Positions 1 to 64,000 of a stretch of DNA of 64,000 bases are shown in pieces. How positions within the stretch are numbered: the stretch's first letter is position 1; the number at the start of each line of letters is the position of its first letter. A program made the position numbers and the translations under genes. Below the pieces are notes generated by a model. The model worked only from the letters and a program-made list of their open reading frames with translations. It ran no database searches and had not been told where the DNA came from. The stretch comes from Sphingomonas abietis (lineage in GTDB: Bacteria > Pseudomonadota > Alphaproteobacteria > Sphingomonadales > Sphingomonadaceae): contig NZ_CP115174.1 in NCBI RefSeq assembly GCF_027625475.1, forward strand, positions 2,081,001 through 2,145,000, given 5' to 3'.

Positions 1-177
1 CGACCCATCGTCGTCTTCTGTCGGCGCTGCGAGGCGGAACGGGAGGCCGATACCAATTTTGCCTGCGTGACGTGTGGAAACTACGGAGTTCGACTCGTGG
101 GTTCGCAGGCTATGTCGGTCGAGAAGATGACATTGCGTAGCAGGGAAAACACGATGGACGAGAGCCATGGCCGCTGA
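1..177 (+). CDS. hypA: HypA, nickel insertion protein for [NiFe]-hydrogenase (C-terminal part)
   Basis: The reading frame is open from base 1 to TGA 175-177, so the N-terminus is missing. The 58 visible residues contain two CxxC pairs (CRRC and CVTC, 11 residues apart), the zinc site of HypA, followed by a short tail. HypA works with HypB to deliver Ni to hydrogenase large subunits. It sits directly before cooF, whose start overlaps its end by 11 bases. This suggests one transcript that comes from hydrogenase genes outside the window. The tail after the second CxxC is somewhat longer than in E. coli HypA. The call rests on the zinc motif plus the hyp context. Confidence 0.8.
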   Translation, partial: RPIVVFCRRCEAEREADTNFACVTCGNYGVRLVGSQAMSVEKMTLRSRENTMDESHGR

Positions 178-745
178 ATCCCAGGCAAGGCGTGAGAATG
201 TCATCATCTATGCCGATCCCGATCGGTGCATGGGGTGTCATTCCTGTGAGATCGCCTGTGCGGTGTCGCACGCGGAAGGGCATGACCTGTTCAGTGCCGT
301 TGCGGCCAGGCTGCCGCTCCAGCCGCGCAACCACGTCGTCAGCGTCGACGGCGTGACCATGCCGTTGCAGTGCCGCCAGTGCGAGGATGCGCCTTGCACG
401 GCGGTCTGTCCTACGGGCGCCTGCCGCCAGACGGACGGGATGGTCGAGATCATCGGTCAGCACTGCATTGGCTGCAAGCTCTGCGCGATGGTCTGCCCGT
501 TTGGTGTCATCACGGTGAAGGCAGAGGTTGCGGCCGATGGAACGGCGCTGACCAACCATGGCATCGCGAAGAAGTGCGATCTTTGCACTGACTGGCGCGC
601 AGAGACCGGGGCCGAGGAGACGGCCTGCGTGCAGTCCTGCCCGACCAAGGCGATCCAACTGGTCGATCTCGATGAGTATCGAAAGGCGCTGCGTGAGGCG
701 CGCGCCCGCGAGCTCGTCGAAGCAACCCGCCACATCCGTCTTTAG
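167..745 (+). CDS. cooF: CooF, four-cluster ferredoxin-like electron carrier of CO dehydrogenase
   Basis: The 192-aa protein carries cysteine groups for four [4Fe-4S] clusters: CMGCHSCEIAC near residue 21, CRQCEDAPC..C..C near 69, CIGCKLCAMVC near 104 and CDLC..C..C near 137-158. This is the layout of CooF/HycB-type polyferredoxins. CooF passes electrons from CooS to the membrane CO-induced hydrogenase. No signal peptide is seen, so it acts at the cytoplasmic face. It overlaps the end of hypA and lies 23 bases before cooS, as in the R. rubrum cooFSCTJ order. HycB- or DmsB-like subunits share this fold, but the neighbour cooS makes CooF the best call. Confidence 0.93.
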   Translation: MAAESQARRENVIIYADPDRCMGCHSCEIACAVSHAEGHDLFSAVAARLPLQPRNHVVSVDGVTMPLQCRQCEDAPCTAVCPTGACRQTDGMVEIIGQHCIGCKLCAMVCPFGVITVKAEVAADGTALTNHGIAKKCDLCTDWRAETGAEETACVQSCPTKAIQLVDLDEYRKALREARARELVEATRHIRL

Positions 746-768
746 AAAACGCGTCCGGAGCATCGATC

Positions 769-2769
769 ATGGCCTGCAACAACTGTTCTGATCCGTCCGC
801 AGATGCCTGTGCGAACCACATGCTCGGCGTGACGAAGGCCGCCGGCATCGCGACCGCTTGGGACCGTTATAAGGCGCAGCAGCCGCAATGTGGGTTCGGT
901 AGCACCGGTCTGTGCTGCCGTATCTGTCTTCAGGGCCCATGCCGGATCGATCCGTTCGGCAATGGCCCGCAATATGGTGTCTGCGGTGCCGATCGCGACA
1001 CGATCGTGGCGCGGCACCTGGTGCGGATGATGGCCGCGGGTACGGCCGCGCACTCGGAGCATGGGCGCCACATCGCACTCGCGCTCTTGCATGTCGGAGA
1101 GCACAAGCTGCACGACTATGCGGTCCATGACGACGAGAAGCTGCATGCGGTAGCGGCGCGACTTGGCGTCGCGACCGAGGGGCGCGAGCAGTCTGATATC
1201 ATCCACGAGCTGGCCGAGGTGACCCTGGGCGACTACCAGAACCAGGATTACGACAAGCCCTGCCACTGGATATCCTCCTCGCTGCCGGCGCCGCGCCTGA
1301 AGAAGTTAAGCGACCTCGGTCTGTTGCCACACAATATCGATGCCATGGTTGCCCAGTCCATGTCGCGCACGCACATGGGATGTGACGCGGAACCGGAGAA
1401 TCTGATCCTTGGCGGACTGCGCGTGGCGCTGGCCGACCTCAACGGCGAAATGCTCGCGACCGAGTTGTCCGACGTGCTGTTCGGTACGCCCAAGCCGGTC
1501 GCAAGCGTCGCCAATCTCGGCGTACTCAAACGCAACGCTGTGAACGTCGCGGTCAATGGGCATAATCCGCTGCTCAGCGAGATCATCTGCAACGTCGCGG
1601 CCGATCTGCATGACGAGGCAGTGGCGGCGGGCGCGCCCGAAGGCATCAACATCGTCGGCGTCTGCTGCACCGGCAACGAATTGATGATGCGCCACGGCGT
1701 ACCGCTGGCCACGAATTATCTGTCCCAGGAACTTCCGATCGCGACGGGCGCGCTCGAGGCGATGATCGTGGACGTTCAGTGTGTCATGCCATCGCTGCCG
1801 CGGATTGCCGCCTGCTTTCATACCAAGATCATCACCACCGACAATCAGAACAAGATCACCGGCGCGACGCATATCGAGTTCGAGGAGGAGAGAGCGAGCG
1901 AGATCGCGCGTCAGATTCTCCGCGTCGCAATCGACAACTTCAAGCGCCGCGATCCCAAGCGCATCGACATCCCGGACGAAAAGCAGGAGGCGATCGTCGG
2001 CTTCAGCACGGAAGGGATCGTCGCCGCGCTGGCAACGGTGGATGCCGCGGACCCGCTGAAGCCGATGGTCGACAATATTGTCAGCGGCGCGATCCAGGGC
2101 GTCGTGCTCTTCGCGGGCTGCAACAACGCCAAGATCCAGCAGGATCATAATTATCTGACGATGGCGAAATCGTTAGCTAAGCGGAACGTTCTCGTGGTCG
2201 CCACCGGCTGCGCATCGGGCGCCTTCGCCAAGGGCGGCATGATGACGAGCGCGGCGACAGACCAATATTGCGGCGAGGGTCTGCGTGGCGTGTTGACGGC
2301 GATCGGAGAGGCGGCGGGGCTGGGCGGCCCACTGCCGCCGGTGCTGCACATGGGGGCCTGTGTCGACAACAGCCGTGCCGTCGCGCTGGTAACGGCGCTC
2401 GCCAACAAGCTTGGCGTCGACATCTCGGACCTACCGGTTGTCGCCAGCGCGCCCGAAGCGATGTCCGAAAAGGCGATGGCGATCGGCACCTGGTCGGTAG
2501 CGATCGGCCTGCCGACCCATCTTGGCACGGTGCCGCCCGTCGTCGGCTCCGACGTGGTGACCGGCCTCATCACCGATGCGGCCAAGGCGCAGCTCGGTGG
2601 CTATTTCATCGTCGAGCCCGATCCGGAAAAAGCGGCGGACAGTCTGTTCGATGCCATTCAGGAACGGCGCGCGGGCCTTGGGCTCTCGACTGCGCCGCGC
2701 CGCCCGGCATTGTCGCCGACGTACCGCTTCGCCCCGTCGCGGCCCGCACCCGCCCTGCTGCCGTCATGA
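769..2769 (+). CDS. cooS: CooS, anaerobic Ni-Fe carbon monoxide dehydrogenase
   Basis: The 666-aa enzyme oxidises CO with water to CO2, two protons and two electrons. All known ligands are present: Cys41 and Cys49 (D cluster); Cys50, 53, 58 and 72 (B cluster); and His265, Cys300, Cys338, Cys451, Cys481 and Cys531 (Ni-Fe-S C cluster). The C-cluster residues fall exactly at the R. rubrum CooS numbers. The proton-channel His95/98/101 and Lys568 in SEKAM are also present, so the protein should be active. The C-terminus carries about 25 extra Pro/Ala/Arg-rich residues. The stop overlaps the cooC start (ATGA). No acetyl-CoA synthase subunit is visible, which points to energy conservation rather than carbon fixation. 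Confidence 0.97.
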   Translation: MACNNCSDPSADACANHMLGVTKAAGIATAWDRYKAQQPQCGFGSTGLCCRICLQGPCRIDPFGNGPQYGVCGADRDTIVARHLVRMMAAGTAAHSEHGRHIALALLHVGEHKLHDYAVHDDEKLHAVAARLGVATEGREQSDIIHELAEVTLGDYQNQDYDKPCHWISSSLPAPRLKKLSDLGLLPHNIDAMVAQSMSRTHMGCDAEPENLILGGLRVALADLNGEMLATELSDVLFGTPKPVASVANLGVLKRNAVNVAVNGHNPLLSEIICNVAADLHDEAVAAGAPEGINIVGVCCTGNELMMRHGVPLATNYLSQELPIATGALEAMIVDVQCVMPSLPRIAACFHTKIITTDNQNKITGATHIEFEEERASEIARQILRVAIDNFKRRDPKRIDIPDEKQEAIVGFSTEGIVAALATVDAADPLKPMVDNIVSGAIQGVVLFAGCNNAKIQQDHNYLTMAKSLAKRNVLVVATGCASGAFAKGGMMTSAATDQYCGEGLRGVLTAIGEAAGLGGPLPPVLHMGACVDNSRAVALVTALANKLGVDISDLPVVASAPEAMSEKAMAIGTWSVAIGLPTHLGTVPPVVGSDVVTGLITDAAKAQLGGYFIVEPDPEKAADSLFDAIQERRAGLGLSTAPRRPALSPTYRFAPSRPAPALLPS

Positions 2770-3569
2770 AGGTCGCGGTCTCCGGCAAGGGTGGAGTGGG
2801 CAAGTCGACGATCGTCGGCATGCTGGCCCGCGCCCTGAACGACGATGGCTGGAAGGTGATGGCCATCGATGCGGATCCGGACGCGAACCTGGCCTCGGCG
2901 ATCGGCATACCCGCTGATCGGATGACGGAGCTGAAGCCGATCTCGGCGATGACGGAACTCGCGCTGGAGCGTACGGGCGCGACGCCCGGTTCGGGCAGTT
3001 TCTTCATTCTCAATCCAAAGGTGGATGACATTCCCGATCGCTTCTCGGTCGAGCACGAAGGCATCAAGCTGCTGGCGATGGGAACGGTCGATCATGCCGG
3101 AGCGGGCTGTGTGTGTCCGGAGCATGCCCTGGTCCGGACGCTGATGCGGCACATCCTCACCCGTCGCCGCGAGGCTGTACTGCTCGACATGGAAGCCGGT
3201 ATCGAGCATTTCGGGCGCGGCACGGTCGAGGCCGTTGATCTTCTCGTCATCGTCGTGGAGCCCGGTATGCGCAGTTTCCAGACCGGCGCGCAGATCGAGC
3301 GCCTGGCCGCGGAACTGGGCATCAAGCGGGTCTGCTACGTTGCCAACAAGGTGGCGTCTGCCGAAGACGAGGCGTTCGTTCGCACACAGGCGGGCGACAA
3401 GGATCTACTGCTGGTGGCGCCATTCGATCAGGACATCCAGGCTGCGGATCAAGCAGGCGAGTCCTGCTACGATCGAAGCGAGGCTTTCCGCGTGCGTGCG
3501 CACGGCTTTGCCAAGGAAGTGGTGCGCAGGGTTGTTGGACAAAAGGAAGTGAACGATGTGCTTGGGTAA
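2766..3569 (+). CDS. cooC: CooC, Ni-insertion ATPase for CO dehydrogenase
   Basis: This 267-aa MinD/ArsA-type P-loop ATPase starts MKVAVSGKGGVGKST, a deviant Walker A with the signature Lys. A CVC motif near residue 113-115 matches the CxC pair that binds Zn or Ni between two CooC monomers. CooC uses ATP to load Ni into the C cluster of CooS. The start at 2766 overlaps the cooS stop. The frame remains open far upstream, but that part is only the shadow of cooS. The 3' end overlaps cooT by 14 bases. Confidence 0.95.
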   Translation: MKVAVSGKGGVGKSTIVGMLARALNDDGWKVMAIDADPDANLASAIGIPADRMTELKPISAMTELALERTGATPGSGSFFILNPKVDDIPDRFSVEHEGIKLLAMGTVDHAGAGCVCPEHALVRTLMRHILTRRREAVLLDMEAGIEHFGRGTVEAVDLLVIVVEPGMRSFQTGAQIERLAAELGIKRVCYVANKVASAEDEAFVRTQAGDKDLLLVAPFDQDIQAADQAGESCYDRSEAFRVRAHGFAKEVVRRVVGQKEVNDVLG

Positions 3570-3759
3570 AATCGTGCTGACGGGCGCAGGAACGGATCGC
3601 CAGGAAATCGGTGATGTCGTCGACATCCGCATGGACGACAACGGCGTCAGCGTATCGACGCTGTTCGGCGAGGAGCATCGCTTCGAGGACGTCGCGATCG
3701 AGCATATCGCGATGCGGTCCGGGGTGACCGTGTCGCTCGTCGCGCGGGTGGCGGCATGA
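3556..3759 (+). CDS. cooT: CooT, small nickel-binding CODH maturation protein
   Basis: The 67-aa protein begins MCLGKIVLT and shares the compact HypC/CooT barrel. In R. rubrum CooT the second-position Cys binds one Ni per dimer, and Cys2 is present here. The region TLFGEEHRFEDVAIEHI also resembles CooT rather than HypC; the true hypC is further down at 7751. It overlaps cooC by 14 bases and cooJ by 4 (ATGA), keeping the cooC-T-J order known from R. rubrum. Confidence 0.85.
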   Translation: MCLGKIVLTGAGTDRQEIGDVVDIRMDDNGVSVSTLFGEEHRFEDVAIEHIAMRSGVTVSLVARVAA

Positions 3760-4064
3760 CGATTGGCGAGGACGAACGCGCACTACAGCGCTTCACGGTG
3801 ATGGTAGAGCATCTGCTCGATCACACCAGGAGCCACGCAATGGAGCTGGAGGGCGGACGGGCGCTATTCGGCCCTGACTCGCCGGCACTGCCCTTGCTCG
3901 ACAAGGCCCTTGCCGAACTCGGCACCGCTCACGCCTCGCTGGAGGCGCTACTGGGTCATGTCGATGGCGGCCGGACAGCAGGCGATGGTCACCGACTCGC
4001 GCATGGCCATGCACATGATCATAGTCACGAACATGGCAATGGCCATACGCACCCGCATTCCTGA
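3756..4064 (+). CDS. cooJ: CooJ-like histidine-rich nickel-binding protein
   Basis: The 102-aa protein has a helical N-terminal part (about residues 1-68) and a C-terminal tail with eleven His among its last 24 residues (HGHAHDHSHEHGNGHTHPHS at the end). CooJ of R. rubrum has the same design and position and buffers Ni for CODH activation. Sequence identity in the N-terminal half cannot be judged by eye, so the call rests on architecture and gene order. Its start overlaps the cooT stop. The next gene begins 22 bases downstream. Confidence 0.75.
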   Translation: MTIGEDERALQRFTVMVEHLLDHTRSHAMELEGGRALFGPDSPALPLLDKALAELGTAHASLEALLGHVDGGRTAGDGHRLAHGHAHDHSHEHGNGHTHPHS

Positions 4065-4086
4065 CGGCTCACCGGAGTCGGTCCCT

Positions 4087-5673
4087 GTGAGGATTTGCGG
4101 TGCCGGTCTCGGCCATGATGCGGCGGTCGCACTGATTGAAGACGGGCGGCTGGTCTTCAGTGTCGAATTGGAGAAGCTTGGCAATCGGGAGCGCTTCGCA
4201 CGGGCTGTCGATGAGCCGGGCTTCATCGCGGGCATACTGACCGATTTTGGCTATTGCCCCGAGGATATCGACATTCTCTCCGTCGATGGCAGCGATGCCG
4301 GGTTGGCCGAAGCATGGGGGCCATATCCCATGCCGGCGATCATCGAACGGCCCGGGCACACCCTAGCCAACATCGCCGCGGCCTGGTCTGCCAGTCCGTT
4401 CGCGCAGCGGCGCGAGGCGGCTCATATCCTGGTTTGGGATGGATCGGGCCTGCCCGAACTGCATCATCTCGATCCGGCTACCCAAACGATCCGGCATCTC
4501 GGTGCGATCGGCAGGCTTCCCGGGCGAGCCTATGCCGCCGCCGGGCAATATTTCGCAGCCTTCGAAATGGCGGCAGCGGGATCGCAAGAGAGGCTGGACG
4601 TCGCCGGGAAGCTGATGGCCTTCGTCGGGCTTGGCACGGCCGATCCCCATCTTGTCGATATGATCGAGCAATGCTGCATCGACGCCTTCCATAGGCCTTC
4701 GCCGCATGCGTCGGATGCAGACCGCCTCGAGGGCATGTTCGAAAGCATCGCGATGCGATCGGCCGGAGTGTCCGGAGAAGATATTCTCGCCGCCTTTCAC
4801 CTGTTCGTGGAGCATAGCCTCACCAGAGGTCTGCGCCGGCTGCTTGGGCCATCTTCGAGACGCAACCTTTGCATAGCTGGCGGCTGCGGTCTCAACATCA
4901 AGTGGAACAGCGCCATCCGCGCCTCGGGCCTCTTCCAGCATGTCTGGGTGCCGCCCTTTCCGAACAACAGCGGCGCCGCGATCGGCGCTGCCGCTGCGGC
5001 GTTCCTTGAGCATGTGGGCTTCCGCGCCATCGACTGGTCGGTCTATAGCGGACCGTCCTTGCCGGACGCGCAAGGGGCGCTGATGCCGGGTTGGCGATCC
5101 CGGCCTTGCGAGGCGCCGGAACTGGCAAGGCTGCTGGCCGAGGGCGCGATCGTCGCGCTTCTGGACGGACGTGCCGAAATCGGGCCACGCGCGCTGGGGC
5201 ATCGCAGCATCGTCGCGGCGCCTTTTCCCCTGTCGATGCGGGACAGGCTGAACGGCATCAAGCGCCGCGAGCCCTATCGCCCGATTGCGCCCGTCTGCAT
5301 CCTCGATCGCGCAGCGGAGGTTTTCGATCCGGGAATGGAAGATTCCTACATGTTGTTCGAGCAGCGTGTGCGGCCGGAATGGCGCGGACGCATTCCCGCG
5401 GTCGTGCATATCGATGGCACGGCCCGCGTGCAGACGGTAGAACGCACCGCGCCGTCGATGATCGCGCGGCTTCTTATCGCCTATGAGGAACAGACCGGCA
5501 TTCCCATATTGTGCAACACCAGCGCCAATCGCCCGGGCCGCGGGTTCTTTCCTGACCTCCAGTCTGTGCTGGACTGGGGAGAGGTGGACCATGTCTGGTA
5601 TGATGGTAGGCTTTTCGAGCGCGACCGTACGCCGGGCGGGCTGGATTCGCATGCGCTCGCCGCCGTCGCCTGA
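4087..5673 (+). CDS. NodU/TobZ-family carbamoyltransferase inside the hyp operon
   Basis: From GTG 4087 (GGAG about 11 bases upstream) the product is 528 aa; the longer open frame from 3910 overlaps cooJ and is unlikely. The N-terminal half is Kae1/HypF-like ([13 protein letters not shown] at 118, GGCGLN near 268). The C-terminal half is the YrdC-like domain of O-carbamoyltransferases ([11 protein letters not shown] near 364, [21 protein letters not shown] near 474). This family makes carbamoyl-adenylate from carbamoyl phosphate and ATP. In the Kae1 metal site the HxxxH is H91-T-L-A-N95, and the distal Asp is Asn294 (PNNSG), so two of four usual ligands are Asn. The position between cooJ and hypB suggests a part in making the hydrogenase cyanide ligands. 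Another acceptor cannot be excluded. Confidence 0.85.
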
Positions 5674-5699
5674 TCGCCGGCGCCGAAAGGAGATCAACG

Positions 5700-6593
5700 A
5701 TGTGTAGCGTTTGCGGATGCGGACAGGAGCGAATTGCGGGCGAGCCTCACAGCCACCCCCATCTTTCCACGCATGCCGATCATGATCATGCGGTGATCGA
5801 CGACGACCATGCCGCGCTCCACGCCGCAGGCGTTCCGCATGTCCACTCGCACGATCATGTCGAGATCAAAGCGGGTGTTCTCGATTATGGCGCGGGCCAT
5901 GCCGGTGTGGCCGTACCCGGCCTGCCGCAGGAGCGGGTGGTGGCGATCGAGCAGGCCGTGCTGGGGCATAATGACGCGCTTGCGGAGCGCAACCGGCAGG
6001 CGTTCGCAGCCGACGATCTGCTGGTTCTGAACCTTCTGTCCAGCCCCGGATCGGGCAAGACGACCCTGTTGTGCGAAACCGTTCGCGCGATGCGGGGGCG
6101 GGCGCCGGTCGCGGTCATCGAGGGCGATCAGCAGACCAGCTTCGATGCCGATCGCATCCGTGCGGCGGGCGCACCCTCCGTCCAGATCAACACCGGCAAG
6201 GGATGCCATCTCGATGCGGCCATGGTGGCGCGCGCGGTCGAGACGCTGGCGCCCGCGCGGGGCAGCATCCTGTTCGTGGAGAATGTCGGCAACCTCGTCT
6301 GCCCGGCGGCCTTCGATCTGGGCGAGGCGGCCAAGGTGGTCATCCTCTCCGTCACCGAAGGCGAGGACAAGCCGCTCAAATATCCGGACATGTTCGCGGC
6401 CGCCGATCTCCTGCTGCTCAACAAGATCGATCTTTCCCCTCATGTCGATTTCGATGAAGAGCGCTGCCTCGAACTGGCGCATCGGGTCAATCCGTCGCTT
6501 CCCGTTCTCCGGCTTTCCGCGCGGACCGGCGATGGCATGGACGCCTGGCTCGATTGGATCGGCGCGCGCCAGCGGGAACGGGCCACGGCATGA
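5700..6593 (+). CDS. hypB: HypB, nickel-binding GTPase for [NiFe]-hydrogenase maturation
   Basis: The 297-aa protein opens MCSVCGCG, the high-affinity CxxCGC nickel site, followed by a His/Asp-rich stretch to about residue 53 that can store Ni. The GTPase core has the P-loop SSPGSGKTT near residue 113, a metal-binding Cys-His in GKGCHLD, and NKID for guanine specificity. A strong AAAGGAG site precedes the ATG. The stop overlaps the hypF start (ATGA). With HypA it loads Ni into the hydrogenase precursor. The His-rich part is longer than in E. coli, and with CooJ this gives the operon two Ni-storage proteins. Confidence 0.96.
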
Positions 6594-7720
6594 TCGCGGC
6601 TTTGCCTCGGGCCGCTCGTATCGAGGGGGACGCGCAGCCGCTGGTGCTGCCGCTTCCCAAACGGTTTCCCGTCGTGCTCGGCCTTGGTGCCTTCCTGAAA
6701 AATACGACCACACTCATCGATGGCGATCAGGCCTATGTCAGCCGGGATGCCGGCCATACCGACAGCGTGGGCAGCATCGTCGCCATGGGGGATCGCATGG
6801 AGCGTTTTCTTGAGCAGGCTTCCGGCCCGCCGGCGGCGATCGCGCACGATCTGCATCCTGATTTTCCGTCTACCCGGCTGGCGCTCCGGCTGGCATCGGA
6901 AAGGGGTATCCCGGCGTTGCCAGTGCAGCATCATCACGCCCATGTCGCGGCCGTTGCCGCCGAGCATGGGGTGACGGGTGCGCTGCTGGGCCTGGCGTTC
7001 GATGGGTTCGGGCTGGGGCCTGCGCGGGAGGCATGGGGCGGCGAACTGCTGCTGTGCGGACGTGGGGACTGCCGGCGGCTGGGCGCGCTGGTGCCGCTGT
7101 CCCAGCCGGGCGGGGATATCGCCGCGCGCGAGCCATGGCGCATGGGGGCTGCCGCCCTGCAAGCGGTCGGTCGATCCGGCGACATCGCCTCACGCTGGCC
7201 CGATCGTCCCGCTGCGAAGCATTTGTCCGCGATCATGCGCCGGGAGCTCAATAGTCCGCCGACATCATCAGCCGGTCGCCTGTTCGATGCCGCGTGCGGC
7301 CTGCTCGACGTCCATCCCGTCGCGGCGTTTGAAGGGCAGGCGCCGATGGCGCTGGAGGCGCTCGTCGCGGCTCCCGAAGTGCTGCCGGGTGGCTGGCGGA
7401 TCACCGACGGACAACTCGACTTTCGCCCGTTACTCGCCGTTCTGGCGGATCTGGGCGATCCCGCGCGTGGCGCGGACCTGTTCCACGGCACGCTGGCGGC
7501 GGGCGTGGCCGACTGGGTGGTGCGGCATGTCGACGAGATGGTCCTCCCGCCGCTCGAAATCGCCTTTTCGGGCGGCTGCTTCTACAATCGGGTGTTTTCG
7601 GCGGATCTCGCCGACCGGCTGGGCGAGGCGGGGCTTCGCGTCTTGCGCCCCGAACGGCTGGGCCCGGGTGACGCTGCGATCAGTCTCGGTCAGGCCTATG
7701 TTGCGGCGCTTTCGCTGTGA
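6590..7720 (+). CDS. hypF: HypF reduced to the Kae1-like carbamoyltransferase domain
   Basis: From ATG 6590, overlapping the hypB stop, the product is 376 aa, about half the length of full HypF (around 750). It begins at the Kae1-like part ([27 protein letters not shown]) and lacks the acylphosphatase, zinc-finger and YrdC domains. The metal ligands are intact: His114, His118, Asp138 (FDGFG) and Asp361 (GDAAISLGQ). HypF normally moves a carbamoyl group from carbamoyl-adenylate to the C-terminal Cys of HypE. This protein could do only the last transfer. The missing adenylation step may be supplied by the gene at 4087. A short HypF1 is known in Cupriavidus necator. Confidence 0.9.
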
Positions 7721-7750
7721 TGCGACGCGCGGCGAAAGGAGAATAAGACG

Positions 7751-7969
7751 ATGTGTCTCGCCGTCCCGGCCGAGGTGATGGAGCTTATGCCAGGGGGCAT
7801 GGCCCGCGTCAGCGTGGGCGGCGCCGAGCAGACGGCGAGCCTGGTCCTCGTGCAGGGAGTGGGGGTGGGAGATTACGTCCTCTTGCACGTTGGTTTCGCG
7901 ATTAGCCGGATCGACATCGCCGAAGCCCATGCAACCATGGACCGGCTTGCCGAACTGGCTGGCCAATGA
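7751..7969 (+). CDS. hypC: HypC, hydrogenase Fe-ligand assembly chaperone
   Basis: The 72-aa protein begins MCLAVPAEV with the essential Cys2 of HypC and has the family's small beta-barrel pattern (VGDYVLLHVGFAI). It binds HypD and the hydrogenase large subunit while Fe(CN)2CO is assembled. An AAAGGAG site lies just upstream. The stop overlaps the hypD start (ATGA). Confidence 0.95.
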   Translation: MCLAVPAEVMELMPGGMARVSVGGAEQTASLVLVQGVGVGDYVLLHVGFAISRIDIAEAHATMDRLAELAGQ

Positions 7970-9096
7970 ATCTCATCGAACAGTTTCGTGATGGCGGGCT
8001 GGCCCACGCATTGTGCGACGCGATCGCCGCCGCCTGCCGGCCGGATCGTGATTACAGGTTGATGGAGGTTTGCGGCGGGCACACCCATGTCATCGCGCGC
8101 TATAGTCTGGAAGATTTGCTGCCACCGCAGGTCCGGCTGGTGCATGGTCCCGGCTGCCCGGTCTGTGTCCTGCCTGCCGGAAGGATCGACCTCGCCATTG
8201 GCCTCGCCCTCGATCGGGGTGTCATCCTGTGTACCTATGGCGACATGATGCGCGTGCCCGGATCCCACCGGGCCACGCTGACCCGCGCGCGGGCGGCGGG
8301 CGCGGATATCCGCATGGTTCTCTCGACACTCGATGCGCTCCGGATCGCGCACGAAAATCCGGCGCGGGAGGTGGTGTTCCTCGGCATCGGTTTCGAGACG
8401 ACCGCGCCCGCGACGGCGGTGGCCCTGAAGGTGGCAAGGAGCGAAGCGCTGGCGAACTTCAGCGTGCTCAACAACCATCTGCTGACGGCACCCGCTTTGC
8501 GGGCGGTGCTGGGTGAGGGCGATGAGACGACGCTCGACGGGTTGATCGCGCCAGGTCATGTCTCGACGATTATCGGAACCCGGCTCTACGACGAGTTCGC
8601 CGAACGCGGGCAGGGTGTATATGTCGCGGGTTTCGAGCCGCTCGATCTGCTGGAGGCGGTGCTGCTGCTGATACGGCAGATCAACGATCGGGCGCCTCGG
8701 GTAGACAATGGCTATTCGCGCGCCTTGACGGCCGAAGGCAACCCGCGCGCACTCGCCGCTATGGCGGAGACGATGCCTGAGCGCCGGGGGTTCGAATGGC
8801 GTGGTCTGGGTATATTGGCGGACAGCGCCACGCAGATCGGCGAGGATTTTGCCGCCTTCGACGCCGAGCGCCGCTTCGATCTTTGCTACGAACCGGTGCC
8901 CGATCCGAAATCCTGCATCTGCGCCGACATTGTGCGCGGGGCGCGGCGGCCCGAAGCCTGTAAATTGTTCGGCACCGTTTGCACGCCGGATGATCCGATC
9001 GGCCCCTGCATGGTCTCCAGCGAAGGCGCTTGCGCGGCGCAGTGGCGATTTGGCCGTCATCGTCTGGCCCCGACCGCGGGCGCTGTCGCCGCATGA
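7966..9096 (+). CDS. hypD: HypD, [4Fe-4S] scaffold for Fe(CN)2CO assembly
   Basis: The 376-aa protein has the three HypD signatures: EVCGGHTH near residue 30, GPGCPVC near residue 60, and GFETTAP near 142. The C-terminal Cys cluster CICADIVRG..C..FG..C...C..C binds the [4Fe-4S] centre. HypD, with HypC, receives the two cyanide ligands from HypE. Length and motifs match the family. It overlaps hypC upstream and hypE downstream by ATGA junctions, so the three should be translated together. Confidence 0.97.
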   Translation: MNLIEQFRDGGLAHALCDAIAAACRPDRDYRLMEVCGGHTHVIARYSLEDLLPPQVRLVHGPGCPVCVLPAGRIDLAIGLALDRGVILCTYGDMMRVPGSHRATLTRARAAGADIRMVLSTLDALRIAHENPAREVVFLGIGFETTAPATAVALKVARSEALANFSVLNNHLLTAPALRAVLGEGDETTLDGLIAPGHVSTIIGTRLYDEFAERGQGVYVAGFEPLDLLEAVLLLIRQINDRAPRVDNGYSRALTAEGNPRALAAMAETMPERRGFEWRGLGILADSATQIGEDFAAFDAERRFDLCYEPVPDPKSCICADIVRGARRPEACKLFGTVCTPDDPIGPCMVSSEGACAAQWRFGRHRLAPTAGAVAA

Positions 9097-10157
9097 GCGA
9101 GCCGATCACCAGCAAGCGGGGCAACTTCGCAGCCCGATCGCTCGATCTGGAAGCGGGGCGGGTCGATATGAACCACGGCGGTGGCGGGCGCGCCATGGCC
9201 CAACTCGTCGCCGAACTGTTCCAGGCCGAATTTAACAACCCTTTCCTTGCGCAGGGCAACGACGCCGCCCTGCTGCCGTCAGCCGCGGGTCAATTGGTGA
9301 TGACGACAGATGCCTATGTGGTGTCGCCTCTCTTCTTCCCCGGCGGCGATATTGGCTCGCTCGCAGTGCATGGCACGATCAACGACATCGCGATGGTCGG
9401 CGCACGGCCGCTTTATCTCTCCGCAGCTTTTGTCATCGAGGAAGGTCTGCCGCTGGCCGATCTTGCCCGCATCGTCGCGAGCATGGCCAGGGCCAGCCGC
9501 GAAGCGGGCGTGCCCGTGGTGACCGGAGACACGAAAGTCGTCGAACGGGGCAAGGCCGATGGGCTTTTCATCACGACGACCGGGGTCGGAACCGTGCCCG
9601 AAGGCATAATATTTTCCGGCGACCGCATCCGCTCCGGCGATGCGATTCTTCTTTCGGGTTCGATCGGAGATCATGGCGTCGCGATCATGTCGGCGCGGGA
9701 GGGGCTTTCGTTCAATGCTCCGATCGAGAGCGACAGCGCCGCGCTGCACGACCTCGTCACCGCCATGATCGCAGCGGTGCCGGAGATCCGCTGCCTGCGC
9801 GATCCCACGAGGGGCGGCCTCGCGGCGACGCTCAACGAACTGGCGACCCAATCGGAATTGGGGTTCGTGATCGAGGAGACGGCGATCCCGATCAATCCCG
9901 TCGTGCGCGGAGCATGCGAAATCCTCGGCCTTGACCCCCTCGGCATCGCCAACGAAGGCAAGCTGATCGCATTCTGTCCACCAGAACATGCGGCGATGCT
10001 GCTTTCCGTCATGCAGGCACACCCGCTGGGACGGGATGCGGCGATCATCGGTACGGCCGGTCAAGATCCTAGAAACTTCGTGCGGCTGCGCACGTCACTT
10101 GGAACGGAGAGGGTCGTCGATTGGCTGTTTGGGAGCCAGCTTCCGCGCATCTGCTGA
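9093..10157 (+). CDS. hypE: HypE, carbamoyl dehydratase making the cyanide ligand
   Basis: The 354-aa AIRS-family ATPase starts at ATG 9093 overlapping the hypD stop; the frame open from 9030 is ignored. It has GGGGRAMAQ, the ATP-binding GNDAALLP and DPTRGGLAATLNE, and ends in PRIC. The terminal Cys is carbamoylated by HypF and then dehydrated to thiocyanate. The intact C-terminus means a working carbamoyl donor is expected, which supports the functional reading of the short HypF and the carbamoyltransferase. It is the last gene of the hyp/coo operon. A 222-bp spacer follows. Confidence 0.97.
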   Translation: MSEPITSKRGNFAARSLDLEAGRVDMNHGGGGRAMAQLVAELFQAEFNNPFLAQGNDAALLPSAAGQLVMTTDAYVVSPLFFPGGDIGSLAVHGTINDIAMVGARPLYLSAAFVIEEGLPLADLARIVASMARASREAGVPVVTGDTKVVERGKADGLFITTTGVGTVPEGIIFSGDRIRSGDAILLSGSIGDHGVAIMSAREGLSFNAPIESDSAALHDLVTAMIAAVPEIRCLRDPTRGGLAATLNELATQSELGFVIEETAIPINPVVRGACEILGLDPLGIANEGKLIAFCPPEHAAMLLSVMQAHPLGRDAAIIGTAGQDPRNFVRLRTSLGTERVVDWLFGSQLPRIC

Positions 10158-10379
10158 GCGGTTTCCGGTCTCCGGGAACATGCCGGTGGCATCCAGCTGC
10201 ATTCAGCGTCGAACTATCTTCACGCGACCATTTCGCCGGAATTCGCGGGTCAATTATGCGCAAAGATACGAAGTTCCATTCGCGACAAGCTGGCGATCGT
10301 GAGCATGTGACAATCTAAGCCGGCATCTGGTCCTGATGGCCTGTCAAATCGTAACCCGATCCGCGTGAAGGAGTGTGCA

Positions 10380-12776
10380 TTGGACGATCATCACGCCCAT
10401 CGAACCGGGTGGTGCTCGAACGCGCGAAATGCCGTGGCGGAAGCACAGGATCCCGTGTGCGGGATGCGCGTCGATCCCGATACGGCGAAGCATCAAGCCG
10501 ACTATCGCGGCATCGACTATCATTTCTGCAGTGCCGGCTGCCGGACGAAGTTCATGGCCGATCCGGAACGGTACCTGCGCCCGCCCGAGGCGGGGGCGCC
10601 GACCTCGCCGCAGACAGGTCCGGTGTCGGAATGGACATGCCCGATGCACCCCGAGATCCGACGGGCGGGACCGGGCACCTGCCCGCTGTGCGGGATGGCG
10701 CTGGAGCCGGCGGAGCCGGGCGCGGAAGAGGGGCCGAACCCCGAGCTCACCGACTTCACCCGCCGCCTGTGGATCAGCGGCTTGCTGGCCGTGTCGCTGC
10801 TGGTGATATCGATGGGTGGGGAAATGATGGGCTTGCGTCTCGTTTCCCCGGCCTGGTCCGCCTGGGTGCAGCTCGCGCTCACCGCACCGATCGTGCTCTG
10901 GGCGGCGCGCCCCTTTTTCGAACGCGGATGGGCGTCGCTGCGGTCGCGCCACTACAACATGTTCACGCTGGTCTCGATCGGCGTCGGTGCCGCATTCCTC
11001 TACAGTCTTTTGGCGACGGTGGCGCCCGGCCTCTTCCCGTCGACCTTCCGCGATCATGGCGGCATGGTGCCCGTCTATTACGAGGCGGCAGGCGTCGTCG
11101 TGGCCCTGGTGCTTCTCGGACAGGTGCTCGAGCTGCGCGCCCGGGCAGCGACGGGGCGCGCTATCCGGGCGCTGCTCGATCTTGCACCGAAGTTGGCGCG
11201 GCGGATCGGCGCCGATGGTGTGGAACAGGAATTGCCGGTGGCCGCTATCGCGCGGGGGGACAGGCTGCGCGTGCGCCCGGGCGAGGCAATTCCGGTCGAT
11301 GGCGAGGTCGTCGACGGTCGCTCACAGGTCGATGAAGCGATGCTGACCGGCGAGCCTGTGCCTGTGCTCAAGAGACCCGGTGACGCGGTAACCGGCGGCA
11401 CGGTGAACGGCACGGGAAGCCTGGTCATGGAGGCGCGCGCGGTCGGATCGGAGACCATGCTCGCGCGCATCGTTGCGATGGTCGCGCAGGCGCAGCGCAG
11501 CCGCGCGCCGATCCAGGCCGTGGCGGATCGTATTTCCGGGTGGTTCGTGCCGCTCGTGGTCCTGGTGGCTCTTGCTACCTTCATCATCTGGGCCCTCGCG
11601 GGACCGGAGCCGCGCTTCGGCCATGCCCTTTTGAACGGTATCGCCGTGCTCATCATTGCCTGTCCCTGCGCACTGGGGCTGGCGACGCCGATGTCGATCA
11701 TGGTCGGAACGGGGCGTGGTGCCCAGGCGGGCGTGCTGGTCAAGAATGCCGAGGCCCTCCAGACGCTCGACGCTGTCGATACGCTCGTCATCGACAAGAC
11801 CGGCACGTTGACTGAGGGCAAGCCCAGGCTGATCGCGGTGGAACCCGCGGGCGCATTCGATGCGGACACGTTGCTCGCGCTGGCTGCGGCACTCGAGACG
11901 CGGTCAGAGCATCCGCTCGGGTTGGCCATCGTCGCGGGCGCACACGAGCGTGGTCTCTCGCTCGATACGGTCGAGAATTTCGAATCGCATACGGGCATGG
12001 GGATCAGTGGCAGGGTTGGCGACCATTTGGTCGCGATCGGGAATGCCGCGCAGATGCGCCATGCAGGTGCGGATATGGTGGCGCTCGAAGGAGCCGCGGG
12101 GCGGCGTCAGGCCGCCGGCGCGGGCGTGGTTCTCGTCGCTATCGACGGCAGCGCTGCCGGGCTGCTCGCGGTCGCCGATCCGATCAAGGCCTCGGCCCAT
12201 GATGCCGTTCAGGCGCTTCATGCCGAGGGTTTGCGCATCGTCATGCTGACCGGCGACAGCCAGGCCACGGCGGATGTGGTCGCCAGCACGATCGGGGGAA
12301 TCGGCGAGGTTCATGCTGACCTCAAACCTGAGGACAAAGCGCGCATCGTCGGCGACCTCAAGACGGCCGGCGCGCGGGTCGCGATGGCCGGAGATGGCGT
12401 CAACGACGCGCCCGCGCTCGCCGCGGCCGATGTCGGCATCGCGATGGGGACGGGCGCCGACGTTGCGATCGAAAGCGCCGGGCTGACCCTGACCAGCGGA
12501 GATCTCGCGGCGATGGTCCGCGCCCGCCGGCTCGCCCGTTCGACCATGGCCAACATCCGTCAGAACCTGTTCTTCTCCCTCCTGTTCAACGGCATCGGCG
12601 TACCGATTGCAGCGGGCGTCCTTTATCCGGTCGCCGGCATCCTGCTTTCGCCGATGTTCGCCGGTGCCGCCATGGCCCTGTCTTCCGTCACCGTGGTCGG
12701 CAACGCATTGCGGTTGAACGGGGTGCGGCTTGACAGGGCACGCCGCGACCATCGGTCCGGACGTGCTGGATGGTAG
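10380..12776 (+). CDS. copA: P1B-type copper-exporting ATPase with YHS and metal-binding N-terminal domains
   Basis: A TTG start at 10380 with AAGGAG six bases upstream gives 798 aa; a GTG at 10365 is possible. The N-terminus has a YHS domain (DPVCGMRV...FCSAGC) and a heavy-metal-binding domain (CPMHPE...[10 protein letters not shown]) instead of classic HMA domains. Then follow eight expected membrane helices, the actuator TGE, ACPCALG in TM6, DKTGTLT, the HP motif and GDGVNDAP. The C-terminal helices carry the Met-Ser pattern of Cu(I) pumps. It probably exports Cu(I) from the cytoplasm. It follows hypE but has its own ribosome site. Confidence 0.92.
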
Positions 12777-13057
12777 TGGGTCGATCCCGCGTCAGTCCGA
12801 TGAACCCTCTCCTTTGATCTGTGGGAGGTCGTAAAAATGTCGCGGGTATAGCCTTCGTGTTCCTCTGGCAGTCATCGAGTGACCGCAGAACTGCTGGGCT
12901 AATACGCTCACAAGCCCGGAGGGCATAAAGAAACGGATGGCCGACGTACGGCTTCAGCTTTGGCCATTAATGCCCGGGCGATCGACCAAAGGCCAGTCGG
13001 ATCGCTACCATCATCAGCGCCACATTGAGACGGCACGATGCGGGCCTGATCGATAAC
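12777..13057. other. Intergenic region without a recognised gene
   Basis: Short open frames here show no family features or good ribosome sites. The region leads into the palindromic operator at 13058 and probably contains the promoter for the gene at 13166. Confidence 0.5.
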
Positions 13058-13100
13058 AACATACCGCGGCGGTATGTTTCTAAACGAAGACAATGTTGGC
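13058..13100 (+). promoter_or_regulatory. Conserved 43-bp operator/promoter element, copy 1
   Basis: A perfect inverted repeat AACATACCGC-G-GCGGTATGTT occupies 13058-13078. It contains T-N11-A, as in LysR-type boxes. It is followed without a gap by a 22-base segment ending GAAGACAATGTTGGC. The same arrangement recurs at 16586. It lies about 65 bases before the exported protein gene at 13166. A TetR-type regulator would also fit the palindrome. Confidence 0.7.
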
Positions 13101-13165
13101 GGCGAAAGTTCCAGAAGCGCATCTGCGCGGTGCCGGCACTGGTTCGGCACAACAGGACGCAAGCC

Positions 13166-13549
13166 ATGTTCACGCTGAAGACCGCCTCTCTTTCCCTCGT
13201 CGCCACGGTGAGCCTACTGGCCGCGCCGGCTTCCGCCGAAACGGGCGGCATCCCGAACTTCCGATCGATCGAGTTCGGTCCCGACCCCGCCGGGATGGTG
13301 GACGACGTGCGCGCCAACCTGGCCGCCCGGCTTCCGGCAGGTAGCTCAATTGCCGATGCACGTGCACTTCTGCGCGGCGCGGGTGCGCATTGCCGGGCGC
13401 CGAAGGCGAGCGGCGGAATGCGCTGTCGCTACAGCGACATCCAAATCCAGGACGATATCATGCAGGATGTCAGCTGGACGGTGAACGTCGGGACGGTGGA
13501 CGACAAGGTCCTCTCCTTCACTGTCACGCGCGACCCGGCCTCCGACTAA
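13166..13549 (+). CDS. Small exported protein of unknown function
   Basis: The 127-aa product starts MFTLKTASLSLVATV and has a classic signal peptide cleaved near ASAE (residue about 24). The mature part has two Cys (one in AHCRAP, one in MRCRYS) that could form a disulfide, and ends VTRDPASD. An AGGA lies just upstream of ATG 13166; the frame open from 13025 runs through the operator and is ignored. It precedes the FUSC exporter and shares the upstream operator with the aldehyde dehydrogenase operon. I recognise no domain. Confidence 0.75.
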   Translation: MFTLKTASLSLVATVSLLAAPASAETGGIPNFRSIEFGPDPAGMVDDVRANLAARLPAGSSIADARALLRGAGAHCRAPKASGGMRCRYSDIQIQDDIMQDVSWTVNVGTVDDKVLSFTVTRDPASD

Positions 13550-13612
13550 TCGCACGATCATTCTCCCATGGGCGCCGCGGAACCCCGCTCCCTGATTTCG
13601 TGGCCGTTCCCC

Positions 13613-15649
13613 GTGGCGAGCCGCAGGCCGTTCCCTGACAAGGGAACGGCCTGCTGTGACGGACTTGTCGATGCCTTCTTCTCGCTGAAGACGCTCGCGG
13701 CCGCTTTTCTGGCGTATTACATCTCGCTCCGGATTGGACTGGCGCGGCCTTACTGGTCGGTGATCACCTGCTACATCGTCGCCCAGCCGCTGGCCGGCGC
13801 GCTGCTTTCAAAGGGCCTGTTCCGCCTGATCGGAACCGTCGTCGGTGCCGGCATGGCGATCGTCCTGGTGCCAAACCTCGTCAACACGCCCGAACTGCTG
13901 ACCCTGGCGCTCGCGCTCTGGCTCGGTGCCTGCACTTATGTCGCAGCGCTGGACCGGACTCCGCGCTCCTACATCTCGCTGCTGGCCGGCTACAGCGCGG
14001 TGATCGTCGGCTTTCCGTCCGTCGACACGCCCGGCGCGATCTTCATCGTCGCCCTGTCTCGCGTGCAGGAGATCGGTATCGGGATCGTCTGCGTCTCCCT
14101 GGTGCATGCGCTGCTGTTTCCCCGCCCCGTCTGGAGACAGGTGCGCGAACGCCTGGACCTGATCCTCGCGGATGCCGAAGCCTGGTCGCTCGACGCGCTG
14201 GCCATGCCGGTTGAGCCGGATGCAGTACTTCGGCAGGACCGACGTCGGCTGGCGAATGATCTTCACGATCTTCATTTGTTGTCGGTCCATCTCCCCTACG
14301 ACATGGCCAGCACCGTCATAGAGCCTGCCAGCTTGCGCAGCGTCGAGATGCAGCTCGGCAGGCTTCTGCCGCTCGCCGGCGCGGTCGAGGATCGTATCGA
14401 GGCGCTGCGGCAACGGGATGCCTATACCTCGCCGCTTACCGATCTGGTGGAGGACGTGCGCGACTGGATCGTGCGCGAGGCGCCGGGGGACGGGCACCCG
14501 CTGATCGAGCGGGCCCGTGCACTGGAACCTGCGCTGAAGGCGCCGGAAGACTGGGTGCAACTGGTGCGTCTCAGCCTGCTGGACAGACTGGCCGATCTGA
14601 TCGAGACCCATGCCACCGCACGTCGGCTGCGCAACCGGCTTGTCCGTGGCGCTTCTTCGGAGGGTTCGGATGCATCCATCCGCCCCGGCGACACGGGGCG
14701 GCGGGTCCTCCATCGCGATCATAGGATGGCCTTGCGCGCCGCATCGGCGACGACGCTGACCGTCCTCGCCGGCTGTGCCTTCTGGATCGTCACCGCTTGG
14801 CCCGATGGCGCCACCGCAGTCGTGAGTTCTGCAATCATCTGCGCACTGTTCAGTCATCTGGACGCACCGCTGGGTGTCGCACGGCGCGTCTTTTACGGAA
14901 CGATCGGAGCGGCCATCGCCGCAGGCTTCTGTGCCTTCGTCCTGATGCCGCGCGCCACCGATTTCGTGACGCTTTGCCTGGTTCTGTCGCCCTTCCTCTT
15001 CCTGCTCGGCTGGCTGCTCGCCCGGCCTGACAGGGCACCATACGGGATCGGCGCCGTGCTGGCCTTTCCGGGATTGGCAGGCCTGAACGCGGACTATGGC
15101 GGCATGTTCGGCACATTCGCGAACCAGGCGATCGCGCAGGTCCTCGGCTCGCTTGCGGCCTGCCTGATGCTGGGCGCGGTGCGCGCTACCGACGCAAAAG
15201 GAACTGCACAAAGGCTGGCACGGGCGGGCTGGCGAGAACTCGTCCGCAAGACGGAGATGCGATCGGAACCCGATACGCCGGCTTGGATCAGCCGTACGCT
15301 GGATCGCATGGTACTGCTCAGCCCGCACCTTCCTGATCTGGTCGAAGGCATGTCGGAGGAACGGAACCGGCTGCGCGACCTGCGGATCGGTATGGCGCTT
15401 GACGATCTCCAGCGTGCCGGGGCGAACATCGGCGAGCGGCAGGCACGCTACATCGACCTGTTGAAAAGTCGGTTGCGTGACTGCTTCGTGTCCGCGCAAT
15501 GGATCGGTGTGCTGAAGGCCGATCCTGCTTTGCAGCGTACGCTCAACCAAACGCTTGCAAACGCTAATCTCCTGCCACCGACGCCTGGCAAGCGTAGCCT
15601 GCTGCTGGCGCTCGTAGGTCTTTCGCGTAACCTGTCGCCTTCGGATTAA
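13613..15649 (+). CDS. FUSC-family (AaeB-like) inner-membrane exporter
   Basis: The protein has two blocks of membrane helices (about residues 15-150 and 375-525) separated by a soluble helical region, the FUSC/aromatic acid exporter layout. The start of the first helix block (LKTLAAAFLAYYISLRIG..RPYWSVITCYIV) is typical. GTG 13613 is chosen as a compromise; ATG 13568 gives 693 aa. In either case the hairpin at 13623-13654 falls inside the coding start. Such proteins extrude aromatic acids or similar compounds with periplasmic partners. None is visible here except the small exported protein upstream. Confidence 0.82.
   Translation: MASRRPFPDKGTACCDGLVDAFFSLKTLAAAFLAYYISLRIGLARPYWSVITCYIVAQPLAGALLSKGLFRLIGTVVGAGMAIVLVPNLVNTPELLTLALALWLGACTYVAALDRTPRSYISLLAGYSAVIVGFPSVDTPGAIFIVALSRVQEIGIGIVCVSLVHALLFPRPVWRQVRERLDLILADAEAWSLDALAMPVEPDAVLRQDRRRLANDLHDLHLLSVHLPYDMASTVIEPASLRSVEMQLGRLLPLAGAVEDRIEALRQRDAYTSPLTDLVEDVRDWIVREAPGDGHPLIERARALEPALKAPEDWVQLVRLSLLDRLADLIETHATARRLRNRLVRGASSEGSDASIRPGDTGRRVLHRDHRMALRAASATTLTVLAGCAFWIVTAWPDGATAVVSSAIICALFSHLDAPLGVARRVFYGTIGAAIAAGFCAFVLMPRATDFVTLCLVLSPFLFLLGWLLARPDRAPYGIGAVLAFPGLAGLNADYGGMFGTFANQAIAQVLGSLAACLMLGAVRATDAKGTAQRLARAGWRELVRKTEMRSEPDTPAWISRTLDRMVLLSPHLPDLVEGMSEERNRLRDLRIGMALDDLQRAGANIGERQARYIDLLKSRLRDCFVSAQWIGVLKADPALQRTLNQTLANANLLPPTPGKRSLLLALVGLSRNLSPSD
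13623..13654 (+). terminator. 14-bp perfect hairpin between exported protein and FUSC gene
   Basis: GCAGGCCGTTCCCT and its exact complement are separated by the loop GACA. No T-run follows. It lies within the first codons of the annotated FUSC frame, so it may attenuate transcription into that gene, or the gene may start further downstream. Confidence 0.6.
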
Positions 15650-15673
15650 TCTTCGTTATACCGATGGGGATCT

Positions 15674-16549
15674 ATGACAATTGATATCCGGCAACTGCGA
15701 TACTTTCTGGCCGTTGCGGTAGAGCGCAGCTTCACGCAGGGGGCCCGGCTCCTGAATATGGCGCAGGCGCCGCTCAGCAAGCGTATCCAAGAACTGGAAG
15801 ACGAATTGTCCGCTCAGCTGTTCGATCGCGACAGCCGTCCCATTGCGCTGACGCCCGCCGGCAGGCTGCTGCAGGAGGAAGCGCTTCGCGTCGTGCGGGG
15901 GCTGGATCAACTCCAGGCGACGATGCGACGTTTCATCGCCGCCGAGCGTCCGCGCTTTGTCATCGGGCTCGTGCCCTCCACCCTCTATGGCCGCCTGCCC
16001 GAGATCATCGCGCGGCTTCGCGAGGAGACCAGCGGGATCGACATCGTCCTTGCCGAAATGGACAGCCTCGATCAGGTGGCAGCCTTGAAGGACGGGCGCA
16101 TCGACGTCGGCTTCGACCGGATCATCGTGGAGGATCCGCTCGTCGTCCACATGGTCCTGCGCGAGGAGCCGCTGGTCGCCGCGCTGCCCCACGGGCACGA
16201 ATTCCTCCTGCGGGGCGGCAGCGTGGGGCTGGCCGAAATCGCAACCCTGCCGCTGATCGTCTATCCCGGAACACCGCGCCCCAGTTATGCCGACCTGACC
16301 TTGTCTTTCTTTCAGAACCGCGACCTGATGCCGACGGGCATCATCGAGGTGAGGGAATTGCAGACGGCGCTGGTGATGGTGGCGTCGGGCGCCGGCGCCT
16401 GCCTCATTCCGGAATCGGTCCAGCGCCTCGCGAGATCCGATATCGGTTATGTCACGATCGACGAACCGGTGACGGCTCCCTTCCTCCTCCGCCGCCGAAT
16501 AGGGGAAATCCCGGATACCCTCCAGAAACTGGTTCGCCTCTACGATTGA
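15674..16549 (+). CDS. LysR-type transcriptional regulator
   Basis: The 291-aa protein has an N-terminal winged helix (DIRQLRYFLAVAVERSFTQG..L.MAQAPLSKRIQELE) and a periplasmic-binding-like effector domain from about residue 90. The style is that of BenM/CatR-like regulators of aromatic or aldehyde metabolism. It sits between the FUSC gene and the aldehyde dehydrogenase operon, both preceded by the same T-N11-A palindrome. It is therefore the obvious candidate regulator for those sites. Its own upstream spacer is only 24 bases, so it may be read through from the FUSC gene. Confidence 0.9.
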   Translation: MTIDIRQLRYFLAVAVERSFTQGARLLNMAQAPLSKRIQELEDELSAQLFDRDSRPIALTPAGRLLQEEALRVVRGLDQLQATMRRFIAAERPRFVIGLVPSTLYGRLPEIIARLREETSGIDIVLAEMDSLDQVAALKDGRIDVGFDRIIVEDPLVVHMVLREEPLVAALPHGHEFLLRGGSVGLAEIATLPLIVYPGTPRPSYADLTLSFFQNRDLMPTGIIEVRELQTALVMVASGAGACLIPESVQRLARSDIGYVTIDEPVTAPFLLRRRIGEIPDTLQKLVRLYD

Positions 16550-16585
16550 GGTGTCGGTACGGGCAGTTCACGCCTTTCCTTCTGC

Positions 16586-16628
16586 AACATACCTCTCCGG
16601 TATGATGTCAGAGGAAGACGATGTTGGC
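16586..16628 (+). promoter_or_regulatory. Conserved 43-bp operator/promoter element, copy 2
   Basis: AACATACCTC-T-CCGGTATGAT (imperfect palindrome, T-N11-A) is followed by 22 bases ending GAAGACGATGTTGGC. Spacing to the second block is identical to the copy at 13058. It lies about 97 bases before the aldehyde dehydrogenase start. Confidence 0.7.
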
Positions 16629-16652
16629 CTGCGTGCCGGCGGCGGCGCATTG

Positions 16653-16681
16653 CCGGCCGTAAGCCGGCCGTAAGCCGGCCG
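16653..16681 (+). repeat. 11-bp tandem repeat CCGGCCGTAAG, 2.6 copies
   Basis: Two exact copies and a partial third lie in the leader of the aldehyde dehydrogenase operon, between the operator and the ribosome site. The core CCGG units can form alternative hairpins. Confidence 0.8.
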
Positions 16682-16724
16682 ATGCCGGACCACATTTGGG
16701 CTAGTCCAGGAGGAGGATGACATC

Positions 16725-18116
16725 ATGATCTTCGCGAGTACCAACCCCTATACCGGCGAGGTCGTGAAGACATTCCCGGTTGCCACCGACGAGGACATCA
16801 CATCGGCGGTCAGCAGGGCCGATGCGACTTTTCAGGCGTGGCGCGGGACCAGCTTCGTCGAGCGCGCCAGGGTGATGCAGGCGGCCGCCGACATTCTGCG
16901 CCGCGACATCGATAGCTATGCGCCTATCCTGACCCTTGAGATGGGCAAGCTCATCGCGGAGGCGAAGGCGGAGGTCGAACTGTCGGCCGCGATCTTCGAA
17001 TATTATGCGAAGAACGCCGAGACCCTGCTCAGGCCGGAAAAGCTTCCGGTCGCCACGCCGGCGGAGGGCGAGGCGATCCTCGTTTGCGAACCGCTGGGCG
17101 TGCTGCTCGCGATCGAGCCGTGGAATTTCCCTTATTACCAGATCGCCCGCATCATTGCCCCGCAGCTGTCGGCCGGCAACACGATGCTGCTCAAGCACGC
17201 CGCGAACGTACCCCAGAGCGCGCAGGCGTTCGAGAAGCTCATGGCGGAGGCGGGGTTGCCCGACGGAGCCTTCATCAATCTGTTCGCGGACCATGAGAAG
17301 GTCGAATTGATCCTGAGCGATCGTCGCGTCCACGGCGTAGCGCTCACGGGATCCGAAGCTGCCGGCGCCGCTGTCGCCGCGACCGCGGGCAAGGCGCTCA
17401 AGAAATCGACCATGGAACTGGGCGGATCGGATGCGTTCGTCGTGCTGAAAGACGCCGACCTCGAGAAGACCGTCAAATGGGCGGTGTTCGGCCGGCACTG
17501 GAATGGCGGTCAGGTCTGCGTCTCGTCGAAGCGGATGATCGTCGCCGACGAAATCTATGACGACTTCCTCAAGCGCTATACGGAGGGTGTCGCCGGGCTG
17601 CGGATGGGCGACCCGTTCGATCCGGACACGACGCTTGCCCCGCTCTCATCGCAGAAGGCGGCGGACGATATCAAGGCCATGGTGCGCAAGGCCGTCGAGC
17701 ATGGCGCGACCGCGACCGAGGTGGGGTCGCAGGCACCGAACCAGGGGGCGTTCGTCCGGCCGACGATCCTGACCGATGTCGGTGAAGACAATCCCGCCCG
17801 TTACTGGGAGTTCTTCGGACCAGTTTCGATGATCTTCCGCGCCAGGGATGAAAATGACGCCGTGCGCATCGCCAATGACTCGCCTTATGGGCTCGGTGGC
17901 TCGGTGTTCACGTCCGACACGGCGCACGGCGTGGAGGTTGCGAGAAAAATCTCCACCGGCATGGTGTTCGTGAACCACCCAACAATGGTCAAGGCCGACC
18001 TGCCGTTCGGTGGCGTCCGCAATTCGGGCTACGGTCGCGAACTGCTCGGGCTCGGGATCAAGGAGTTCGTCAATCACAAGCTGATCAATGTGGTCGACAT
18101 TGACGCCGCCTTCTGA
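16725..18116 (+). CDS. NAD(P)-dependent aldehyde dehydrogenase (succinate-semialdehyde type)
   Basis: The 463-aa protein shows the ALDH fold: WNFPYYQI for cofactor binding, the general-base Glu in MELGGSD near residue 231, and the catalytic Cys in GGQVCVSSK near 265. AGGAGGAGG precedes the ATG. The lack of about 20 N-terminal residues and the VCVSSKR context match the short succinate-semialdehyde/aldehyde dehydrogenase group (GabD/YneI style). It is followed 22 bases later by an alcohol dehydrogenase, so the pair would oxidise an alcohol to the acid. The substrate cannot be read from sequence. Confidence 0.93.
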
Positions 18117-18138
18117 CGGCCAGCACAAGGATCCTATC

Positions 18139-19215
18139 ATGCAGAAGACCATGAAGGCGGCCGTCGTCCGTGAGTTCGGCAAGCCGCTCGTCATCGAGGA
18201 GGTCGCGATCCGAATGCCCGGCCCCGGACAGATTCTCGTCAAGATCGCAGCAACCGGCGTATGTCATACCGATCTTCATGCGGTCGATGGCGACTGGCCC
18301 GTCAAGCCCAATCCGCCCTTCATTCCCGGGCATGAAGGCGTCGGCCACGTCGTCGCGGTCGGCTCCGGCGTCACCCATGTCAAGGAGGGCGATCGCGTCG
18401 GCGTGCCGTGGCTATACACCGCGTGCGGGCATTGCGTGCACTGCCTTGGCGGCTGGGAAACGCTCTGCGAAAGTCAGGAGAATACAGGCTATTCGGTGAA
18501 CGGCAGCTTCGCCGAATATGTGATCGCCGACCCCAACTATGTCGGCCACATTCCCGATGGCGTCGGCTTCGTCGAGATTGCGCCGATCCTGTGCGCCGGC
18601 GTCACCGTCTACAAGGGGTTGAAGGTCACGGACACTAAGCCCGGCGACTGGGTCGCCATATCCGGCATCGGTGGCCTGGGTCATATGGCCGTGCAATATG
18701 CCAGGGCCATGGGCCGCAACGTCGTCGCGGTCGATATCGATGACGCCAAGCTGGCCCTGGCGCAGGAACTGGGCGCGACCCTGACGGTTAATGCGCTGCA
18801 CAATGATCCGGCGGCGTTCATCAAGAAGGAAATCGGCGGCGCGCAGGGCGTGCTGGTCACTGCGGTATCACCCAAGGCTTTCCAGCAGGCGCTCGGCATG
18901 GTGCGGCGCGGCGGCACCGTCTCGCTCAATGGCCTGCCCCCCGGCGATTTCCCCCTGTCGATCTTCGACACGGTGTTGAACGGGATCACGGTGCGCGGCT
19001 CGATCGTTGGGACGCGGCTCGACCTCCAGGAATCGCTCGATTTCGCAGCGCATGGCAAGGTCAGGGCGACCGTGTCGACGGATACGCTCGACAACATCAA
19101 CGACGTTTTCGGCAGGATGCATCGCGGGGAGATCGAGGGGCGGATCGTCCTTGATTTCGAAGGCAGCGCGTCCGTCCGTCAGCCTCAGGAGGCGCGAGAG
19201 ATGGCACGCGCATAG
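18139..19215 (+). CDS. Zinc-dependent alcohol dehydrogenase (AdhP-like)
   Basis: The 358-aa medium-chain dehydrogenase has the catalytic Zn ligands Cys in GVCHTDLH and His in GHEGVG, the structural Zn Cys in [15 protein letters not shown], and the Rossmann [11 protein letters not shown]. This matches AdhP/AdhA ethanol or propanol dehydrogenases. ATG 18139 is chosen; upstream codons in frame overlap the aldehyde dehydrogenase end. The C-terminus extends about 17 residues past the usual end. It forms an operon with the aldehyde dehydrogenase. Confidence 0.93.
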
Positions 19216-19335
19216 TGCGCGCGGCCGCAGCATAGTGCAGACCGGGGTAATATCCGGCGTAGCGCTGCGTCATTTCGTCCTTCCCAATCACAAACGGGCT
19301 TGCCTCGGCCGCCACGATCCTCTGCAAGGGCAGAC

Positions 19336-20988
19336 ATGGATCGTGACGGTACAGGCAGCGCGCCGGAAGGCGAAGTGGGCATAGTGTCCGGCGCTCGGCT
19401 CGGAGGTCTGAGCCAGTATCTTGCCCGCTGGCGCAAGGGACTGGCCAAGGAACGTCCGATCGAGGGCGATGTCGGCTTTCAGGCGCAGGTGCTGGCGGCG
19501 GAGCTGAGCCTGCTCATCGACAGCGCCGCCAACTACGCCATCTACATGCTCGATGCCGATGGCAACGTCGTCATCTGGAACAAGGGTGCGGAGCGAATCA
19601 AGGGCTGGACCGAGGAAGAGGTGATCGGTCGGCACTGCTCGATCTTCTATCCCGAGGAGGAGGCGTCAGCCGGGAAATGCGCAGACGATCTGGCCCGCGC
19701 GGCCGCCGTCGGTCGAATCGAGGAAGAAGGCTGGCGCGTCCGCAAGGACGGGTCCGAATTTCTCGCCAGCGTGACGATCACGGCCTTCCGCGACGAAGAG
19801 GGGGCGGTGATCGGCTTCGGCAAGGTCCTGCGCGACATCACCGACGAGCGGGCTGCCGAGCGCTCGACCGAGGCGCGCGAGGCGCAGCTGAGCTCGATTC
19901 TGGCGACGGTGCCCGACGCGATGGTCGTCATCGACGATCGCGGCATCGTGCAATCGTTCAGCAGCGCGGCCGAGCGCATGTTCGGCTATGCGGAACGCGA
20001 GGTGCTCGGGCAGAACGTCCGCATGCTGATGCCGTCACCCGATCTCGAACGGCATGACGATTATCTCAGGCGCTATCTCGCGACCGGCGAGAAAAAGATC
20101 ATCGGCAAGGCCCGGCGCGTCATCGGGCTGCGCAAGGACGGCTCGACCTTCCCGCACGAGCTCGCGATCGGCGAGGCAAGCGGGGGCGGCAGGCGCCTAT
20201 TCACCGGCTTCATCCGCGATCTCACCGAGCGCGAATTCACGCAGTCACAGCTTAGCGACCTTCAGGCGGAGCTGATCCACGTCTCTCGCGTCAGCGCGAT
20301 GGGGGCCATGGCCTCGACGCTCGCACACGAGCTGAACCAGCCGATCACCGCGGTCGCCAATTATGTCGAGGCAAGCCGCGACCTGCTTGTCGATGCGGAC
20401 CCTGAAGCGATTGCGATGGTGCGCGAGGCGCTCGGCGATGCCGCGGCCGAGGCGATGCGGGCCGGGCAGATCGTCCGGCGACTGCGCGACTTCGTTGCCC
20501 GCGGCGAGGTCGAGAAACGGATCGAGGACTTGCCGAGCCTGATCGAGGAGGCTTGCACGCTCGGCTTGGTGGGTGCCGCCGAGAAGGGGGTCACGGTTGC
20601 CCTGGAGATCGACCCTGCGGCCTCGCCGGTGTTGGTCGACCGCGTGCAGATCCAGCAGGTGCTGATCAATCTGCTGCGCAACGCAGTCGAGGCGATGGTC
20701 GACAGCCCGGTGCGACAGCTTCGGATCTCGTCCGGGCTCAAATCCGCGCAGATGGTGCGGGTCACCGTCACCGATACCGGTCCCGGCCTTGCCCCCGAAA
20801 TCGCAAACGAACTCTTCCGCGCGTTCCAGAGCACCAAGCAGGAAGGGATGGGGCTCGGCCTCTCGATCTGCCGAACCATTGTCGAGGCGCATGGCGGCCG
20901 CATCTGGGCGGACTCGCAGGCGGCGGCGGGGACGACGTTCCATTTCACCCTCATGCTTGCCGGAGGAGAAGACACCCTTGACGGATAG
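19336..20988 (+). CDS. fixL: FixL-like oxygen-sensing histidine kinase with heme PAS domain
   Basis: From ATG 19336 the product is about 550 aa with no membrane helices: PAS 1 near residues 55-165, PAS 2 near 178-300, then histidine kinase. PAS 2 carries the FixL heme-pocket pattern [20 protein letters not shown], in which the His of RHD is the proximal heme ligand, and a following Arg matches the O2-sensing Arg. The H-box is [13 protein letters not shown] and the ATP site has NLLRNAVEA and DTGPGL..GLGLSIC. FixL phosphorylates FixJ at low O2. The fixJ start overlaps the end of this gene. It fits microaerobic control near anaerobic CO genes, but a link to them is not shown. Confidence 0.9.
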
Positions 20989-21598
20989 ACGCACGATCCA
21001 CCTGGTCGACGACGAGGAGGCAATCCGCAAATCGACTGGTTTCATGCTGCGCACCTCCGGCTTTGCGGTCGAGACCTACGCGTCGGGAGTCGCCTTCCTT
21101 AAAGTTATGCAAGGGGCCGAGCCTGGCTGCATCCTGCTCGACGTTCGCATGCCCGAGATGGACGGGCTGGAGGTGCAGGACGTGCTGCGCGAACGCGGCG
21201 TCACATGGCCGGTGATCGTTCTAACTGGGCACGGCGACGTCTCGATCGCCATCCGCGCGATGAAGGGGGGCGCCGTCGATTTCATCGAGAAGCCGTTCGA
21301 AAAGCTGGCTCTGCTAGCCGCCATCTCCAACGCCATGGCGCGGCTCGACAAGGCCGACAAGCGGCTTGATCAGGCCGCCGAAGCCGAGCTGCGCATCGCC
21401 GCACTCACCGATCGCGAGCGTGACGTGCTCCAGGAGCTCGCACGGGGACATCCCAACAAGACGATCGCCTATGATCTCGATATCAGCCCGCGCACCGTCG
21501 AAGTGCATCGTGCCAACCTCATGAGCAAGCTTGGCGTGCGCAGCTTCGCGGATGTACTTCGGCTCGCTTTCGCGGCCGGGCTGCCGCGCGATCCGTAG
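20978..21598 (+). CDS. fixJ: FixJ-like response regulator
   Basis: The 206-aa protein has a receiver domain (DDEE, phospho-Asp in [11 protein letters not shown], Thr in VLTGHGD, Lys in EKPFE) and a LuxR-type helix-turn-helix ([38 protein letters not shown]). TTG 20978 is chosen because GGAGGAG lies just upstream; the gene overlaps fixL by 11 bases. FixJ typically activates fixK and nifA-type genes in low O2. Two Crp/Fnr regulators occur far downstream, at 40355 and 42115. Confidence 0.9.
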
Positions 21599-21680
21599 CT
21601 CTACGTAAAGACGCTCCGCCTGCAATCCGACAAGGTGTTGCAAATCCTTCGCTTTCGAGGGACGGTATAGAGCGGGGAAC

Positions 21681-22076
21681 ATGATCGATAAGACCGACGC
21701 GGTCAGCGCGGTACGCACCAAGCTCCTTCTGGTGGAGGACGATGCTGGCGTGCGGCGCTCGCTGCAGTTGCTGTTGCGGGGCCGCGGTTATGACGTGCGG
21801 GCCTATGCCACCGGCAGGCAGATGCTCGCGGATCCGCGGTCGATCGAAGCCGCCTGCCTGATCACCGATTATCGCATGGATGAGATGGACGGCCTCGACG
21901 TGTTGCGCGGCCTGCGCGACCAGGGCTGGCACCAGCCGGCAATCCTGATAACCGCGCATCACGCAGCCGATCTCGTTCGCGCGGCACGTGAGGCCGGGTT
22001 CGATACAATACTGGAAAAGCCGCTCCAGGATCATGTTCTGGTTGAGAACGTCGCGCGCACGACACGCCCAAGTTGA
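21681..22076 (+). CDS. Single-domain response regulator (receiver only)
   Basis: The 131-aa protein is a receiver alone: the acidic pair in LLVEDDAG, the Asp in CLITDYRMDEMDG, the Thr in LITAHH and the Lys in LEKPL. There is no output domain. It lies 82 bases after fixJ on the same strand and may act as a phosphate sink or as a modulator of FixL, like FixT-type feedback proteins in role only. No sequence evidence links it to a particular kinase. Confidence 0.85.
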   Translation: MIDKTDAVSAVRTKLLLVEDDAGVRRSLQLLLRGRGYDVRAYATGRQMLADPRSIEAACLITDYRMDEMDGLDVLRGLRDQGWHQPAILITAHHAADLVRAAREAGFDTILEKPLQDHVLVENVARTTRPS

Positions 22077-22202
22077 GGGCGAACTTTACCCGGACACAAG
22101 AGGCGTTCAGAGCGGAAACGGGTCAGCATGCGCCCGGCGGATGGCCTCGGTCGGTCCTTCCCAACAGATTAAGTGCGCGAAGCGGAACCGCGTCGCCAAT
22201 CA

Positions 22203-22337
22203 TCAGAAAGTCGAATGAGCATAGAGCGCTGCGCTCTGAATGAGCGTGACCAGTGCAAGGCCGAGGGTACCGATCAGGACACGGGGATTGACGCCGCGTG
22301 GCTGACGATCGGATCGACCGGATGCTGCAAAATTCAT
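22203..22337 (-). CDS. Small single-pass membrane protein (44 aa)
   Basis: An ATG at 22337 on the minus strand is preceded by GGGAG at good spacing and opens a 44-codon frame. It has a short basic N-terminus (SGRSDRQPRG) followed by one hydrophobic helix (VLIGTLGLALVTLIQSAALYA). The ribosome site, positive-inside pattern and stop suggest a genuine small gene in the otherwise empty 22077-22430 spacer. No family is recognised. Confidence 0.5.
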   Translation of the reverse strand: MNFAASGRSDRQPRGVNPRVLIGTLGLALVTLIQSAALYAHSTF

Positions 22338-22430
22338 AGCGATGATCTCCCTTCCGGCTCACATCTCGCCGGTTGGAGCGTTGCTTGAAATACGGGTCTA
22401 TACGGATGGCCGGGTGGTTCGCATTCCACC

Positions 22431-23983
22431 GAGGCTGTGTGGAAACGTGCTGATGTGGTAGTGTTTTCGACGTCATCGGGAGGCGTCGTATGGGTCGTTT
22501 CATCGAGGGGTGTGACCGCCGGGAGCAGGTTTTTCTGCCGGCCTGCATCGACGATTACGTGGCCGAGGATAATCCGGTCCGGGTGGTCGATCTGTTCGTC
22601 GACGAGCTGGATATGACATCGCTGGGCTTTGCCGACGCGGCCTCCACGGGGCGGCCGGGCTACCATCCGGCGACGATGCTCAAGCTCTACATCTACGGCT
22701 ATCTCAACCAGGTGCAGTCGAGCCGGCGCCTGGAACGCGAGGCCGGGCGCAACGTCGAGCTGATGTGGCTGACGGGCAAGCTGGCACCCGACTTCAAGAC
22801 TATCGCCGACTTCCGCCATGATCACGGCGTCGCCATCCAGGCCGCGTGCCGTCGCTTCGTCCTGCTCTGCCGCAATCTCGGGCTCATCGCGGGCGGCACG
22901 GTGGCGGTGGATGGCAGCCGCATGCGCGCCGTGAACGCCCGTGACCGCAACTTCACGCCGGTCACGATCCGGCGCCGGATGGAGCAGGTCGACGCCAGCA
23001 TCGCTCGCTATTTGGGCATGCTCGACACCGCCGATCGGCAGGAAGGCGACGCCGCCGCGTTGCGGACGGCGCGGTTGACGACGAGGCTTGACGAACTGCG
23101 CCGCCAGATGCGCGACCTCGAGGCGATGGAACGGGCGGTCGCGGCGTCGCCCGACCGGCAGATCTCGCTCACCGATCCGGATGCTCGCGCCATGGCGTCG
23201 GCCGGCACCGGTACGGGCATGGTCGGCTACAATCTCCAGGCGGCAGTCGATGCCGGCAGTCACATCATCGTCGCGCATGAGATCATCAACCTTAGCCACG
23301 ACCGTACCTCGTTGGCGAAGATGGGGCGACAGGCTCGCGCAGCGACCGGCACCGACACGCTTACCGTGCTGGCCGACCGCGGCTATTTCTCGGGGCCGGA
23401 GGTGCTCGCCTGCGAGGAAAGCGGGATTGTGCCGATCCTACCCAAGCCGCTCACCTCGGGCGCCAAGGCGGACGGGCGCTGGGGCAAGCAGGACTTCGTC
23501 TATCAGCCCGAAACCGACACTTATCGCTGCCCGGCCGGCGAAACGATGACGCGACGCTTCTCGAACATCGAGCACGGGATGACGCTTCACGCCTATGCGA
23601 CGCCGGCCTGCCGCTCGCGCTGCGCGGTGAAGGCCAACTGCACCGCCAGCCTCGAACGCCGTATCAAGCGCTGGGAACATGAAGAGGTCATCGAAGCGAT
23701 GCAGGCCCGGCTCGACCGCATGCCCGGCGCCATGCGGGTCCGGCGACGAACCGTCGAACATGTCTTCGGCACGCTCAAGGACTGGATGGGCCGAAGTCAT
23801 TTCAAGACGCGAAGGCTCGAAAATGTCGGGACCGAGATCGGCCTCCACATCCTCGCCTACAACATCAAACGAGCCATCGCGCTCCTCGGTGTGCCGAACC
23901 TCATGGCAGCGATGCAGGGCTGAACCACCGCGCCGCCAAACCGCGCTGCCTCGATCTCCAACAAGCAGTTTTCACACAGCCTC
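22431..23983 (+). mobile_element. Complete IS1182-family insertion sequence with 4-bp target duplication
   Basis: The ends carry the inverted repeat GAGGCTGTGTG(G/A)AAA, left at 22431 and right at 23983 (complement). The 4-bp CACC directly flanks both sides (22427-22430 and 23984-23987). The 1553-bp element holds one full transposase. Intact ends and duplication suggest a recent insertion. Confidence 0.85.
22490..23923 (+). CDS. IS1182-family transposase
   Basis: The 477-aa DDE transposase starts MGRFIEGCDRREQVFLP. It has the N-terminal DUF772-type region (YHPATMLKLYIYGYLNQ..SSRRLEREA), the first Asp in VAVDGSRM, the second in VLADRGYFSG, and the Glu in RRRTVEHVFGTLKDWMG. Cys pairs (CRSRCAVKANC) precede the last part. 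Length is normal, with no frameshift, so the element is probably active. Confidence 0.95.
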   Translation: MGRFIEGCDRREQVFLPACIDDYVAEDNPVRVVDLFVDELDMTSLGFADAASTGRPGYHPATMLKLYIYGYLNQVQSSRRLEREAGRNVELMWLTGKLAPDFKTIADFRHDHGVAIQAACRRFVLLCRNLGLIAGGTVAVDGSRMRAVNARDRNFTPVTIRRRMEQVDASIARYLGMLDTADRQEGDAAALRTARLTTRLDELRRQMRDLEAMERAVAASPDRQISLTDPDARAMASAGTGTGMVGYNLQAAVDAGSHIIVAHEIINLSHDRTSLAKMGRQARAATGTDTLTVLADRGYFSGPEVLACEESGIVPILPKPLTSGAKADGRWGKQDFVYQPETDTYRCPAGETMTRRFSNIEHGMTLHAYATPACRSRCAVKANCTASLERRIKRWEHEEVIEAMQARLDRMPGAMRVRRRTVEHVFGTLKDWMGRSHFKTRRLENVGTEIGLHILAYNIKRAIALLGVPNLMAAMQG

Positions 23984-24215
23984 CACCATTGACTGCCGGT
24001 GGCACTTTGGTGCTGTCGAATTGAGGGATGATGAGACCGGAACGATTAAAGATCCGGTGGCCACACGCCCCGGAATTGTCTGCGTCCCCGCTGCTGAGCA
24101 AAGTCCGAGGCGTTTCCCGGCGAGCCGAAGCGCTCGCTCATCAGCCGATCACTAAGCGGTTGGCGGAGGCAGGAACAACGCGACCGATAGGACAAGCTGA
24201 AAGGCGGAGTGAGGA

Positions 24216-25217
24216 ATGGCGCATTACCATGTCATGCAACTCGACGCGGTCGGAACACCACTCCGTTGCGTGATCCGAGCGGTTCCGGAGCCTGGACCCG
24301 GCGAGGTGCTGATCCGTGTCGCCGCATGCGGGGTCTGCCGTACCGATCTTCACGTGGTCGACGGTGAGGTGGCCGCGACGCTGCCGATCGTACCCGGCCA
24401 TGAAATCGTCGGCCGCATCGAGGCGCTTGGCACCGGCGTTGCGGAGCTCGCGATCGGCGACCGCGTCGGCGTGCCGTGGCTCGGCGGAACCTGTGGCACC
24501 TGCCGTTATTGTCGCGCCGGTCAAGAGAATCTCTGCGACTACCCGGTGTTCACCGGCGCTACGCGCGACGGCGGCTACGCCACACACGTGATCGCGGATG
24601 CGCGTTTCTGCCTGGCGATCCCCGCAATGTTCGGCGATGTTGAAGCGGCGCCCTTGCTGTGCGCCGGACTGATCGGTCACCGCTCGCTCGTCATGGCCGG
24701 TGAGGGCCGGCGCATCGGCCTCTACGGCTTCGGGGCGTCGGCGCATATCGTGGCGCAGGTCGCACGTTGGCAGGGGCGCGAGACGTTCGCCTTCACTCGC
24801 CCCGGCGACACGGCCGCGCAGGACTTCGCGCGCTCGCTCGGATGCGCCTGGGCGGGCGGATCCGATGAAGCCGCGCCCGTGCCACTGGATGCGGCAATAA
24901 TCTTCGCGGCGGTCGGCGCGCTGGTGCCGGCCGCCCTCAAGGCGGTGCACAAGGGTGGCCGCGTCGTGTGCGCCGGGATCCACATGAGCGACATCCCGTC
25001 TTTCCCTTACGATGATTTGTGGGGAGAACGGTCGATCCTGTCGGTCGCGAACCTCACCCGGGCCGACGGCCGCGCCTTCCTCGATCTCGCCGCGCGAGCC
25101 GGCGTAAGAACGACGACGACGACCTTCCCCCTCGATGAGGCGAACGAGGCACTGGCGCGGCTGCGCGCCGGCCAGCTCGAGGGAGCGGCCGTGCTCGTTC
25201 CGTCCTACGCCGCCTAG
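24216..25217 (+). CDS. Zinc-binding alcohol dehydrogenase family protein
   Basis: The 333-aa medium-chain dehydrogenase has the catalytic Zn motif GVCRTDLH and GHEIVG, the structural Zn set CGTCRYCRAGQENLC, and a Rossmann segment GLYGFGASAHIV whose last Gly pattern is degenerate. It is closest in style to the AdhA-like, often monomeric, subfamily. The start has GGAG eight bases upstream. It stands alone between the IS1182 and IS5 elements, and its neighbours give no substrate clue. Confidence 0.88.
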   Translation: MAHYHVMQLDAVGTPLRCVIRAVPEPGPGEVLIRVAACGVCRTDLHVVDGEVAATLPIVPGHEIVGRIEALGTGVAELAIGDRVGVPWLGGTCGTCRYCRAGQENLCDYPVFTGATRDGGYATHVIADARFCLAIPAMFGDVEAAPLLCAGLIGHRSLVMAGEGRRIGLYGFGASAHIVAQVARWQGRETFAFTRPGDTAAQDFARSLGCAWAGGSDEAAPVPLDAAIIFAAVGALVPAALKAVHKGGRVVCAGIHMSDIPSFPYDDLWGERSILSVANLTRADGRAFLDLAARAGVRTTTTTFPLDEANEALARLRAGQLEGAAVLVPSYAA

Positions 25218-25722
25218 TTCGGGCATTGGATGACGAGCAAGGATCGAATCGGTTGCGGTCGGCTGTGCAGCAAAGTTATGAACGCGGAGCCGTCTCGCAG
25301 ACATCATTGCGATCCAATTTGTTGATCTGCTGAGCCTGCGACAGCGCCTTCACCGACCCGCCCGAGGTGCTGAGCGTTGAGGAAGTTGGGCGGCTGCCCG
25401 TAGCGCTGCCAGCATCAAATACCTGTCGGCGCGAGGTGTCGCTTATGACGCGGGCTGCGTGTGTTTTGGTGGTCTCGCAGCTTAAGGATGATGATATCGC
25501 CATTCGTCTGATCGCACCTCGGCGGTCTTTACGAGTCGCGCGCATGCCCTGCGAGCAACCGACCAAGGATATTCCGAAGCAACTATCACGATCCGTTAAA
25601 CCGCCGTTGACCATCTCGTACCAGACCGGCCCGGGCGTTAGGGGGGGGCGCCCGCAGGACGTCAGGACGTTTCCGGGGAGGGGGCGGATTCGTCCATTCC
25701 AACGCTTATCCGACCCGCTCTA
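25218..25722. other. Gene-poor debris between alcohol dehydrogenase and IS5
   Basis: No intact gene is visible. It holds the integrase remnant listed at 25355 and a G-rich run near 25650. It ends at the left inverted repeat of the IS5 element. Confidence 0.5.
25355..25500 (+). pseudogene. Remnant of a tyrosine recombinase/integrase
   Basis: In one frame PEVLSVEEVGRL resembles the start of the catalytic domain of IS91-associated integrases. After a frame change IKYLSARGVAYDAG matches the following KY.AALS.AYGAG helix. No catalytic Arg/His/Tyr set remains. Identity rests on short motifs only. Confidence 0.4.
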
Positions 25723-25736
25723 GGTGGTGTGGACAC

Positions 25737-26105
25737 TTACCGCAGCCACAGGGCGATGGCAGCGAGTGTGATGACGGCGCGGTAGTTTCGGGCCGTTTTC
25801 TCAAAGCGGGTGGCGACGCGCCTGAACTGCTTGAGCTTGGAAAAGCAGCATTCGACGAGATGGCGTTGAGCGTAGAGATGTTTGTCGAGCGGATGCTTGA
25901 ACGTGCGGGAGGGGTTGTTCGGGATGACGGCCGTAGCGCCCTTGTCGGCGATGGTCTGGCGTAGGGCGTCGCTGTCGTAGGCGGTGTCGGCCATGACGAT
26001 TTTGGCTGGCAGTCCGTCGACGAGGCCGGCCGCTTGCGGCGCATCTCCCTTTTGTCCTGCGGTCAGCGTGAACCGCACGGGACAGCCAAGTCCCCGGACG
26101 GCCAT
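25737..26105 (-). CDS. IS5-family transposase, second frame (orfB)
   Basis: This 122-aa frame holds the rest of the DDE domain: the second Asp in VMADTAYDSDALR and the Glu in LVECCFSKLKQFRRVATRFEK. It is expressed as a fusion with orfA by frameshifting; the ATG at 26105 is probably not used on its own. Confidence 0.85.
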   Translation of the reverse strand: MAVRGLGCPVRFTLTAGQKGDAPQAAGLVDGLPAKIVMADTAYDSDALRQTIADKGATAVIPNNPSRTFKHPLDKHLYAQRHLVECCFSKLKQFRRVATRFEKTARNYRAVITLAAIALWLR

Positions 26106-26119
26106 GTGGATCTTGGTGC

Positions 26120-26500
26120 TCAGGCCGCCGCGTGAACGGCCAATGGCCTGATCTTCAGACCCCCTTTTTTCGCCCCGGCAGCGTGCTGATGGGCGCGAAC
26201 GACGGTGCTGTCGATGATCAGATATTCGAAGTCCGGGTCATCCGACATGGCCTCGAAGATCCGCCACCATACACCCTTCGCACTCCACCGGCTGAAGCGG
26301 CGAAACGCGCTGTTCCAGTCGCCGAACACCTCGGGGAGATCGCGCCAGGGCGACCCCGTCCGCACAATCCACAACACCGCCTCGACGAACATCCGGTTGT
26401 CGCGACCGGTCGACCCCTTCTGATCAGGCCGCCCGATGATCAGCGGAGCCATCCGCTCCCAGGCGCTGTCGCTCAACACCAGCCGATCCATCACACCCAA
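26120..26500 (-). CDS. IS5-family transposase, first frame (orfA)
   Basis: The 126-aa N-terminal product (LSDSAWERMAPLIIG..., WRDLPEVFGDWNS.F.RF.RW) ends after the first catalytic Asp (IIDSTVVRAHQHAAG). A slippery A6G4 run near 26161-26170 (minus strand AAAAAAGGGG) follows AGAKKGG, where a shift would continue into orfB. This is the usual IS427-group arrangement. Confidence 0.9.
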   Translation of the reverse strand: MGVMDRLVLSDSAWERMAPLIIGRPDQKGSTGRDNRMFVEAVLWIVRTGSPWRDLPEVFGDWNSAFRRFSRWSAKGVWWRIFEAMSDDPDFEYLIIDSTVVRAHQHAAGAKKGGLKIRPLAVHAAA

Positions 26501-26632
26501 TGCCGCCTCCTAAAAGCAGCCTTGAATCATGCTTCAACGCAAATGGGAATCCTTAGAGTCCACACCACCTAAGGGGGCTTATGCCGCAGCTGGCATCGCT
26601 TCCGGCTGCGACTGAACAGTCGGAGACGGGCC

Positions 26633-26884
26633 ATGGACAATCGCGACGATGACACCGTCGCGCGTGCACAGCGCGCGCGAGAAGGCAGTCCCTTTCTGAG
26701 CAACGCTGAAGCCGCCCATTATATCGGGCTGCACTGGCGGACACTCGAAACCATGCGGGGGAATGGGCGCGGGCCGCGCTTCCGGCGGCATGGTCGTTTC
26801 ATCCGCTATCATATCGATGACCTCGATAGCTGGTCGCGTGACAGCGGCGGGGCACGAGCTCCCAAGGGCGGGTCTGATGTGTAA
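26633..26884 (+). CDS. Excisionase-type helix-turn-helix protein
   Basis: The 83-aa protein has a MerR/Xis-like DNA-binding motif (LSNAEAAHYIGLHWRTLETMRGNGRGPRFRRHGRFIRYHIDDLDSW). Small proteins of this kind are found just before traF in sphingomonad plasmids and integrative elements, and here the start of a traF-like gene overlaps its stop. It is probably a remnant of a mobile element whose other genes are lost. Confidence 0.8.
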   Translation: MDNRDDDTVARAQRAREGSPFLSNAEAAHYIGLHWRTLETMRGNGRGPRFRRHGRFIRYHIDDLDSWSRDSGGARAPKGGSDV

Positions 26885-27356
26885 AGATCCGCTGTTGCCG
26901 CTGCCTCGCTGGCAGCCACGGTTGGCGCGTGAGCGCCGCGCCGACCGCCTTCGACGCCGTCCGATGCTCGCATGGGTTGGCTTCGGTCTCGCGACGCTCG
27001 GCCTGTCCGCCGCGCAGGATCGGCTCGCTGGGCCAACACCCTGGCTGGTGTGGAATGTGTCCAGCAGTGCGATGCTCGGCCTTTGGCGGATCCATCCCGG
27101 TATGGGGGTCGCGGTCGGCGACATGGCGCTGGTGCGGACGCCAGACGGCGTGCGCCAGTTCGCGGCCAACCGTCATTATGTTCCTGCGGGCGTGCCGCTG
27201 CTCAAGCGTGTGGCGGCCACCGATGGTGCCCTACGAGCTTCCGGCAGCACCCGAGCAGAGCCGGTCGTTCCAGGCGCCCACCACCTACGACCGCTCCTGG
27301 CGAAACTGGCCATTTGTTTCAGAAAAGTTGGCGATGGAAAGCTATTCCAAAAATAG
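26877..27356 (+). pseudogene. Truncated TraF-like S26 signal peptidase
   Basis: The first ~117 residues resemble conjugative TraF proteases: a hydrophobic segment near 30-50, the Ser motif WNVSSSAMLGLWRI and the Lys-containing VPLLKRVAA. After about 27230 the sequence no longer resembles the family (it lacks the expected downstream catalytic-domain motifs) and ends after an unrelated Arg/Ala-rich tail. A deletion or recombination has removed the 3' half. Conjugative neighbours are absent. Confidence 0.7.
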
Positions 27357-27387
27357 CCGTTCAACCGACGGCTCCGCACGGCCAATG

Positions 27388-27804
27388 CTATACAGGCCTG
27401 GAAGAGTCCATCTGCGCGGCTCGCGCCAACGCCTGCGTGTCGACATATTCCCGGATGCGGGTCAGCTTGCCGTCTCGAACCGTGATAGAGAAGATCCAGT
27501 CATCTTCGAACGGCTTGCCGGTGGCTTTGACCTTGCCCTCGGCATAGCCGACCACCAGCACCCGGTCTGCCTGCGCGATGAACTCCCGGGGTTCCGAGAG
27601 CGACATCTCCATGGTTTGTGATTCTGTGTTCAACAGGTCCGTCAGCCCGGCACGCCCACGGTGCGTTCCGGCCAGTGGCCAATCCTCGCCAGGGATGATC
27701 CACTCGATGTCATCGGCGACCAGCGCCAGCATCGCCTCCCTGTCACCGCCGAAGGCAGCGGCAAAGAAGGCCTTCACGATCTGGACGTTTTGTTCGGTGC
27801 TCAT
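27388..27804 (-). CDS. SnoaL-like (NTF2-fold) protein, copy 1
   Basis: The 138-aa protein matches the ketosteroid-isomerase-like/SnoaL fold (IVKAFFAAAFGGDREAMLALVADDIEWIIPGEDWPLAGTHRG, ending ITVRDGKLTRIREYVDTQALA). Related proteins are isomerases, cyclases or small stress proteins. A close paralog lies at 30373. ATG 27804 is chosen; the longer frame continues into the neighbouring gene. It is downstream of the disrupted oxidoreductase gene in a minus-strand operon. Confidence 0.85.
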   Translation of the reverse strand: MSTEQNVQIVKAFFAAAFGGDREAMLALVADDIEWIIPGEDWPLAGTHRGRAGLTDLLNTESQTMEMSLSEPREFIAQADRVLVVGYAEGKVKATGKPFEDDWIFSITVRDGKLTRIREYVDTQALARAAQMDSSRPV

Positions 27805-27857
27805 GGCAATATCTCCATTCCGTGCGTCGTATTCCCGCCGGCGGCAACGGCGCGGCG

Positions 27858-28457
27858 TCAGTCGATCTTGGCCAGATCCTTGAAGATCAGCCGGCCCCAG
27901 CTGTTGCCCCGCGCCTGGACGAGCAGTCCGCCCTCGGACAGCCCGCCAAGCTAAATCGGCGCGAAGCCGAGCTGTTCGGCGAGCGCACCGATCTGCGTCG
28001 CGGCGTCTTCGTTGTCGCTCGCCAGGAACACGACCCTCCGCCCGCCGTTCAAGGCCGGATCCTGGGCGAGTTTCGCGGCGCCCAGATGGTTGAAGCCCTT
28101 GACCAGCTTCGCCCCGGAGAAAGCCTGCGCGATGAACGCCGAGGAAGGTTTTCCTCCCAGATCCTCGGGGGGCACGCCATAGGCATTGGTCACGTCGATG
28201 ATCGTCTTGCCCTGCCAATTGGAGAGCGCCTTCGCGACGCTTGGATGCGCCTCGAAACGGACGGCCAGGAAGATGACATCCGCCTTGACCGCTTCCGCCA
28301 GCGTCGTGGGAACGATCCCGGATCCGATCGCCGCCGCCTCGGATGCAAAGCTTTCCGGATCGCGCGTGGTCGCTACTGATACTGCAATGCCCTTTCGGGC
28401 GAACGCGTCGGCAAGCGCCTTGCCGATGCTGCCGAAGCCGATAATTGCGTAGTTCAT
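27858..28457 (-). pseudogene. NADP-binding F420-reductase-like oxidoreductase with an internal stop codon
   Basis: The Rossmann start MNYAIIGFGSIGKALA and the core (FLAVRFEAH, IDVTNAYG, VKGFNHLG) belong to the NADPH-dependent F420 reductase/ProC-like family. The frame is broken by TAG at 27951-27953 after LGFAPI. In-frame translation past it gives LGGLSEGGLLVQARGNSWG and a natural stop at 27858, so only the last 30 residues are lost. Whether the shortened protein works is unknown. Two intact paralogs lie at 30833 and 32484. Confidence 0.8.
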
Positions 28458-28524
28458 ATCTTGTCCTTTGATATCGCCATCCCACGGGCGCTCCAATGGC
28501 GGAGCGCTCGTGGGCATGTTGACG

Positions 28525-29259
28525 TCAGATTTGGGCCAAGCCGCCGTCGACGGCGAGCTCGCTACCGGTCATGAAGCTGCTGTCGTCCGACGCAAGGAAG
28601 GCAGCCGCCGATCCGAGCTCTGCCGGATCGCCCATGCGCTGGAAGCCGGTCATCGCGCCGTAGACCTTCAGGCCCTCCTCACCGAGCGCTTCCGTCGCGA
28701 GTTCGGTCGCTATCGCCCCGGGCGACAAGACGTTTACGCGGATGTCGGTGCCCTTCAGGTCCTCGACCCAAGTGCGGGCAAGGTTGCGGACCGCCGCCTT
28801 GCTGGAGCTGTAGGTGGTCATCGCTGGAGCGCCCGTGGTGCCGGCGCTCGATCCGGTCAGAATGATCGAACCGCCCTTGCCCATAAGCGGCAGCGCCTTC
28901 TGAACCGAGAAGATTGTACCTTTCACATTTACGTCGAAGGTTTCGTCGATGTGCGCGGCGGTGATCTCGCCAAGCTTGACCATGCTTCCCGTTCCGGCGT
29001 TGGCGAACACGATGTCGAGCGTTCCGCGCTCCGCCTTCACCGCTGCGTACAGCCGGTCGAGGTCGGCCTCGATTGCGATCGAACCCTGCACGGCGCGGGC
29101 ATTGGGCCCGAGCTCGGCCACAGCGGCGTCGAGCGCCTCCTGCCGACGGCCGAAGATGAAGACGAAGGCGCCTTCCTCAACGAAACGCTTTGCCGCGGCG
29201 AGGCCGATGCCGGTTGCGCCGCCGGTGATCACCGCGGTCTTTCCATTCAGTCTTGTCAT
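28525..29259 (-). CDS. Short-chain dehydrogenase/reductase
   Basis: The 244-aa classical SDR has the cofactor motif TGGATGIGLAAAKRF, NAG in FANAGTG, the catalytic Ser in LTGSSAG and the YSSSK tetrad Tyr/Lys, ending in the usual LAVDGGLAQI. Arg at FGRRQEAL suggests NADP preference. It is the first gene of the minus-strand operon and is divergent from the LysR gene at 29429, so LysR control is likely. Confidence 0.93.
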   Translation of the reverse strand: MTRLNGKTAVITGGATGIGLAAAKRFVEEGAFVFIFGRRQEALDAAVAELGPNARAVQGSIAIEADLDRLYAAVKAERGTLDIVFANAGTGSMVKLGEITAAHIDETFDVNVKGTIFSVQKALPLMGKGGSIILTGSSAGTTGAPAMTTYSSSKAAVRNLARTWVEDLKGTDIRVNVLSPGAIATELATEALGEEGLKVYGAMTGFQRMGDPAELGSAAAFLASDDSSFMTGSELAVDGGLAQI

Positions 29260-29428
29260 GTGTGCGTCTTTCGATCGAGTTGCGCGGAGGCTGGAGAACT
29301 CCCGGCCCCAGGGCGCTCAACATGGGTCTGCGCGAGGCGAGCGTTGAGAGGGGGAATGCGCACATCGGTGGTGCAAAATTCGTCCTGCTTTTCGTTTGCG
29401 AGGCGTACCTCACGGTGCAAGATGCGCC

Positions 29429-30325
29429 ATGATCGACTGGGATGACGTTCGCTACTTTCTGGCCGTCGCGCGCGCAGGCTCCCTGCGGGCGGGTGCCGAA
29501 GGCCTCGGAGTCTACCATTCGACCGTGTTGCGGCGGATCGCCCAGCTTGAGGATCGCCTCGGGGCGGAGATGTTCGAAAAGCTGCCCTCGGGCTACCGCC
29601 TGACGGCCGCGGGCGAGGAGGTGCTCGAGCTCGCGAATCAAATGGAGGCATCGTCGCACCAGCTGGAGACGCGCGTCTTCGGCCGCGATCAGAGCGTGCG
29701 CGGGCTGCTGCGCGTGACGTTGGCGCCGACCCTCGCAACCCATCTGCTCATGCCCGACTTCACCGATTTCGCGCGTCAGCACCCGGATATCGAGATGGAC
29801 ATCCTGTCGTCCGGCGAACTGGCAAACCTGACCAACCGGGAGGCCGACGTGGCGATCCGCGTGGTCTATGATCGCAAAAACCTGCCGCTCAATCTCCATG
29901 CCCTCAAAGGGCCTGAGGTGTTCGGCGGCGTCTACATGGCCCGCGATCACCTGGCTGCATGGCGTGCGGGTGCGGCCGATCCTGTCCGGTGGATCGTCAT
30001 CAGCACGCATGGCATTCCGGATTGGGCCGGTCCCGGTGAGATTCGCACGACGGAAATCCCGTTCAGGACGACGGACGCCGAGGCGCAGATCGTTGCTGTC
30101 CGGCAGGGACTTGGGATCACGACATTGCCATGCTTCGCCGGAGATGCCGATCCCATGTTGGTGAGGGTGCCGGGCACCGACCTACACCTCTACGGAGCGC
30201 TCTGGCTTCTCACCCATGGAGAGACCCGCAAGACGAAGCGCGTGCGGCTGTTCACGGAGTTCGTATCGCGCAGGCTTGCCGCCTACGCGCCGCTTCTCGC
30301 GGGGCTGTCGCTGTCGCAAGACTGA
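29429..30325 (+). CDS. LysR-type transcriptional regulator
   Basis: From ATG 29429 the product is 298 aa with a LysR helix-turn-helix (WDDVRYFLAVARAGSLRAGAEGLGVYHSTVLRRIAQLE) and a substrate domain. The HS in place of the usual S.PAVS recognition start is typical of the group that regulates adjacent SDR genes. Divergent transcription from the SDR at 29259 (170-bp spacer) suggests it controls that operon. Confidence 0.9.
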   Translation: MIDWDDVRYFLAVARAGSLRAGAEGLGVYHSTVLRRIAQLEDRLGAEMFEKLPSGYRLTAAGEEVLELANQMEASSHQLETRVFGRDQSVRGLLRVTLAPTLATHLLMPDFTDFARQHPDIEMDILSSGELANLTNREADVAIRVVYDRKNLPLNLHALKGPEVFGGVYMARDHLAAWRAGAADPVRWIVISTHGIPDWAGPGEIRTTEIPFRTTDAEAQIVAVRQGLGITTLPCFAGDADPMLVRVPGTDLHLYGALWLLTHGETRKTKRVRLFTEFVSRRLAAYAPLLAGLSLSQD

Positions 30326-30372
30326 TGCGCGGCGAATCCGGTGGCGATGTCGTCATCGGGACGCGAAGGCCG

Positions 30373-30783
30373 CTATGGGAATGTCGCTGCCTTCTCGGAG
30401 GCCCGCGCCAGGGCTTGCGTGTCGACATACTCCCGGATGTTCGCCACTTTGCCGTCTCGAACGGTGATGGCGAAGACGAAATTGTCCTCGAACGCCCTGT
30501 TCGTGGCTTTGATCTTGCCCGTGGCGAAGCCGATCATGAGAACCCGGTCGCGCTGCGCGACGAATTCGGGCGGGGACGGGAAGGACGTTTCCACTTCCTC
30601 GGCCGCTTTCTGCAGAAATTCGTCAAGCCCCGCATGCCCGCGATGCACGCCTGCCAGCGGCCAGCCCTCGCCCGGAATAATCCATTCGATATCCTCGGCC
30701 GCCAACGCCAGCAGATCCTGCCGGTTGCCGCCCATTGCCGCGAAGAAGGCCCTCACGACCCCAACATTATCTTCGGGGCTCAT
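30373..30783 (-). CDS. SnoaL-like (NTF2-fold) protein, copy 2
   Basis: The 136-aa protein is a clear paralog of the gene at 27388 (DIEWIIPGEGWPLAGVHRGHAGLDEFL, ITVRDGKVANIREYVDTQALARA). It lies 49 bases after the oxidoreductase at 30833 on the same strand, repeating the oxidoreductase-SnoaL order of copy 1. An enzymatic role is uncertain. Confidence 0.87.
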   Translation of the reverse strand: MSPEDNVGVVRAFFAAMGGNRQDLLALAAEDIEWIIPGEGWPLAGVHRGHAGLDEFLQKAAEEVETSFPSPPEFVAQRDRVLMIGFATGKIKATNRAFEDNFVFAITVRDGKVANIREYVDTQALARASEKAATFP

Positions 30784-30832
30784 CGAAAAACTCTCCTTTT
30801 CTCTTTATGTCGGATAACGTGCAGCCGACGTC

Positions 30833-31453
30833 TCAGCCGATCTCGACGTTCAAGGCGATGTCCCAGGAGCCCGCGCCGTTCTTCGCCAGGCCGATCATCA
30901 TCAGCCCGAGCGCCTCGAGCGTCTGGGCCATGTGCAAGCCCCCCACGTCGAGGGGACGCAGCCCGAGACTTTCGAGGAACGTAGAGACGCGCGCTTTCGC
31001 CTCCGCATCGTCGGCCGCGATGAACGCGTCGAGACGTCCACCCTTGGCAAGCGCGTGACCGAAGATCGTGTTGAACGCCTTCACGACATGTGCGCCGGCG
31101 GGGAGGCCCTTGGCGGTCTCCTGCGCACCGGAACTGCCGTAGGGCGTGACGAGGCCCGAAAGGTCGGGGGCGACCGGATTGGTGATGTCGATGATCACCT
31201 TGCCATCGAGCGCTTCCCCAAAGTCGGCCACCACGGCCGCCGCACTGCCGTACGGCACGGCGAGGACGACGATGTCACCTGCTGGCGCGGCGCCGTACGT
31301 CCCTGTGGCCGCTCCGGACGCGAGCTGATCGGCCAGCTTCTTCGCGTTGGCGGTGTCGCGACCGACCACCTCGACCGTGTGTCCAGCGTTGGCGACACGG
31401 CCGGCGATCGCTGCGGCCATGGTTCCCGAGCCGATGATGCTGATAGTGCTCAT
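30833..31453 (-). CDS. NADP-binding F420-reductase-like oxidoreductase
   Basis: The 206-aa protein has the Rossmann motif ISIIGSGTMAAAIAGRVANAGHTVEVVGRD and the family core VLAVPYGSAAAVV, IDITNPVAPD and HVVKAFNTIFGHAL. The family is named for NADPH:F420 reductases, but many bacterial members act without F420. An AGGA site precedes the ATG. It is more similar to the protein at 32484 than to the broken copy at 27858. Confidence 0.88.
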   Translation of the reverse strand: MSTISIIGSGTMAAAIAGRVANAGHTVEVVGRDTANAKKLADQLASGAATGTYGAAPAGDIVVLAVPYGSAAAVVADFGEALDGKVIIDITNPVAPDLSGLVTPYGSSGAQETAKGLPAGAHVVKAFNTIFGHALAKGGRLDAFIAADDAEAKARVSTFLESLGLRPLDVGGLHMAQTLEALGLMMIGLAKNGAGSWDIALNVEIG

Positions 31454-31535
31454 ATCCTGTTTCCTCGTGAGTTGGGCATTGCGGTAGTTTCTGAGCGGGG
31501 ACTCCCGCCTGGTTGATTCCCGTGCGTGCCGATTG

Positions 31536-32447
31536 CTACCCCGCCGCCTGACCCCTCGCAGCCTCGACCGACGCCACGACGGTGGGATAATTGTCCCGGA
31601 GGAATTCGACCGTTGTCATCGGCTTGCGGCCGATCAGACGCTCCAGGTCGCCAGTGAGTTCGCCCCACTCGCCGAGGTTGGCGCCATGGACCCATTCGAG
31701 GGCGAACCGAGCGACCGGTTCGGGCAGACCCTCCGCGACGTAATTGGCAATATATTCCTCGTCGGTCACGGGGATGAGAGGCACCGGAGTGCCGCGGGTG
31801 TCGGAAAGGATTTGGGCGACGTCCGCGTAGGAGACCGCCGGATCGCCGGTCAGCGAATAGATCCTGTTGTCGTGGCCCTCTTCCGTGAGCACCACCGCCT
31901 GAGCCTCGCCGATATCTTCACGCGACGCCGGCGCCTGCTTGCCGTCACCGGCCGGAACGCGAAGACCTTTCTCGTAGACGTTGTCGCCAAATTGAAACTG
32001 GAAGGTTTCGAGGAACGCTGGCTGTCGAACGATCGTGTAGATGAGGCCGGACGCCATCAAGGTATGTTCGGCGAAGATATCGGGACCCGTGGTCTGGGAC
32101 AGGTTGAAGTCCGATCCCTCGCGGCGGATGATCGCCGTGTAGGCGATGTGTCTGACGCCGGCCTGCCGGGCCGCGGTGATCACATTGTAATGCTGCGTGT
32201 TGCGGTCGGTAAAAGGCGCGCAGGAGATGAGCATGACCTTCTCGACGCCTGCGAAGGCGTTCAACAGCGAGTCATAGTCAGAATAGTCGCCCTTGCGTAT
32301 CTCGATGCCTTGAGCGGCAAGGTCGGCGGCCTTTTCCGGGTCGCGGGCCAATCCTACGAGATCGCTGGCAGGCTGCCGCTTCAGGAGGTGCTGCAGCGTT
32401 TTGCGACCTAGGTGACCGCTGGCGGCGGTGACAAGTATCTTACCCAT
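31536..32447 (-). CDS. NmrA/QorB-like NAD(P)-binding protein (quinone oxidoreductase type 2)
   Basis: The 303-aa atypical SDR starts MGKILVTAASGHLGRKTLQHLLKR and contains RKGDYSDYDSL, VRHIAYTAI and TIVRQPAFLETF, as in QorB/YtfG NAD(P)H:quinone oxidoreductases. It has a good AGAGGA ribosome site. It lies between two F420-reductase-like genes, so the cluster looks like a redox or electrophile-response set. Confidence 0.85.
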   Translation of the reverse strand: MGKILVTAASGHLGRKTLQHLLKRQPASDLVGLARDPEKAADLAAQGIEIRKGDYSDYDSLLNAFAGVEKVMLISCAPFTDRNTQHYNVITAARQAGVRHIAYTAIIRREGSDFNLSQTTGPDIFAEHTLMASGLIYTIVRQPAFLETFQFQFGDNVYEKGLRVPAGDGKQAPASREDIGEAQAVVLTEEGHDNRIYSLTGDPAVSYADVAQILSDTRGTPVPLIPVTDEEYIANYVAEGLPEPVARFALEWVHGANLGEWGELTGDLERLIGRKPMTTVEFLRDNYPTVVASVEAARGQAAG

Positions 32448-32483
32448 GATGGTCCTCTTCGCTTGATCGTTTCGTGGTGGCGT

Positions 32484-33119
32484 TCAGCCCGGAAGGCTGA
32501 GGCCGATCGAGAAGTCGGTGTGCTTGACCGAGTGGGCCATGAGGCCCAGCGACAGCAGGCAGGCATGCTCCAACGTCCGCGCCATGAGCAGCGGCCCGGT
32601 ATCCAACGGGCGCAGTCCGAGGCTCTCGATAAACGCCGAGATGCGGGCCTTCGCCTGCGCGTCGTCTCCGGCGAGGAACACGTCCAACTGTTGGCCCTCG
32701 ACCGAACCGGCAGCCAGGATGTGGGAGAACAAAGTGTTGAACGCCTTGACGACCTGCGCATCGGCAGGGGCGACCTTGGCGATTTCCTGCGCGCCGAAAC
32801 TGTCCTCGGCGGTCACAAAGCTCGTGTAATCGGCGGCGACCGGGTTGGTGATGTCGACGAGAATCTTGCCTGCCAGCGCGTCGCCGTATTGCTTCACCAC
32901 GTCGAGGACTGCCGAATAGGGAACCGCAAGGATGACCATGTCCCCGGCCGGGGCGCCGCCGAACGTTCCTGTCCTCGCGTCGGCTCCGAACTGCTCGGCT
33001 AGCCCCTGTGCCTTCGCGGCGTCGCGACTGATCACCTCGACGGTGTGTCCGGCTTTGGCGGCAAGGCCCCCGATAGCCGCGGCCATGCCGCCTGTGCCGA
33101 CGATGCTGATAGCGCTCAT
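32484..33119 (-). CDS. NADP-binding F420-reductase-like oxidoreductase
   Basis: The 211-aa protein has ISIVGTGGMAAAIGGLAAKAGHTVEVISRD, MVILAVPYSAVLDVV, VDITNPVAAD and QVVKAFNTLFSHIL. It is the first gene of a minus-strand unit and is divergent from the TetR gene at 33240; a palindromic operator lies between them. Its ribosome site is weak. Confidence 0.88.
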   Translation of the reverse strand: MSAISIVGTGGMAAAIGGLAAKAGHTVEVISRDAAKAQGLAEQFGADARTGTFGGAPAGDMVILAVPYSAVLDVVKQYGDALAGKILVDITNPVAADYTSFVTAEDSFGAQEIAKVAPADAQVVKAFNTLFSHILAAGSVEGQQLDVFLAGDDAQAKARISAFIESLGLRPLDTGPLLMARTLEHACLLSLGLMAHSVKHTDFSIGLSLPG

Positions 33120-33187
33120 GTTCGTGTTCTTTGCCGCCTGCCGGACAGCACTGCCGTTGCCATTCGAACGAAAGCGCTATATCTAAC

Positions 33188-33223
33188 TGGATCAGTGACC
33201 CGAATATCTGGGCCACCGATCCA
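33188..33223 (+). promoter_or_regulatory. Palindromic operator between oxidoreductase and TetR genes
   Basis: TGGATCAGTGACCC and its near complement (12 of 14 positions) are separated by eight bases. It lies 17 bases before the TetR start and about 70 bases before the divergent oxidoreductase gene, the expected place for an autoregulated TetR site. Confidence 0.7.
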
Positions 33224-33239
33224 TTTGTCAAGGCAACCT

Positions 33240-33821
33240 ATGCGCGCCGACGCGAGAAAAAATTATAGCCACATATTGTCGGTCGCGCGTGACGTGGTCA
33301 CCGAGCACGGCATCGATGCGTCCATGCGCGATATCGCCCGTCGGGCCGACGTCGGGCTGGCCACGCTGCTTCGTCATTTCCCGACGCGGGAAGCCTTGTT
33401 CGAGGCGTTGCTGTGTACGAACCTGGACTCGCTTACGCAGAAGGCAGACGAACTCGAAACGTCGAATTCGCCGGGCGAAGCGCTCGTGGCCTGGTTCCGG
33501 GAATGGGTGACATTCGCTCAAAGCTACAGGGGAGTCGTCACACTGATGGCGGCCGCTCATACGAACCCTGCCTCCGCTCTCTATGTTTCATGCGCAGCGG
33601 TGCATTCAGCGAGCGCGCGTCTACTGGTTCGTGCTCAGTCCGAAGGAACAGCGCGCGCCGATATGAACGGGGATGATTTGTTCGCCCTGATGACGGCGCT
33701 CGGATGGGCGATCGACCAACCCTCGTTCGCGCCGCGCGCCGATCGCCTCTTTCACATTATCGCGGGCGCCATCCTAATAAACCAGTCGAGCAACGAGGAT
33801 GCTGCTCCTGCCGGAAGCTGA
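33240..33821 (+). CDS. TetR-family transcriptional regulator
   Basis: The 193-aa protein has an N-terminal TetR helix-turn-helix (NYSHILSVARDVVTEHGIDASMRDIARRADVGLATLLRHFPTREALFEAL) and an all-helical ligand domain. ATG 33240 matches the usual N-terminus; upstream codons overlap the operator. The divergent layout and palindrome indicate that it represses itself and the oxidoreductase operon. The ligand is unknown. Confidence 0.9.
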   Translation: MRADARKNYSHILSVARDVVTEHGIDASMRDIARRADVGLATLLRHFPTREALFEALLCTNLDSLTQKADELETSNSPGEALVAWFREWVTFAQSYRGVVTLMAAAHTNPASALYVSCAAVHSASARLLVRAQSEGTARADMNGDDLFALMTALGWAIDQPSFAPRADRLFHIIAGAILINQSSNEDAAPAGS

Positions 33822-33857
33822 CATTCGCCGCAGTTCTCGGGAACGGCCGTTATGTCC

Positions 33858-34085
33858 GTGCGCCGTGTCAAGGCGGCGCTTTCCAGTGGGTGAGAATCCC
33901 ACCCGGCAATATGCTCCAACCGGAAGCAACCGGGGCAGGCATGGAGGTGACGAAGTGTCTGAAGCCCCCGGATGACGGTCACGTAGGTGACCGTGCGAGT
34001 GTGCAGGCCGCAACGTGAGTGAACGCTGAGCAATCCTCGAAAAGGTCGTTGTGTGGGCCGACCCAGCCGGACTTCTGGGGAAGGC
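33858..34085 (+). mobile_element. 5' fragment of a group II intron
   Basis: The segment starts GTGCGCC, the usual 5' end of bacterial group II introns. It continues with domain-I-like stems (GGTGGGTGAGAATCCCACC-type hairpin near 33888-33904; GGAGGTGACGAAGTGTCTG; GAGTGAACGCTGAG). No reverse transcriptase and no domain V hairpin are visible, so only the first ~230 bases survive. The call is from sequence resemblance only. Confidence 0.5.
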
Positions 34086-34230
34086 TGATACGGATGGGGG
34101 AGTTTGAGCGCGAGCCGATCGAGCTTCCAGATCACCAGTGTATCGCCCTTCCGCGCCATTCCCAGCGCCTCCGTCAGCCCCGGTCGGTTGATGCTGGCCC
34201 CGCTCCCTTGTCGGTTGCGATATTCGCTTC
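34085..34230 (-). pseudogene. Serine recombinase (resolvase) fragment
   Basis: On the minus strand GSGASINRPGLTEALGMARKG and DTLVIWKLDRLALKLPH match the end of the catalytic domain of resolvase/invertase proteins (SGA...RPGL..AL...R.GDTLVVWKLDRLGRSL.H). The catalytic N-terminal Ser region and the DNA-binding end are absent. The intron fragment begins right where the match stops. Confidence 0.6.
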
Positions 34231-34536
34231 CATACCCTCTCGCTATCGCGCAGCACTCTCGCATGATGCCGTCGCCGTAGGCCGTGACCGTCTCCGGCGA
34301 GAACGGCGAGGAGGCGTCAGCGTGTGTGACCAGTAGCAGACACAGCAAAATCGCGATGAGCCGCACGACTTTAATCCCGTTCTGGAGCCGAAACATAGCC
34401 TAATCAGGGGTCCGGTGAGAGAATGGTCGGAATCGTACGCTAAGCCCAGCGAGGGCCGATCCCGGCGGGGGAAACGGCAGTGAGTGGTGGATTAGAGACA
34501 GGCCGGTGTCGGGCGTTTTAGATGCCTATGCAGACG

Positions 34537-35067
34537 TCAAAGCAGACGTTGAACCTTCGCCAGCACCCAGTCCAAATCGACAGGGGGCCGCGTATCGACC
34601 TCAACGACCGGACCTAAGCCCATCGGTCGGTCATATTCGTCGAGCATCTCAGGCGGCATCTCTTTCAGAGGATGCGCGGCATGGCGACCGCTGGTGGCTG
34701 CACGTTCACGAAACCGCTTGGCTGTTTCGGCCCGGCCGCAATCGCAGTGGACCTCAACGATCAACGCGCCAAGACCAGTCAGTTTAGCCCGCTCATAGTC
34801 GCTGTGCGGCCGAAAGTTGGCTTCCAGTACCGCTTGCGGAGCGTGGCTTGCCAAGGACCAGATCAGTTCCATCGACGCCCCACCGATCCGCCGAGATGCT
34901 GCAAGATCGCCGCCACCATCCCCGAAAACGTCAGTCAGCGTTTCCTTGATAAAATCCTTCGAGAAGATCGGGAATCCGAGCCGCTGCGCCAAGGGTACTG
35001 CAAGGGTCGTCTTACCTGCGCCCGGCGCACCGGAAACGATCACAATCTTACGCTGAATGTCCGACAT
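34537..35067 (-). CDS. AAA-type P-loop kinase-like protein
   Basis: The 176-aa protein has a Walker A GAPGAGKTTLA near residue 13 and a small-kinase layout (FSKDFIKETLTDVFGD, LEANFRPHSDYERAKL). It resembles Zeta-toxin/adenylylsulfate kinase-like predicted kinases that modify a small molecule. No antitoxin partner is next to it. It overlaps nothing and is followed on the same strand, after a short gap, by mobile debris. Confidence 0.82.
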   Translation of the reverse strand: MSDIQRKIVIVSGAPGAGKTTLAVPLAQRLGFPIFSKDFIKETLTDVFGDGGGDLAASRRIGGASMELIWSLASHAPQAVLEANFRPHSDYERAKLTGLGALIVEVHCDCGRAETAKRFRERAATSGRHAAHPLKEMPPEMLDEYDRPMGLGPVVEVDTRPPVDLDWVLAKVQRLL

Positions 35068-35110
35068 GCAGGGGTCATATCAAAGGCCGGGAATGACCGC
35101 CATTGGGGCG

Positions 35111-35512
35111 CTAGCGGTAGGATGAGACTTCAATCAGATTCCCATCGGGATCGCGGACGTAGACAGATTCGATTGGACTGCGCGCACCGGCCTTGGTGAC
35201 CGGCCCAGTGATGATCTCGACGTCGTGGGTCTTGAAGTGATGGGCTACTGCGGCGGGATCAGCCATCGTAAGAAAACAAAGATCTTCGCTCCCGACCTCC
35301 GGCGAACGAGCCGTGAACCAGCTATCCTGCGATGCCCCGATCGGCCGTAAATTGATCTTGTTTGCACCGAACATCATGCTGGTGCGAATTTCTCCCGAAG
35401 CTGCGCGCTGGTCGACGCGAGCCATCCCGAGAATCTGCTCGTACCAATTTGCGGAAAGCTCGACATCGCCGACATTGATGACAATGTGATCGATGGCTTC
35501 GATGATGAGCAT
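35111..35512 (-). CDS. VOC-family (glyoxalase/fosfomycin-resistance fold) protein
   Basis: From ATG 35512 (AAGGA upstream) the product is 133 aa: IDHIVINVGDVELSANWYEQILGM at the start, and ending IESVYVRDPDGNLIEVSSYR with the metal-binding Glu of the VOC fold. Family members include glyoxalases, dioxygenases and antibiotic-modifying enzymes. The longer frame from 35599 adds 29 residues without a ribosome site. Confidence 0.85.
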   Translation of the reverse strand: MLIIEAIDHIVINVGDVELSANWYEQILGMARVDQRAASGEIRTSMMFGANKINLRPIGASQDSWFTARSPEVGSEDLCFLTMADPAAVAHHFKTHDVEIITGPVTKAGARSPIESVYVRDPDGNLIEVSSYR

Positions 35513-35550
35513 TGGGGAATCCTTTTCCAGCGGCGATGGCGCCGTTCGTC

Positions 35551-36381
35551 TAAGAGCGCGTTTGAGAAGGGTTTCCAAAGCGGCTTTTGCGTGATTCATA
35601 GGGGGTCGGACCCACGATGCGAGCCGACGCCCAATGCCGAAGAGGAAGCCGCCGACGAGGCGGCGCTACGATACCGACCTGACCGATGCACAATGGGAGC
35701 TGATCGCGCCGCTGATCCCGGATGCGCGGGCCGGAGGCCGGCCGCGCAAGGCGAGCTCGCGCGAGCTGGTCAATGCCATCCTCTATTTCCTGCGGGCGGG
35801 AGCAGCGTGGAGGCTGCTGCCGCATGATCTGCCGCCTTGGCAGACGGTCTACTATTATCTGCGCCGCTGGCAGGAGGAGGGCGTGTGGCATCACGTCCAT
35901 CATGCGCTCGTGCTGGCCGACCGCGAACGATGCGGTCGGGAAGCTTCACCGTCGGCGGCGATCCTCGACAGCCAATCGGTGCGCACCGCCGATCAAAAGG
36001 GGGCGACAAAGGCTATGACGCGGGCAAAAAGGTCACGGGGCGCAAGCGCCACATCCTGACCGACACGGATGGCAGGCTCCTCACCGTTCGCGTCCACGCC
36101 GCAGACGTCCAGGATCGCGACGGCGGCAAATTGCCGCTCAAAGGCTCGCGCCAGCGCTACCCCTTCGTCACCCGCGTCTTCGCCGATGGCGGCTACGCAG
36201 GCCGCCTGGTGCACTGGGCCGCCAACAGGACCCACATCACCCTCGAGATCATCCGCCGCGGCGCCCACGCTCAAGGCTTCGAGGTGCTGCCGCGCCGGTG
36301 GGTCGTCGAGCGCACCTTCGCGTGGATCTTCAAAAACCGGCGCCTCGTCCGCGACTACGAGCAGCTCACCGCCGTCGCCGA
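35551..36381 (+). mobile_element. IS5-family element, right end replaced by IS256 sequence
   Basis: The left end is probably near 35551 (GAGCGCGTTTGAGAAGG, typical of IS5 family ends). The transposase frames are complete through the catalytic Glu. At about 36381 the sequence changes to IS256-family sequence and the IS5 right end is missing. Confidence 0.6.
35634..36059 (+). CDS. IS5-family transposase, first frame (orfA)
   Basis: The 141-aa frame has LTDAQWELIAPLIPDARAGGRPRK, REL.NAILYFLRAGAAWRLLPHDLPPWQTVYYY and the first catalytic Asp in AILDSQSVRTADQKG. At CAAAAGGGGG (35994-36003) a -1 shift leads into the second frame. This is a different IS5 subgroup from the one at 25723. Confidence 0.88.
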   Translation: MPKRKPPTRRRYDTDLTDAQWELIAPLIPDARAGGRPRKASSRELVNAILYFLRAGAAWRLLPHDLPPWQTVYYYLRRWQEEGVWHHVHHALVLADRERCGREASPSAAILDSQSVRTADQKGATKAMTRAKRSRGASATS

Positions 36382-36922
36382 AATCTCCGACGCCCACGAA
36401 GGGCTGAAGGCAGCCATTACCCGGGTCGTCGGTGCCACCTGGCAGCGCTGCCGCGTCCACTTCATGCGCAACGCGCTGGCGCACGTGCCCAAGGGCCAGA
36501 ACACCATGGTAGCGGCCGCCATCCGACAGGTCTTCCTCCAGCCGGATCATGCCGCCGCAACTCAGACCTGGCGCCACGTCGCCGACCAGCTCCGCGCCCG
36601 CTGGCCCAAGCTTGGCACCTGCATGGACAACGCCGAGCACGACGTGCTCGCCTACATGACCTTCCCCGAGCAGCACCGGGTGAAGCTGCACAGCACCAAC
36701 CCGCTCGAACGGCTCAACAAGGAGGTGAAGCGCCGCGCCGATGTGGTGGGCATCTTCCCCAACGAGGACAGCATCACCCGCCTCATCGGCGCCGTGCTCC
36801 TCGAGCAGAACGACGAATACCAGCTTCAGAACCGCTACATGCAGATCGAGGGCATGGTTGCTCTCGCCACACCACAGATCGAGGAGGCGACCCAGCTACA
36901 ACTTACACCCAAAGCCGCCTGA
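35995..36922 (+). pseudogene. Chimeric transposase: IS5 orfB joined in frame to the IS256 C-terminus
   Basis: The frame begins with IS5 orfB (KGYDAGKKVTGRKRHILTD, second Asp in VFADGGYAG, Glu in WVVERTFAW.FKNRRLVRDYE). At about 36381 it continues without a stop into an IS256-family Mutator transposase from its second catalytic Asp (ISDAHEGLKAAI) through QRCRVHFMRNALAHV and the Glu in TNPLERLNKEVKRR to the natural end. The IS256 N-terminal half with the first Asp is absent, so that part cannot transpose alone. A clean in-frame junction between unrelated transposases is unusual. Confidence 0.85.
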
Positions 36923-36975
36923 TCGATGCGGCCCGGTGCCACACCTGAAATTACACCACGTTGACGGACACGACC
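36382..36975 (+). mobile_element. IS256-family element remnant (3' half with right inverted repeat)
   Basis: It begins inside the transposase at SDAHEG and ends in TTACACCACGTTGACGGACACGACC (36951-36975), the complement of the usual IS256-family end. The left half is missing. Confidence 0.7.
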
Positions 36976-37376
36976 CTATTCCGGCGCACGCGTCATGCTG
37001 GAAACAAGTTCGCGCGGCAAACGCGGCTGTGTGAGTGGGGCGCTGTAACGACAAGGCTTGGCCTGGGACATAGCTGCCTTCCATCCTGTCGCTATACGGC
37101 GACCGCTTTGGCTCGAAGCGGACAAACAATAGATGGGGAGACCAACGCCAGTGCGAACGGACGCCCTTGATATCGCGCAACAGAATTTAGCTTGTGGGCT
37201 CACCTGGAAACTTGGCCGCAATCTATACGATTAATCATCACCGATCGTCATAATTGTGAAGATAATGGGGCGAGGAAGATGGATGTCCGCAAGCAGCACG
37301 AATACCCCCATCCTGACTATTTATTCGGCTTTGGCGCTATACTTGAAAGGTATTTATGAATGGCTCATGCATAAGT
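36976..37376. other. Intergenic region, nothing recognised
   Basis: About 400 bases of lower GC than the surroundings, without a convincing reading frame, lie between the IS256 end and the esterase gene. Confidence 0.5.
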
Positions 37377-38519
37377 CTATTTCATCAGCCCGGCTGCGCG
37401 TAGTGCCTCTTCGATAACCTGTCCGACCCCTCCCTTTGCCGGCGACTTCCCGGCCTCAATGCGATGCCCATAGAGCTGACGGACTTCGGCGCGAGCGGGC
37501 GGATTTAGTGACCCGTATGTTTCGCCATGCGTTTCCGAACCCAGGGTCCGTCTCTGTGTCGCGTCACTGTCGCAGATACCCCAAAACCGCGCGATCCGGG
37601 CTGTCGATGAGATGCCGACGTCGAGCATGTAAGGCGCTGCGATGCCATAAGAGCCGTCACCCTTGGTCTTGAGCGGCGTGCCGTGGCCCATGCCCGAAAC
37701 GATATAGTCCTCGAGCACCGGTAGACCATCGGCCGTGTGCCAGGATCGATGCGTTACCCCATCGACCTGTTCGACCGTCGATGGTCGGTCGGGCAACCCG
37801 TGAATTCCACGCCATTGCGCAAGCACGGCTTCGGCGTTGCCAACAGCAACCGTCCTATCGGCATCGCCATGCCAGACGGAGAGCTTCGGCCACGGCCCCT
37901 GATGGGCGGACGCACCACGAAGCGCATTCTGGAGGCCAGCCTTTGTCGGCAGACCGTGCGCGCGCATCCGGTCGAACGCTTGGACCATTCCGTCTGCTAC
38001 CCCGTGCGGCAACCCTGCGATGATCGCGCCACCCGCGAAGACCTCTGGATAGGTCGCCAGCATCGTCGAAGCCATCGCGCCTCCAGCAGACAGGCCGGTG
38101 ACGTAGATGCGAGCAGGATCGATCGCATGGCGGTCCTGGACGGCTGCGATCATCTGCCGAATCGACAGTGCTTCCCCTGCGTCGCGTCGCGTGTCGCCGA
38201 CCTCGAACCAGTTGAAGCACCCGTTGGCATTGTTGCTGCGTTGCTGCTCAGGGTACAGCAAGGCGAACCCCTGTTCGTCGGCGAGCCGCGACCAACCCGA
38301 GGCGCGATCATAACCGGCTGCCGACTGCGTGCATCCATGAAGCACGACGACCAAGGGAGCGTTCGCCGGCAGACCGACGGGAATATAAATGAAGCTTCGC
38401 AGTGCGCCGGGATTAGACCCGAAATCCCGCATCGCCAGAAGCGGTCCCGAGCCAGAATAAGCGGATGAATGCGCGGTCGCCGCGGAAAGCCGCGCGATCG
38501 TGTCAGATATGCTCCGCAT
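37377..38519 (-). CDS. PHB-depolymerase-family secreted or cytoplasmic esterase
   Basis: From ATG 38519 the product is about 380 aa. It has the LpqC/PhaZ-like alpha/beta hydrolase core: RSFIYIPVGLPANAPLVVVLHGCTQSA with the oxyanion region, the nucleophile Ser in VTGLSAGGAMAS, Asp in WHGDADRTV and His near THRSWH or GMGHGTPL. No clear signal peptide is seen. The substrate may be short-chain polyhydroxybutyrate or another ester. The frame extends 16 codons further upstream into a 28-bp tandem repeat. Confidence 0.87.
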   Translation of the reverse strand: MRSISDTIARLSAATAHSSAYSGSGPLLAMRDFGSNPGALRSFIYIPVGLPANAPLVVVLHGCTQSAAGYDRASGWSRLADEQGFALLYPEQQRSNNANGCFNWFEVGDTRRDAGEALSIRQMIAAVQDRHAIDPARIYVTGLSAGGAMASTMLATYPEVFAGGAIIAGLPHGVADGMVQAFDRMRAHGLPTKAGLQNALRGASAHQGPWPKLSVWHGDADRTVAVGNAEAVLAQWRGIHGLPDRPSTVEQVDGVTHRSWHTADGLPVLEDYIVSGMGHGTPLKTKGDGSYGIAAPYMLDVGISSTARIARFWGICDSDATQRRTLGSETHGETYGSLNPPARAEVRQLYGHRIEAGKSPAKGGVGQVIEEALRAAGLMK

Positions 38520-38540
38520 CTCATCAATCTCCGGTGCAGA

Positions 38541-38596
38541 CGCCGACCTGAGGTCCGATGACCGCAAGCGCCGACCTGAGGTCCGATGACCGCAAG
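38541..38596 (+). repeat. 28-bp perfect tandem duplication
   Basis: CGCCGACCTGAGGTCCGATG plus ACCGCAAG occurs twice in direct succession at 38541-38568 and 38569-38596, just upstream of the esterase start. It may be a slippage product or a duplicated regulatory site. Confidence 0.9.
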
Positions 38597-38783
38597 CCTA
38601 ATGCTGCACTGCACAATGCATGAGAGGGTAAAAGGATGCCGCTGATCCTCAAATGAATTATCGACCGGTCGCGAACCCGAACGAAACAAATCGCACTGTG
38701 CCCCGCTGGCTCTATACGCGGCTCAAGGCGCACCGGGTCGAAAGTATCGGCCCGGTGACCAAGCGTCGGGAAAGCGGTGGATC

Positions 38784-38957
38784 TTAGTTTTTTGCAGGTT
38801 TTTGGTCTTCGTGCACGCCGTCCTCGTCGCCTTCGGTCGGCACGCCGCCCTCGTCCTCGCCACCATCCTCTCCTGGTGGCATGTCCGTTCCTCCTTCCTT
38901 GGAGCCAGTCATTTTCTCAATTTTGTGCGGGTCGTCATGTTTTGGCGTGTTGGTCAT
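38784..38957 (-). CDS. Small acidic hydrophilic protein
   Basis: From ATG 38957 (GGAG at good spacing) the product is 57 aa, rich in Gly, Asp, Glu and Lys (KMTGSKEGGTDMPPGEDGGE), with no hydrophobic core, so it is probably disordered. Similar small proteins surround it, which suggests a stress-related cluster. No family is recognised. Confidence 0.6.
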   Translation of the reverse strand: MTNTPKHDDPHKIEKMTGSKEGGTDMPPGEDGGEDEGGVPTEGDEDGVHEDQKPAKN

Positions 38958-39008
38958 GCAATTATCTCCATCCATCAAGGCTGCTATCGGGGCGTTAGTT
39001 CTCCGGTG

Positions 39009-39230
39009 TTATTCCTTGGGAAGCCCTTGGGTACGTCCCTGCATTTCGTCTTCGCTATATGGGGACTGCCCACCGATCTGATCGCCGGTCGACCCATTAC
39101 CGGATTCTCCGTCCACCGGGTCGTTGGGCTCCGTTGTGGCTTTTTCGGCATCTTTGCGCCACGCGGTGGTGTTGCCGACTTTTCTGCCGGCCGTGGAAAT
39201 CGGTGTGCTTGATCTGGCATCAATGGGATC
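39009..39230 (-). CDS. Possible small disordered protein
   Basis: This minus-strand frame encodes a hydrophilic stretch (DAEKATTEPNDPVDGESGNG, EDEMQGRTQGLPKE) similar in style to its neighbours. No ATG is found at a sensible place, and a different frame has one, so the start is unresolved. It may be a broken gene. Confidence 0.35.
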   Translation of the reverse strand, partial: DPIDARSSTPISTAGRKVGNTTAWRKDAEKATTEPNDPVDGESGNGSTGDQIGGQSPYSEDEMQGRTQGLPKE

Positions 39231-39450
39231 CCTGTTGCGGAAAGAGTGTGACGGTGGGAGAGTTGATGTCCCGCCGTACAAACTGCATTGAGCTTGGACG
39301 GATATTCCGTTGCAGGTTTGCGATACACCTGTGCGATCGCTGGGCCGGTAGTGCGCTCTGGACGCACCACCCACTCCCGGCACCGCTGTTCGAGATAGGC
39401 ATGGCCGCTACCCGGCATAGATTAGCTTCGCGTTGAGGGCGGTCGGTCTG

Positions 39451-39684
39451 TCAGCTCGGAGCCGGCGCGCTAACCTGTTGTTGAATATCATCGTGGCGGT
39501 GCCACGGCTCGCTTGCGCGGACGGGACAATCGAGTTCCTCTTCGGCCGCCAAGGCTGCGTCGGCATAGCGTTCCGCAAGCTCGAGATGCACTGACTGGAC
39601 AGACGGATCCAGCGCCGATGCGGCTCGCTGGCGCTCCTCCGCTTCGCGTTGAAGGAGGTAGTCGACGTCTAGCTGATTCAGCAT
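39451..39684 (-). CDS. Small helical protein of unknown function
   Basis: The 77-aa protein (LDVDYLLQREAEERQRAASALDPSVQSVHLELAERYADAALAAEEEL) is an amphipathic helical hairpin of a type common in sphingomonads. Its function is unknown. It is separate from the following minus-strand gene by over 200 bases. Confidence 0.7.
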   Translation of the reverse strand: MLNQLDVDYLLQREAEERQRAASALDPSVQSVHLELAERYADAALAAEEELDCPVRASEPWHRHDDIQQQVSAPAPS

Positions 39685-39905
39685 GCCGGATTCCTTTCGT
39701 TCGCAAAAGAGCGTGCCGCTACGCGGTGACGGGGTACCTGCTTCCTCTTGAGGCTGACGGCGCCGTGGCGAACGAGACCAAATCCCGCCGAAGATCCGCC
39801 ATTTCGCCAGCAGCGTCTGCTACCGGGAGACTGCGTTGTTTTTGCGGACTGGCCTTATCAATGATCAAGCGAACGGATGTATTTACGGTTTTGTGCTAAT
39901 CGAGA

Positions 39906-40181
39906 TCAGTTAAGATCGGCTTCGAAGCTCGTAGCAATGCGACCCAAGATGTTGAGCGATTCCGCCATCGTAGCGGATTGCCCGTTCGAATCTTTACCGA
40001 CCTCCACTTTTGTATCCACCGCGGTCTGGACTATCGAAAGTGCGTCCTGGAGCGTGATCGCGCGCGCGTCGACGAGCGTGTGAAGCATGCTTTCAGCAAG
40101 CATCAACGCTGCTTGGCCGTGTGCGTCAGGTCCTTTGGGAAGCGAAGGCCTACTCTCGCCGATGGGGATGATATCTGCCAT
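39906..40181 (-). CDS. Small conserved protein paired with Crp/Fnr regulator, copy 1
   Basis: The 91-aa protein contains DAHGQAALMLAESMLHTLVDARAITLQDAL and MAESLNILGRIATSFEADLN. A clear paralog at 41633 has the same two blocks. Both lie divergently upstream of a Crp/Fnr gene (here 40355). I recognise no domain. The pairing suggests a shared regulatory function. Confidence 0.75.
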   Translation of the reverse strand: MADIIPIGESRPSLPKGPDAHGQAALMLAESMLHTLVDARAITLQDALSIVQTAVDTKVEVGKDSNGQSATMAESLNILGRIATSFEADLN

Positions 40182-40354
40182 ACTGCTCGCCTTGGTTTCA
40201 GGCGGGAGTGATCTGCTCTCGGTCGCCGGTGCCTGGATGTGAATACCGTCGATCCGGGATACCTAGCAGCTTGGTGCCGCCCCCTCTTATCACAAGTTAA
40301 TCTCGCCCAGCCGTTATCCGGCTATTCTGTACATTGCATGCCCGGGGATTTTCG

Positions 40355-41119
40355 ATGGCTAACGCTTTTGTAGAGAAGCTCAAGGGGTATGCGCCGCTAT
40401 CGAACGAGGAGGTCAAGCTCCTTGAAGAGGTCTCTCGTCATGGGCGTCGCTATGCGTCCGGCCAGGACATGATCCGGGAAGGTGACAAGCCTGGCGTCGT
40501 CTTTGTCGTCCTCGAGGGATGGGCATGCCGCTATAAAATTCTCCCAGGTGGCAGCCGCCAGATCATCTCGTTTCTGATGCCAGGTGACTTCTGCGACATG
40601 CATGTGGCCGTGCTCGATGAGATGGACCACAGCATCGCCACCCTCACGGAGGCTACGATCGTTACCATTCCGCGCGCGACGATCGAGCATTTGACCAGCG
40701 TGAGCCCGACGCTCGTCAAGGCATTCTGGTGGACGCAGCTTGTGGACGAGGGCGTCTTGCGGGCAACGATTGTGAGCATGGGGCGCCGGACCAGCCTTGA
40801 GCGGGTCGCACATCTCCTGTGCGAACTCAGCTTCAGGATGCGCAATATCGGCATTGCCAACGAAGAGCATATCGAGATGCCGTTCAGCCAGATTGTACTT
40901 GCCGATGCGGTAGGGCTGACCCCGGTGCACGTTAATCGGGTCGTGGGTAAGCTCAGGCGCGCCGGCGCACTCACGGTGACGCCGGCGACGCTTATCGTCG
41001 CGAACTTGTCGCGTCTTGCCGAGATCGCAGGTTTCGATGACAACTATCTGCACCGTCGGATCTCGTATGCAGCTGGAACCGCTAGCCTAAAGTCGATCGC
41101 CGAGCGGTTAACTAATTGA
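40355..41119 (+). CDS. Crp/Fnr-family transcriptional regulator, copy 1
   Basis: From ATG 40355 the product is 254 aa: an N-terminal cyclic-nucleotide-binding-like barrel (IREGDKPGVVFVVLEGWACRYKILPGGSRQIISFLMPGDFCDMH) and a C-terminal winged helix (MPFSQIVLADAVGLTPVHVNRVVGKLRRAGAL). It lacks the Fnr N-terminal Cys cluster and the CooA heme residues. Regulators of this type with GW.CRYK are common in sphingomonads. A paralog lies at 42115. Confidence 0.92.
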   Translation: MANAFVEKLKGYAPLSNEEVKLLEEVSRHGRRYASGQDMIREGDKPGVVFVVLEGWACRYKILPGGSRQIISFLMPGDFCDMHVAVLDEMDHSIATLTEATIVTIPRATIEHLTSVSPTLVKAFWWTQLVDEGVLRATIVSMGRRTSLERVAHLLCELSFRMRNIGIANEEHIEMPFSQIVLADAVGLTPVHVNRVVGKLRRAGALTVTPATLIVANLSRLAEIAGFDDNYLHRRISYAAGTASLKSIAERLTN

Positions 41120-41219
41120 TCCATGTTGCACAACTTCGCTTCGAGATGTGCGACAGTCTCACATCCACCACAACGTATATGTAGTCGCGGAGCGGTTCGC
41201 GCTTTCAGGGGAACGGACC

Positions 41220-41408
41220 ATGTCCGACGCGTCCACGGCTAACCGCGAAGCGACCATCGCAAGCGTAATCTCCGAGCTGCAGAAGGCCTTTGGGGATCGG
41301 GCCTGCGAGGTCGCGGAGCGACAGGTCGAGGCAGCTACGCAGGACGCGCTAGATATCTGGACCTTGATTCTGGCTAGGCTTCGGTCGGATCGAGACCACC
41401 CGGGATGA
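41220..41408 (+). CDS. Small helical protein (62 aa)
   Basis: Starting at ATG 41220, the product (TANREATIASVISELQKAFGDRACEVAERQVEAATQDAL) is mostly helical. It converges with the minus-strand gene at 41374, overlapping it by 35 bases. Function unknown. Confidence 0.55.
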   Translation: MSDASTANREATIASVISELQKAFGDRACEVAERQVEAATQDALDIWTLILARLRSDRDHPG

Positions 41409-41604
41409 TCGCGATCGAAATTTCGACCTCGCCATCATCGGCAACCACGTCGACACGGCGGTCTTGTGGATTGTTCGCCGCCATTCCCCCTAATTCGTCG
41501 GCCAGCGCGATCGCGCATCTCACGACGGGAGCAAGGTCCGCCGATGATGGTCCTACCGGCTCACGGCGGCCGTCTCTGTTTTCAACGACAATATGCCACG
41601 GCAT
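41374..41604 (-). CDS. Small conserved protein of unknown function (76 aa)
   Basis: The frame encodes MPWHIVVENRDGRREPVGPS...VRCAIALADELGGMA and DGEVEISIAIIPGG, an alpha/beta pattern. It overlaps the convergent gene end. The sequence looks coding but fits no family I can name. Confidence 0.55.
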   Translation of the reverse strand: MPWHIVVENRDGRREPVGPSSADLAPVVRCAIALADELGGMAANNPQDRRVDVVADDGEVEISIAIIPGGLDPTEA

Positions 41605-41632
41605 ATCAAATCACTCGTGCTGCACCGAACCA

Positions 41633-41938
41633 TCAATCTACGGACTTCAAAGGTTGCCCATTGAGATCGAACCTCAGACTCGATGCTATTGACCTTAAGA
41701 TCGTCAGCGACGGCATCATTGCATCGGGGGTCTCGCTTAGCTCGAGACCGACCTCCTCGCGCACGTCCGCCGCGGACTCTGCGAAACCGATCGCATCGGC
41801 AACCGTGATGACCGAGCGCTCGATCAGGCCGTGGAGCAGGGTCTCAACGAGCAGCATGGCTGCCTGCCCATGGGGATCGGGGGTCGGACGCTTGTTTGCC
41901 GTCTCCACACCATGGTTATCATTCTCAGATTCCGACAC
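41633..41938 (-). CDS. Small conserved protein paired with Crp/Fnr regulator, copy 2
   Basis: A GTG at 41938 with GGAG about ten bases upstream gives 101 aa. DPHGQAAMLLVETLLHGLIERSVITVADAI and the end SLTILRSIASSLRFDLNG align with the protein at 39906. It is divergent from the Crp/Fnr gene at 42115, repeating the arrangement of copy 1. Confidence 0.72.
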   Translation of the reverse strand: MSESENDNHGVETANKRPTPDPHGQAAMLLVETLLHGLIERSVITVADAIGFAESAADVREEVGLELSETPDAMMPSLTILRSIASSLRFDLNGQPLKSVD

Positions 41939-42114
41939 AAAGGTCACTCCGCACAGGCGAGAGCGACGCGCTTCTCTCAGTCGTCGGAGCCTATGGAAAT
42001 GGCCGACGATGGATCGAGCATAGGGCAATTTCGATGAGCCTTCATCATCCAAATCAACTTTGGATAATAATAACCGACAATATGAAAAAATATGGCGACA
42101 TGGCATAGCGATTC

Positions 42115-42834
42115 ATGGCCAATCGCTTCACCGATAAGCTGAGCGCCTTGGCATCGTTCAGCGCCGAAGATTTCGCCGCCCTGACGGAGGCGACTGCCTA
42201 TGCGCGTCCTGTGTCGGCCAAGACGGATTTGATCCGCGAGGGTGATCGGCCAGGTCCCGTCTTCGTGATCCTCGAAGGCTGGGCGTATCGCTACAAGATT
42301 CTCCGCGATGGCACGCGGCAAATCCTCGCGTTTCTGATGCCCGGAGATTCCTGCGACCTTCATGCGGGGCTGCTCGCGGAAATGGATCACAGTATCCAGA
42401 CGATCGTGCCCTCGGTCGTTGCCACGATCGAGCGCGCCGAGATGGACGCGCTGCTGGATGAGCATCCGGCCATTGCCCGAGCAATGTATGTGGCCCAACT
42501 TGTCGACGAGGGCACGATGCGCGCCTGGATTACCAGCATGGGCAGGCGGACCAGCATCCAGCGGGCCGCCCATCTTATGTGCGAGCTCTATGTTCGCGCC
42601 ACCAGCATTGGACTGTCGCTCGACGGCGTGGTTCGCTTCCCGCTATCGCAGTTGCTGCTAGCCGACGCGCTCGGCATGACCCCGGTGCATCTCAACCGGG
42701 TCCTGAAAGAATTGCGGGAGCGCGGTGTGATGACGCTGAGCCGCGGTAGCCTCTCGATTACAGATGCCAATCAGCTCCTTTCGATCGCAGGATTCGACGA
42801 GAATTATCTCCACCGCAGGCTGCGATCCGCGTAG
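42115..42834 (+). CDS. Crp/Fnr-family transcriptional regulator, copy 2
   Basis: The 239-aa protein is close to the one at 40355 (DLIREGDRPGPVFVILEGWAYRYKILRDGTRQILAFLMPGDSCDLH; winged helix FPLSQLLLADALGMTPVHLNRVLKELRERGVM). The two genes with their divergent partners form a tandem duplication about 1.7 kb apart. No cofactor-binding residues are evident. Confidence 0.92.
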   Translation: MANRFTDKLSALASFSAEDFAALTEATAYARPVSAKTDLIREGDRPGPVFVILEGWAYRYKILRDGTRQILAFLMPGDSCDLHAGLLAEMDHSIQTIVPSVVATIERAEMDALLDEHPAIARAMYVAQLVDEGTMRAWITSMGRRTSIQRAAHLMCELYVRATSIGLSLDGVVRFPLSQLLLADALGMTPVHLNRVLKELRERGVMTLSRGSLSITDANQLLSIAGFDENYLHRRLRSA

Positions 42835-43034
42835 CAGTCGATGTTCTGTGCAAAAACCCAGAGGCTTTCGGATCTGGTGAGCCAAGACCGAACCTGACTT
42901 CTGAGTATTGATGTGCATCAGTAAATGCATCTTTGTTCGCGAAAATAGCTATTATTGGACGATTTTCGTTCGCAGCAGGAACGTATGGTCGCCGCATTCG
43001 CTGAACGGATAATCCTAAAAACAAGGAAACATGC

Positions 43035-43982
43035 ATGTTCATGCACAACAAGCGCCTGCAATATACTGTGCGGGTCGCCGAACCTAACCCTCGTCTCGCC
43101 TGCCTGATGCTCGAGCAATTCGGCGGCGCTGATGGCGAACTTGCGGCAGCGATGCGCTATTTCACGCAGGGGCTTGGCGAAATCGACCCCGGTCGCAAGG
43201 ACCTTCTGCTCGACATCGCCACCGAGGAGCTGAGTCATCTTGAGGTTATTGGTTCGATCGTCGCCATGCTCAATAAGGGTATGAAGGCCCAGCTCGCCGA
43301 GGGTGCGCTCGAGGAGGCTGAACTTTATAATATGATCGGCGCGAGCAGCGCGAGCGCCAAGGAAGCGCTTCTGTTTGGCGGAGGTCCGTCGCTGACTGAT
43401 TCCGCCGGCGTTCCCTGGACTGCGGCGTATATCGACAGCCGCGGCGATCCCACCTGCGATCTACGCTCAAATATTGCTGCGGAAAGCCGCGCCAAGGTTG
43501 TGTATGAACGGCTGATCAACATTACCGATGATCCCGGCATCAAGGAAGCACTCGGCTTCCTGATGACGCGTGAGATCGCGCATCAGAAGTCGTTCGAGAA
43601 AGCGCTCTATGCGATCGAGGACAATTTCCCGAGCGGCAAGCTCCCCGGCATCGCGGCCTATGCCAACCTTTACGTCAACACCTCGCAGGGTGAGGGTGAT
43701 GTCGAGGGGCCATGGAATAGCGGCACGCAGTGGGATCGGATCGACGATCTCGAAAAGACGATGCCGATCGACGATGGTGACGGCACCGCGTCCGTGACGC
43801 TTTCGGCCGCCGATGAGGCCGTCGCGGCGAAGCTCGCCCTTCGCACCGCATCTGATCCTTCGACCGATCCCGAAACCGGCGTGGATCTGGGCGCGGGTCC
43901 GGGTGCAGGGTTGATCTCGGGCGAAGACATGGGCGCCGCGAAGGATATCGGCGAAGCGGTCAAGATGGCGGACGCCCTCTGA
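43035..43982 (+). CDS. Manganese (non-heme) catalase
   Basis: The 315-aa protein has the Mn-catalase ferritin-like core: FGGADGELAAAMRYFTQG with the first Glu, DIATEELSHLEVIG with Glu and His, and FLMTREIAHQKSFEKAL with the third Glu/His set, plus NIAAESRAKVVYE. It decomposes hydrogen peroxide in the cytoplasm. The acidic C-terminal tail (about 65 residues rich in Asp, Ala and Gly) is variable in the family. A hairpin terminator follows. Confidence 0.95.
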   Translation: MFMHNKRLQYTVRVAEPNPRLACLMLEQFGGADGELAAAMRYFTQGLGEIDPGRKDLLLDIATEELSHLEVIGSIVAMLNKGMKAQLAEGALEEAELYNMIGASSASAKEALLFGGGPSLTDSAGVPWTAAYIDSRGDPTCDLRSNIAAESRAKVVYERLINITDDPGIKEALGFLMTREIAHQKSFEKALYAIEDNFPSGKLPGIAAYANLYVNTSQGEGDVEGPWNSGTQWDRIDDLEKTMPIDDGDGTASVTLSAADEAVAAKLALRTASDPSTDPETGVDLGAGPGAGLISGEDMGAAKDIGEAVKMADAL

Positions 43983-43990
43983 CGAAGTTC

Positions 43991-44010
43991 GGCCGGCGGA
44001 AGCCGGCCGG
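43991..44010 (+). terminator. Hairpin after the Mn catalase gene
   Basis: CGGCCGGC-GGAA-GCCGGCCG forms a perfect 8-bp stem ten bases after the stop codon, followed by GGTCCTGTTT. Confidence 0.65.
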
Positions 44011-44190
44011 GTCCTGTTTCAGGCCACCATCAAACCCGTCAATCAGGCGCAAGGTCCCCGGCCATAAGGTCCGGAGAGCCTCATATATTGGCTGTGATCG
44101 AGCCCTGATCGTCGACGATTGACTAATGTTTAGACGCGATGGCTCGAAAACGTCCATCGTCGACTTGGAAACACAACAATGGAGTGGATT

Positions 44191-44493
44191 ATGCAGCGAA
44201 TTTTGATCGCGGTCGCCATGGCGACTGCGCTTCCCACCGTCGCGTCCGCGCAGATGGCCAGCGCTCACAACCCGGCGGTGACTGATCCGTCACCCCGAAC
44301 GACAAGCAACGCGGTGCAGGGGCGTAATTCCTTCACGCAATCCCAAGCGCAGGGCCGTATTGCGAAAGCCGGATACAGCAAGGTCGGCAAGCTCGCCAAG
44401 GACGAGAATGGCGTCTGGCAGGGCAAGGCGATGAAGGACGGGAAACCCGTCACTGTCGCGCTCGATTACAAGGGCGACGTCACGTCCCGCTGA
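44191..44493 (+). CDS. Small exported protein, copy 1
   Basis: From ATG 44191 (GGAG upstream) the product is 100 aa with a signal peptide cleaved near ASAQ. The mature part (NSFTQSQAQGRIAKAGYSKVGKLAKDENGVWQGKAMKDGKPVTVALDYKGDV) is a small PepSY-like alpha/beta unit. A paralog at 53401 shares NSFT..QA..HIAKSGY and DGIWRGTA.KDG. It is followed closely by the stress protein at 44517, and the paralog is likewise next to a paralog of that gene. Confidence 0.8.
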   Translation: MQRILIAVAMATALPTVASAQMASAHNPAVTDPSPRTTSNAVQGRNSFTQSQAQGRIAKAGYSKVGKLAKDENGVWQGKAMKDGKPVTVALDYKGDVTSR

Positions 44494-44516
44494 ACAGCTT
44501 TTTTAGAAAGACAGTT

Positions 44517-45158
44517 ATGACCCAGACAATCACGCGGCTGTTCGACAGCTATCCCGATGCCACTTCCGCCGTCCGCGCGCTCGAGGCAGCGGGGACGTCG
44601 CACGACGATATCAGCGTCATCGCCAATAATGCCGATGGCACCCACGCAGAGCGCGCCAACGATGGCGTCGACACCCATGACGGTGTCAACGACCATGGCG
44701 ATGTAACCCGCGGCACGTCAACGGGTGCCGTGCTCGGCGGTGCTGGCGGACTGCTCGCCGGCCTTGGCCTTCTCGCTATCCCGGGGCTCGGGCCGATCGT
44801 CGCCGCCGGTTGGCTTGCCGCAACCGCCGCTGGTGCCGGCATCGGCGCCGTCGGGGGTGCCGCGACAGGCGGCATCGTCGGCGCGCTCAAGAATGCTGGG
44901 CACAGTGACGAGGACGCGCATGTCTATTCCGAGGGGGTTCGCCGCGGCGGGACGCTGGTGAGCGTTCGCGCGCCAGAAGATCGCCGTGCCGCGATCGAGG
45001 CGATTTTCGACCAGAATGGCTCGGTCGATGCGGCGTCGCGCGGCCAAGCCTATCGCGGCTCCGGCTGGAACGGCTTCGATGCGGAGGCACCAGCCTATGA
45101 TGCATCGCAGGTCCAGGGCGAACGCGCCCTCTATGCTCGGGACACCACGCGCGTCTGA
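44517..45158 (+). CDS. Glycine-zipper general stress protein, copy 1
   Basis: The 213-aa protein begins TITRLFDSYPDATSAVRALEAAG like GSP17M-type stress proteins. It then has a Gly/Ala-rich hydrophobic centre (GLLAGLGLLAIPGLGPIVAAGWLAATAAGAG) and ends with an alpha/beta unit (YSEGVRRGGTLVSVRAPED). It may associate with membranes. A paralog at 52770 keeps the same three parts. Confidence 0.82.
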   Translation: MTQTITRLFDSYPDATSAVRALEAAGTSHDDISVIANNADGTHAERANDGVDTHDGVNDHGDVTRGTSTGAVLGGAGGLLAGLGLLAIPGLGPIVAAGWLAATAAGAGIGAVGGAATGGIVGALKNAGHSDEDAHVYSEGVRRGGTLVSVRAPEDRRAAIEAIFDQNGSVDAASRGQAYRGSGWNGFDAEAPAYDASQVQGERALYARDTTRV

Positions 45159-45239
45159 AGATCAGTCCGCAACGGGCTCGCTCGAAGCTGAGTGGGCCCG
45201 TCGGGGCGAACGACACACACTGTCCGGATCGGATCATTT

Positions 45240-45815
45240 ATGAAAAAGCCCATTCTTCTCGCCTCGGCCTTCGCGCTTTTTGCCTCTGCCGCCCCCGTCT
45301 GTGCCCAAGATCCCGCCTCGATGACGGGATCGATGACTGCGACAGACGTCGGCGCCTCGCCGATGACGGGCACGTCGGCGACCGACTATGTGAAGCTCGC
45401 CGCCGATGGCGACAATTACGAAATCCAGTCGAGCAAGATCGCCGAGATGCGCAGCAAGCGCGCCGATGTGAAGGCGTTCGCCAAGCAGATGATCAGCGAC
45501 CATATGCAGACCAGCAAGTCGCTGATGGCGGCGCTCAGCAATGCCGACCGCAAGATCGCGCCGCCGTCGATGACCTTGTCCACGGCGAACATGTCGAAGA
45601 TCCAGTTGCTGAAGAAGGCGCCGCGCGCGAGCTTCGACGACCTGTATCTCCAGCAGCAGCTTCAGGCGCACCAGATGGCCTGGTCGCTGCACAAGGGCTA
45701 TGCGACGACCGGCAACGATCCGGCGTTCAAGCAGGTTGCCTCCATGGCGGTACCGGTCGTCGAAATGCACCTCCAGCATCTGAAGTCGATGACTGGCGCA
45801 ATGAGCACCAACTGA
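45240..45815 (+). CDS. Exported DUF4142 (ferritin-like) protein
   Basis: From ATG 45240 the product is 191 aa with a signal peptide cleaved near VCAQ. The mature part matches DUF4142: DYVKLAADGDNYEIQSSKIAEMRSKRADVKAFAKQMISDH and a C-terminal ..VEMHLQHLKSM helix. Such proteins are four-helix bundles of uncertain function, often stress-induced. It lies between a stress protein and an alcohol dehydrogenase. Confidence 0.88.
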   Translation: MKKPILLASAFALFASAAPVCAQDPASMTGSMTATDVGASPMTGTSATDYVKLAADGDNYEIQSSKIAEMRSKRADVKAFAKQMISDHMQTSKSLMAALSNADRKIAPPSMTLSTANMSKIQLLKKAPRASFDDLYLQQQLQAHQMAWSLHKGYATTGNDPAFKQVASMAVPVVEMHLQHLKSMTGAMSTN

Positions 45816-45874
45816 GCACGATCGCCAAACCCTCGAAACGTCGGTTGAGCCGGCATACTATCGGAGACTGAACG

Positions 45875-47050
45875 ATGCGTGCACTGTGCTGGCACGGTAA
45901 GGGCGACGTTCGCGTAGACACCGTCGCTGATCCCGAAATCAAACATCCGCGCGATGCGATCATCAAGGTGACCGCTTGCGCGATCTGTGGGTCCGATCTC
46001 CATCTGCTCGATGGCTATCAGCCAACGATGGAAGCCGGTGACATTCTCGGCCATGAAAATATGGGCGAGGTCGTGGCGCTCGGTTCCGAGGTCACCAACC
46101 TTAGGATCGGCGACCGTGTCGTCGTCCCCTTTACGATCAGCTGCGGTGAATGCTGGTTCTGCCAGAAGGGTCTGTTTGCAGCGTGTGAGCGCACCAACCC
46201 CAATGCCGAAATGGCGGTCAAGGCGATGGGTCACTCGCCTGCGGGATTGTTCGGCTTCAGCCATATGCTGGGTGGCTATTGCGGCGGGCAGGCCGAGTAT
46301 CTGCGCGTGCCCATGGCCGATATCGGGCCCATCAAGGTGCCGGACAATGTCACCGACGAGCAGGCGCTGTTCCTGTCGGATATCTTCCCAACCGGATACA
46401 TGGCCGCCGAGAACGCACAGATCGAGCCGGGCGATACCGTCGCAGTCTGGGGTTGCGGGCCGGTCGGGCAATTCGCGATCCGTTCGGCCCTGATGCTCGG
46501 CGCTGGTCGGGTGATCGCGATCGACGAGGTGCCCGAGCGGCTCGCTATGGCGGTTGCTGGCGGTGCCGAGACGATCAACTTCGCCGAGACCGATGTCTAT
46601 GACGAGCTTCAGGCCCGCACCAAGGGGCGCGGCCCGGACAGCGGCATAGATGCCGTCGGCTGCGAGGCCGCAGGCCATGGCGGCGCAGACGCCGTGCTCG
46701 ACAAGATCAAGGCTGCAACCATGCTTGCGACCGATCGCGTCCATGTGCTCCGCCAAGCGATCATGAGCTGCCGGATGGGTGGCACCGTCTCCGTCCCCGG
46801 CGTCTATGTCGGCATGGGCGACAAGATCCCGCTCGGCGCGATGATGAACAAGGGGCTGACGATCAAAACCGGCCAGACTCACGTCCAGGCCTACACCAAG
46901 CCGTTGCTCGCCCGCATCGAGGCCGGCGACATCGACCCCAGCTTCGTCGTGACCCACCCCGCAAGCCTCGAAGACGCGCCCGAGATGTATGCCAAGTTCC
47001 GCGACAAGGAGGACGGCGTGATCAAGGTCGTATTGCGGCCGGGGCTCTGA
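45875..47050 (+). CDS. Zinc-dependent alcohol dehydrogenase (formaldehyde dehydrogenase-like)
   Basis: The 391-aa medium-chain dehydrogenase has [13 protein letters not shown] and GHENMGEV for the catalytic Zn, a structural-Zn set [15 protein letters not shown], and the NAD motif [11 protein letters not shown]. Insertions such as [17 protein letters not shown] and EAAGHGG match the glutathione-independent formaldehyde dehydrogenase-like group frequent in stress clusters. The substrate is unproven. Confidence 0.9.
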
Positions 47051-47168
47051 CCATATCCTCCTCGGTGGCGGGTCCGCGGCTCGCTTAGGGCATTCTTCAG
47101 AGCCGTCTCAGCCGGTCTTTTCCTGATCAACCGGTGCGGTGGAAAACTCCAACAAGTAAGGAATTACT

Positions 47169-47672
47169 ATGTCAACGCCCGAAGACCTCAAGGAAATCTA
47201 CACGGACGAACTGAAGGATCTCTGGTCCGCCAATGACCAGATGGCACGCCTTCTCAAGAAGATCACAGCGAAGGCCAGCGATCCGGCACTAAAGGATATG
47301 CTGTCGAGCTCGCATGAGGGCATCATGAAGCATACCGACATCCTCAAGGAACTGATCGCCGGTCAGGATGAGAAGGTCTCCAAGGAGCATTGCAAGGGCA
47401 TGGAGGGTCTGGTCGCGGAAGCGACCAAGCATTTGCTCGAAGAGGGGCCCGCCAAGGGCCCGCTTCTCGATGTCCTGATCATCGCGCAGTATCAGCGCAT
47501 GACTCACTATGGCATAGCCGGCTTCGGTACGGCCGCTGCCTATGCGAAGGCTTTAGGGCTCAAGGACGACAACAAGAAGCTGCGTGAGGCTACCAAGGAA
47601 ATCTACGGTGGCGACGAATATATGACGAAGCTCGCCGAAACCGGCGTCAATCTGCACGCCGAAGCGGCGTGA
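47169..47672 (+). CDS. YciE/YciF-like ferritin-like DUF892 protein
   Basis: The 167-aa protein is a four-helix bundle with DELKDLWSANDQMARLLKKI, HTDILKEL, LLDVLIIAQYQRMTHYGIAGFGTAAAYA and GGDEYMTKLAE, the DUF892 pattern. The Glu and His residues could bind a di-iron or di-manganese site. The family is stress-induced, consistent with the Mn catalase and DUF4142 neighbours. Confidence 0.9.
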   Translation: MSTPEDLKEIYTDELKDLWSANDQMARLLKKITAKASDPALKDMLSSSHEGIMKHTDILKELIAGQDEKVSKEHCKGMEGLVAEATKHLLEEGPAKGPLLDVLIIAQYQRMTHYGIAGFGTAAAYAKALGLKDDNKKLREATKEIYGGDEYMTKLAETGVNLHAEAA

Positions 47673-47675
47673 TCC

Positions 47676-47707
47676 GATCGCCCATCGCCGCATGGCGATG
47701 GGCGATC
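47676..47707 (+). terminator. 14-bp perfect hairpin terminator after the ferritin-like gene
   Basis: GATCGCCCATCGCC and its exact complement are separated by GCAT and followed by CTTTAAAA. It excludes upstream start codons at 47692 and 47698 for the next gene. Confidence 0.75.
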
Positions 47708-47727
47708 CTTTAAAAGGCGATCTGCTG

Positions 47728-48399
47728 ATGGCGTACTCCGCGATCTTCTTCGACATCGACGGTACGCTCGTCGACAGCAACGATATGCATGTCCTCGCGT
47801 GGGAAGAAGCGTTTGCGAGCATCGACGTCCATTTTGAACGATCGGAAATCCATGGTCAGATCGGCAAGGGCGCCGACATGCTCATCCCGGCGCTTTTGCC
47901 AAATGCTAGCAAGGCCGAGCGTGAAGCGCTTGCCGACGCGCAGGGCGCGGCGTTCAAGTCGAGGTTTCTCGAAATGGTCGTGCCCTTCCCCGATGCCCAT
48001 GCGCTGTTGAAGCGGGCAGCGGAGGGCGGCCAGACCGTCGTTCTCGCTTCTTCCGCCTCACAGGGCCAGCTCGACCATTATCTCGATTTGCTCCACGCGC
48101 GCCGGCTTGTGAGCGCGACGACCAGCGCCGACGATGTCGGCAACACGAAGCCAGCGCCGGATATCTTTGCGATCGCATTGAAGAAGGTTGCGCCGCTCGG
48201 CCCGAGCGACGTCGTCGTCATTGGCGACACGCCCTACGACATAGAGGCGGCCGCGAAATGTGGCATCGCCGCGATTGGGCTGCGGTCCGGCAAGTTCACC
48301 GACGAGGTGCTAAACGGGGCTGGCGCGATCGCTCTCTATGACGACGCCGCAGCGCTTCTGAAGGACTATGATGCGTCGCCGCTCGGTGCTGCGCGGTAG
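47728..48399 (+). CDS. HAD-superfamily phosphatase (beta-phosphoglucomutase/phosphoglycolate phosphatase-like)
   Basis: From ATG 47728 the product is 223 aa: motif I FFDIDGTLVDSN, motif II LASSAS, a Lys in GNTKPAPD, and motif IV VVIGDTPYDIEAA. The cap is helical, as in C1 subclass phosphatases. It probably acts on a small phosphorylated metabolite. Confidence 0.9.
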   Translation: MAYSAIFFDIDGTLVDSNDMHVLAWEEAFASIDVHFERSEIHGQIGKGADMLIPALLPNASKAEREALADAQGAAFKSRFLEMVVPFPDAHALLKRAAEGGQTVVLASSASQGQLDHYLDLLHARRLVSATTSADDVGNTKPAPDIFAIALKKVAPLGPSDVVVIGDTPYDIEAAAKCGIAAIGLRSGKFTDEVLNGAGAIALYDDAAALLKDYDASPLGAAR

Positions 48400-48448
48400 G
48401 CGACCCCGGCTTGCGAATGGCGCTGTCGGCTCCTCCGACACGGCATCA

Positions 48449-49294
48449 TCACTGCGTCACGTGGACTACGACATCCATGGAGAGCGCATCGTCCGGCGTC
48501 CCGAGATAGCCACCCGTTACGGGCATGATGCGCTGGTTGCTTTCACCCACCGCAACGGCGATCAGATTTGCGGCCACCATGCGGCGGTGGGTGGGGTCGA
48601 AGGCAATCCATCCTGCGCCCGGGAGGAAGATTTCAGCCCAGGCGTGGGTCGACCCGCCGTCCGGTGAGATCGGATCGGGGTCGAACAGATATCCCGATAC
48701 CGCTCGTGCTCCAAAGCCAAGATGGCGGGCGGCGGCAATGAAAAGCGCCGCGATGTCGCGGCATGAACCGCTCGCGATCTCGAGAGTTTGCTCAGGTGAT
48801 TGGGTGCCTTCTTCGTCCCGGACCCGGTAGGCGACCGCGCCCAGGACCCCTGCATTGAGATCCTTAAGCAGGGACAGGGTGTCGGTCGGTACCCCGGCGA
48901 CGAAGGCGTCTGCCCACTGACAGACCCGAGGGGCGATCGCGTCTGCCGACGAAAGCGCGCCCAGATCTCGCAGGTCGGCCGCGGCGTAGGAAAAAGGGTA
49001 GCTATGTGCAGCGGGGTCAATGAGCAGAACCGGCCAAGCCGGTGCACATTGCTCGACCTCGGCTTGCCCTACAATCTGGAGATTGTCGGTGGGCCGATCG
49101 AAGTTCGCGGTGGCAATGACGTTCCCGGAGACATCCTGCGACCAGTGAAAGGTTGCCGTCGGCGTGCAGCACAGGCTTGATGTGAGCAGGGTCAGGTCGT
49201 GACCACTACGCGGCGTCATCATCAACCGGTGCGCCATCAGTGTCACCGGCTGCCGAAACTGATAGCGTGTCTCGTGCCTGATCAGGAGCTTCAT
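48449..49294 (-). CDS. Transglutaminase-like cysteine protease family protein
   Basis: The 281-aa protein has an N-terminal beta domain (RHETRYQFRQPVTLMAHRLMMTPR) and a transglutaminase core with Cys in GSCRDIAALF, His in GSTHAWAEI and Asp in WIAFDPTHRR. This is the layout of bacterial BTLCP/SscA-type proteins that often occur with stress genes. No signal peptide is seen. Confidence 0.9.
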   Translation of the reverse strand: MKLLIRHETRYQFRQPVTLMAHRLMMTPRSGHDLTLLTSSLCCTPTATFHWSQDVSGNVIATANFDRPTDNLQIVGQAEVEQCAPAWPVLLIDPAAHSYPFSYAAADLRDLGALSSADAIAPRVCQWADAFVAGVPTDTLSLLKDLNAGVLGAVAYRVRDEEGTQSPEQTLEIASGSCRDIAALFIAAARHLGFGARAVSGYLFDPDPISPDGGSTHAWAEIFLPGAGWIAFDPTHRRMVAANLIAVAVGESNQRIMPVTGGYLGTPDDALSMDVVVHVTQ

Positions 49295-49445
49295 GCAAAA
49301 GGTCCTTCGCGCAATGCTCTCACAAGCGTCGGCAGATCAAAGCTGATCGTCTATCTCGGTTCTCATGCAACGAGGTCGACCACCACACCGGTGAGCGACG
49401 CGTCGGTGCGGCACCTGCACCGCCCAAGACTGTGCCTTCACACAT

Positions 49446-49967
49446 TCACGCGACACCGAGCGAAGCGTTACTGAAACGCCGAACGACCTCTTGGGCGACC
49501 CGCTTCGGTCGCCTGGTTGCTGTATCGATGCTGCACCAGACCGACCTGATCTCGGCGACAATCTGATCACCGCGGCGAATGACCGTGTCGAACATTGCCT
49601 TCGCACCCTGGAAGCCGGTCGCGGCAACGGTCGCGGACAGGGCATCCCCAAGGAATGCCGGGCGACGATAGGTGATCTCATGCTTGATCGCGACCCAGAT
49701 TGTCGTTGCCAATTCAACATCCGATGCGAGACCCGCCCAATGCTTGACGACGACATCCTGTACCCAGCTTAGGTACACCGCGTTGTTGACGTGGCCCATA
49801 TGATCGATGTCGGCCTCGATCGCACGAAGATCGAACTCGTTGCACGGGCGGCGGCCAGTTCCGGTATCGGGTGGTACGACGCGAAGGTCCGCTTGGGCGG
49901 TCTGCATGGGAGACGCGGGAGCGACGGCACTTGAGCTTGCGGACGGCATTGACTGGGTTCCTGACAT
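49446..49967 (-). CDS. Hotdog-fold acyl-CoA thioesterase
   Basis: The product contains DHMGHVNNAVYLSWVQDVVVKHW with the catalytic Asp region of 4-hydroxybenzoyl-CoA thioesterases, then KHEITYRRPAFLGDAL and ending VAQEVVRRF. An N-terminal stretch of Ser/Ala/Pro before it is unusual and the start is uncertain (ATG 49967 or 49907; no strong ribosome site). The substrate is unknown. Confidence 0.75.
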   Translation of the reverse strand: MSGTQSMPSASSSAVAPASPMQTAQADLRVVPPDTGTGRRPCNEFDLRAIEADIDHMGHVNNAVYLSWVQDVVVKHWAGLASDVELATTIWVAIKHEITYRRPAFLGDALSATVAATGFQGAKAMFDTVIRRGDQIVAEIRSVWCSIDTATRRPKRVAQEVVRRFSNASLGVA

Positions 49968-50279
49968 GCCGGCTGGCACAATTATGGTGCGGACATCGGA
50001 TGCCGTAGCTGACGCCAGCCGGCGACTTTCTAGCCTATCCAGCAAAGCACCGATTATATTAAATCAAGTTCGGTCTGCATCAGTGACGCGTGGATCTCCG
50101 TCCGTCGCACCTGGATGACGGAACTATATGGCCCGGCGCACAAGGGCATGAGACATTTCCGCCGATGCCAAAGTCAAAACTATCCAAATAGCCTTTTTAC
50201 CGAATAGTCGGTACGTCTCCCGGGCATTCAGTGTCATCCGGTCACTAGCCGGTAATCCGGACAGCTATTGATATCCGCC
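49968..50279. other. Intergenic region, nothing recognised
   Basis: Low-GC stretch upstream of the thioesterase; probably holds its promoter. No convincing frame or repeat beyond short CCGG-centred dyads near 50240. Confidence 0.45.
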
Positions 50280-50456
50280 TTACTTACGCTCTTCGGCCGC
50301 ATCCTTCTGCGCCTTGAGGTTAGCGTCCTCTTCATCCGCCTTGGCTGTGTCTGGATCTTCCTCAAGGGTGTTCGGCGAGCCATTGTCCCGGTCCTTCGGC
50401 AGCTCATCCACGTCGCTTTCGAAGCCGGGTTCTTCGCCCTGGGGTGTTGTAGCCAT
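50280..50456 (-). CDS. Small acidic disordered protein
   Basis: ATG 50456 follows AGGAG at good spacing and gives 58 aa, very rich in Asp, Glu, Lys and Pro (TPQGEEPGFESDVDELPKDR). It has no hydrophobic core. It resembles the small hydrophilic protein at 38784 in style. Confidence 0.65.
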   Translation of the reverse strand: MATTPQGEEPGFESDVDELPKDRDNGSPNTLEEDPDTAKADEEDANLKAQKDAAEERK

Positions 50457-50580
50457 GATATATCTCCTCGTTCCCATCAACGATCGGCCACTGAATTCGG
50501 TGCGTGCCGGGAACGTCGCGTTCTTCAAGATCCTGCATTTTCAGTCTCTCAGTTTTTTCAGTGCATCCAGAGAGGTGCGG

Positions 50581-50775
50581 TTAGCTTCCGCTCGACCATT
50601 CATATGAGATCGAGCCACCGAGCTGCCGCTTCACGCGGCGCTCGATAAGCGTGGTTCCGGATCCATGCGCCCCACGACCCGCGCCACAGTGGCGCCCACT
50701 ACGCTCCATCCATATCAAGAGGATCTCGCCGTTATCGGAGGTGCTTGAAATGTCGAGCGTACCTGCCTTGCCAGA
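50581..50775 (-). pseudogene. C-terminal remnant of an HWE-type histidine kinase
   Basis: On the minus strand ILLIWMERSG...GSGTTLIERRVKRQLGGSISYEWS matches the last part of HWE/HisKA_2 kinases (W.E.GGP, GFG..LIER...L.G). The rest of the kinase is absent; the upstream sequence on this strand is the shadow of the PAS-LuxR gene. Confidence 0.6.
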
Positions 50776-50817
50776 TAGTGATCCATATTCTCGGATGCTG
50801 CGGCAATTACTCCGTCC

Positions 50818-52341
50818 GTGCGTTTGCTGATGTGCGGCATGCGAGGATGGCTGGTGGCGAAATCGGAACAAGACAAGAGACAACCCGATCGCTCGCAGCT
50901 GCATGCGATCATCGGACAGCTGTCCGACGGGGTGACGTTGGTCGAACCGGACGGGAGCATAAGTTGGGCGAACGAAGCTGCGCTCGCGATGCACGGCGTT
51001 CGCACGCTTGACGAACTTGGTCGGACTGTCGCCGCGTATCGCAAGCATTTTGACCTCGCCTATCATGGTGGCCGAACCGTTCCTGCCGACGCCTATCCCA
51101 TTGCCCGCTTGTGCCGGGGCGAAGCATTTCAGGATGTCGTCGTCGACGTCTGCAGGGCGGGGCGCTCCGAACCGGACTGGATCCATCGCAACCGCGGCAT
51201 TATCGTTCCTCATGGAGCCGACGAGGCCGACTGCCTCGTGCTGATCATCACCAACGCGACCGAGGCGTTCGAGGCGGAAGAGCGCTTCGAAAGCATGTTC
51301 AACGCCAATCCTGCCCCGGCCTTGATCGCGCGGCTGGATGATTATCGCTTCGTTCGTGTCAACGAAGGCTTCCTCGAACTTTCGGGATGGAGCCGCGACG
51401 ACATCGTCGGTCACACCATCTATGATGTCGATATCCTGGGTGCGGCGGAATCGAAGGACCTGGCGAAGGCGCTGCTCAAGAAGGGCCATACCATCCCGCA
51501 AATGGAGGCGGAACTGCCGACGCCCGGCGGCGGCACCAAGCTCGTGCTGTTGGCAGGACATCCGGCCGAGATGAATAACGAGCCCTGCATGATCTTCACC
51601 TTCGCCGATCTCGAGCCGCGTCGAAGGGCCGAAATGGCGCTGCGTCAGAGCGAAGAGCGGTTCGCCACCACATTTCGCTTCGCGCCGGTGCCGATGATGC
51701 TGACGAGCCTCGATGGCCACCGCATCCTCAACGTCAATCATGCCTTCCTCGAGATCAGCGGGTGGGGCTATGAGGCGGTGGTGGGCCGAAAGCCGTCGGA
51801 CATTGAGCTTTGGGAGACGGCGGCGACCCGCCGCGAGATCGAACAGAAGATCACCGAGAGCGGCTCGTTCCGCGGCTACGAACTTCAGCTGAAAACGAAG
51901 GACGAGACGCTCGTCACTTGCCTCGTCTCGGCCGAAACCGTGATGATCAACGGCCAATATTGCATCCTCGGCGCGTTCCAGGACATCAGCGATCGCAAGC
52001 GCACCGAGATGGATCTGATCGCCGCTATCGAGGGAGCCATGCAGGATTCCACCTGGCTCAGTCGGAAGATCATGGATCGTCTGGCGGCGCTCCGCGCGCC
52101 GGCGGAGCCGTCGGTATCATCGGGCGTGGGAGTCGAGCTTACGCCACGCGAGCGCGACGTCTTGAGACTCATTACAAAAGGCAAAAGCGACGATGCGATC
52201 GCGGATGCGCTTGCGCTCAAGCGAAACACCGTGCGCAACCACGTCGCGAGGCTCTATGCCAAGATCGGAGCGCATAACCGGGGCGAAGCGATCATCTGGG
52301 CGCGCGATCGTGGCCATCATCTCGGCAGGCACGACCAATAA
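50818..52341 (+). CDS. PAS sensor with LuxR-type DNA-binding domain
   Basis: The 507-aa protein has three PAS regions (from about residues 25, 160 and 285; e.g. NPAPALIARLDDYRFVRVNEGFLELSGWSRDDIVG) and a C-terminal LuxR helix-turn-helix (LTPRERDVLRLITKGKSDDAIADALALKRNTVRNHVARLYAKI). No transmembrane segment or kinase domain is present, so it is a one-component cytoplasmic regulator. The first start codon at 50818 is uncertain; ATG 50833 is also possible. The signal is unknown. Confidence 0.88.
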   Translation: MRLLMCGMRGWLVAKSEQDKRQPDRSQLHAIIGQLSDGVTLVEPDGSISWANEAALAMHGVRTLDELGRTVAAYRKHFDLAYHGGRTVPADAYPIARLCRGEAFQDVVVDVCRAGRSEPDWIHRNRGIIVPHGADEADCLVLIITNATEAFEAEERFESMFNANPAPALIARLDDYRFVRVNEGFLELSGWSRDDIVGHTIYDVDILGAAESKDLAKALLKKGHTIPQMEAELPTPGGGTKLVLLAGHPAEMNNEPCMIFTFADLEPRRRAEMALRQSEERFATTFRFAPVPMMLTSLDGHRILNVNHAFLEISGWGYEAVVGRKPSDIELWETAATRREIEQKITESGSFRGYELQLKTKDETLVTCLVSAETVMINGQYCILGAFQDISDRKRTEMDLIAAIEGAMQDSTWLSRKIMDRLAALRAPAEPSVSSGVGVELTPRERDVLRLITKGKSDDAIADALALKRNTVRNHVARLYAKIGAHNRGEAIIWARDRGHHLGRHDQ

Positions 52342-52461
52342 AAGCGACCATCAGGTGCGCAGGCACTAACACCTCAGGTGCCTGTGCATCTTTGGGGGCT
52401 TCGAGAGACACACTAGATTCTTCATCGGCGGAGTGGTCCGTCCATTGCGTGGGAGATCAAC

Positions 52462-52719
52462 ATGTCCATCATCGCCTGGATCATTCTCGGTCTGATCGCC
52501 GGATTCATCGGTAGCAAGATCGTCAACCGCACCGGTGAGGGCGTGTTGCTCGACATCGTGCTGGGCGTCGTCGGCGCCGTCGTCGGCGGCTTCCTGTTCA
52601 ACCAGTTCGGCGCGGCGGGCGTGTCGGGTCTCAACCTCTACAGCCTGCTCGTAGCCGTCGTCGGCGCCGTGGTCGTGCTGGTCATCTATCATCTCGTCAT
52701 CCGCGGCACGGCGCGCTGA
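52462..52719 (+). CDS. GlsB/YeaQ/YmgE-family membrane protein
   Basis: The 85-aa protein has three hydrophobic helices with the family start IIAWIILGLIAGFIGSKIV and GEGVLLDIVLGVVGAVVGGFLFN. Related proteins (transglycosylase-associated) are small stress-induced inner membrane proteins. It lies 50 bases before the stress protein at 52770. Confidence 0.93.
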   Translation: MSIIAWIILGLIAGFIGSKIVNRTGEGVLLDIVLGVVGAVVGGFLFNQFGAAGVSGLNLYSLLVAVVGAVVVLVIYHLVIRGTAR

Positions 52720-52769
52720 GCGCGACGGGTCCGGAATTAGCGTTCAACGACACACTTCAGGAGAGCGAC

Positions 52770-53378
52770 ATGACAAAGACCCTTACAGGCTTGTTCGACC
52801 AATATGACGACGCGCGCCGCGCCGTCCAGGATCTTGAGGCGAGCGGCGTTCCCCACCGCGACATCAGCATCGTCGCGAATAATGCGCGCGGCGCCCACAA
52901 GGCAGATGCGGTCGCATCCGAGGCGGGCGAGGACGCCGGCAAGGGCGCTGGCATCGGAGCGGCTGTTGGCGGCGTCGGTGGCCTGCTTGCCGGACTTGGA
53001 CTGCTCGCTATTCCGGGCCTGGGCCCGGTCGTTGCAGCCGGTTGGCTCGCAGCGACGGCGGTGGGTGCTGTTGGCGGTGCCGCGATCGGCGGGGCCGCCG
53101 GTGGCCTCATCGGCGCGCTCACTCATGCCGGTGTTCCCGAGGAGGACGCACATGTCTACGCCGAAGGTGTGCGACGTGGCGGCAGTCTCGTCACGGCGAA
53201 GGTCGAGGAGGACCTCGTTCCGACGGCGCGCAGGATCCTGAACGACGATCGCAGCGTCGATCTGACGTCCCGGCGTGCTGCGTATCGCAACGAGGGCTGG
53301 AACGGCTTCGACGCCGCCGCACCGGAATATTCGGCCGACGAGATCGAAGCCGAGCAGGAGCGGTATCGCCGCCTCTGA
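52770..53378 (+). CDS. Glycine-zipper general stress protein, copy 2
   Basis: The 202-aa protein parallels the one at 44517: TKTLTGLFDQYDDARRAVQDLEASGVPHRDISIVANN, the hydrophobic GLLAGLGLLAIPGLGPVVAAGWLAAT, and VYAEGVRRGGSLVTAKVEED. It has a good GGAG ribosome site. The small exported paralog follows directly. Confidence 0.85.
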   Translation: MTKTLTGLFDQYDDARRAVQDLEASGVPHRDISIVANNARGAHKADAVASEAGEDAGKGAGIGAAVGGVGGLLAGLGLLAIPGLGPVVAAGWLAATAVGAVGGAAIGGAAGGLIGALTHAGVPEEDAHVYAEGVRRGGSLVTAKVEEDLVPTARRILNDDRSVDLTSRRAAYRNEGWNGFDAAAPEYSADEIEAEQERYRRL

Positions 53379-53400
53379 ACCTCTTTCAAGGATGATGATC

Positions 53401-53715
53401 ATGAAGACGTTGATTTGTGCGTCCATTGCAGCGGCACTCACATTCGCTACCGGCGCATTTGCCCAGTCGCAGGCGGCCAGGTCCACATCGGCGATCAAGA
53501 CGGCGCATACCGTCAATGACGGGACCGCTGAGGCCGGCCACAACTCGTTCACCGAGAAGCAGGCCCGCGAGCACATCGCGAAGTCCGGCTATACGGCCGT
53601 ATCACCGCTGAAGAAGGGTGATGACGGCATCTGGCGCGGCACCGCGCACAAGGATGGCCGGACGGTCAACGTCGCACTCGACTTCAAGGGCAACGTGTCG
53701 ACGAGCGGCCAGTAA
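53401..53715 (+). CDS. Small exported protein, copy 2
   Basis: The 104-aa protein has a signal peptide (MKTLICASIAAALTFATGAFAQ) and a mature part related to the gene at 44191 (NSFTEKQAREHIAKSGYTAV, DGIWRGTAHKDGRTVNVALDFKGNV). It follows the stress protein by 22 bases. A hairpin terminator comes next. Confidence 0.82.
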   Translation: MKTLICASIAAALTFATGAFAQSQAARSTSAIKTAHTVNDGTAEAGHNSFTEKQAREHIAKSGYTAVSPLKKGDDGIWRGTAHKDGRTVNVALDFKGNVSTSGQ

Positions 53716-53724
53716 CCGACACGG

Positions 53725-53754
53725 TGGAGGCGCTTCGTTAAGGTTGCGCCTCCA
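53725..53754 (+). terminator. Hairpin after the small exported protein gene
   Basis: TGGAGGCGC and GCGCCTCCA form a perfect 9-bp stem with a 12-base loop, followed by TATCGTTTC. Confidence 0.65.
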
Positions 53755-53838
53755 TATCGTTTCAAGTCAGGCGCTTGCAGCGCGTCTGAGTGAAGCCAGC
53801 CGGCCGGGACAAAAAGCCGCAGGCTGAGGGAGGATCGT

Positions 53839-55104
53839 TTGAAAGTCGGAGCCCGCGTCAGATCGATCGCCCTGTTCGAACAGCTGGGGCCTGGTTTAGT
53901 CACCGGCGCCGCCGACGACGATCCGAGCGGAATTGCCACCTACTCTCAGGCCGGCGCCCAGTTCGGTTTTCACCTGCTCTGGACGATGGTGCTGACCTAT
54001 CCGCTGATGACCGCGATCCAGCTGGTCAGCGCACATATCGGACGGGTCACCGGGTGCGGCCTCGCCAAGAATATGGGCGAGATCCTGCCGCGCTGGTTCG
54101 TGACCGGGCTTGTCGCATTGTTGTTCGTCGCCAATACGATCAACATCGGTGCGGACATCGCGGCGATGGGCGATGCGGCCGAGCTCGTCGTGGGCACGGG
54201 CGGACATATCTTCACGATCCTGTTCGCCGTCGTATCGCTCCTTCTCCAGATGTTCATTCCGTATCGCCGCTATTCCAACCTGCTCAAATGGGTGACGCTC
54301 AGCCTGCTGGCCTATGTCGCCCTCCTGTTCATGGTGAAGCTGAACTGGGCTGCGGCGGCCAAGGGGCTGGTCTGGCCCGTAATTGATGGAAAGGATGCGC
54401 TGGTCACCGTCGTTGCCATCTTCGGCACCACCATCAGCCCTTATCTCTTCTTCTGGCAAAGCGCGCAGGAAGTTAAGGAAGTAGATCAGAATGATGCGGC
54501 CGAGCCCCTCGTTGACGCGCCCTGGCAAGCGCGCCGCGAGTTCCGGCGCATGCGGCTTGACACCTTCGCCGGCATGGCGGTCTCCAACCTCGTCGCGCTC
54601 GCGATCATGATCGGCACGGCAGCGACGCTAAATGCGTCCGGCCATAGCGGCATCCAGACTGCCGCTGATGCGGCCAAAGCCTTGCAGCCGGTCGCCGGCA
54701 AGTTCGCCTTCCTGCTGTTCGCGCTGGGCATCATCGGCACCGGTCTCCTCGCGGTACCCGTGCTGGCAGGCTCCGCCGCCTATGCGATCGGTGAGACCCG
54801 TGGTTGGAAATGCGGGCTCGAACACAAGCCCTGGGAAGCGGTCGGCTTCTATGTCGTCATCGGGCTTGCGACCCTGCTCGGCATAGCGATCGACTGGTCG
54901 CCGCTCGATCCGATCAAGGCGCTGTTCTACAGCGCGGTGATCAACGGTTTCGTCGCCGTGCCGATCATGGCGGCGATGATGCTGGTGGTCAGCCGTGGCT
55001 CGGCGATGGGCAAGTTCACCGCGAAGCCTCGTTTGCTGTTCTTCGGCTGGGCGGCAACGATCATCATGGCAGCAGCCGCGGTGGCGATGATCGTCGCACA
55101 GTGA
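53839..55104 (+). CDS. Nramp-related divalent metal transporter
   Basis: A TTG start at 53839 after GGGAGG gives 421 aa with about eleven membrane helices. The TM1 motif is DDDPSGIATYS, where classic Nramp proteins have DPGN. The TM6 region reads GTTISPYLFFWQSAQEVKE and lacks the usual metal-coordinating Met of MPHN. These changes are typical of the Nramp-related group (some transport Mg or Al), so the substrate may not be Mn or Fe. The last bases overlap the porin start (GTGA). Confidence 0.85.
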   Translation: MKVGARVRSIALFEQLGPGLVTGAADDDPSGIATYSQAGAQFGFHLLWTMVLTYPLMTAIQLVSAHIGRVTGCGLAKNMGEILPRWFVTGLVALLFVANTINIGADIAAMGDAAELVVGTGGHIFTILFAVVSLLLQMFIPYRRYSNLLKWVTLSLLAYVALLFMVKLNWAAAAKGLVWPVIDGKDALVTVVAIFGTTISPYLFFWQSAQEVKEVDQNDAAEPLVDAPWQARREFRRMRLDTFAGMAVSNLVALAIMIGTAATLNASGHSGIQTAADAAKALQPVAGKFAFLLFALGIIGTGLLAVPVLAGSAAYAIGETRGWKCGLEHKPWEAVGFYVVIGLATLLGIAIDWSPLDPIKALFYSAVINGFVAVPIMAAMMLVVSRGSAMGKFTAKPRLLFFGWAATIIMAAAAVAMIVAQ

Positions 55105-56381
55105 GGCATGCCCTTTGTGTCCTAGTCGGCGGCGGGGTCGGCCTCGTCGCGATGTCGCCAGCGAAGGCGGATGACGTCCCACCCATCCTTACCGTCTCGG
55201 TGCGTGATACCGCAGACTTCTGGGACAATGCCGCGGGAGGCAGGAGAACCGGTACTGCAGTCCTCAACAAGCTCCAGCTCGGTGGCTCGTTCGCGGGGGA
55301 CCGGCTCGGTCTGACCGGCTGGACCCTTCACCTGCAGATATTCCGCACCGACGGCAACAGCCTGAGTGATAAGGTCGGAGACATCCAGACCGTCGACAGC
55401 ATCGACGCGCGTCCCGTGACGCGTCTGTTCGAGAGCTGGATCGAGAAGAAGTTCGGCGACGAGGACCGCTCGCTCGCCTTTCGCTTCGGCTTGATGGACC
55501 TGAACTCCGACTATGACTCGATCCAGACATCGAGCCTGTTCGTCAACTCCTCGCAGGGGATCGCTGCCGATCTCGCGCGGAGTGGTCGCAACGGCCCGTC
55601 GATCTATCCCATCAGCTCGCTGGGGTTTCGGATCAGCTGGTTGCCGTCCAAGGCCTGGACGTTCCGGCTCGCCGCTTTTGACGGCGTGCCGGGTGATCCG
55701 AACGACCCCAACGCGTTCGTGTCCGTGAAGCTAGGCCGGACTGATGGCGCGCTGCTGATCGGACAGGCCGACTATCACCTTTCCGACAAGGCCAAGATCG
55801 AGGCCGGTGTCTGGCGCTACAGTACGCTGGTGCCTGCTATCGGAGCACAAGCGTCTGACAGGGGTGCAGACCAGGGCGCTTACCTCTCGATCGAGGGACC
55901 AATCCCGAAGCTCGACAAATGGAGCGCCTGGGCGCGCGTCGGCGTGGCGAACGGGGCGGCGCAGCAAGTGAGCCGCTATCTTGGTGCAGGTCTCGTCGGG
56001 CAAGGCGTGGTCGCGGGACGCCCCGAGGATCGTATCGGACTCGCGATCGCGCGCGCTGAGAACGGCAACCCGGCGAGGCACACCTTCGACTTGCGAGGCG
56101 CAGAGACGAGCTGCGAACTGTCCTATCAGGTGAAGGTGCACGACACGGTCGCGCTGCAGCCAGACCTCCAATATGTTGTTCATCCTTCGGCCGAAGCGCA
56201 GGTCCGCAACGCCCTCGTGATCGGTCTACGCGTGGTGCTGACCGCCGGCTATCCGAAGAAGGCGCCCGCCAACGAAGCGACCGACCCGACCGTACCGCCG
56301 GAGGGAGCGCAGCCGACCGATGACAACGGGCCAGACAGCGGCGGCTCTTCCGGCAAGCCGAAGACCGGTTCCTCTTCTTGA
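55101..56381 (+). CDS. OprB-like carbohydrate-selective porin
   Basis: GTG 55101 overlaps the transporter stop and opens a signal peptide cleaved near AKAD (residue about 24). The 426-aa protein shows OprB features: GTAVLNKLQLGGSFAGDRLGLTGWTLHLQIF, LFESWIEKKFGDEDRSLAFRFGLMDLN and alternating beta strands to the end, followed by a Pro/Thr/Ser/Gly-rich tail that is unusual for a porin. The outer membrane role probably links with the transporter upstream. Confidence 0.82.
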   Translation: MRHALCVLVGGGVGLVAMSPAKADDVPPILTVSVRDTADFWDNAAGGRRTGTAVLNKLQLGGSFAGDRLGLTGWTLHLQIFRTDGNSLSDKVGDIQTVDSIDARPVTRLFESWIEKKFGDEDRSLAFRFGLMDLNSDYDSIQTSSLFVNSSQGIAADLARSGRNGPSIYPISSLGFRISWLPSKAWTFRLAAFDGVPGDPNDPNAFVSVKLGRTDGALLIGQADYHLSDKAKIEAGVWRYSTLVPAIGAQASDRGADQGAYLSIEGPIPKLDKWSAWARVGVANGAAQQVSRYLGAGLVGQGVVAGRPEDRIGLAIARAENGNPARHTFDLRGAETSCELSYQVKVHDTVALQPDLQYVVHPSAEAQVRNALVIGLRVVLTAGYPKKAPANEATDPTVPPEGAQPTDDNGPDSGGSSGKPKTGSSS

Positions 56382-56478
56382 GAGGCCGAGCGCGATGATG
56401 GATGGGCCGGGCTGCTCGATCATGACCGCTGGCAAGGGCTAACCCGCTATCTAAGCCGGTTAGGCCCTTCCCAAGCCG

Positions 56479-57429
56479 TTATCTCAATAATGGTCTGAGC
56501 TTCGCCAGATCGTTCCGGATCGTGGTTGCGGCCACACCACCTTCGCCCATCGCATGGCTGATCTGGTCCAGACCTAGCACGACATCGCCAGCCGCATAGA
56601 GACCAGCGCAGGTCGTGCGCTGGTGGGCATCGACCAGCAAACATCCCTCGTCCGACATCTCCGCGCCGGTGGGTCTAGCCAGCTCAGACCGGATGATCGA
56701 TCCGAGCGCCGGATAGATGCTGTCGAAGGAGAGACGACCGGCACCAGTCGCGAGGCTCAACCTGGCGTCGTCGATGCTGAAGTCGTCCGCCGGCCCATCG
56801 ATCAGGACCACATCGGCTTCTGCCGCGCTTCGTCTGTCGGAATCTTCGAGAGCATGTGGACCGTCCGGGGCGATCAACGTGACGTCGGCGGTGAAGCTAC
56901 GAAGGAAGATCGCTTCGCGAAGGCCGTGACTTCCTGTTCCGATCACGGCGACTCTGGTGTCGGTGACTTCGAAGCCATCGCAGATCGGGCAATAGCGTAT
57001 CAAGCCGCGGCCCAGCGCCTCGTCATGCAGGTCCACCGTCATCTCCGGGCGGCGGTTAGTGACGCCCGTGGCCAGCAGAACGGAGCGGGCATGCAAATTC
57101 ATGTCCTCACATCGTATGAGGAAACCGTCCTCGTGCTTCACCAGATCGTGCACACGTCCGTTGGTGAGGATTGCCCCGGACTCCTCGGCCTGGGCCGCCA
57201 TCCGGTTCAGAAGTTCAATACCCGCGATACCGCCGGGATATCCGGCATGGTTGCGGGTTTTAGGAATCAGCCGGGTCCGACTCTGGCCCGCATCAAGGAC
57301 GCGGACGGCGAGATGGAAACGAGCAAGATAGATCGCCGCGGTCAGCCCGGCGGGGCCGCCTCCGACGATCACGCAATCGTACCAATTGGATACCGCGTCT
57401 ATTGCCTCGTTACTGGCATCCTGCGTCAT
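56479..57429 (-). CDS. Thioredoxin-reductase-like NAD(P)/FAD-dependent oxidoreductase
   Basis: From ATG 57429 the product is 316 aa: FAD motif DCVIVGGGPAGLTAAIYLARF, GFEVTDTRVAVIGTGSHGLREAIFL for NAD(P)H, a redox pair CPICDG at the TrxB position, and AGLYAAGDVVLGLDQISHAMGEGGVAA. The central motif CPICDG differs from the usual CATCDG, so the partner may not be thioredoxin. The start overlaps the end of the PRC gene by 4 bases (ATGA). Confidence 0.87.
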   Translation of the reverse strand: MTQDASNEAIDAVSNWYDCVIVGGGPAGLTAAIYLARFHLAVRVLDAGQSRTRLIPKTRNHAGYPGGIAGIELLNRMAAQAEESGAILTNGRVHDLVKHEDGFLIRCEDMNLHARSVLLATGVTNRRPEMTVDLHDEALGRGLIRYCPICDGFEVTDTRVAVIGTGSHGLREAIFLRSFTADVTLIAPDGPHALEDSDRRSAAEADVVLIDGPADDFSIDDARLSLATGAGRLSFDSIYPALGSIIRSELARPTGAEMSDEGCLLVDAHQRTTCAGLYAAGDVVLGLDQISHAMGEGGVAATTIRNDLAKLRPLLR

Positions 57430-58016
57430 CCCCCCGACCCCGCGACAGCCCGAGGCTCGCGCTCCGGCCAATCCCTTGGGTCGACGGTCGGAAGCTGGTC
57501 GATCTCGTTCGGCGATAGCCGCGTCCGGAATGTTTCTCCGGCCTGCATGTCCTCCCACGAGATGGCACGAAGCGCCGCGCCTAGGCCTGTGGATGTGCCG
57601 CGTCGCACGACGAGGTAGGCGATCCTGCCGCTTGCGCACTCGGCCATCGCACCGACGATGTGTGCGAATGTCTGACCATCGCTGCCTTCGACCGGCCGAC
57701 CCTCGAGAGACATCACCGGAAACAGGGGATTGTGATTGCTTCCGCTCTTCTCGACAGCCGCCCGCGCACCGTCCTCCAGTTTCGCACGCTGGCCGAGCCA
57801 ACGGTAGACCCCGACCACGTCGACAACGCCCAGGAAGGCGTTCGACCACAGCAAATTCGGTTGGTGCGTCAGAATAGCCTCGACGCACCAGCCGATCGCG
57901 CCGATCGTGAAGACGACGAAGCCCCACCCCGTCACCCGCGTGCCAAGGTTGGCCGCGGTCATGACCGCGGCGATCATCGTGGCGGCGGGCGCTATCCAGC
58001 CAGCGATCTCTTCCAC
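57426..58016 (-). CDS. Membrane protein with PRC-barrel-like domain
   Basis: The 196-aa protein has two or three N-terminal helices (residues 7-75, e.g. WGFVVFTIGAIGWCVEAIL) followed by a soluble PRC-barrel-like part (PVMSLEGRPVEGSDGQTFAHIVGAMAECASGRIAYLVVRRG). It is translationally coupled to the flavoprotein gene downstream. The role is unknown. Confidence 0.75.
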   Translation of the reverse strand: MEEIAGWIAPAATMIAAVMTAANLGTRVTGWGFVVFTIGAIGWCVEAILTHQPNLLWSNAFLGVVDVVGVYRWLGQRAKLEDGARAAVEKSGSNHNPLFPVMSLEGRPVEGSDGQTFAHIVGAMAECASGRIAYLVVRRGTSTGLGAALRAISWEDMQAGETFRTRLSPNEIDQLPTVDPRDWPEREPRAVAGSGG

Positions 58017-58096
58017 TGGAATGCCTCCGTGAACGGTCTAACAGATGTATGCGCCTGGAGCCTGATCGCGATGCCTATCGCTGATCCGCCCGGCAC

Positions 58097-59311
58097 CTAA
58101 CCAGCGGTCTGTTCGGCGTTTCCAGCGAGGGCATATGCCCGGCAATGCTCGAGATATGCGGCTTCGTGCGTGCCGGACAGATCGACCACGCTCTTCCAGA
58201 GCCAGGACGGTGCGGCGATGTCGGCGCCGCGATGCTCGAGCAACGCACCACGCCATCTCGAGCGGGTTACCGCGTCCATCTGGCGGGCATGTGCGTGCCC
58301 CACAACCCAGGCGAGGTAGCGAGCAGCGCGAACCGCCTCGCTACGGCTGAACTGTTCGACCTCGAGCTTCAGGTCCTGCGGCATGAGTTCGCGCACGAAG
58401 AGCGATCGATCGAACATCGTCGTCGCTGCCATGCGATCGCCCAGGTTCGGCGAGAGCGCCCGTGCGCCTGTCACGACGCGCAAAGCTGGATCCGAAGGCA
58501 TGGATGCCGGGTCCGCCACGGGCGCTACAGGAGCAACGGCTTCTTTAAGATCGATCAGCGCGTATTTTTCTCGCTTCGATGCGCCTTTGATCGCAATGAG
58601 CGCGGCGTAGCGGAGGAGGCCAAGCGAACTGCAGCCCTTCATCCAATAGGCTGCGTCCACCAATCGCGTCGTGACGTCCTGCTCGCCTTCCTCGAGCGAC
58701 AATACAGTGCTCGCGAGCCGTGGATCGGCGAACACGTTGCGCAACGCGGCGCGCTCGTCGTCTTCGATCGCCCAGAATTTCTTGCCGAGCGGGATGGCGG
58801 GCTCGATGTCGCGGATGCGTTCGCGCGCGAGGTGTCGCCAGCGCCGTCCCAGAGCATGGCGGCGAACGGTGCGGACCGCATCGGGCTCCGGACCCGCATC
58901 TTCGATCCCATCATCGGGATGGCCGAGCGCCTGTTCGTAGCCATCGACCATCGACTCCACCATCAACGCCGTCGTCACGCCCGGCAGGTCGGAGCCACGC
59001 GCGGCACTGGCCAATGAAAGTCCGAGCCGGATGATGTCCAGGGCAGGATTGCCGATGACCGTCTGGTCGAGATCACGGATCTGCATTTCCACGCGCCCGT
59101 GACCGTCGGAGAGAGGCCCGAGGTTTCCCAAATGACAGTCCCCGCAAATCCAGATGGGTGGTCCCTCCGGAAGCTTTGCCGCAGCCGGCGAGGAGGAGAG
59201 CCACTCGTAGAATTTGACGGTATTGCCCCGAACATAGGCATGGGCGGACCGCGCCATCTTGAGCGTCCTGGCCCCATCAAGGACACTCGCCCTGTCGATC
59301 TTCGCCGTCAT
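58097..59311 (-). CDS. DUF2252 family protein (kinase-like fold)
   Basis: The 404-aa protein has the DUF2252 motifs FYEWLSS, ICGDCHLGNLGP, IRDLDQTVIGNPALDIIRLGLSL and the C-terminal VGHAHARQMDAV. The Asp/His arrangement resembles aminoglycoside-kinase-like folds, but no activity is established. ATG 59311 is chosen. Confidence 0.9.
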   Translation of the reverse strand: MTAKIDRASVLDGARTLKMARSAHAYVRGNTVKFYEWLSSSPAAAKLPEGPPIWICGDCHLGNLGPLSDGHGRVEMQIRDLDQTVIGNPALDIIRLGLSLASAARGSDLPGVTTALMVESMVDGYEQALGHPDDGIEDAGPEPDAVRTVRRHALGRRWRHLARERIRDIEPAIPLGKKFWAIEDDERAALRNVFADPRLASTVLSLEEGEQDVTTRLVDAAYWMKGCSSLGLLRYAALIAIKGASKREKYALIDLKEAVAPVAPVADPASMPSDPALRVVTGARALSPNLGDRMAATTMFDRSLFVRELMPQDLKLEVEQFSRSEAVRAARYLAWVVGHAHARQMDAVTRSRWRGALLEHRGADIAAPSWLWKSVVDLSGTHEAAYLEHCRAYALAGNAEQTAG

Positions 59312-59626
59312 GTGTCCCCCGAAGAGCCTAATCCTGACCCCTAGAACCCCTCAGATCGACGCATGGGCCCGGAGCATGGACTTCTGCAGGGCTGCGCTGG
59401 CATGCGAATCCGATGAAGCAGCGATCACGCTCCAGATTGAATGTCTTGCCGAACCCCCGGGCATGGTGGCGAAAAGCGTCGGAAGAGAATGCATGAGCGA
59501 TTTTGCCGCAGGGCAGGTGCGGCGAGACGCATCAGACGACCTCCGATCCGGCGCTGACGATGACCCCCCAACAGGGTGCGGCGATCGCTGACGCGCAGAA
59601 CAGCCTCAAGATCGGCGGGCGTGGTC
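59312..59626. other. Intergenic region, nothing recognised
   Basis: About 315 bases between the DUF2252 start and the IS21 end. It must contain the DUF2252 promoter on the minus strand; the plus-strand frame from 59259 has no family features. Confidence 0.45.
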
Positions 59627-59685
59627 TGTCAAACGACGTCGGGAACTGGGCCGGTGGCGACACTGAGAACTGGGCCCCTCGTTGA

Positions 59686-60474
<789 letters not shown>

Positions 60475-60481
<7 letters not shown>

Positions 60482-61350
60482 CGCCCTCCGGCCAACTGCT
60501 CATATTCGACCAGCGGACGGAGAAGCTCGGGGAACACTGGCTGTGGCATCTGAACCGCCGAGGGACGCCGTACCGGGCCAGAGGCGCCTGCGACGCCGAC
60601 GAAATGTGCAGGGTCGGTCAGTCGACGGTGTCGACCTGTCGCCTCGGCATGCTCCGCGACCAGCTGGCCTGCATGGAAGACGCATACCCGCGCCGCGCTC
60701 ACCACCACCTGCACGCTCTCGCCGACCAGGCGCCACGGGACGGAATAGGCGTTCGTGTCGATCTCGACCGCGCAGTCGCTGTGCACCTTGCGCACCAGTT
60801 CACGGATCTGGCGAAACGGCGGTCGGCCGTTGAGCGGCTTCAGCCGGCTGGCCTCGTCGCGCACGAAGCGCTGCAGCGGCAGCTCGCCGGTGGTGCTGTG
60901 GCAATGCAGATCGCCGACTTCGCGCATCCACCACGCCAGGTGCTGATCGAGCGCCTCCATGCTCGCAAACTCGTGCCCCGCCAGAGCATTGCCCTTCACG
61001 TAGCCGACACCGCGTTCGTCTTTCCCCTTGGTCCGCGCCCGGTACGGCGCACAGGCGCGCGGCCGGAAACCCCAGTAGCGCGAAAAGGCATGGAGCCGGT
61101 CGTTGAAAACAACCTCACGTGTCGTCGCGTCGTGGTGGGTGACCAGCGCTACTGCGTTGTCGAGCAGAACTTCCTCGGTCACGCCGCCGAAATGCTGGAA
61201 CGCTCCTTCCATTCCGTCAAACCAGGCTGATTGACGCTCATGGCGAAACGCCATCGTGAAGGGACGGCGTGAATAGCCCAACGTCGCCACAAACACGTAC
61301 ACCCGCATCTGCTCGCCACCGACGACGACACCCATTACGATACCATGCAA
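60475..61350 (-). pseudogene. istA: IstA transposase of IS21, N-terminally truncated
   Basis: The 291 codons match IstA from the middle of the integrase domain: RVYVFVATLGYSRRPFTMAF, LLDNAVALV with the second Asp, YRARTKGKDERGVGYVKGN with the Glu, and the C-terminal beta-barrel (DTNAYSVPWRLVGESVQV). The N-terminal helix-turn-helix and first catalytic Asp region are missing. It overlaps istB by 7 bases, as in intact IS21. Confidence 0.82.
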
Positions 61351-61637
61351 TTCTGCCCGTTGGGCACTTTACGTTTGTCTTGCGTCAGACCCGATCGAAT
61401 GGCGGACTTCGACTGTCTCAGAATGAACATTCCGTAATGTCCAAAATGGATGTAAATCTGATCGAACTGTAGATTCCCAAAATATCGATCTTTTCCGCAG
61501 CTGCTTATGGTTTATAAATCTTAATCTGAGCTTCCGTCTATCGGCCTGCCGCAAATCCTACTCAATCATGAGTTTCTCTCACTTGACCGGATTGTGTCGG
61601 CATGTTTCAAAGATGTCGGTCCAGGGGGTATAGTGGC
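61351..61637. other. Low-GC spacer before the type I secretion genes
   Basis: AT-rich stretch (e.g. TTTATAAATCTTAATCTGAG near 61513) likely to hold the promoter of the downstream operon. No gene seen. Confidence 0.5.
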
Positions 61638-62147
61638 GTGAGCAAGATGGGGGTGGTGTCCGGCCTTGTGCTGGGCGCGGCGCTGACGCTTGGAATGGCG
61701 CCCGCGGCCGCAAAAGACGAACGCTTTCAGAGCGATGGCTGGGGCCTCGCGGTTCGGCATGATCGCTTCACGGGTCAAACGCGCTGCGTCCTGACCTCCG
61801 TCAACAGGCGGTCCCGCTATCAGCCGGGCGCCATCGGCTTCCTCATGGGCAAGCGGCGGGACACGCTGACGGCCTGGTACCGGGTCGACGACGGTGCGCC
61901 GATACAGTGGCAAGCTCGCACAGCCTCACTCATCGCGGCGAACGTCTCCATCGATGGTCCCGGCCTCGACAATCCGACGGGGGCCTGGGTTTGGATTCCG
62001 GTATCCGAGCTCGAACAGGCAAAGACGGTCGCGATCCGTGCGAACGATCAGGGCCGCATCCATCATTACCGATTGGCGGGCTTCGTTCGGATGCTCGATG
62101 CGGCCCGCCGCCTGGGCTGTGGCTCCGACGATGCCTTCCGGATCTGA
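61638..62147 (+). CDS. Exported protein next to type I secretion genes
   Basis: From GTG 61638 the product is 169 aa with a signal peptide (VVSGLVLGAALTLGMAPAAAKD). The mature part (FQSDGWGLAVRHDRFTGQTRCVL, YQPGAIGFLMGK, GAWVWIPVSELEQAK) has two Cys and a beta-rich look, somewhat like invasion-associated locus B proteins, but I am not sure. The stop is 3 bases before the TolC-like gene, so it belongs to the secretion operon. Confidence 0.7.
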   Translation: MSKMGVVSGLVLGAALTLGMAPAAAKDERFQSDGWGLAVRHDRFTGQTRCVLTSVNRRSRYQPGAIGFLMGKRRDTLTAWYRVDDGAPIQWQARTASLIAANVSIDGPGLDNPTGAWVWIPVSELEQAKTVAIRANDQGRIHHYRLAGFVRMLDAARRLGCGSDDAFRI

Positions 62148-62150
62148 GCG

Positions 62151-63731
62151 ATGCTCCGCGGATATCGCGCGCTGGCCGCGCCGGCGCTTGCCCTTGTCCT
62201 CGCGGCGCCCGTCGGCGCCGAGACGCTGGCGGATGCGATCGCGCTCGCCTATCGGACAAACCCCACGCTCGAGAGCGGTCGCTACGATCTGCGCGCGACC
62301 GACGAGGGACTGGTCCAGGCGCGCTCGCAGCTTCGTCCCAGCGCGGAACTGGATGTGACCGGCACCTATGCCCGCACCGTGGAAGGCCGCACATCGCAGC
62401 GTGCCAACCCGTCCGGGCCGGAAGCCTTCGACCGTAACAGCAACCAGGCCGAGGTAGTGCTGACCCAGCCGATCTACACGGGAGGTCGGGCGACCGCAGC
62501 GCGTCAGTCGGCGATCGCGGCGATCCGCTCGGGGCGCGAGACGCTGCGAGGCGCGGAGGGCGATCTGCTCCTCTCGGTGATCACCGCCTATGTCGATGTT
62601 CGCCGCTACGCGGCGGCGCTGGGCGTCTGGCATGCCAGCGTCGATGATCTCGAAAAGCTCACCAGGGAAATCGACGCGCGCAAGATCGCGGGCGAGGTCA
62701 CGCTGACCGACGTCGCCCAGGCGCAGGCGCAGCTCTCGATCGCCCGCCAGCAGGTGGTCGCGACGGAACAGGCGCTGGAGGCGGCGCGCACCGACTATGC
62801 GGCGCTGGTCGGACGTGATCCCGGCGATCTTGCCGAAGAGCCGACGCTGCCCAACCTGCCGCTCCGTGTCGAGGATGCCTTCGAACTGGCCGAACGCCAG
62901 AATCCCGAGCTTCAACGTGCGGTGTTCACCGAACAGGGCTCGCGCGCCAACATCGTGGCGGCGAAGGCACAGGGGCGGCCGACGCTCAGCCTGCGTGGCA
63001 CGGCTGAGCTCAGCGGCAAGGCGGTGCCCTACCATCTCCACGATCAGGATCAGGGCTATACCGGCGCCGTGGTGCTGAGCGTGCCGCTGACCGCCGGCGG
63101 GCTCGTCGCCTCGCAGATCCGCCAGGCCGAGGACCGCAACGGCTCGGACCGCTTCAAGATCGAGGCGGTACGCCGTGAGGTCGACCGCGCCGTGTCCTAC
63201 GCCTGGAACCAGATGGTGACCGCCGGGCAGCAAGCCGACCTCCAGGACGAGCAGCGCCGCTTTGCCGAAACCCAGCTCGACGGCATGATCAACGAATATC
63301 GGGTCGGCCTGCGTTCGACCTTCGATGTGCTCTACGCCCAGCAGCAGCTTCGTGACGCGGAAGTGGCGCTGCTCGGGTCCGAGCGCGACCGTTATGTGTC
63401 GGCGGCGACACTGCTGCGCCAGGCTGGCCTGCTCGAGGCGCGCGCGATCATGACCGGCGTGCAACTCCACGATCCGGCGAAGCATCTGCGCGATGTCGAG
63501 CACAGGAACGCGGTCCCGTGGGACAGGCTGCTCGCCGCACTGGATAAGGCGGTCGCGCCGCGGGCGCGCCAGCGCACCCTCCAGCAACCCGGCATAAGCG
63601 GCGAGACGCCTGTTATCGTAGCGGCCAGCACCAGGCCCGCGCAGCCCAGCCTGTCGCGGTCGCTCCCGCATGTGCCGATCGCCGGAACGGTCGGCCGTTC
63701 CGTCCCAGTCGATCACCGGAAACTGCACTGA
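62151..63731 (+). CDS. TolC-family outer membrane channel of a type I secretion system
   Basis: The 526-aa protein has a signal peptide (ALAAPALALVLAAPVGAE) and two TolC repeats: LADAIALAYRTNPTLE..R...RATDEGLVQARSQLRP, and VLTQPIYTGGRATAA; then VEDAFELAERQNPEL and VPLTAGGLVASQIRQAE. Total length and the GEVTLTDVAQAQAQL pattern fit TolC/LapE-like channels. The Pro/Arg/Gln-rich C-terminal tail is long. The stop overlaps the ABC transporter start (ATGA-like). Confidence 0.92.
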   Translation: MLRGYRALAAPALALVLAAPVGAETLADAIALAYRTNPTLESGRYDLRATDEGLVQARSQLRPSAELDVTGTYARTVEGRTSQRANPSGPEAFDRNSNQAEVVLTQPIYTGGRATAARQSAIAAIRSGRETLRGAEGDLLLSVITAYVDVRRYAAALGVWHASVDDLEKLTREIDARKIAGEVTLTDVAQAQAQLSIARQQVVATEQALEAARTDYAALVGRDPGDLAEEPTLPNLPLRVEDAFELAERQNPELQRAVFTEQGSRANIVAAKAQGRPTLSLRGTAELSGKAVPYHLHDQDQGYTGAVVLSVPLTAGGLVASQIRQAEDRNGSDRFKIEAVRREVDRAVSYAWNQMVTAGQQADLQDEQRRFAETQLDGMINEYRVGLRSTFDVLYAQQQLRDAEVALLGSERDRYVSAATLLRQAGLLEARAIMTGVQLHDPAKHLRDVEHRNAVPWDRLLAALDKAVAPRARQRTLQQPGISGETPVIVAASTRPAQPSLSRSLPHVPIAGTVGRSVPVDHRKLH

Positions 63732-64000
63732 TGAGCGAGGCCGATTCCCATCGTGTGGACGAAAACAGCGAAAGCGGCCTCGATGCGTTCGCGACCTTGC
63801 TCGCCATGCACCGCATCGCCGTCGATCCGGCCCAGCTGCGCCATGGCCTTGGTCATCATCAGGCGGTCAGTCCGCGAGACATCGTCCGGATCGCGCAGGG
63901 GCTGGACGGCGTGCGTGCCCGGTCACGCAACGCACGCTGGAAGGATCTCGAACGGATGCCGTTGCCGGCGCTTGCCAACGGCAGGCTCGGCTGGTTCCTG
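63731..64000 (+). CDS. Type I secretion ABC transporter, N-terminal part (window end)
   Basis: The 90 visible residues (LDAFATLLAMHRIAVDPAQLRHGLGHHQAVSPRDIVRIAQGLDGVRAR) match the C39-peptidase-like N-terminal domain of HlyB/RtxB transporters. The catalytic Cys of true C39 peptidases is absent (FATLLAMH), as usual in HlyB-type proteins that recognise RTX substrates. Membrane and ATPase domains lie beyond the window. Confidence 0.82.
   Translation, partial: MSEADSHRVDENSESGLDAFATLLAMHRIAVDPAQLRHGLGHHQAVSPRDIVRIAQGLDGVRARSRNARWKDLERMPLPALANGRLGWFL

What the first reader, a model, noticed from the sequence alone, without database searches (positions are those of the whole stretch)
4087..7720. 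HypF appears divided between a NodU/TobZ-type carbamoyltransferase and a Kae1-only HypF
Seen: inside the hyp operon, a carbamoyltransferase (4087-5673) with an intact YrdC-like half but Asn95 and Asn294 where Kae1-type metal sites have His and Asp; and a 376-aa HypF (6590-7720) without acylphosphatase, zinc-finger and YrdC domains but with all four metal ligands (His114, His118, Asp138, Asp361). Known: full HypF makes carbamoyl-adenylate in its YrdC domain and transfers it through its Kae1 domain to HypE; TobZ makes carbamoyl-adenylate directly from carbamoyl phosphate. Inference: the first protein makes carbamoyl-adenylate and hands it to the short HypF, which carbamoylates HypE. This would be a two-protein cyanide-ligand pathway. 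A short HypF1 is known in Cupriavidus, but I know of no such paired arrangement.
Basis: partly seen in the sequence, partly recalled or inferred. Interest (0 to 1): 0.9.

Follow-up and report, generated by a model that had tools for sequence, protein, structure and literature searches.

The report
Split enzyme for hydrogenase cyanide ligands
A bacterium equipped to use carbon monoxide seems to have split the enzyme that starts the cyanide ligands of its hydrogenase into two proteins: a converted sugar-decorating enzyme that would make an activated intermediate, and a short remnant of the usual enzyme that would hand it on.

Summary
A tightly packed coo-hyp gene run encodes a NodU/TobZ-type carbamoyltransferase (carbT, 4087-5673) and a 376-aa Kae1-only HypF (6590-7720). 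GdmN's iron ligands align to carbT H91/N95/D118/N294: two of four are Asn, in all five members of its clade; its YrdC motif is intact. HypF keeps all four ligands. The complete genome has no full-length HypF and one Sua5-type YrdC protein. In two further assemblies carbT, HypB and short HypF sit on contigs of equal length. In a class draw, 3 of 6 short-HypF genomes have a ligand-degenerate carbT against 0 of 26 others read.
Against a general rule: Kae1-only HypF is common (61 of 81 HypF genomes in one order), and 10 of those 61, seven at least 97% complete, have no carbT.
Best reading: carbT makes carbamoyl-adenylate and short HypF transfers it to HypE Cys354. This gives a testable source for the carbamoyl-adenylate that truncated HypF is thought to need.

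The parts
1..177 (+). 3' end of hypA (124 aa; starts 198 bases upstream of the window). Further upstream in L002: cooM, cooK, cooL, cooX, cooU, cooH
   Evidence: NuoB-, NuoI-, NuoH- and NuoD-like matches for cooL, cooX, cooK, cooH; CooH also PF00374 over cut-off and CSLC/CVSC motifs. Coo names by gene order and recalled homology
167..745 (+). cooF, 4Fe-4S electron carrier
   Evidence: Fer4 families; name by order
769..2769 (+). cooS, anaerobic CO dehydrogenase catalytic subunit
   Evidence: TIGR01702, 820 bits over cut-off 478
2766..3569 (+). cooC, CbiA-type ATPase
   Evidence: PF01656; name by order
3556..3759 (+). cooT, 67 aa
   Evidence: PF10133 CooT over cut-off
3756..4064 (+). cooJ-like, 102 aa, 15 His, His-rich C-terminus
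   Evidence: no Pfam or NCBIfam match; name by order
4087..5673 (+). carbT: NodU/TobZ-type carbamoyltransferase with H91/N95/D118/N294 where relatives have HHDD; YrdC motif K392xR394 and S479xN481 intact
5700..6593 (+). hypB, nickel-incorporation GTPase
   Evidence: TIGR00073 over cut-off
6590..7720 (+). short hypF: Kae1-like domain only, ligands H114, H118, D138, D361
7751..7969 (+). hypC, 72 aa
   Evidence: TIGR00074 and PF01455 over cut-off
7966..9096 (+). hypD
   Evidence: TIGR00075 over cut-off
9093..10157 (+). hypE, ends PRIC: acceptor Cys354 present
   Evidence: TIGR02124 over cut-off

Best explanation
The cyanide-ligand pathway of this CO-linked [NiFe]-hydrogenase runs on two proteins. 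CarbT, a NodU-derived carbamoyltransferase whose own transfer (Kae1-like) site lost two of four metal ligands, makes carbamoyl-adenylate from carbamoyl phosphate and ATP in its intact YrdC-like half. The Kae1-only HypF takes the carbamoyl-adenylate and puts the carbamoyl group on the C-terminal Cys354 of HypE, which dehydrates it to thiocyanate for HypCD. Shown: gene order, domain content, ligand status, absence of another HypF, conservation, equal-length contigs. Inferred: carbT's reaction, the hand-over, and the acceptor.
For: (1) One gene run with gaps of -14 to +30 bases from cooF to hypE. (2) Complete genome: TIGR00143 finds the short HypF, a Sua5-type protein and a stand-alone acylphosphatase; PF01300 finds one protein; PF16861 finds carbT and one stray hit at E 0.09 with stops inside. 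(3) Kae1 site of carbT altered in 5 of 5 clade members, YrdC motif intact (motif from passages of PMC9654439). (4) Both halves of carbT are constrained as in NodU (non-identity ratio Kae1/YrdC 1.52, against 1.67, s.d. 0.27, in 611 NodU-type pairs): no sign of decay. (5) CarbT, short HypF and HypB on contigs of equal length: 255,649 bases (P0004, P0122, P0244) and 18,419 bases (P0005, P0123, P0242). (6) Window HypF groups with P0122-P0124 (SH-aLRT 96, quick tree); carbT with P0002-P0005 (100/100). (7) Ligand-degenerate carbTs: 3 of 6 short-HypF genomes against 0 of 26 others read in the class draw (p 0.004). [quoted passage not shown] (9) t6A synthesis already uses separate YrdC and Kae1 proteins (PMC9654439 passages).
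Against: Short HypF occurs without carbT in 10 of 61 short-HypF genomes of one order, 7 of them at least 97% complete (G1120, G1153, G1166, G1178, G1184, G1190, G1218), and in G858 and G1026. G1184 and G1190 have HypB, HypF, HypD and HypE 62-70% identical to the window's. Within that order carbT presence does not differ between short (51 of 61) and full (14 of 18) HypF genomes (p 0.73). A coo-hyp cluster with short HypF in G1091 (L258) has no carbT in the 19.5 kb fetched, though that genome has one elsewhere. Asn can still bind metal, so carbT may keep some transfer activity. The general-base His is kept as H10. TobZ and HypF pass the intermediate through a channel between their own domains (PMC9654439); release to another protein was not described in what I read.
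Confidence: 0.55

Rival explanations
1. CarbT still transfers the carbamoyl group, but to another acceptor (a small molecule, or a Coo/CODH maturation protein), using an altered or metal-free site; the short HypF obtains its donor otherwise.
For: Relatives act on hydroxyl acceptors: GdmN (PMC9633730), TobZ (PMC9654439 passages), NodU by its given name (P0026). The general-base His of GdmN (H27) is kept as H10. The Kae1 half is as constrained as in NodU. The gene lies at the junction of cooFSCTJ and hyp. Seven near-complete genomes with short HypF have no carbT.
Against: Two of four metal ligands are replaced, and the first His lies at position 91 (102 in P0004) instead of 121-139 in 44 NodU-type sequences, so some 30 residues before it are missing. 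No gene for making another acceptor was recognised in the run.
Confidence: 0.22
2. The short HypF is self-sufficient, as it must be in genomes without carbT (free carbamoyl-adenylate, a Sua5 side reaction, or direct use of carbamoyl phosphate), and carbT only raises the supply, for example during anaerobic growth on CO.
For: Kae1-only HypF without carbT in 10 of 61 genomes. Of the short-HypF genomes tested for PF01300, 21 of 21 alphaproteobacterial ones have a single YrdC protein; the six others (G858, G1026, G716, G688, G768, G730) have two. PMC9100943 suggests that carbamoyl-adenylate may be sufficient only in aerobic cells and that truncated HypF1 seems inactive anaerobically (passages).
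Against: C. necator HypF1 was inactive in an E. coli hypF mutant (PMC5350229 passages), though its synthesis there could not be established either. No enzyme for such a supply is known to me.
Confidence: 0.17
3. CarbT is a decaying NodU relic caught in the operon with no function.
For: Two catalytic ligands replaced and some 30 residues lost.
Against: The same Asn pair in all five clade members, the window's and four at 65-78% identity; intact YrdC motif and normal constraint on both halves; open frame in a tightly packed gene run.
Confidence: 0.04

Closest known systems
Full-length HypF (TIGR00143; E. coli, T. kodakarensis)
   Same: Kae1-like domain with the four metal ligands; gene within a hyp operon; HypE with C-terminal PRIC
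   Different: Lacks acylphosphatase, Zn-finger and YrdC parts; 207 bits against a cut-off of 466
Truncated HypF1 of Cupriavidus necator H16
   Same: One domain of three (PMC9100943) or an unusually truncated version (PMC5350229) (passages)
   Different: The passages read describe no carbamoyltransferase with it; C. necator also has HypF2, which resembles the E. coli protein
NodU / TobZ / GdmN O-carbamoyltransferases (class III)
   Same: Carbam_trans_N and _C domains; intact YrdC motif; about 43-46% identity to rhizobial NodU
   Different: HNDN in place of HHDD; some 30 residues fewer before the first His; sits in a coo-hyp gene run; 560 bits against NodU's cut-off of 1000
TsaC/Sua5 plus TsaD (t6A synthesis)
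   Same: A separate YrdC protein makes a carbamoyl-type adenylate and a separate Kae1 protein transfers it (PMC9654439 passages)
   Different: Intermediate is threonylcarbamoyl-AMP and the acceptor tRNA; here the supposed adenylate maker still carries its own altered Kae1 half

Membership tests
HypF (full-length equivalog TIGR00143) | acylphosphatase, Zn-finger and YrdC parts N-terminal to the Kae1 domain | tested here: not met
   match to positions 380-740 of 741 only, below cut-off
HypF Kae1-like domain | PF17788 and PF22521 over cut-off, HxxxH and two Asp ligands | tested here: met
HypF | carbamoylates the C-terminal Cys of HypE | not testable with these tools
   acceptor Cys354 present; reaction not tested
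NodU/TobZ-type carbamoyltransferase | PF02543 and PF16861 | tested here: met
NodU/TobZ-type carbamoyltransferase | two His and two Asp iron ligands in the Kae1-like domain | tested here: not met
   H91/N95/D118/N294
NodU/TobZ-type carbamoyltransferase | YrdC-like site motif KxR...SxN | tested here: met
   K392, R394, S479, N481; invariant in A2
NodU equivalog NF041651 | score over curated cut-off | tested here: not met
   560 against 1000 bits
Two-protein carbamoyl-adenylate relay | adenylate made by one protein is used by the other | not testable with these tools

The most novel reading that the evidence does not exclude
NodU/TobZ-type carbamoyltransferases have repeatedly lost their own transfer site in bacteria with a Kae1-only HypF and become dedicated carbamoyl-adenylate synthases that feed it: once from NodU in this coo-hyp operon, once in a fast-evolving group of the common type in the order of G043 (G043, G1050, G1146, G1172), perhaps once in G251. 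This would be the missing donor for at least part of the truncated HypFs.
Probability: 0.33. Interest if true: 0.85.

Novelty: new variant of a known kind. Interest (0 to 1): 0.7.

Why it matters
How HypF proteins that consist of the Kae1 domain alone obtain carbamoyl-adenylate is open: PMC9100943 states that truncated HypF1 likely requires it and can only guess at its supply (passages). The window offers a concrete enzyme, encoded with it and with its competing transfer site altered, so the question can be settled with two purified proteins plus HypE, or one deletion. The survey also shows that Kae1-only HypF is common rather than a Cupriavidus oddity, and that at least seven near-complete genomes manage with neither carbT nor a second YrdC protein, which sharpens the puzzle.

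Tried and rejected
Full-length hypF elsewhere: none in the complete genome. A separate gene for the N-terminal half of HypF: TIGR00143 on 32 handles (28 short or intermediate, G000, 3 full-length). In the 29 without full length it gave the C-terminal part plus hits placed like acylphosphatase, Sua5, TsaD or carbT; G708 alone has positions 1-54 and 314-740 in one 616-aa frame.

In one family, f178, it is 11 of 11 against 5 of 12. But in the order of G043 it is 51 of 61 short, 14 of 18 full, 70 of 118 without HypF (G886 and G1083 left unclassified): short against HypF-free p 0.001, short against full p 0.73. So I reject the rule. (protein query) undercounts carbTs: it missed that of G051, found.

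A carbT beside every short HypF: 78 of the 81 order genomes were looked at in up to 20 kb around hypF (77, G043; not G886, G1053, G1083). Only G1172 and G1146 have one, about 6 kb from hypF and 3 kb from hypC, on the opposite strand to hypCDE, so not in one run with them. Around 20 short or intermediate HypFs of other groups none was found. Two Azospirillum plasmid HypFs are annotated full length.

Rfam on the whole window and repeats in 1-12000 gave nothing bearing on the operon.
Full report
What is there. The window lies in a single 4.43-Mb contig, 99.99% complete. Its first 10 kb continue a cooMKLXUH-hypA run that begins upstream with cooF, cooS, cooC, cooT, cooJ, then carbT, hypB, short hypF, hypC, hypD, hypE, all on the + strand with gaps of -14 to +30 bases. 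CooS passes the curated CO dehydrogenase model and CooT its Pfam model; the other coo names rest on gene order and recalled homology. CooH matches Complex1_49kDa and, weakly but over cut-off, NiFeSe_Hases and has two CxxC motifs, CSLC and CVSC, as expected of a [NiFe] large subunit, so the Hyp proteins presumably serve a CO-linked hydrogenase. In Rubrivivax gelatinosus a hyp set with hypF also clusters near coo (PMC4257681, passages); 'carbamoyl' does not occur in that paper's main text.

The two proteins. CarbT has PF02543 and PF16861; its nearest named relatives are rhizobial NodU at about 43-46% identity. GdmN's four iron ligands (PMC9633730 section 8) map to H91, N95, D118, N294. In 44 of 44 NodU-type sequences of A2 the second and fourth positions are His and Asp; in the five-member clade both are Asn; P0081, the sister (96/99), has Asn at the second, lacks the first His, and has Glu for D118. 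The first His is at position 91 (102 in P0004) against 121-139 in 44 NodU-type sequences. The YrdC motif KxR...SxN (PMC9654439 passages) is intact. The Kae1 half is not decaying: the ratio of non-identity between halves is 1.52 in the clade and 1.67 (s.d. 0.27) in 611 NodU-type pairs. The short HypF covers the Kae1 part of HypF only and keeps all four ligands. HypE ends in PRIC.

What else the genome holds. TIGR00143 at E up to 10: the short HypF, a Sua5-type protein and an acylphosphatase-like one. PF01300: one protein, frame 410 aa, Sua5 by its size. PF16861: carbT, and one stray hit at E 0.09 with stops inside. So carbT is the only second candidate that these families show for making a carbamoyl-type adenylate.

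Linkage elsewhere. In the protein searches carbTs P0004 and P0005, short HypFs P0122 and P0123, and HypBs P0244 and P0242 lie on contigs of 255,649 and 18,419 bases. I take equal lengths for identity; the contigs could not be fetched, so order and distance are not seen. P0124 and P0243 share a 3,560-base contig, too short to hold carbT as well; P0002 and P0003 are on contigs of 2.6 and 2.2 kb. The lists show 120 of 2180, 2644 and 7989 proteins. Besides G000, no genome of 289 in the class or 397 in the family drawn has a carbT of this clade (full-length matches at most 37%).

Kae1-only HypF at large. Of 289 class genomes 21 have HypF: six short (G000, G043, G112, G021, G153, G251), 13 full, two (G124, G227) with a frame too uncertain to class. 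Of 397 phylum genomes 89 have it. In the order of G043 81 of 199 have it: 61 short, 18 full, 2 unclassified (G1053 classed by frame length alone). Short means no N-terminal half by TIGR00143 or by blast. CarbT presence against HypF type gives a strong contrast in one set and none in the other (see Tried and rejected). Ten short-HypF genomes of the order have no PF16861; three are 63-81% complete, seven at least 97%. Of short-HypF genomes tested for YrdC proteins, 21 of 21 alphaproteobacterial ones have one and 6 of 6 others two. By equal contig length (277,421 bases) G1190 seems to be Caenispirillum salinarum AK4 (P0249; L311), a named carbT-free carrier of a short HypF.

Degenerate carbTs. 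Ligand columns of the carbTs fetched (tally): in short-HypF genomes 6 of 55 with complete columns have lost a ligand other than by D/E exchange (G000 HNDN, G251 THDN, G043 LHDR, G1172 and G1146 RHDD, G1050 HQDD); in full-HypF and HypF-free genomes 0 of 50; in genomes of unknown HypF status 0 of 11; 5 incomplete. By genome 6 of 46 against 0 of 49 (p 0.011). The class draw is cleaner: 3 of 6 short against 0 of 26 others (p 0.004), though for the others only the 26 closest to the window's carbT were read (of 79 positive genomes), G227 among them. So most short-HypF carbTs (49 of 55) are canonical. G043, G1050 and the G1146/G1172 pair form one group with long branches (SH-aLRT 93 in a quick tree with odd letter make-up flagged); in G043 and G1146/G1172 the general-base His is lost too while the YrdC motif stays. 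G1146 and G1172 carry theirs about 3 kb from hypC. The columns of L093 and L152 are less sure because these sequences are divergent.

Reading. The simplest account of the window is a relay: carbT makes carbamoyl-adenylate, short HypF transfers it to HypE. It explains why the Kae1 site of carbT is altered while its YrdC site is kept, why HypF can lack its front half, and why the two travel together. It does not explain short HypFs in genomes without carbT. PMC9100943 (passages) argues that truncated HypF1 likely requires carbamoyl-adenylate and may lack it anaerobically; an anaerobic CO-linked hydrogenase would then profit from a dedicated source. That last step is inference.

Literature. Searches of the open-access library showed no title on a carbamoyltransferase paired with a short HypF; several lists were capped (20 of 67, 15 of 117, 15 of 39). 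I read passages of PMC9100943, PMC5350229, PMC4257681, PMC12134894, PMC9654439, PMC8670742 and PMC4506123, and passages and sections 8 and 9 of PMC9633730; none as a whole. Subscription papers such as Wolf et al. 1998 were not read.

Noticed in passing
L203 9731-11323, L204 8986-10587, L205 9166-10899 (G725, G707, G701), minus strand: Kae1-only HypF fused at its N-terminus to a HycI-type hydrogenase maturation protease (PF01750 plus HypF_C and HypF_C_2 in each of the three).
   Followed up: partly
L258 (G1091): cooMKLXUH followed by hypABCDE with a short hypF on the other strand and no carbT in 19.5 kb: a natural comparison for the window.
   Followed up: partly
L256, L257 (G1172, G1146): carbT with the first metal His and the general base both replaced by Arg, about 3 kb from hypC and 6 kb from short hypF.
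   Followed up: partly
P0081 (protein, 5,847-base contig): Sister of the carbT clade with a different ligand loss (A, N, E, D); its gene context could not be fetched.
   Followed up: partly
window 33884-34018: Group II intron match RF02003, 106.8 bits.
   Followed up: no
L002 7093-8370, minus strand: NicO-type high-affinity nickel transporter upstream of the coo operon.
   Followed up: no
window 10365-12776: Copper/heavy-metal P-type ATPase directly after hypE (TIGR01511 and TIGR01525 over cut-off).
   Followed up: no
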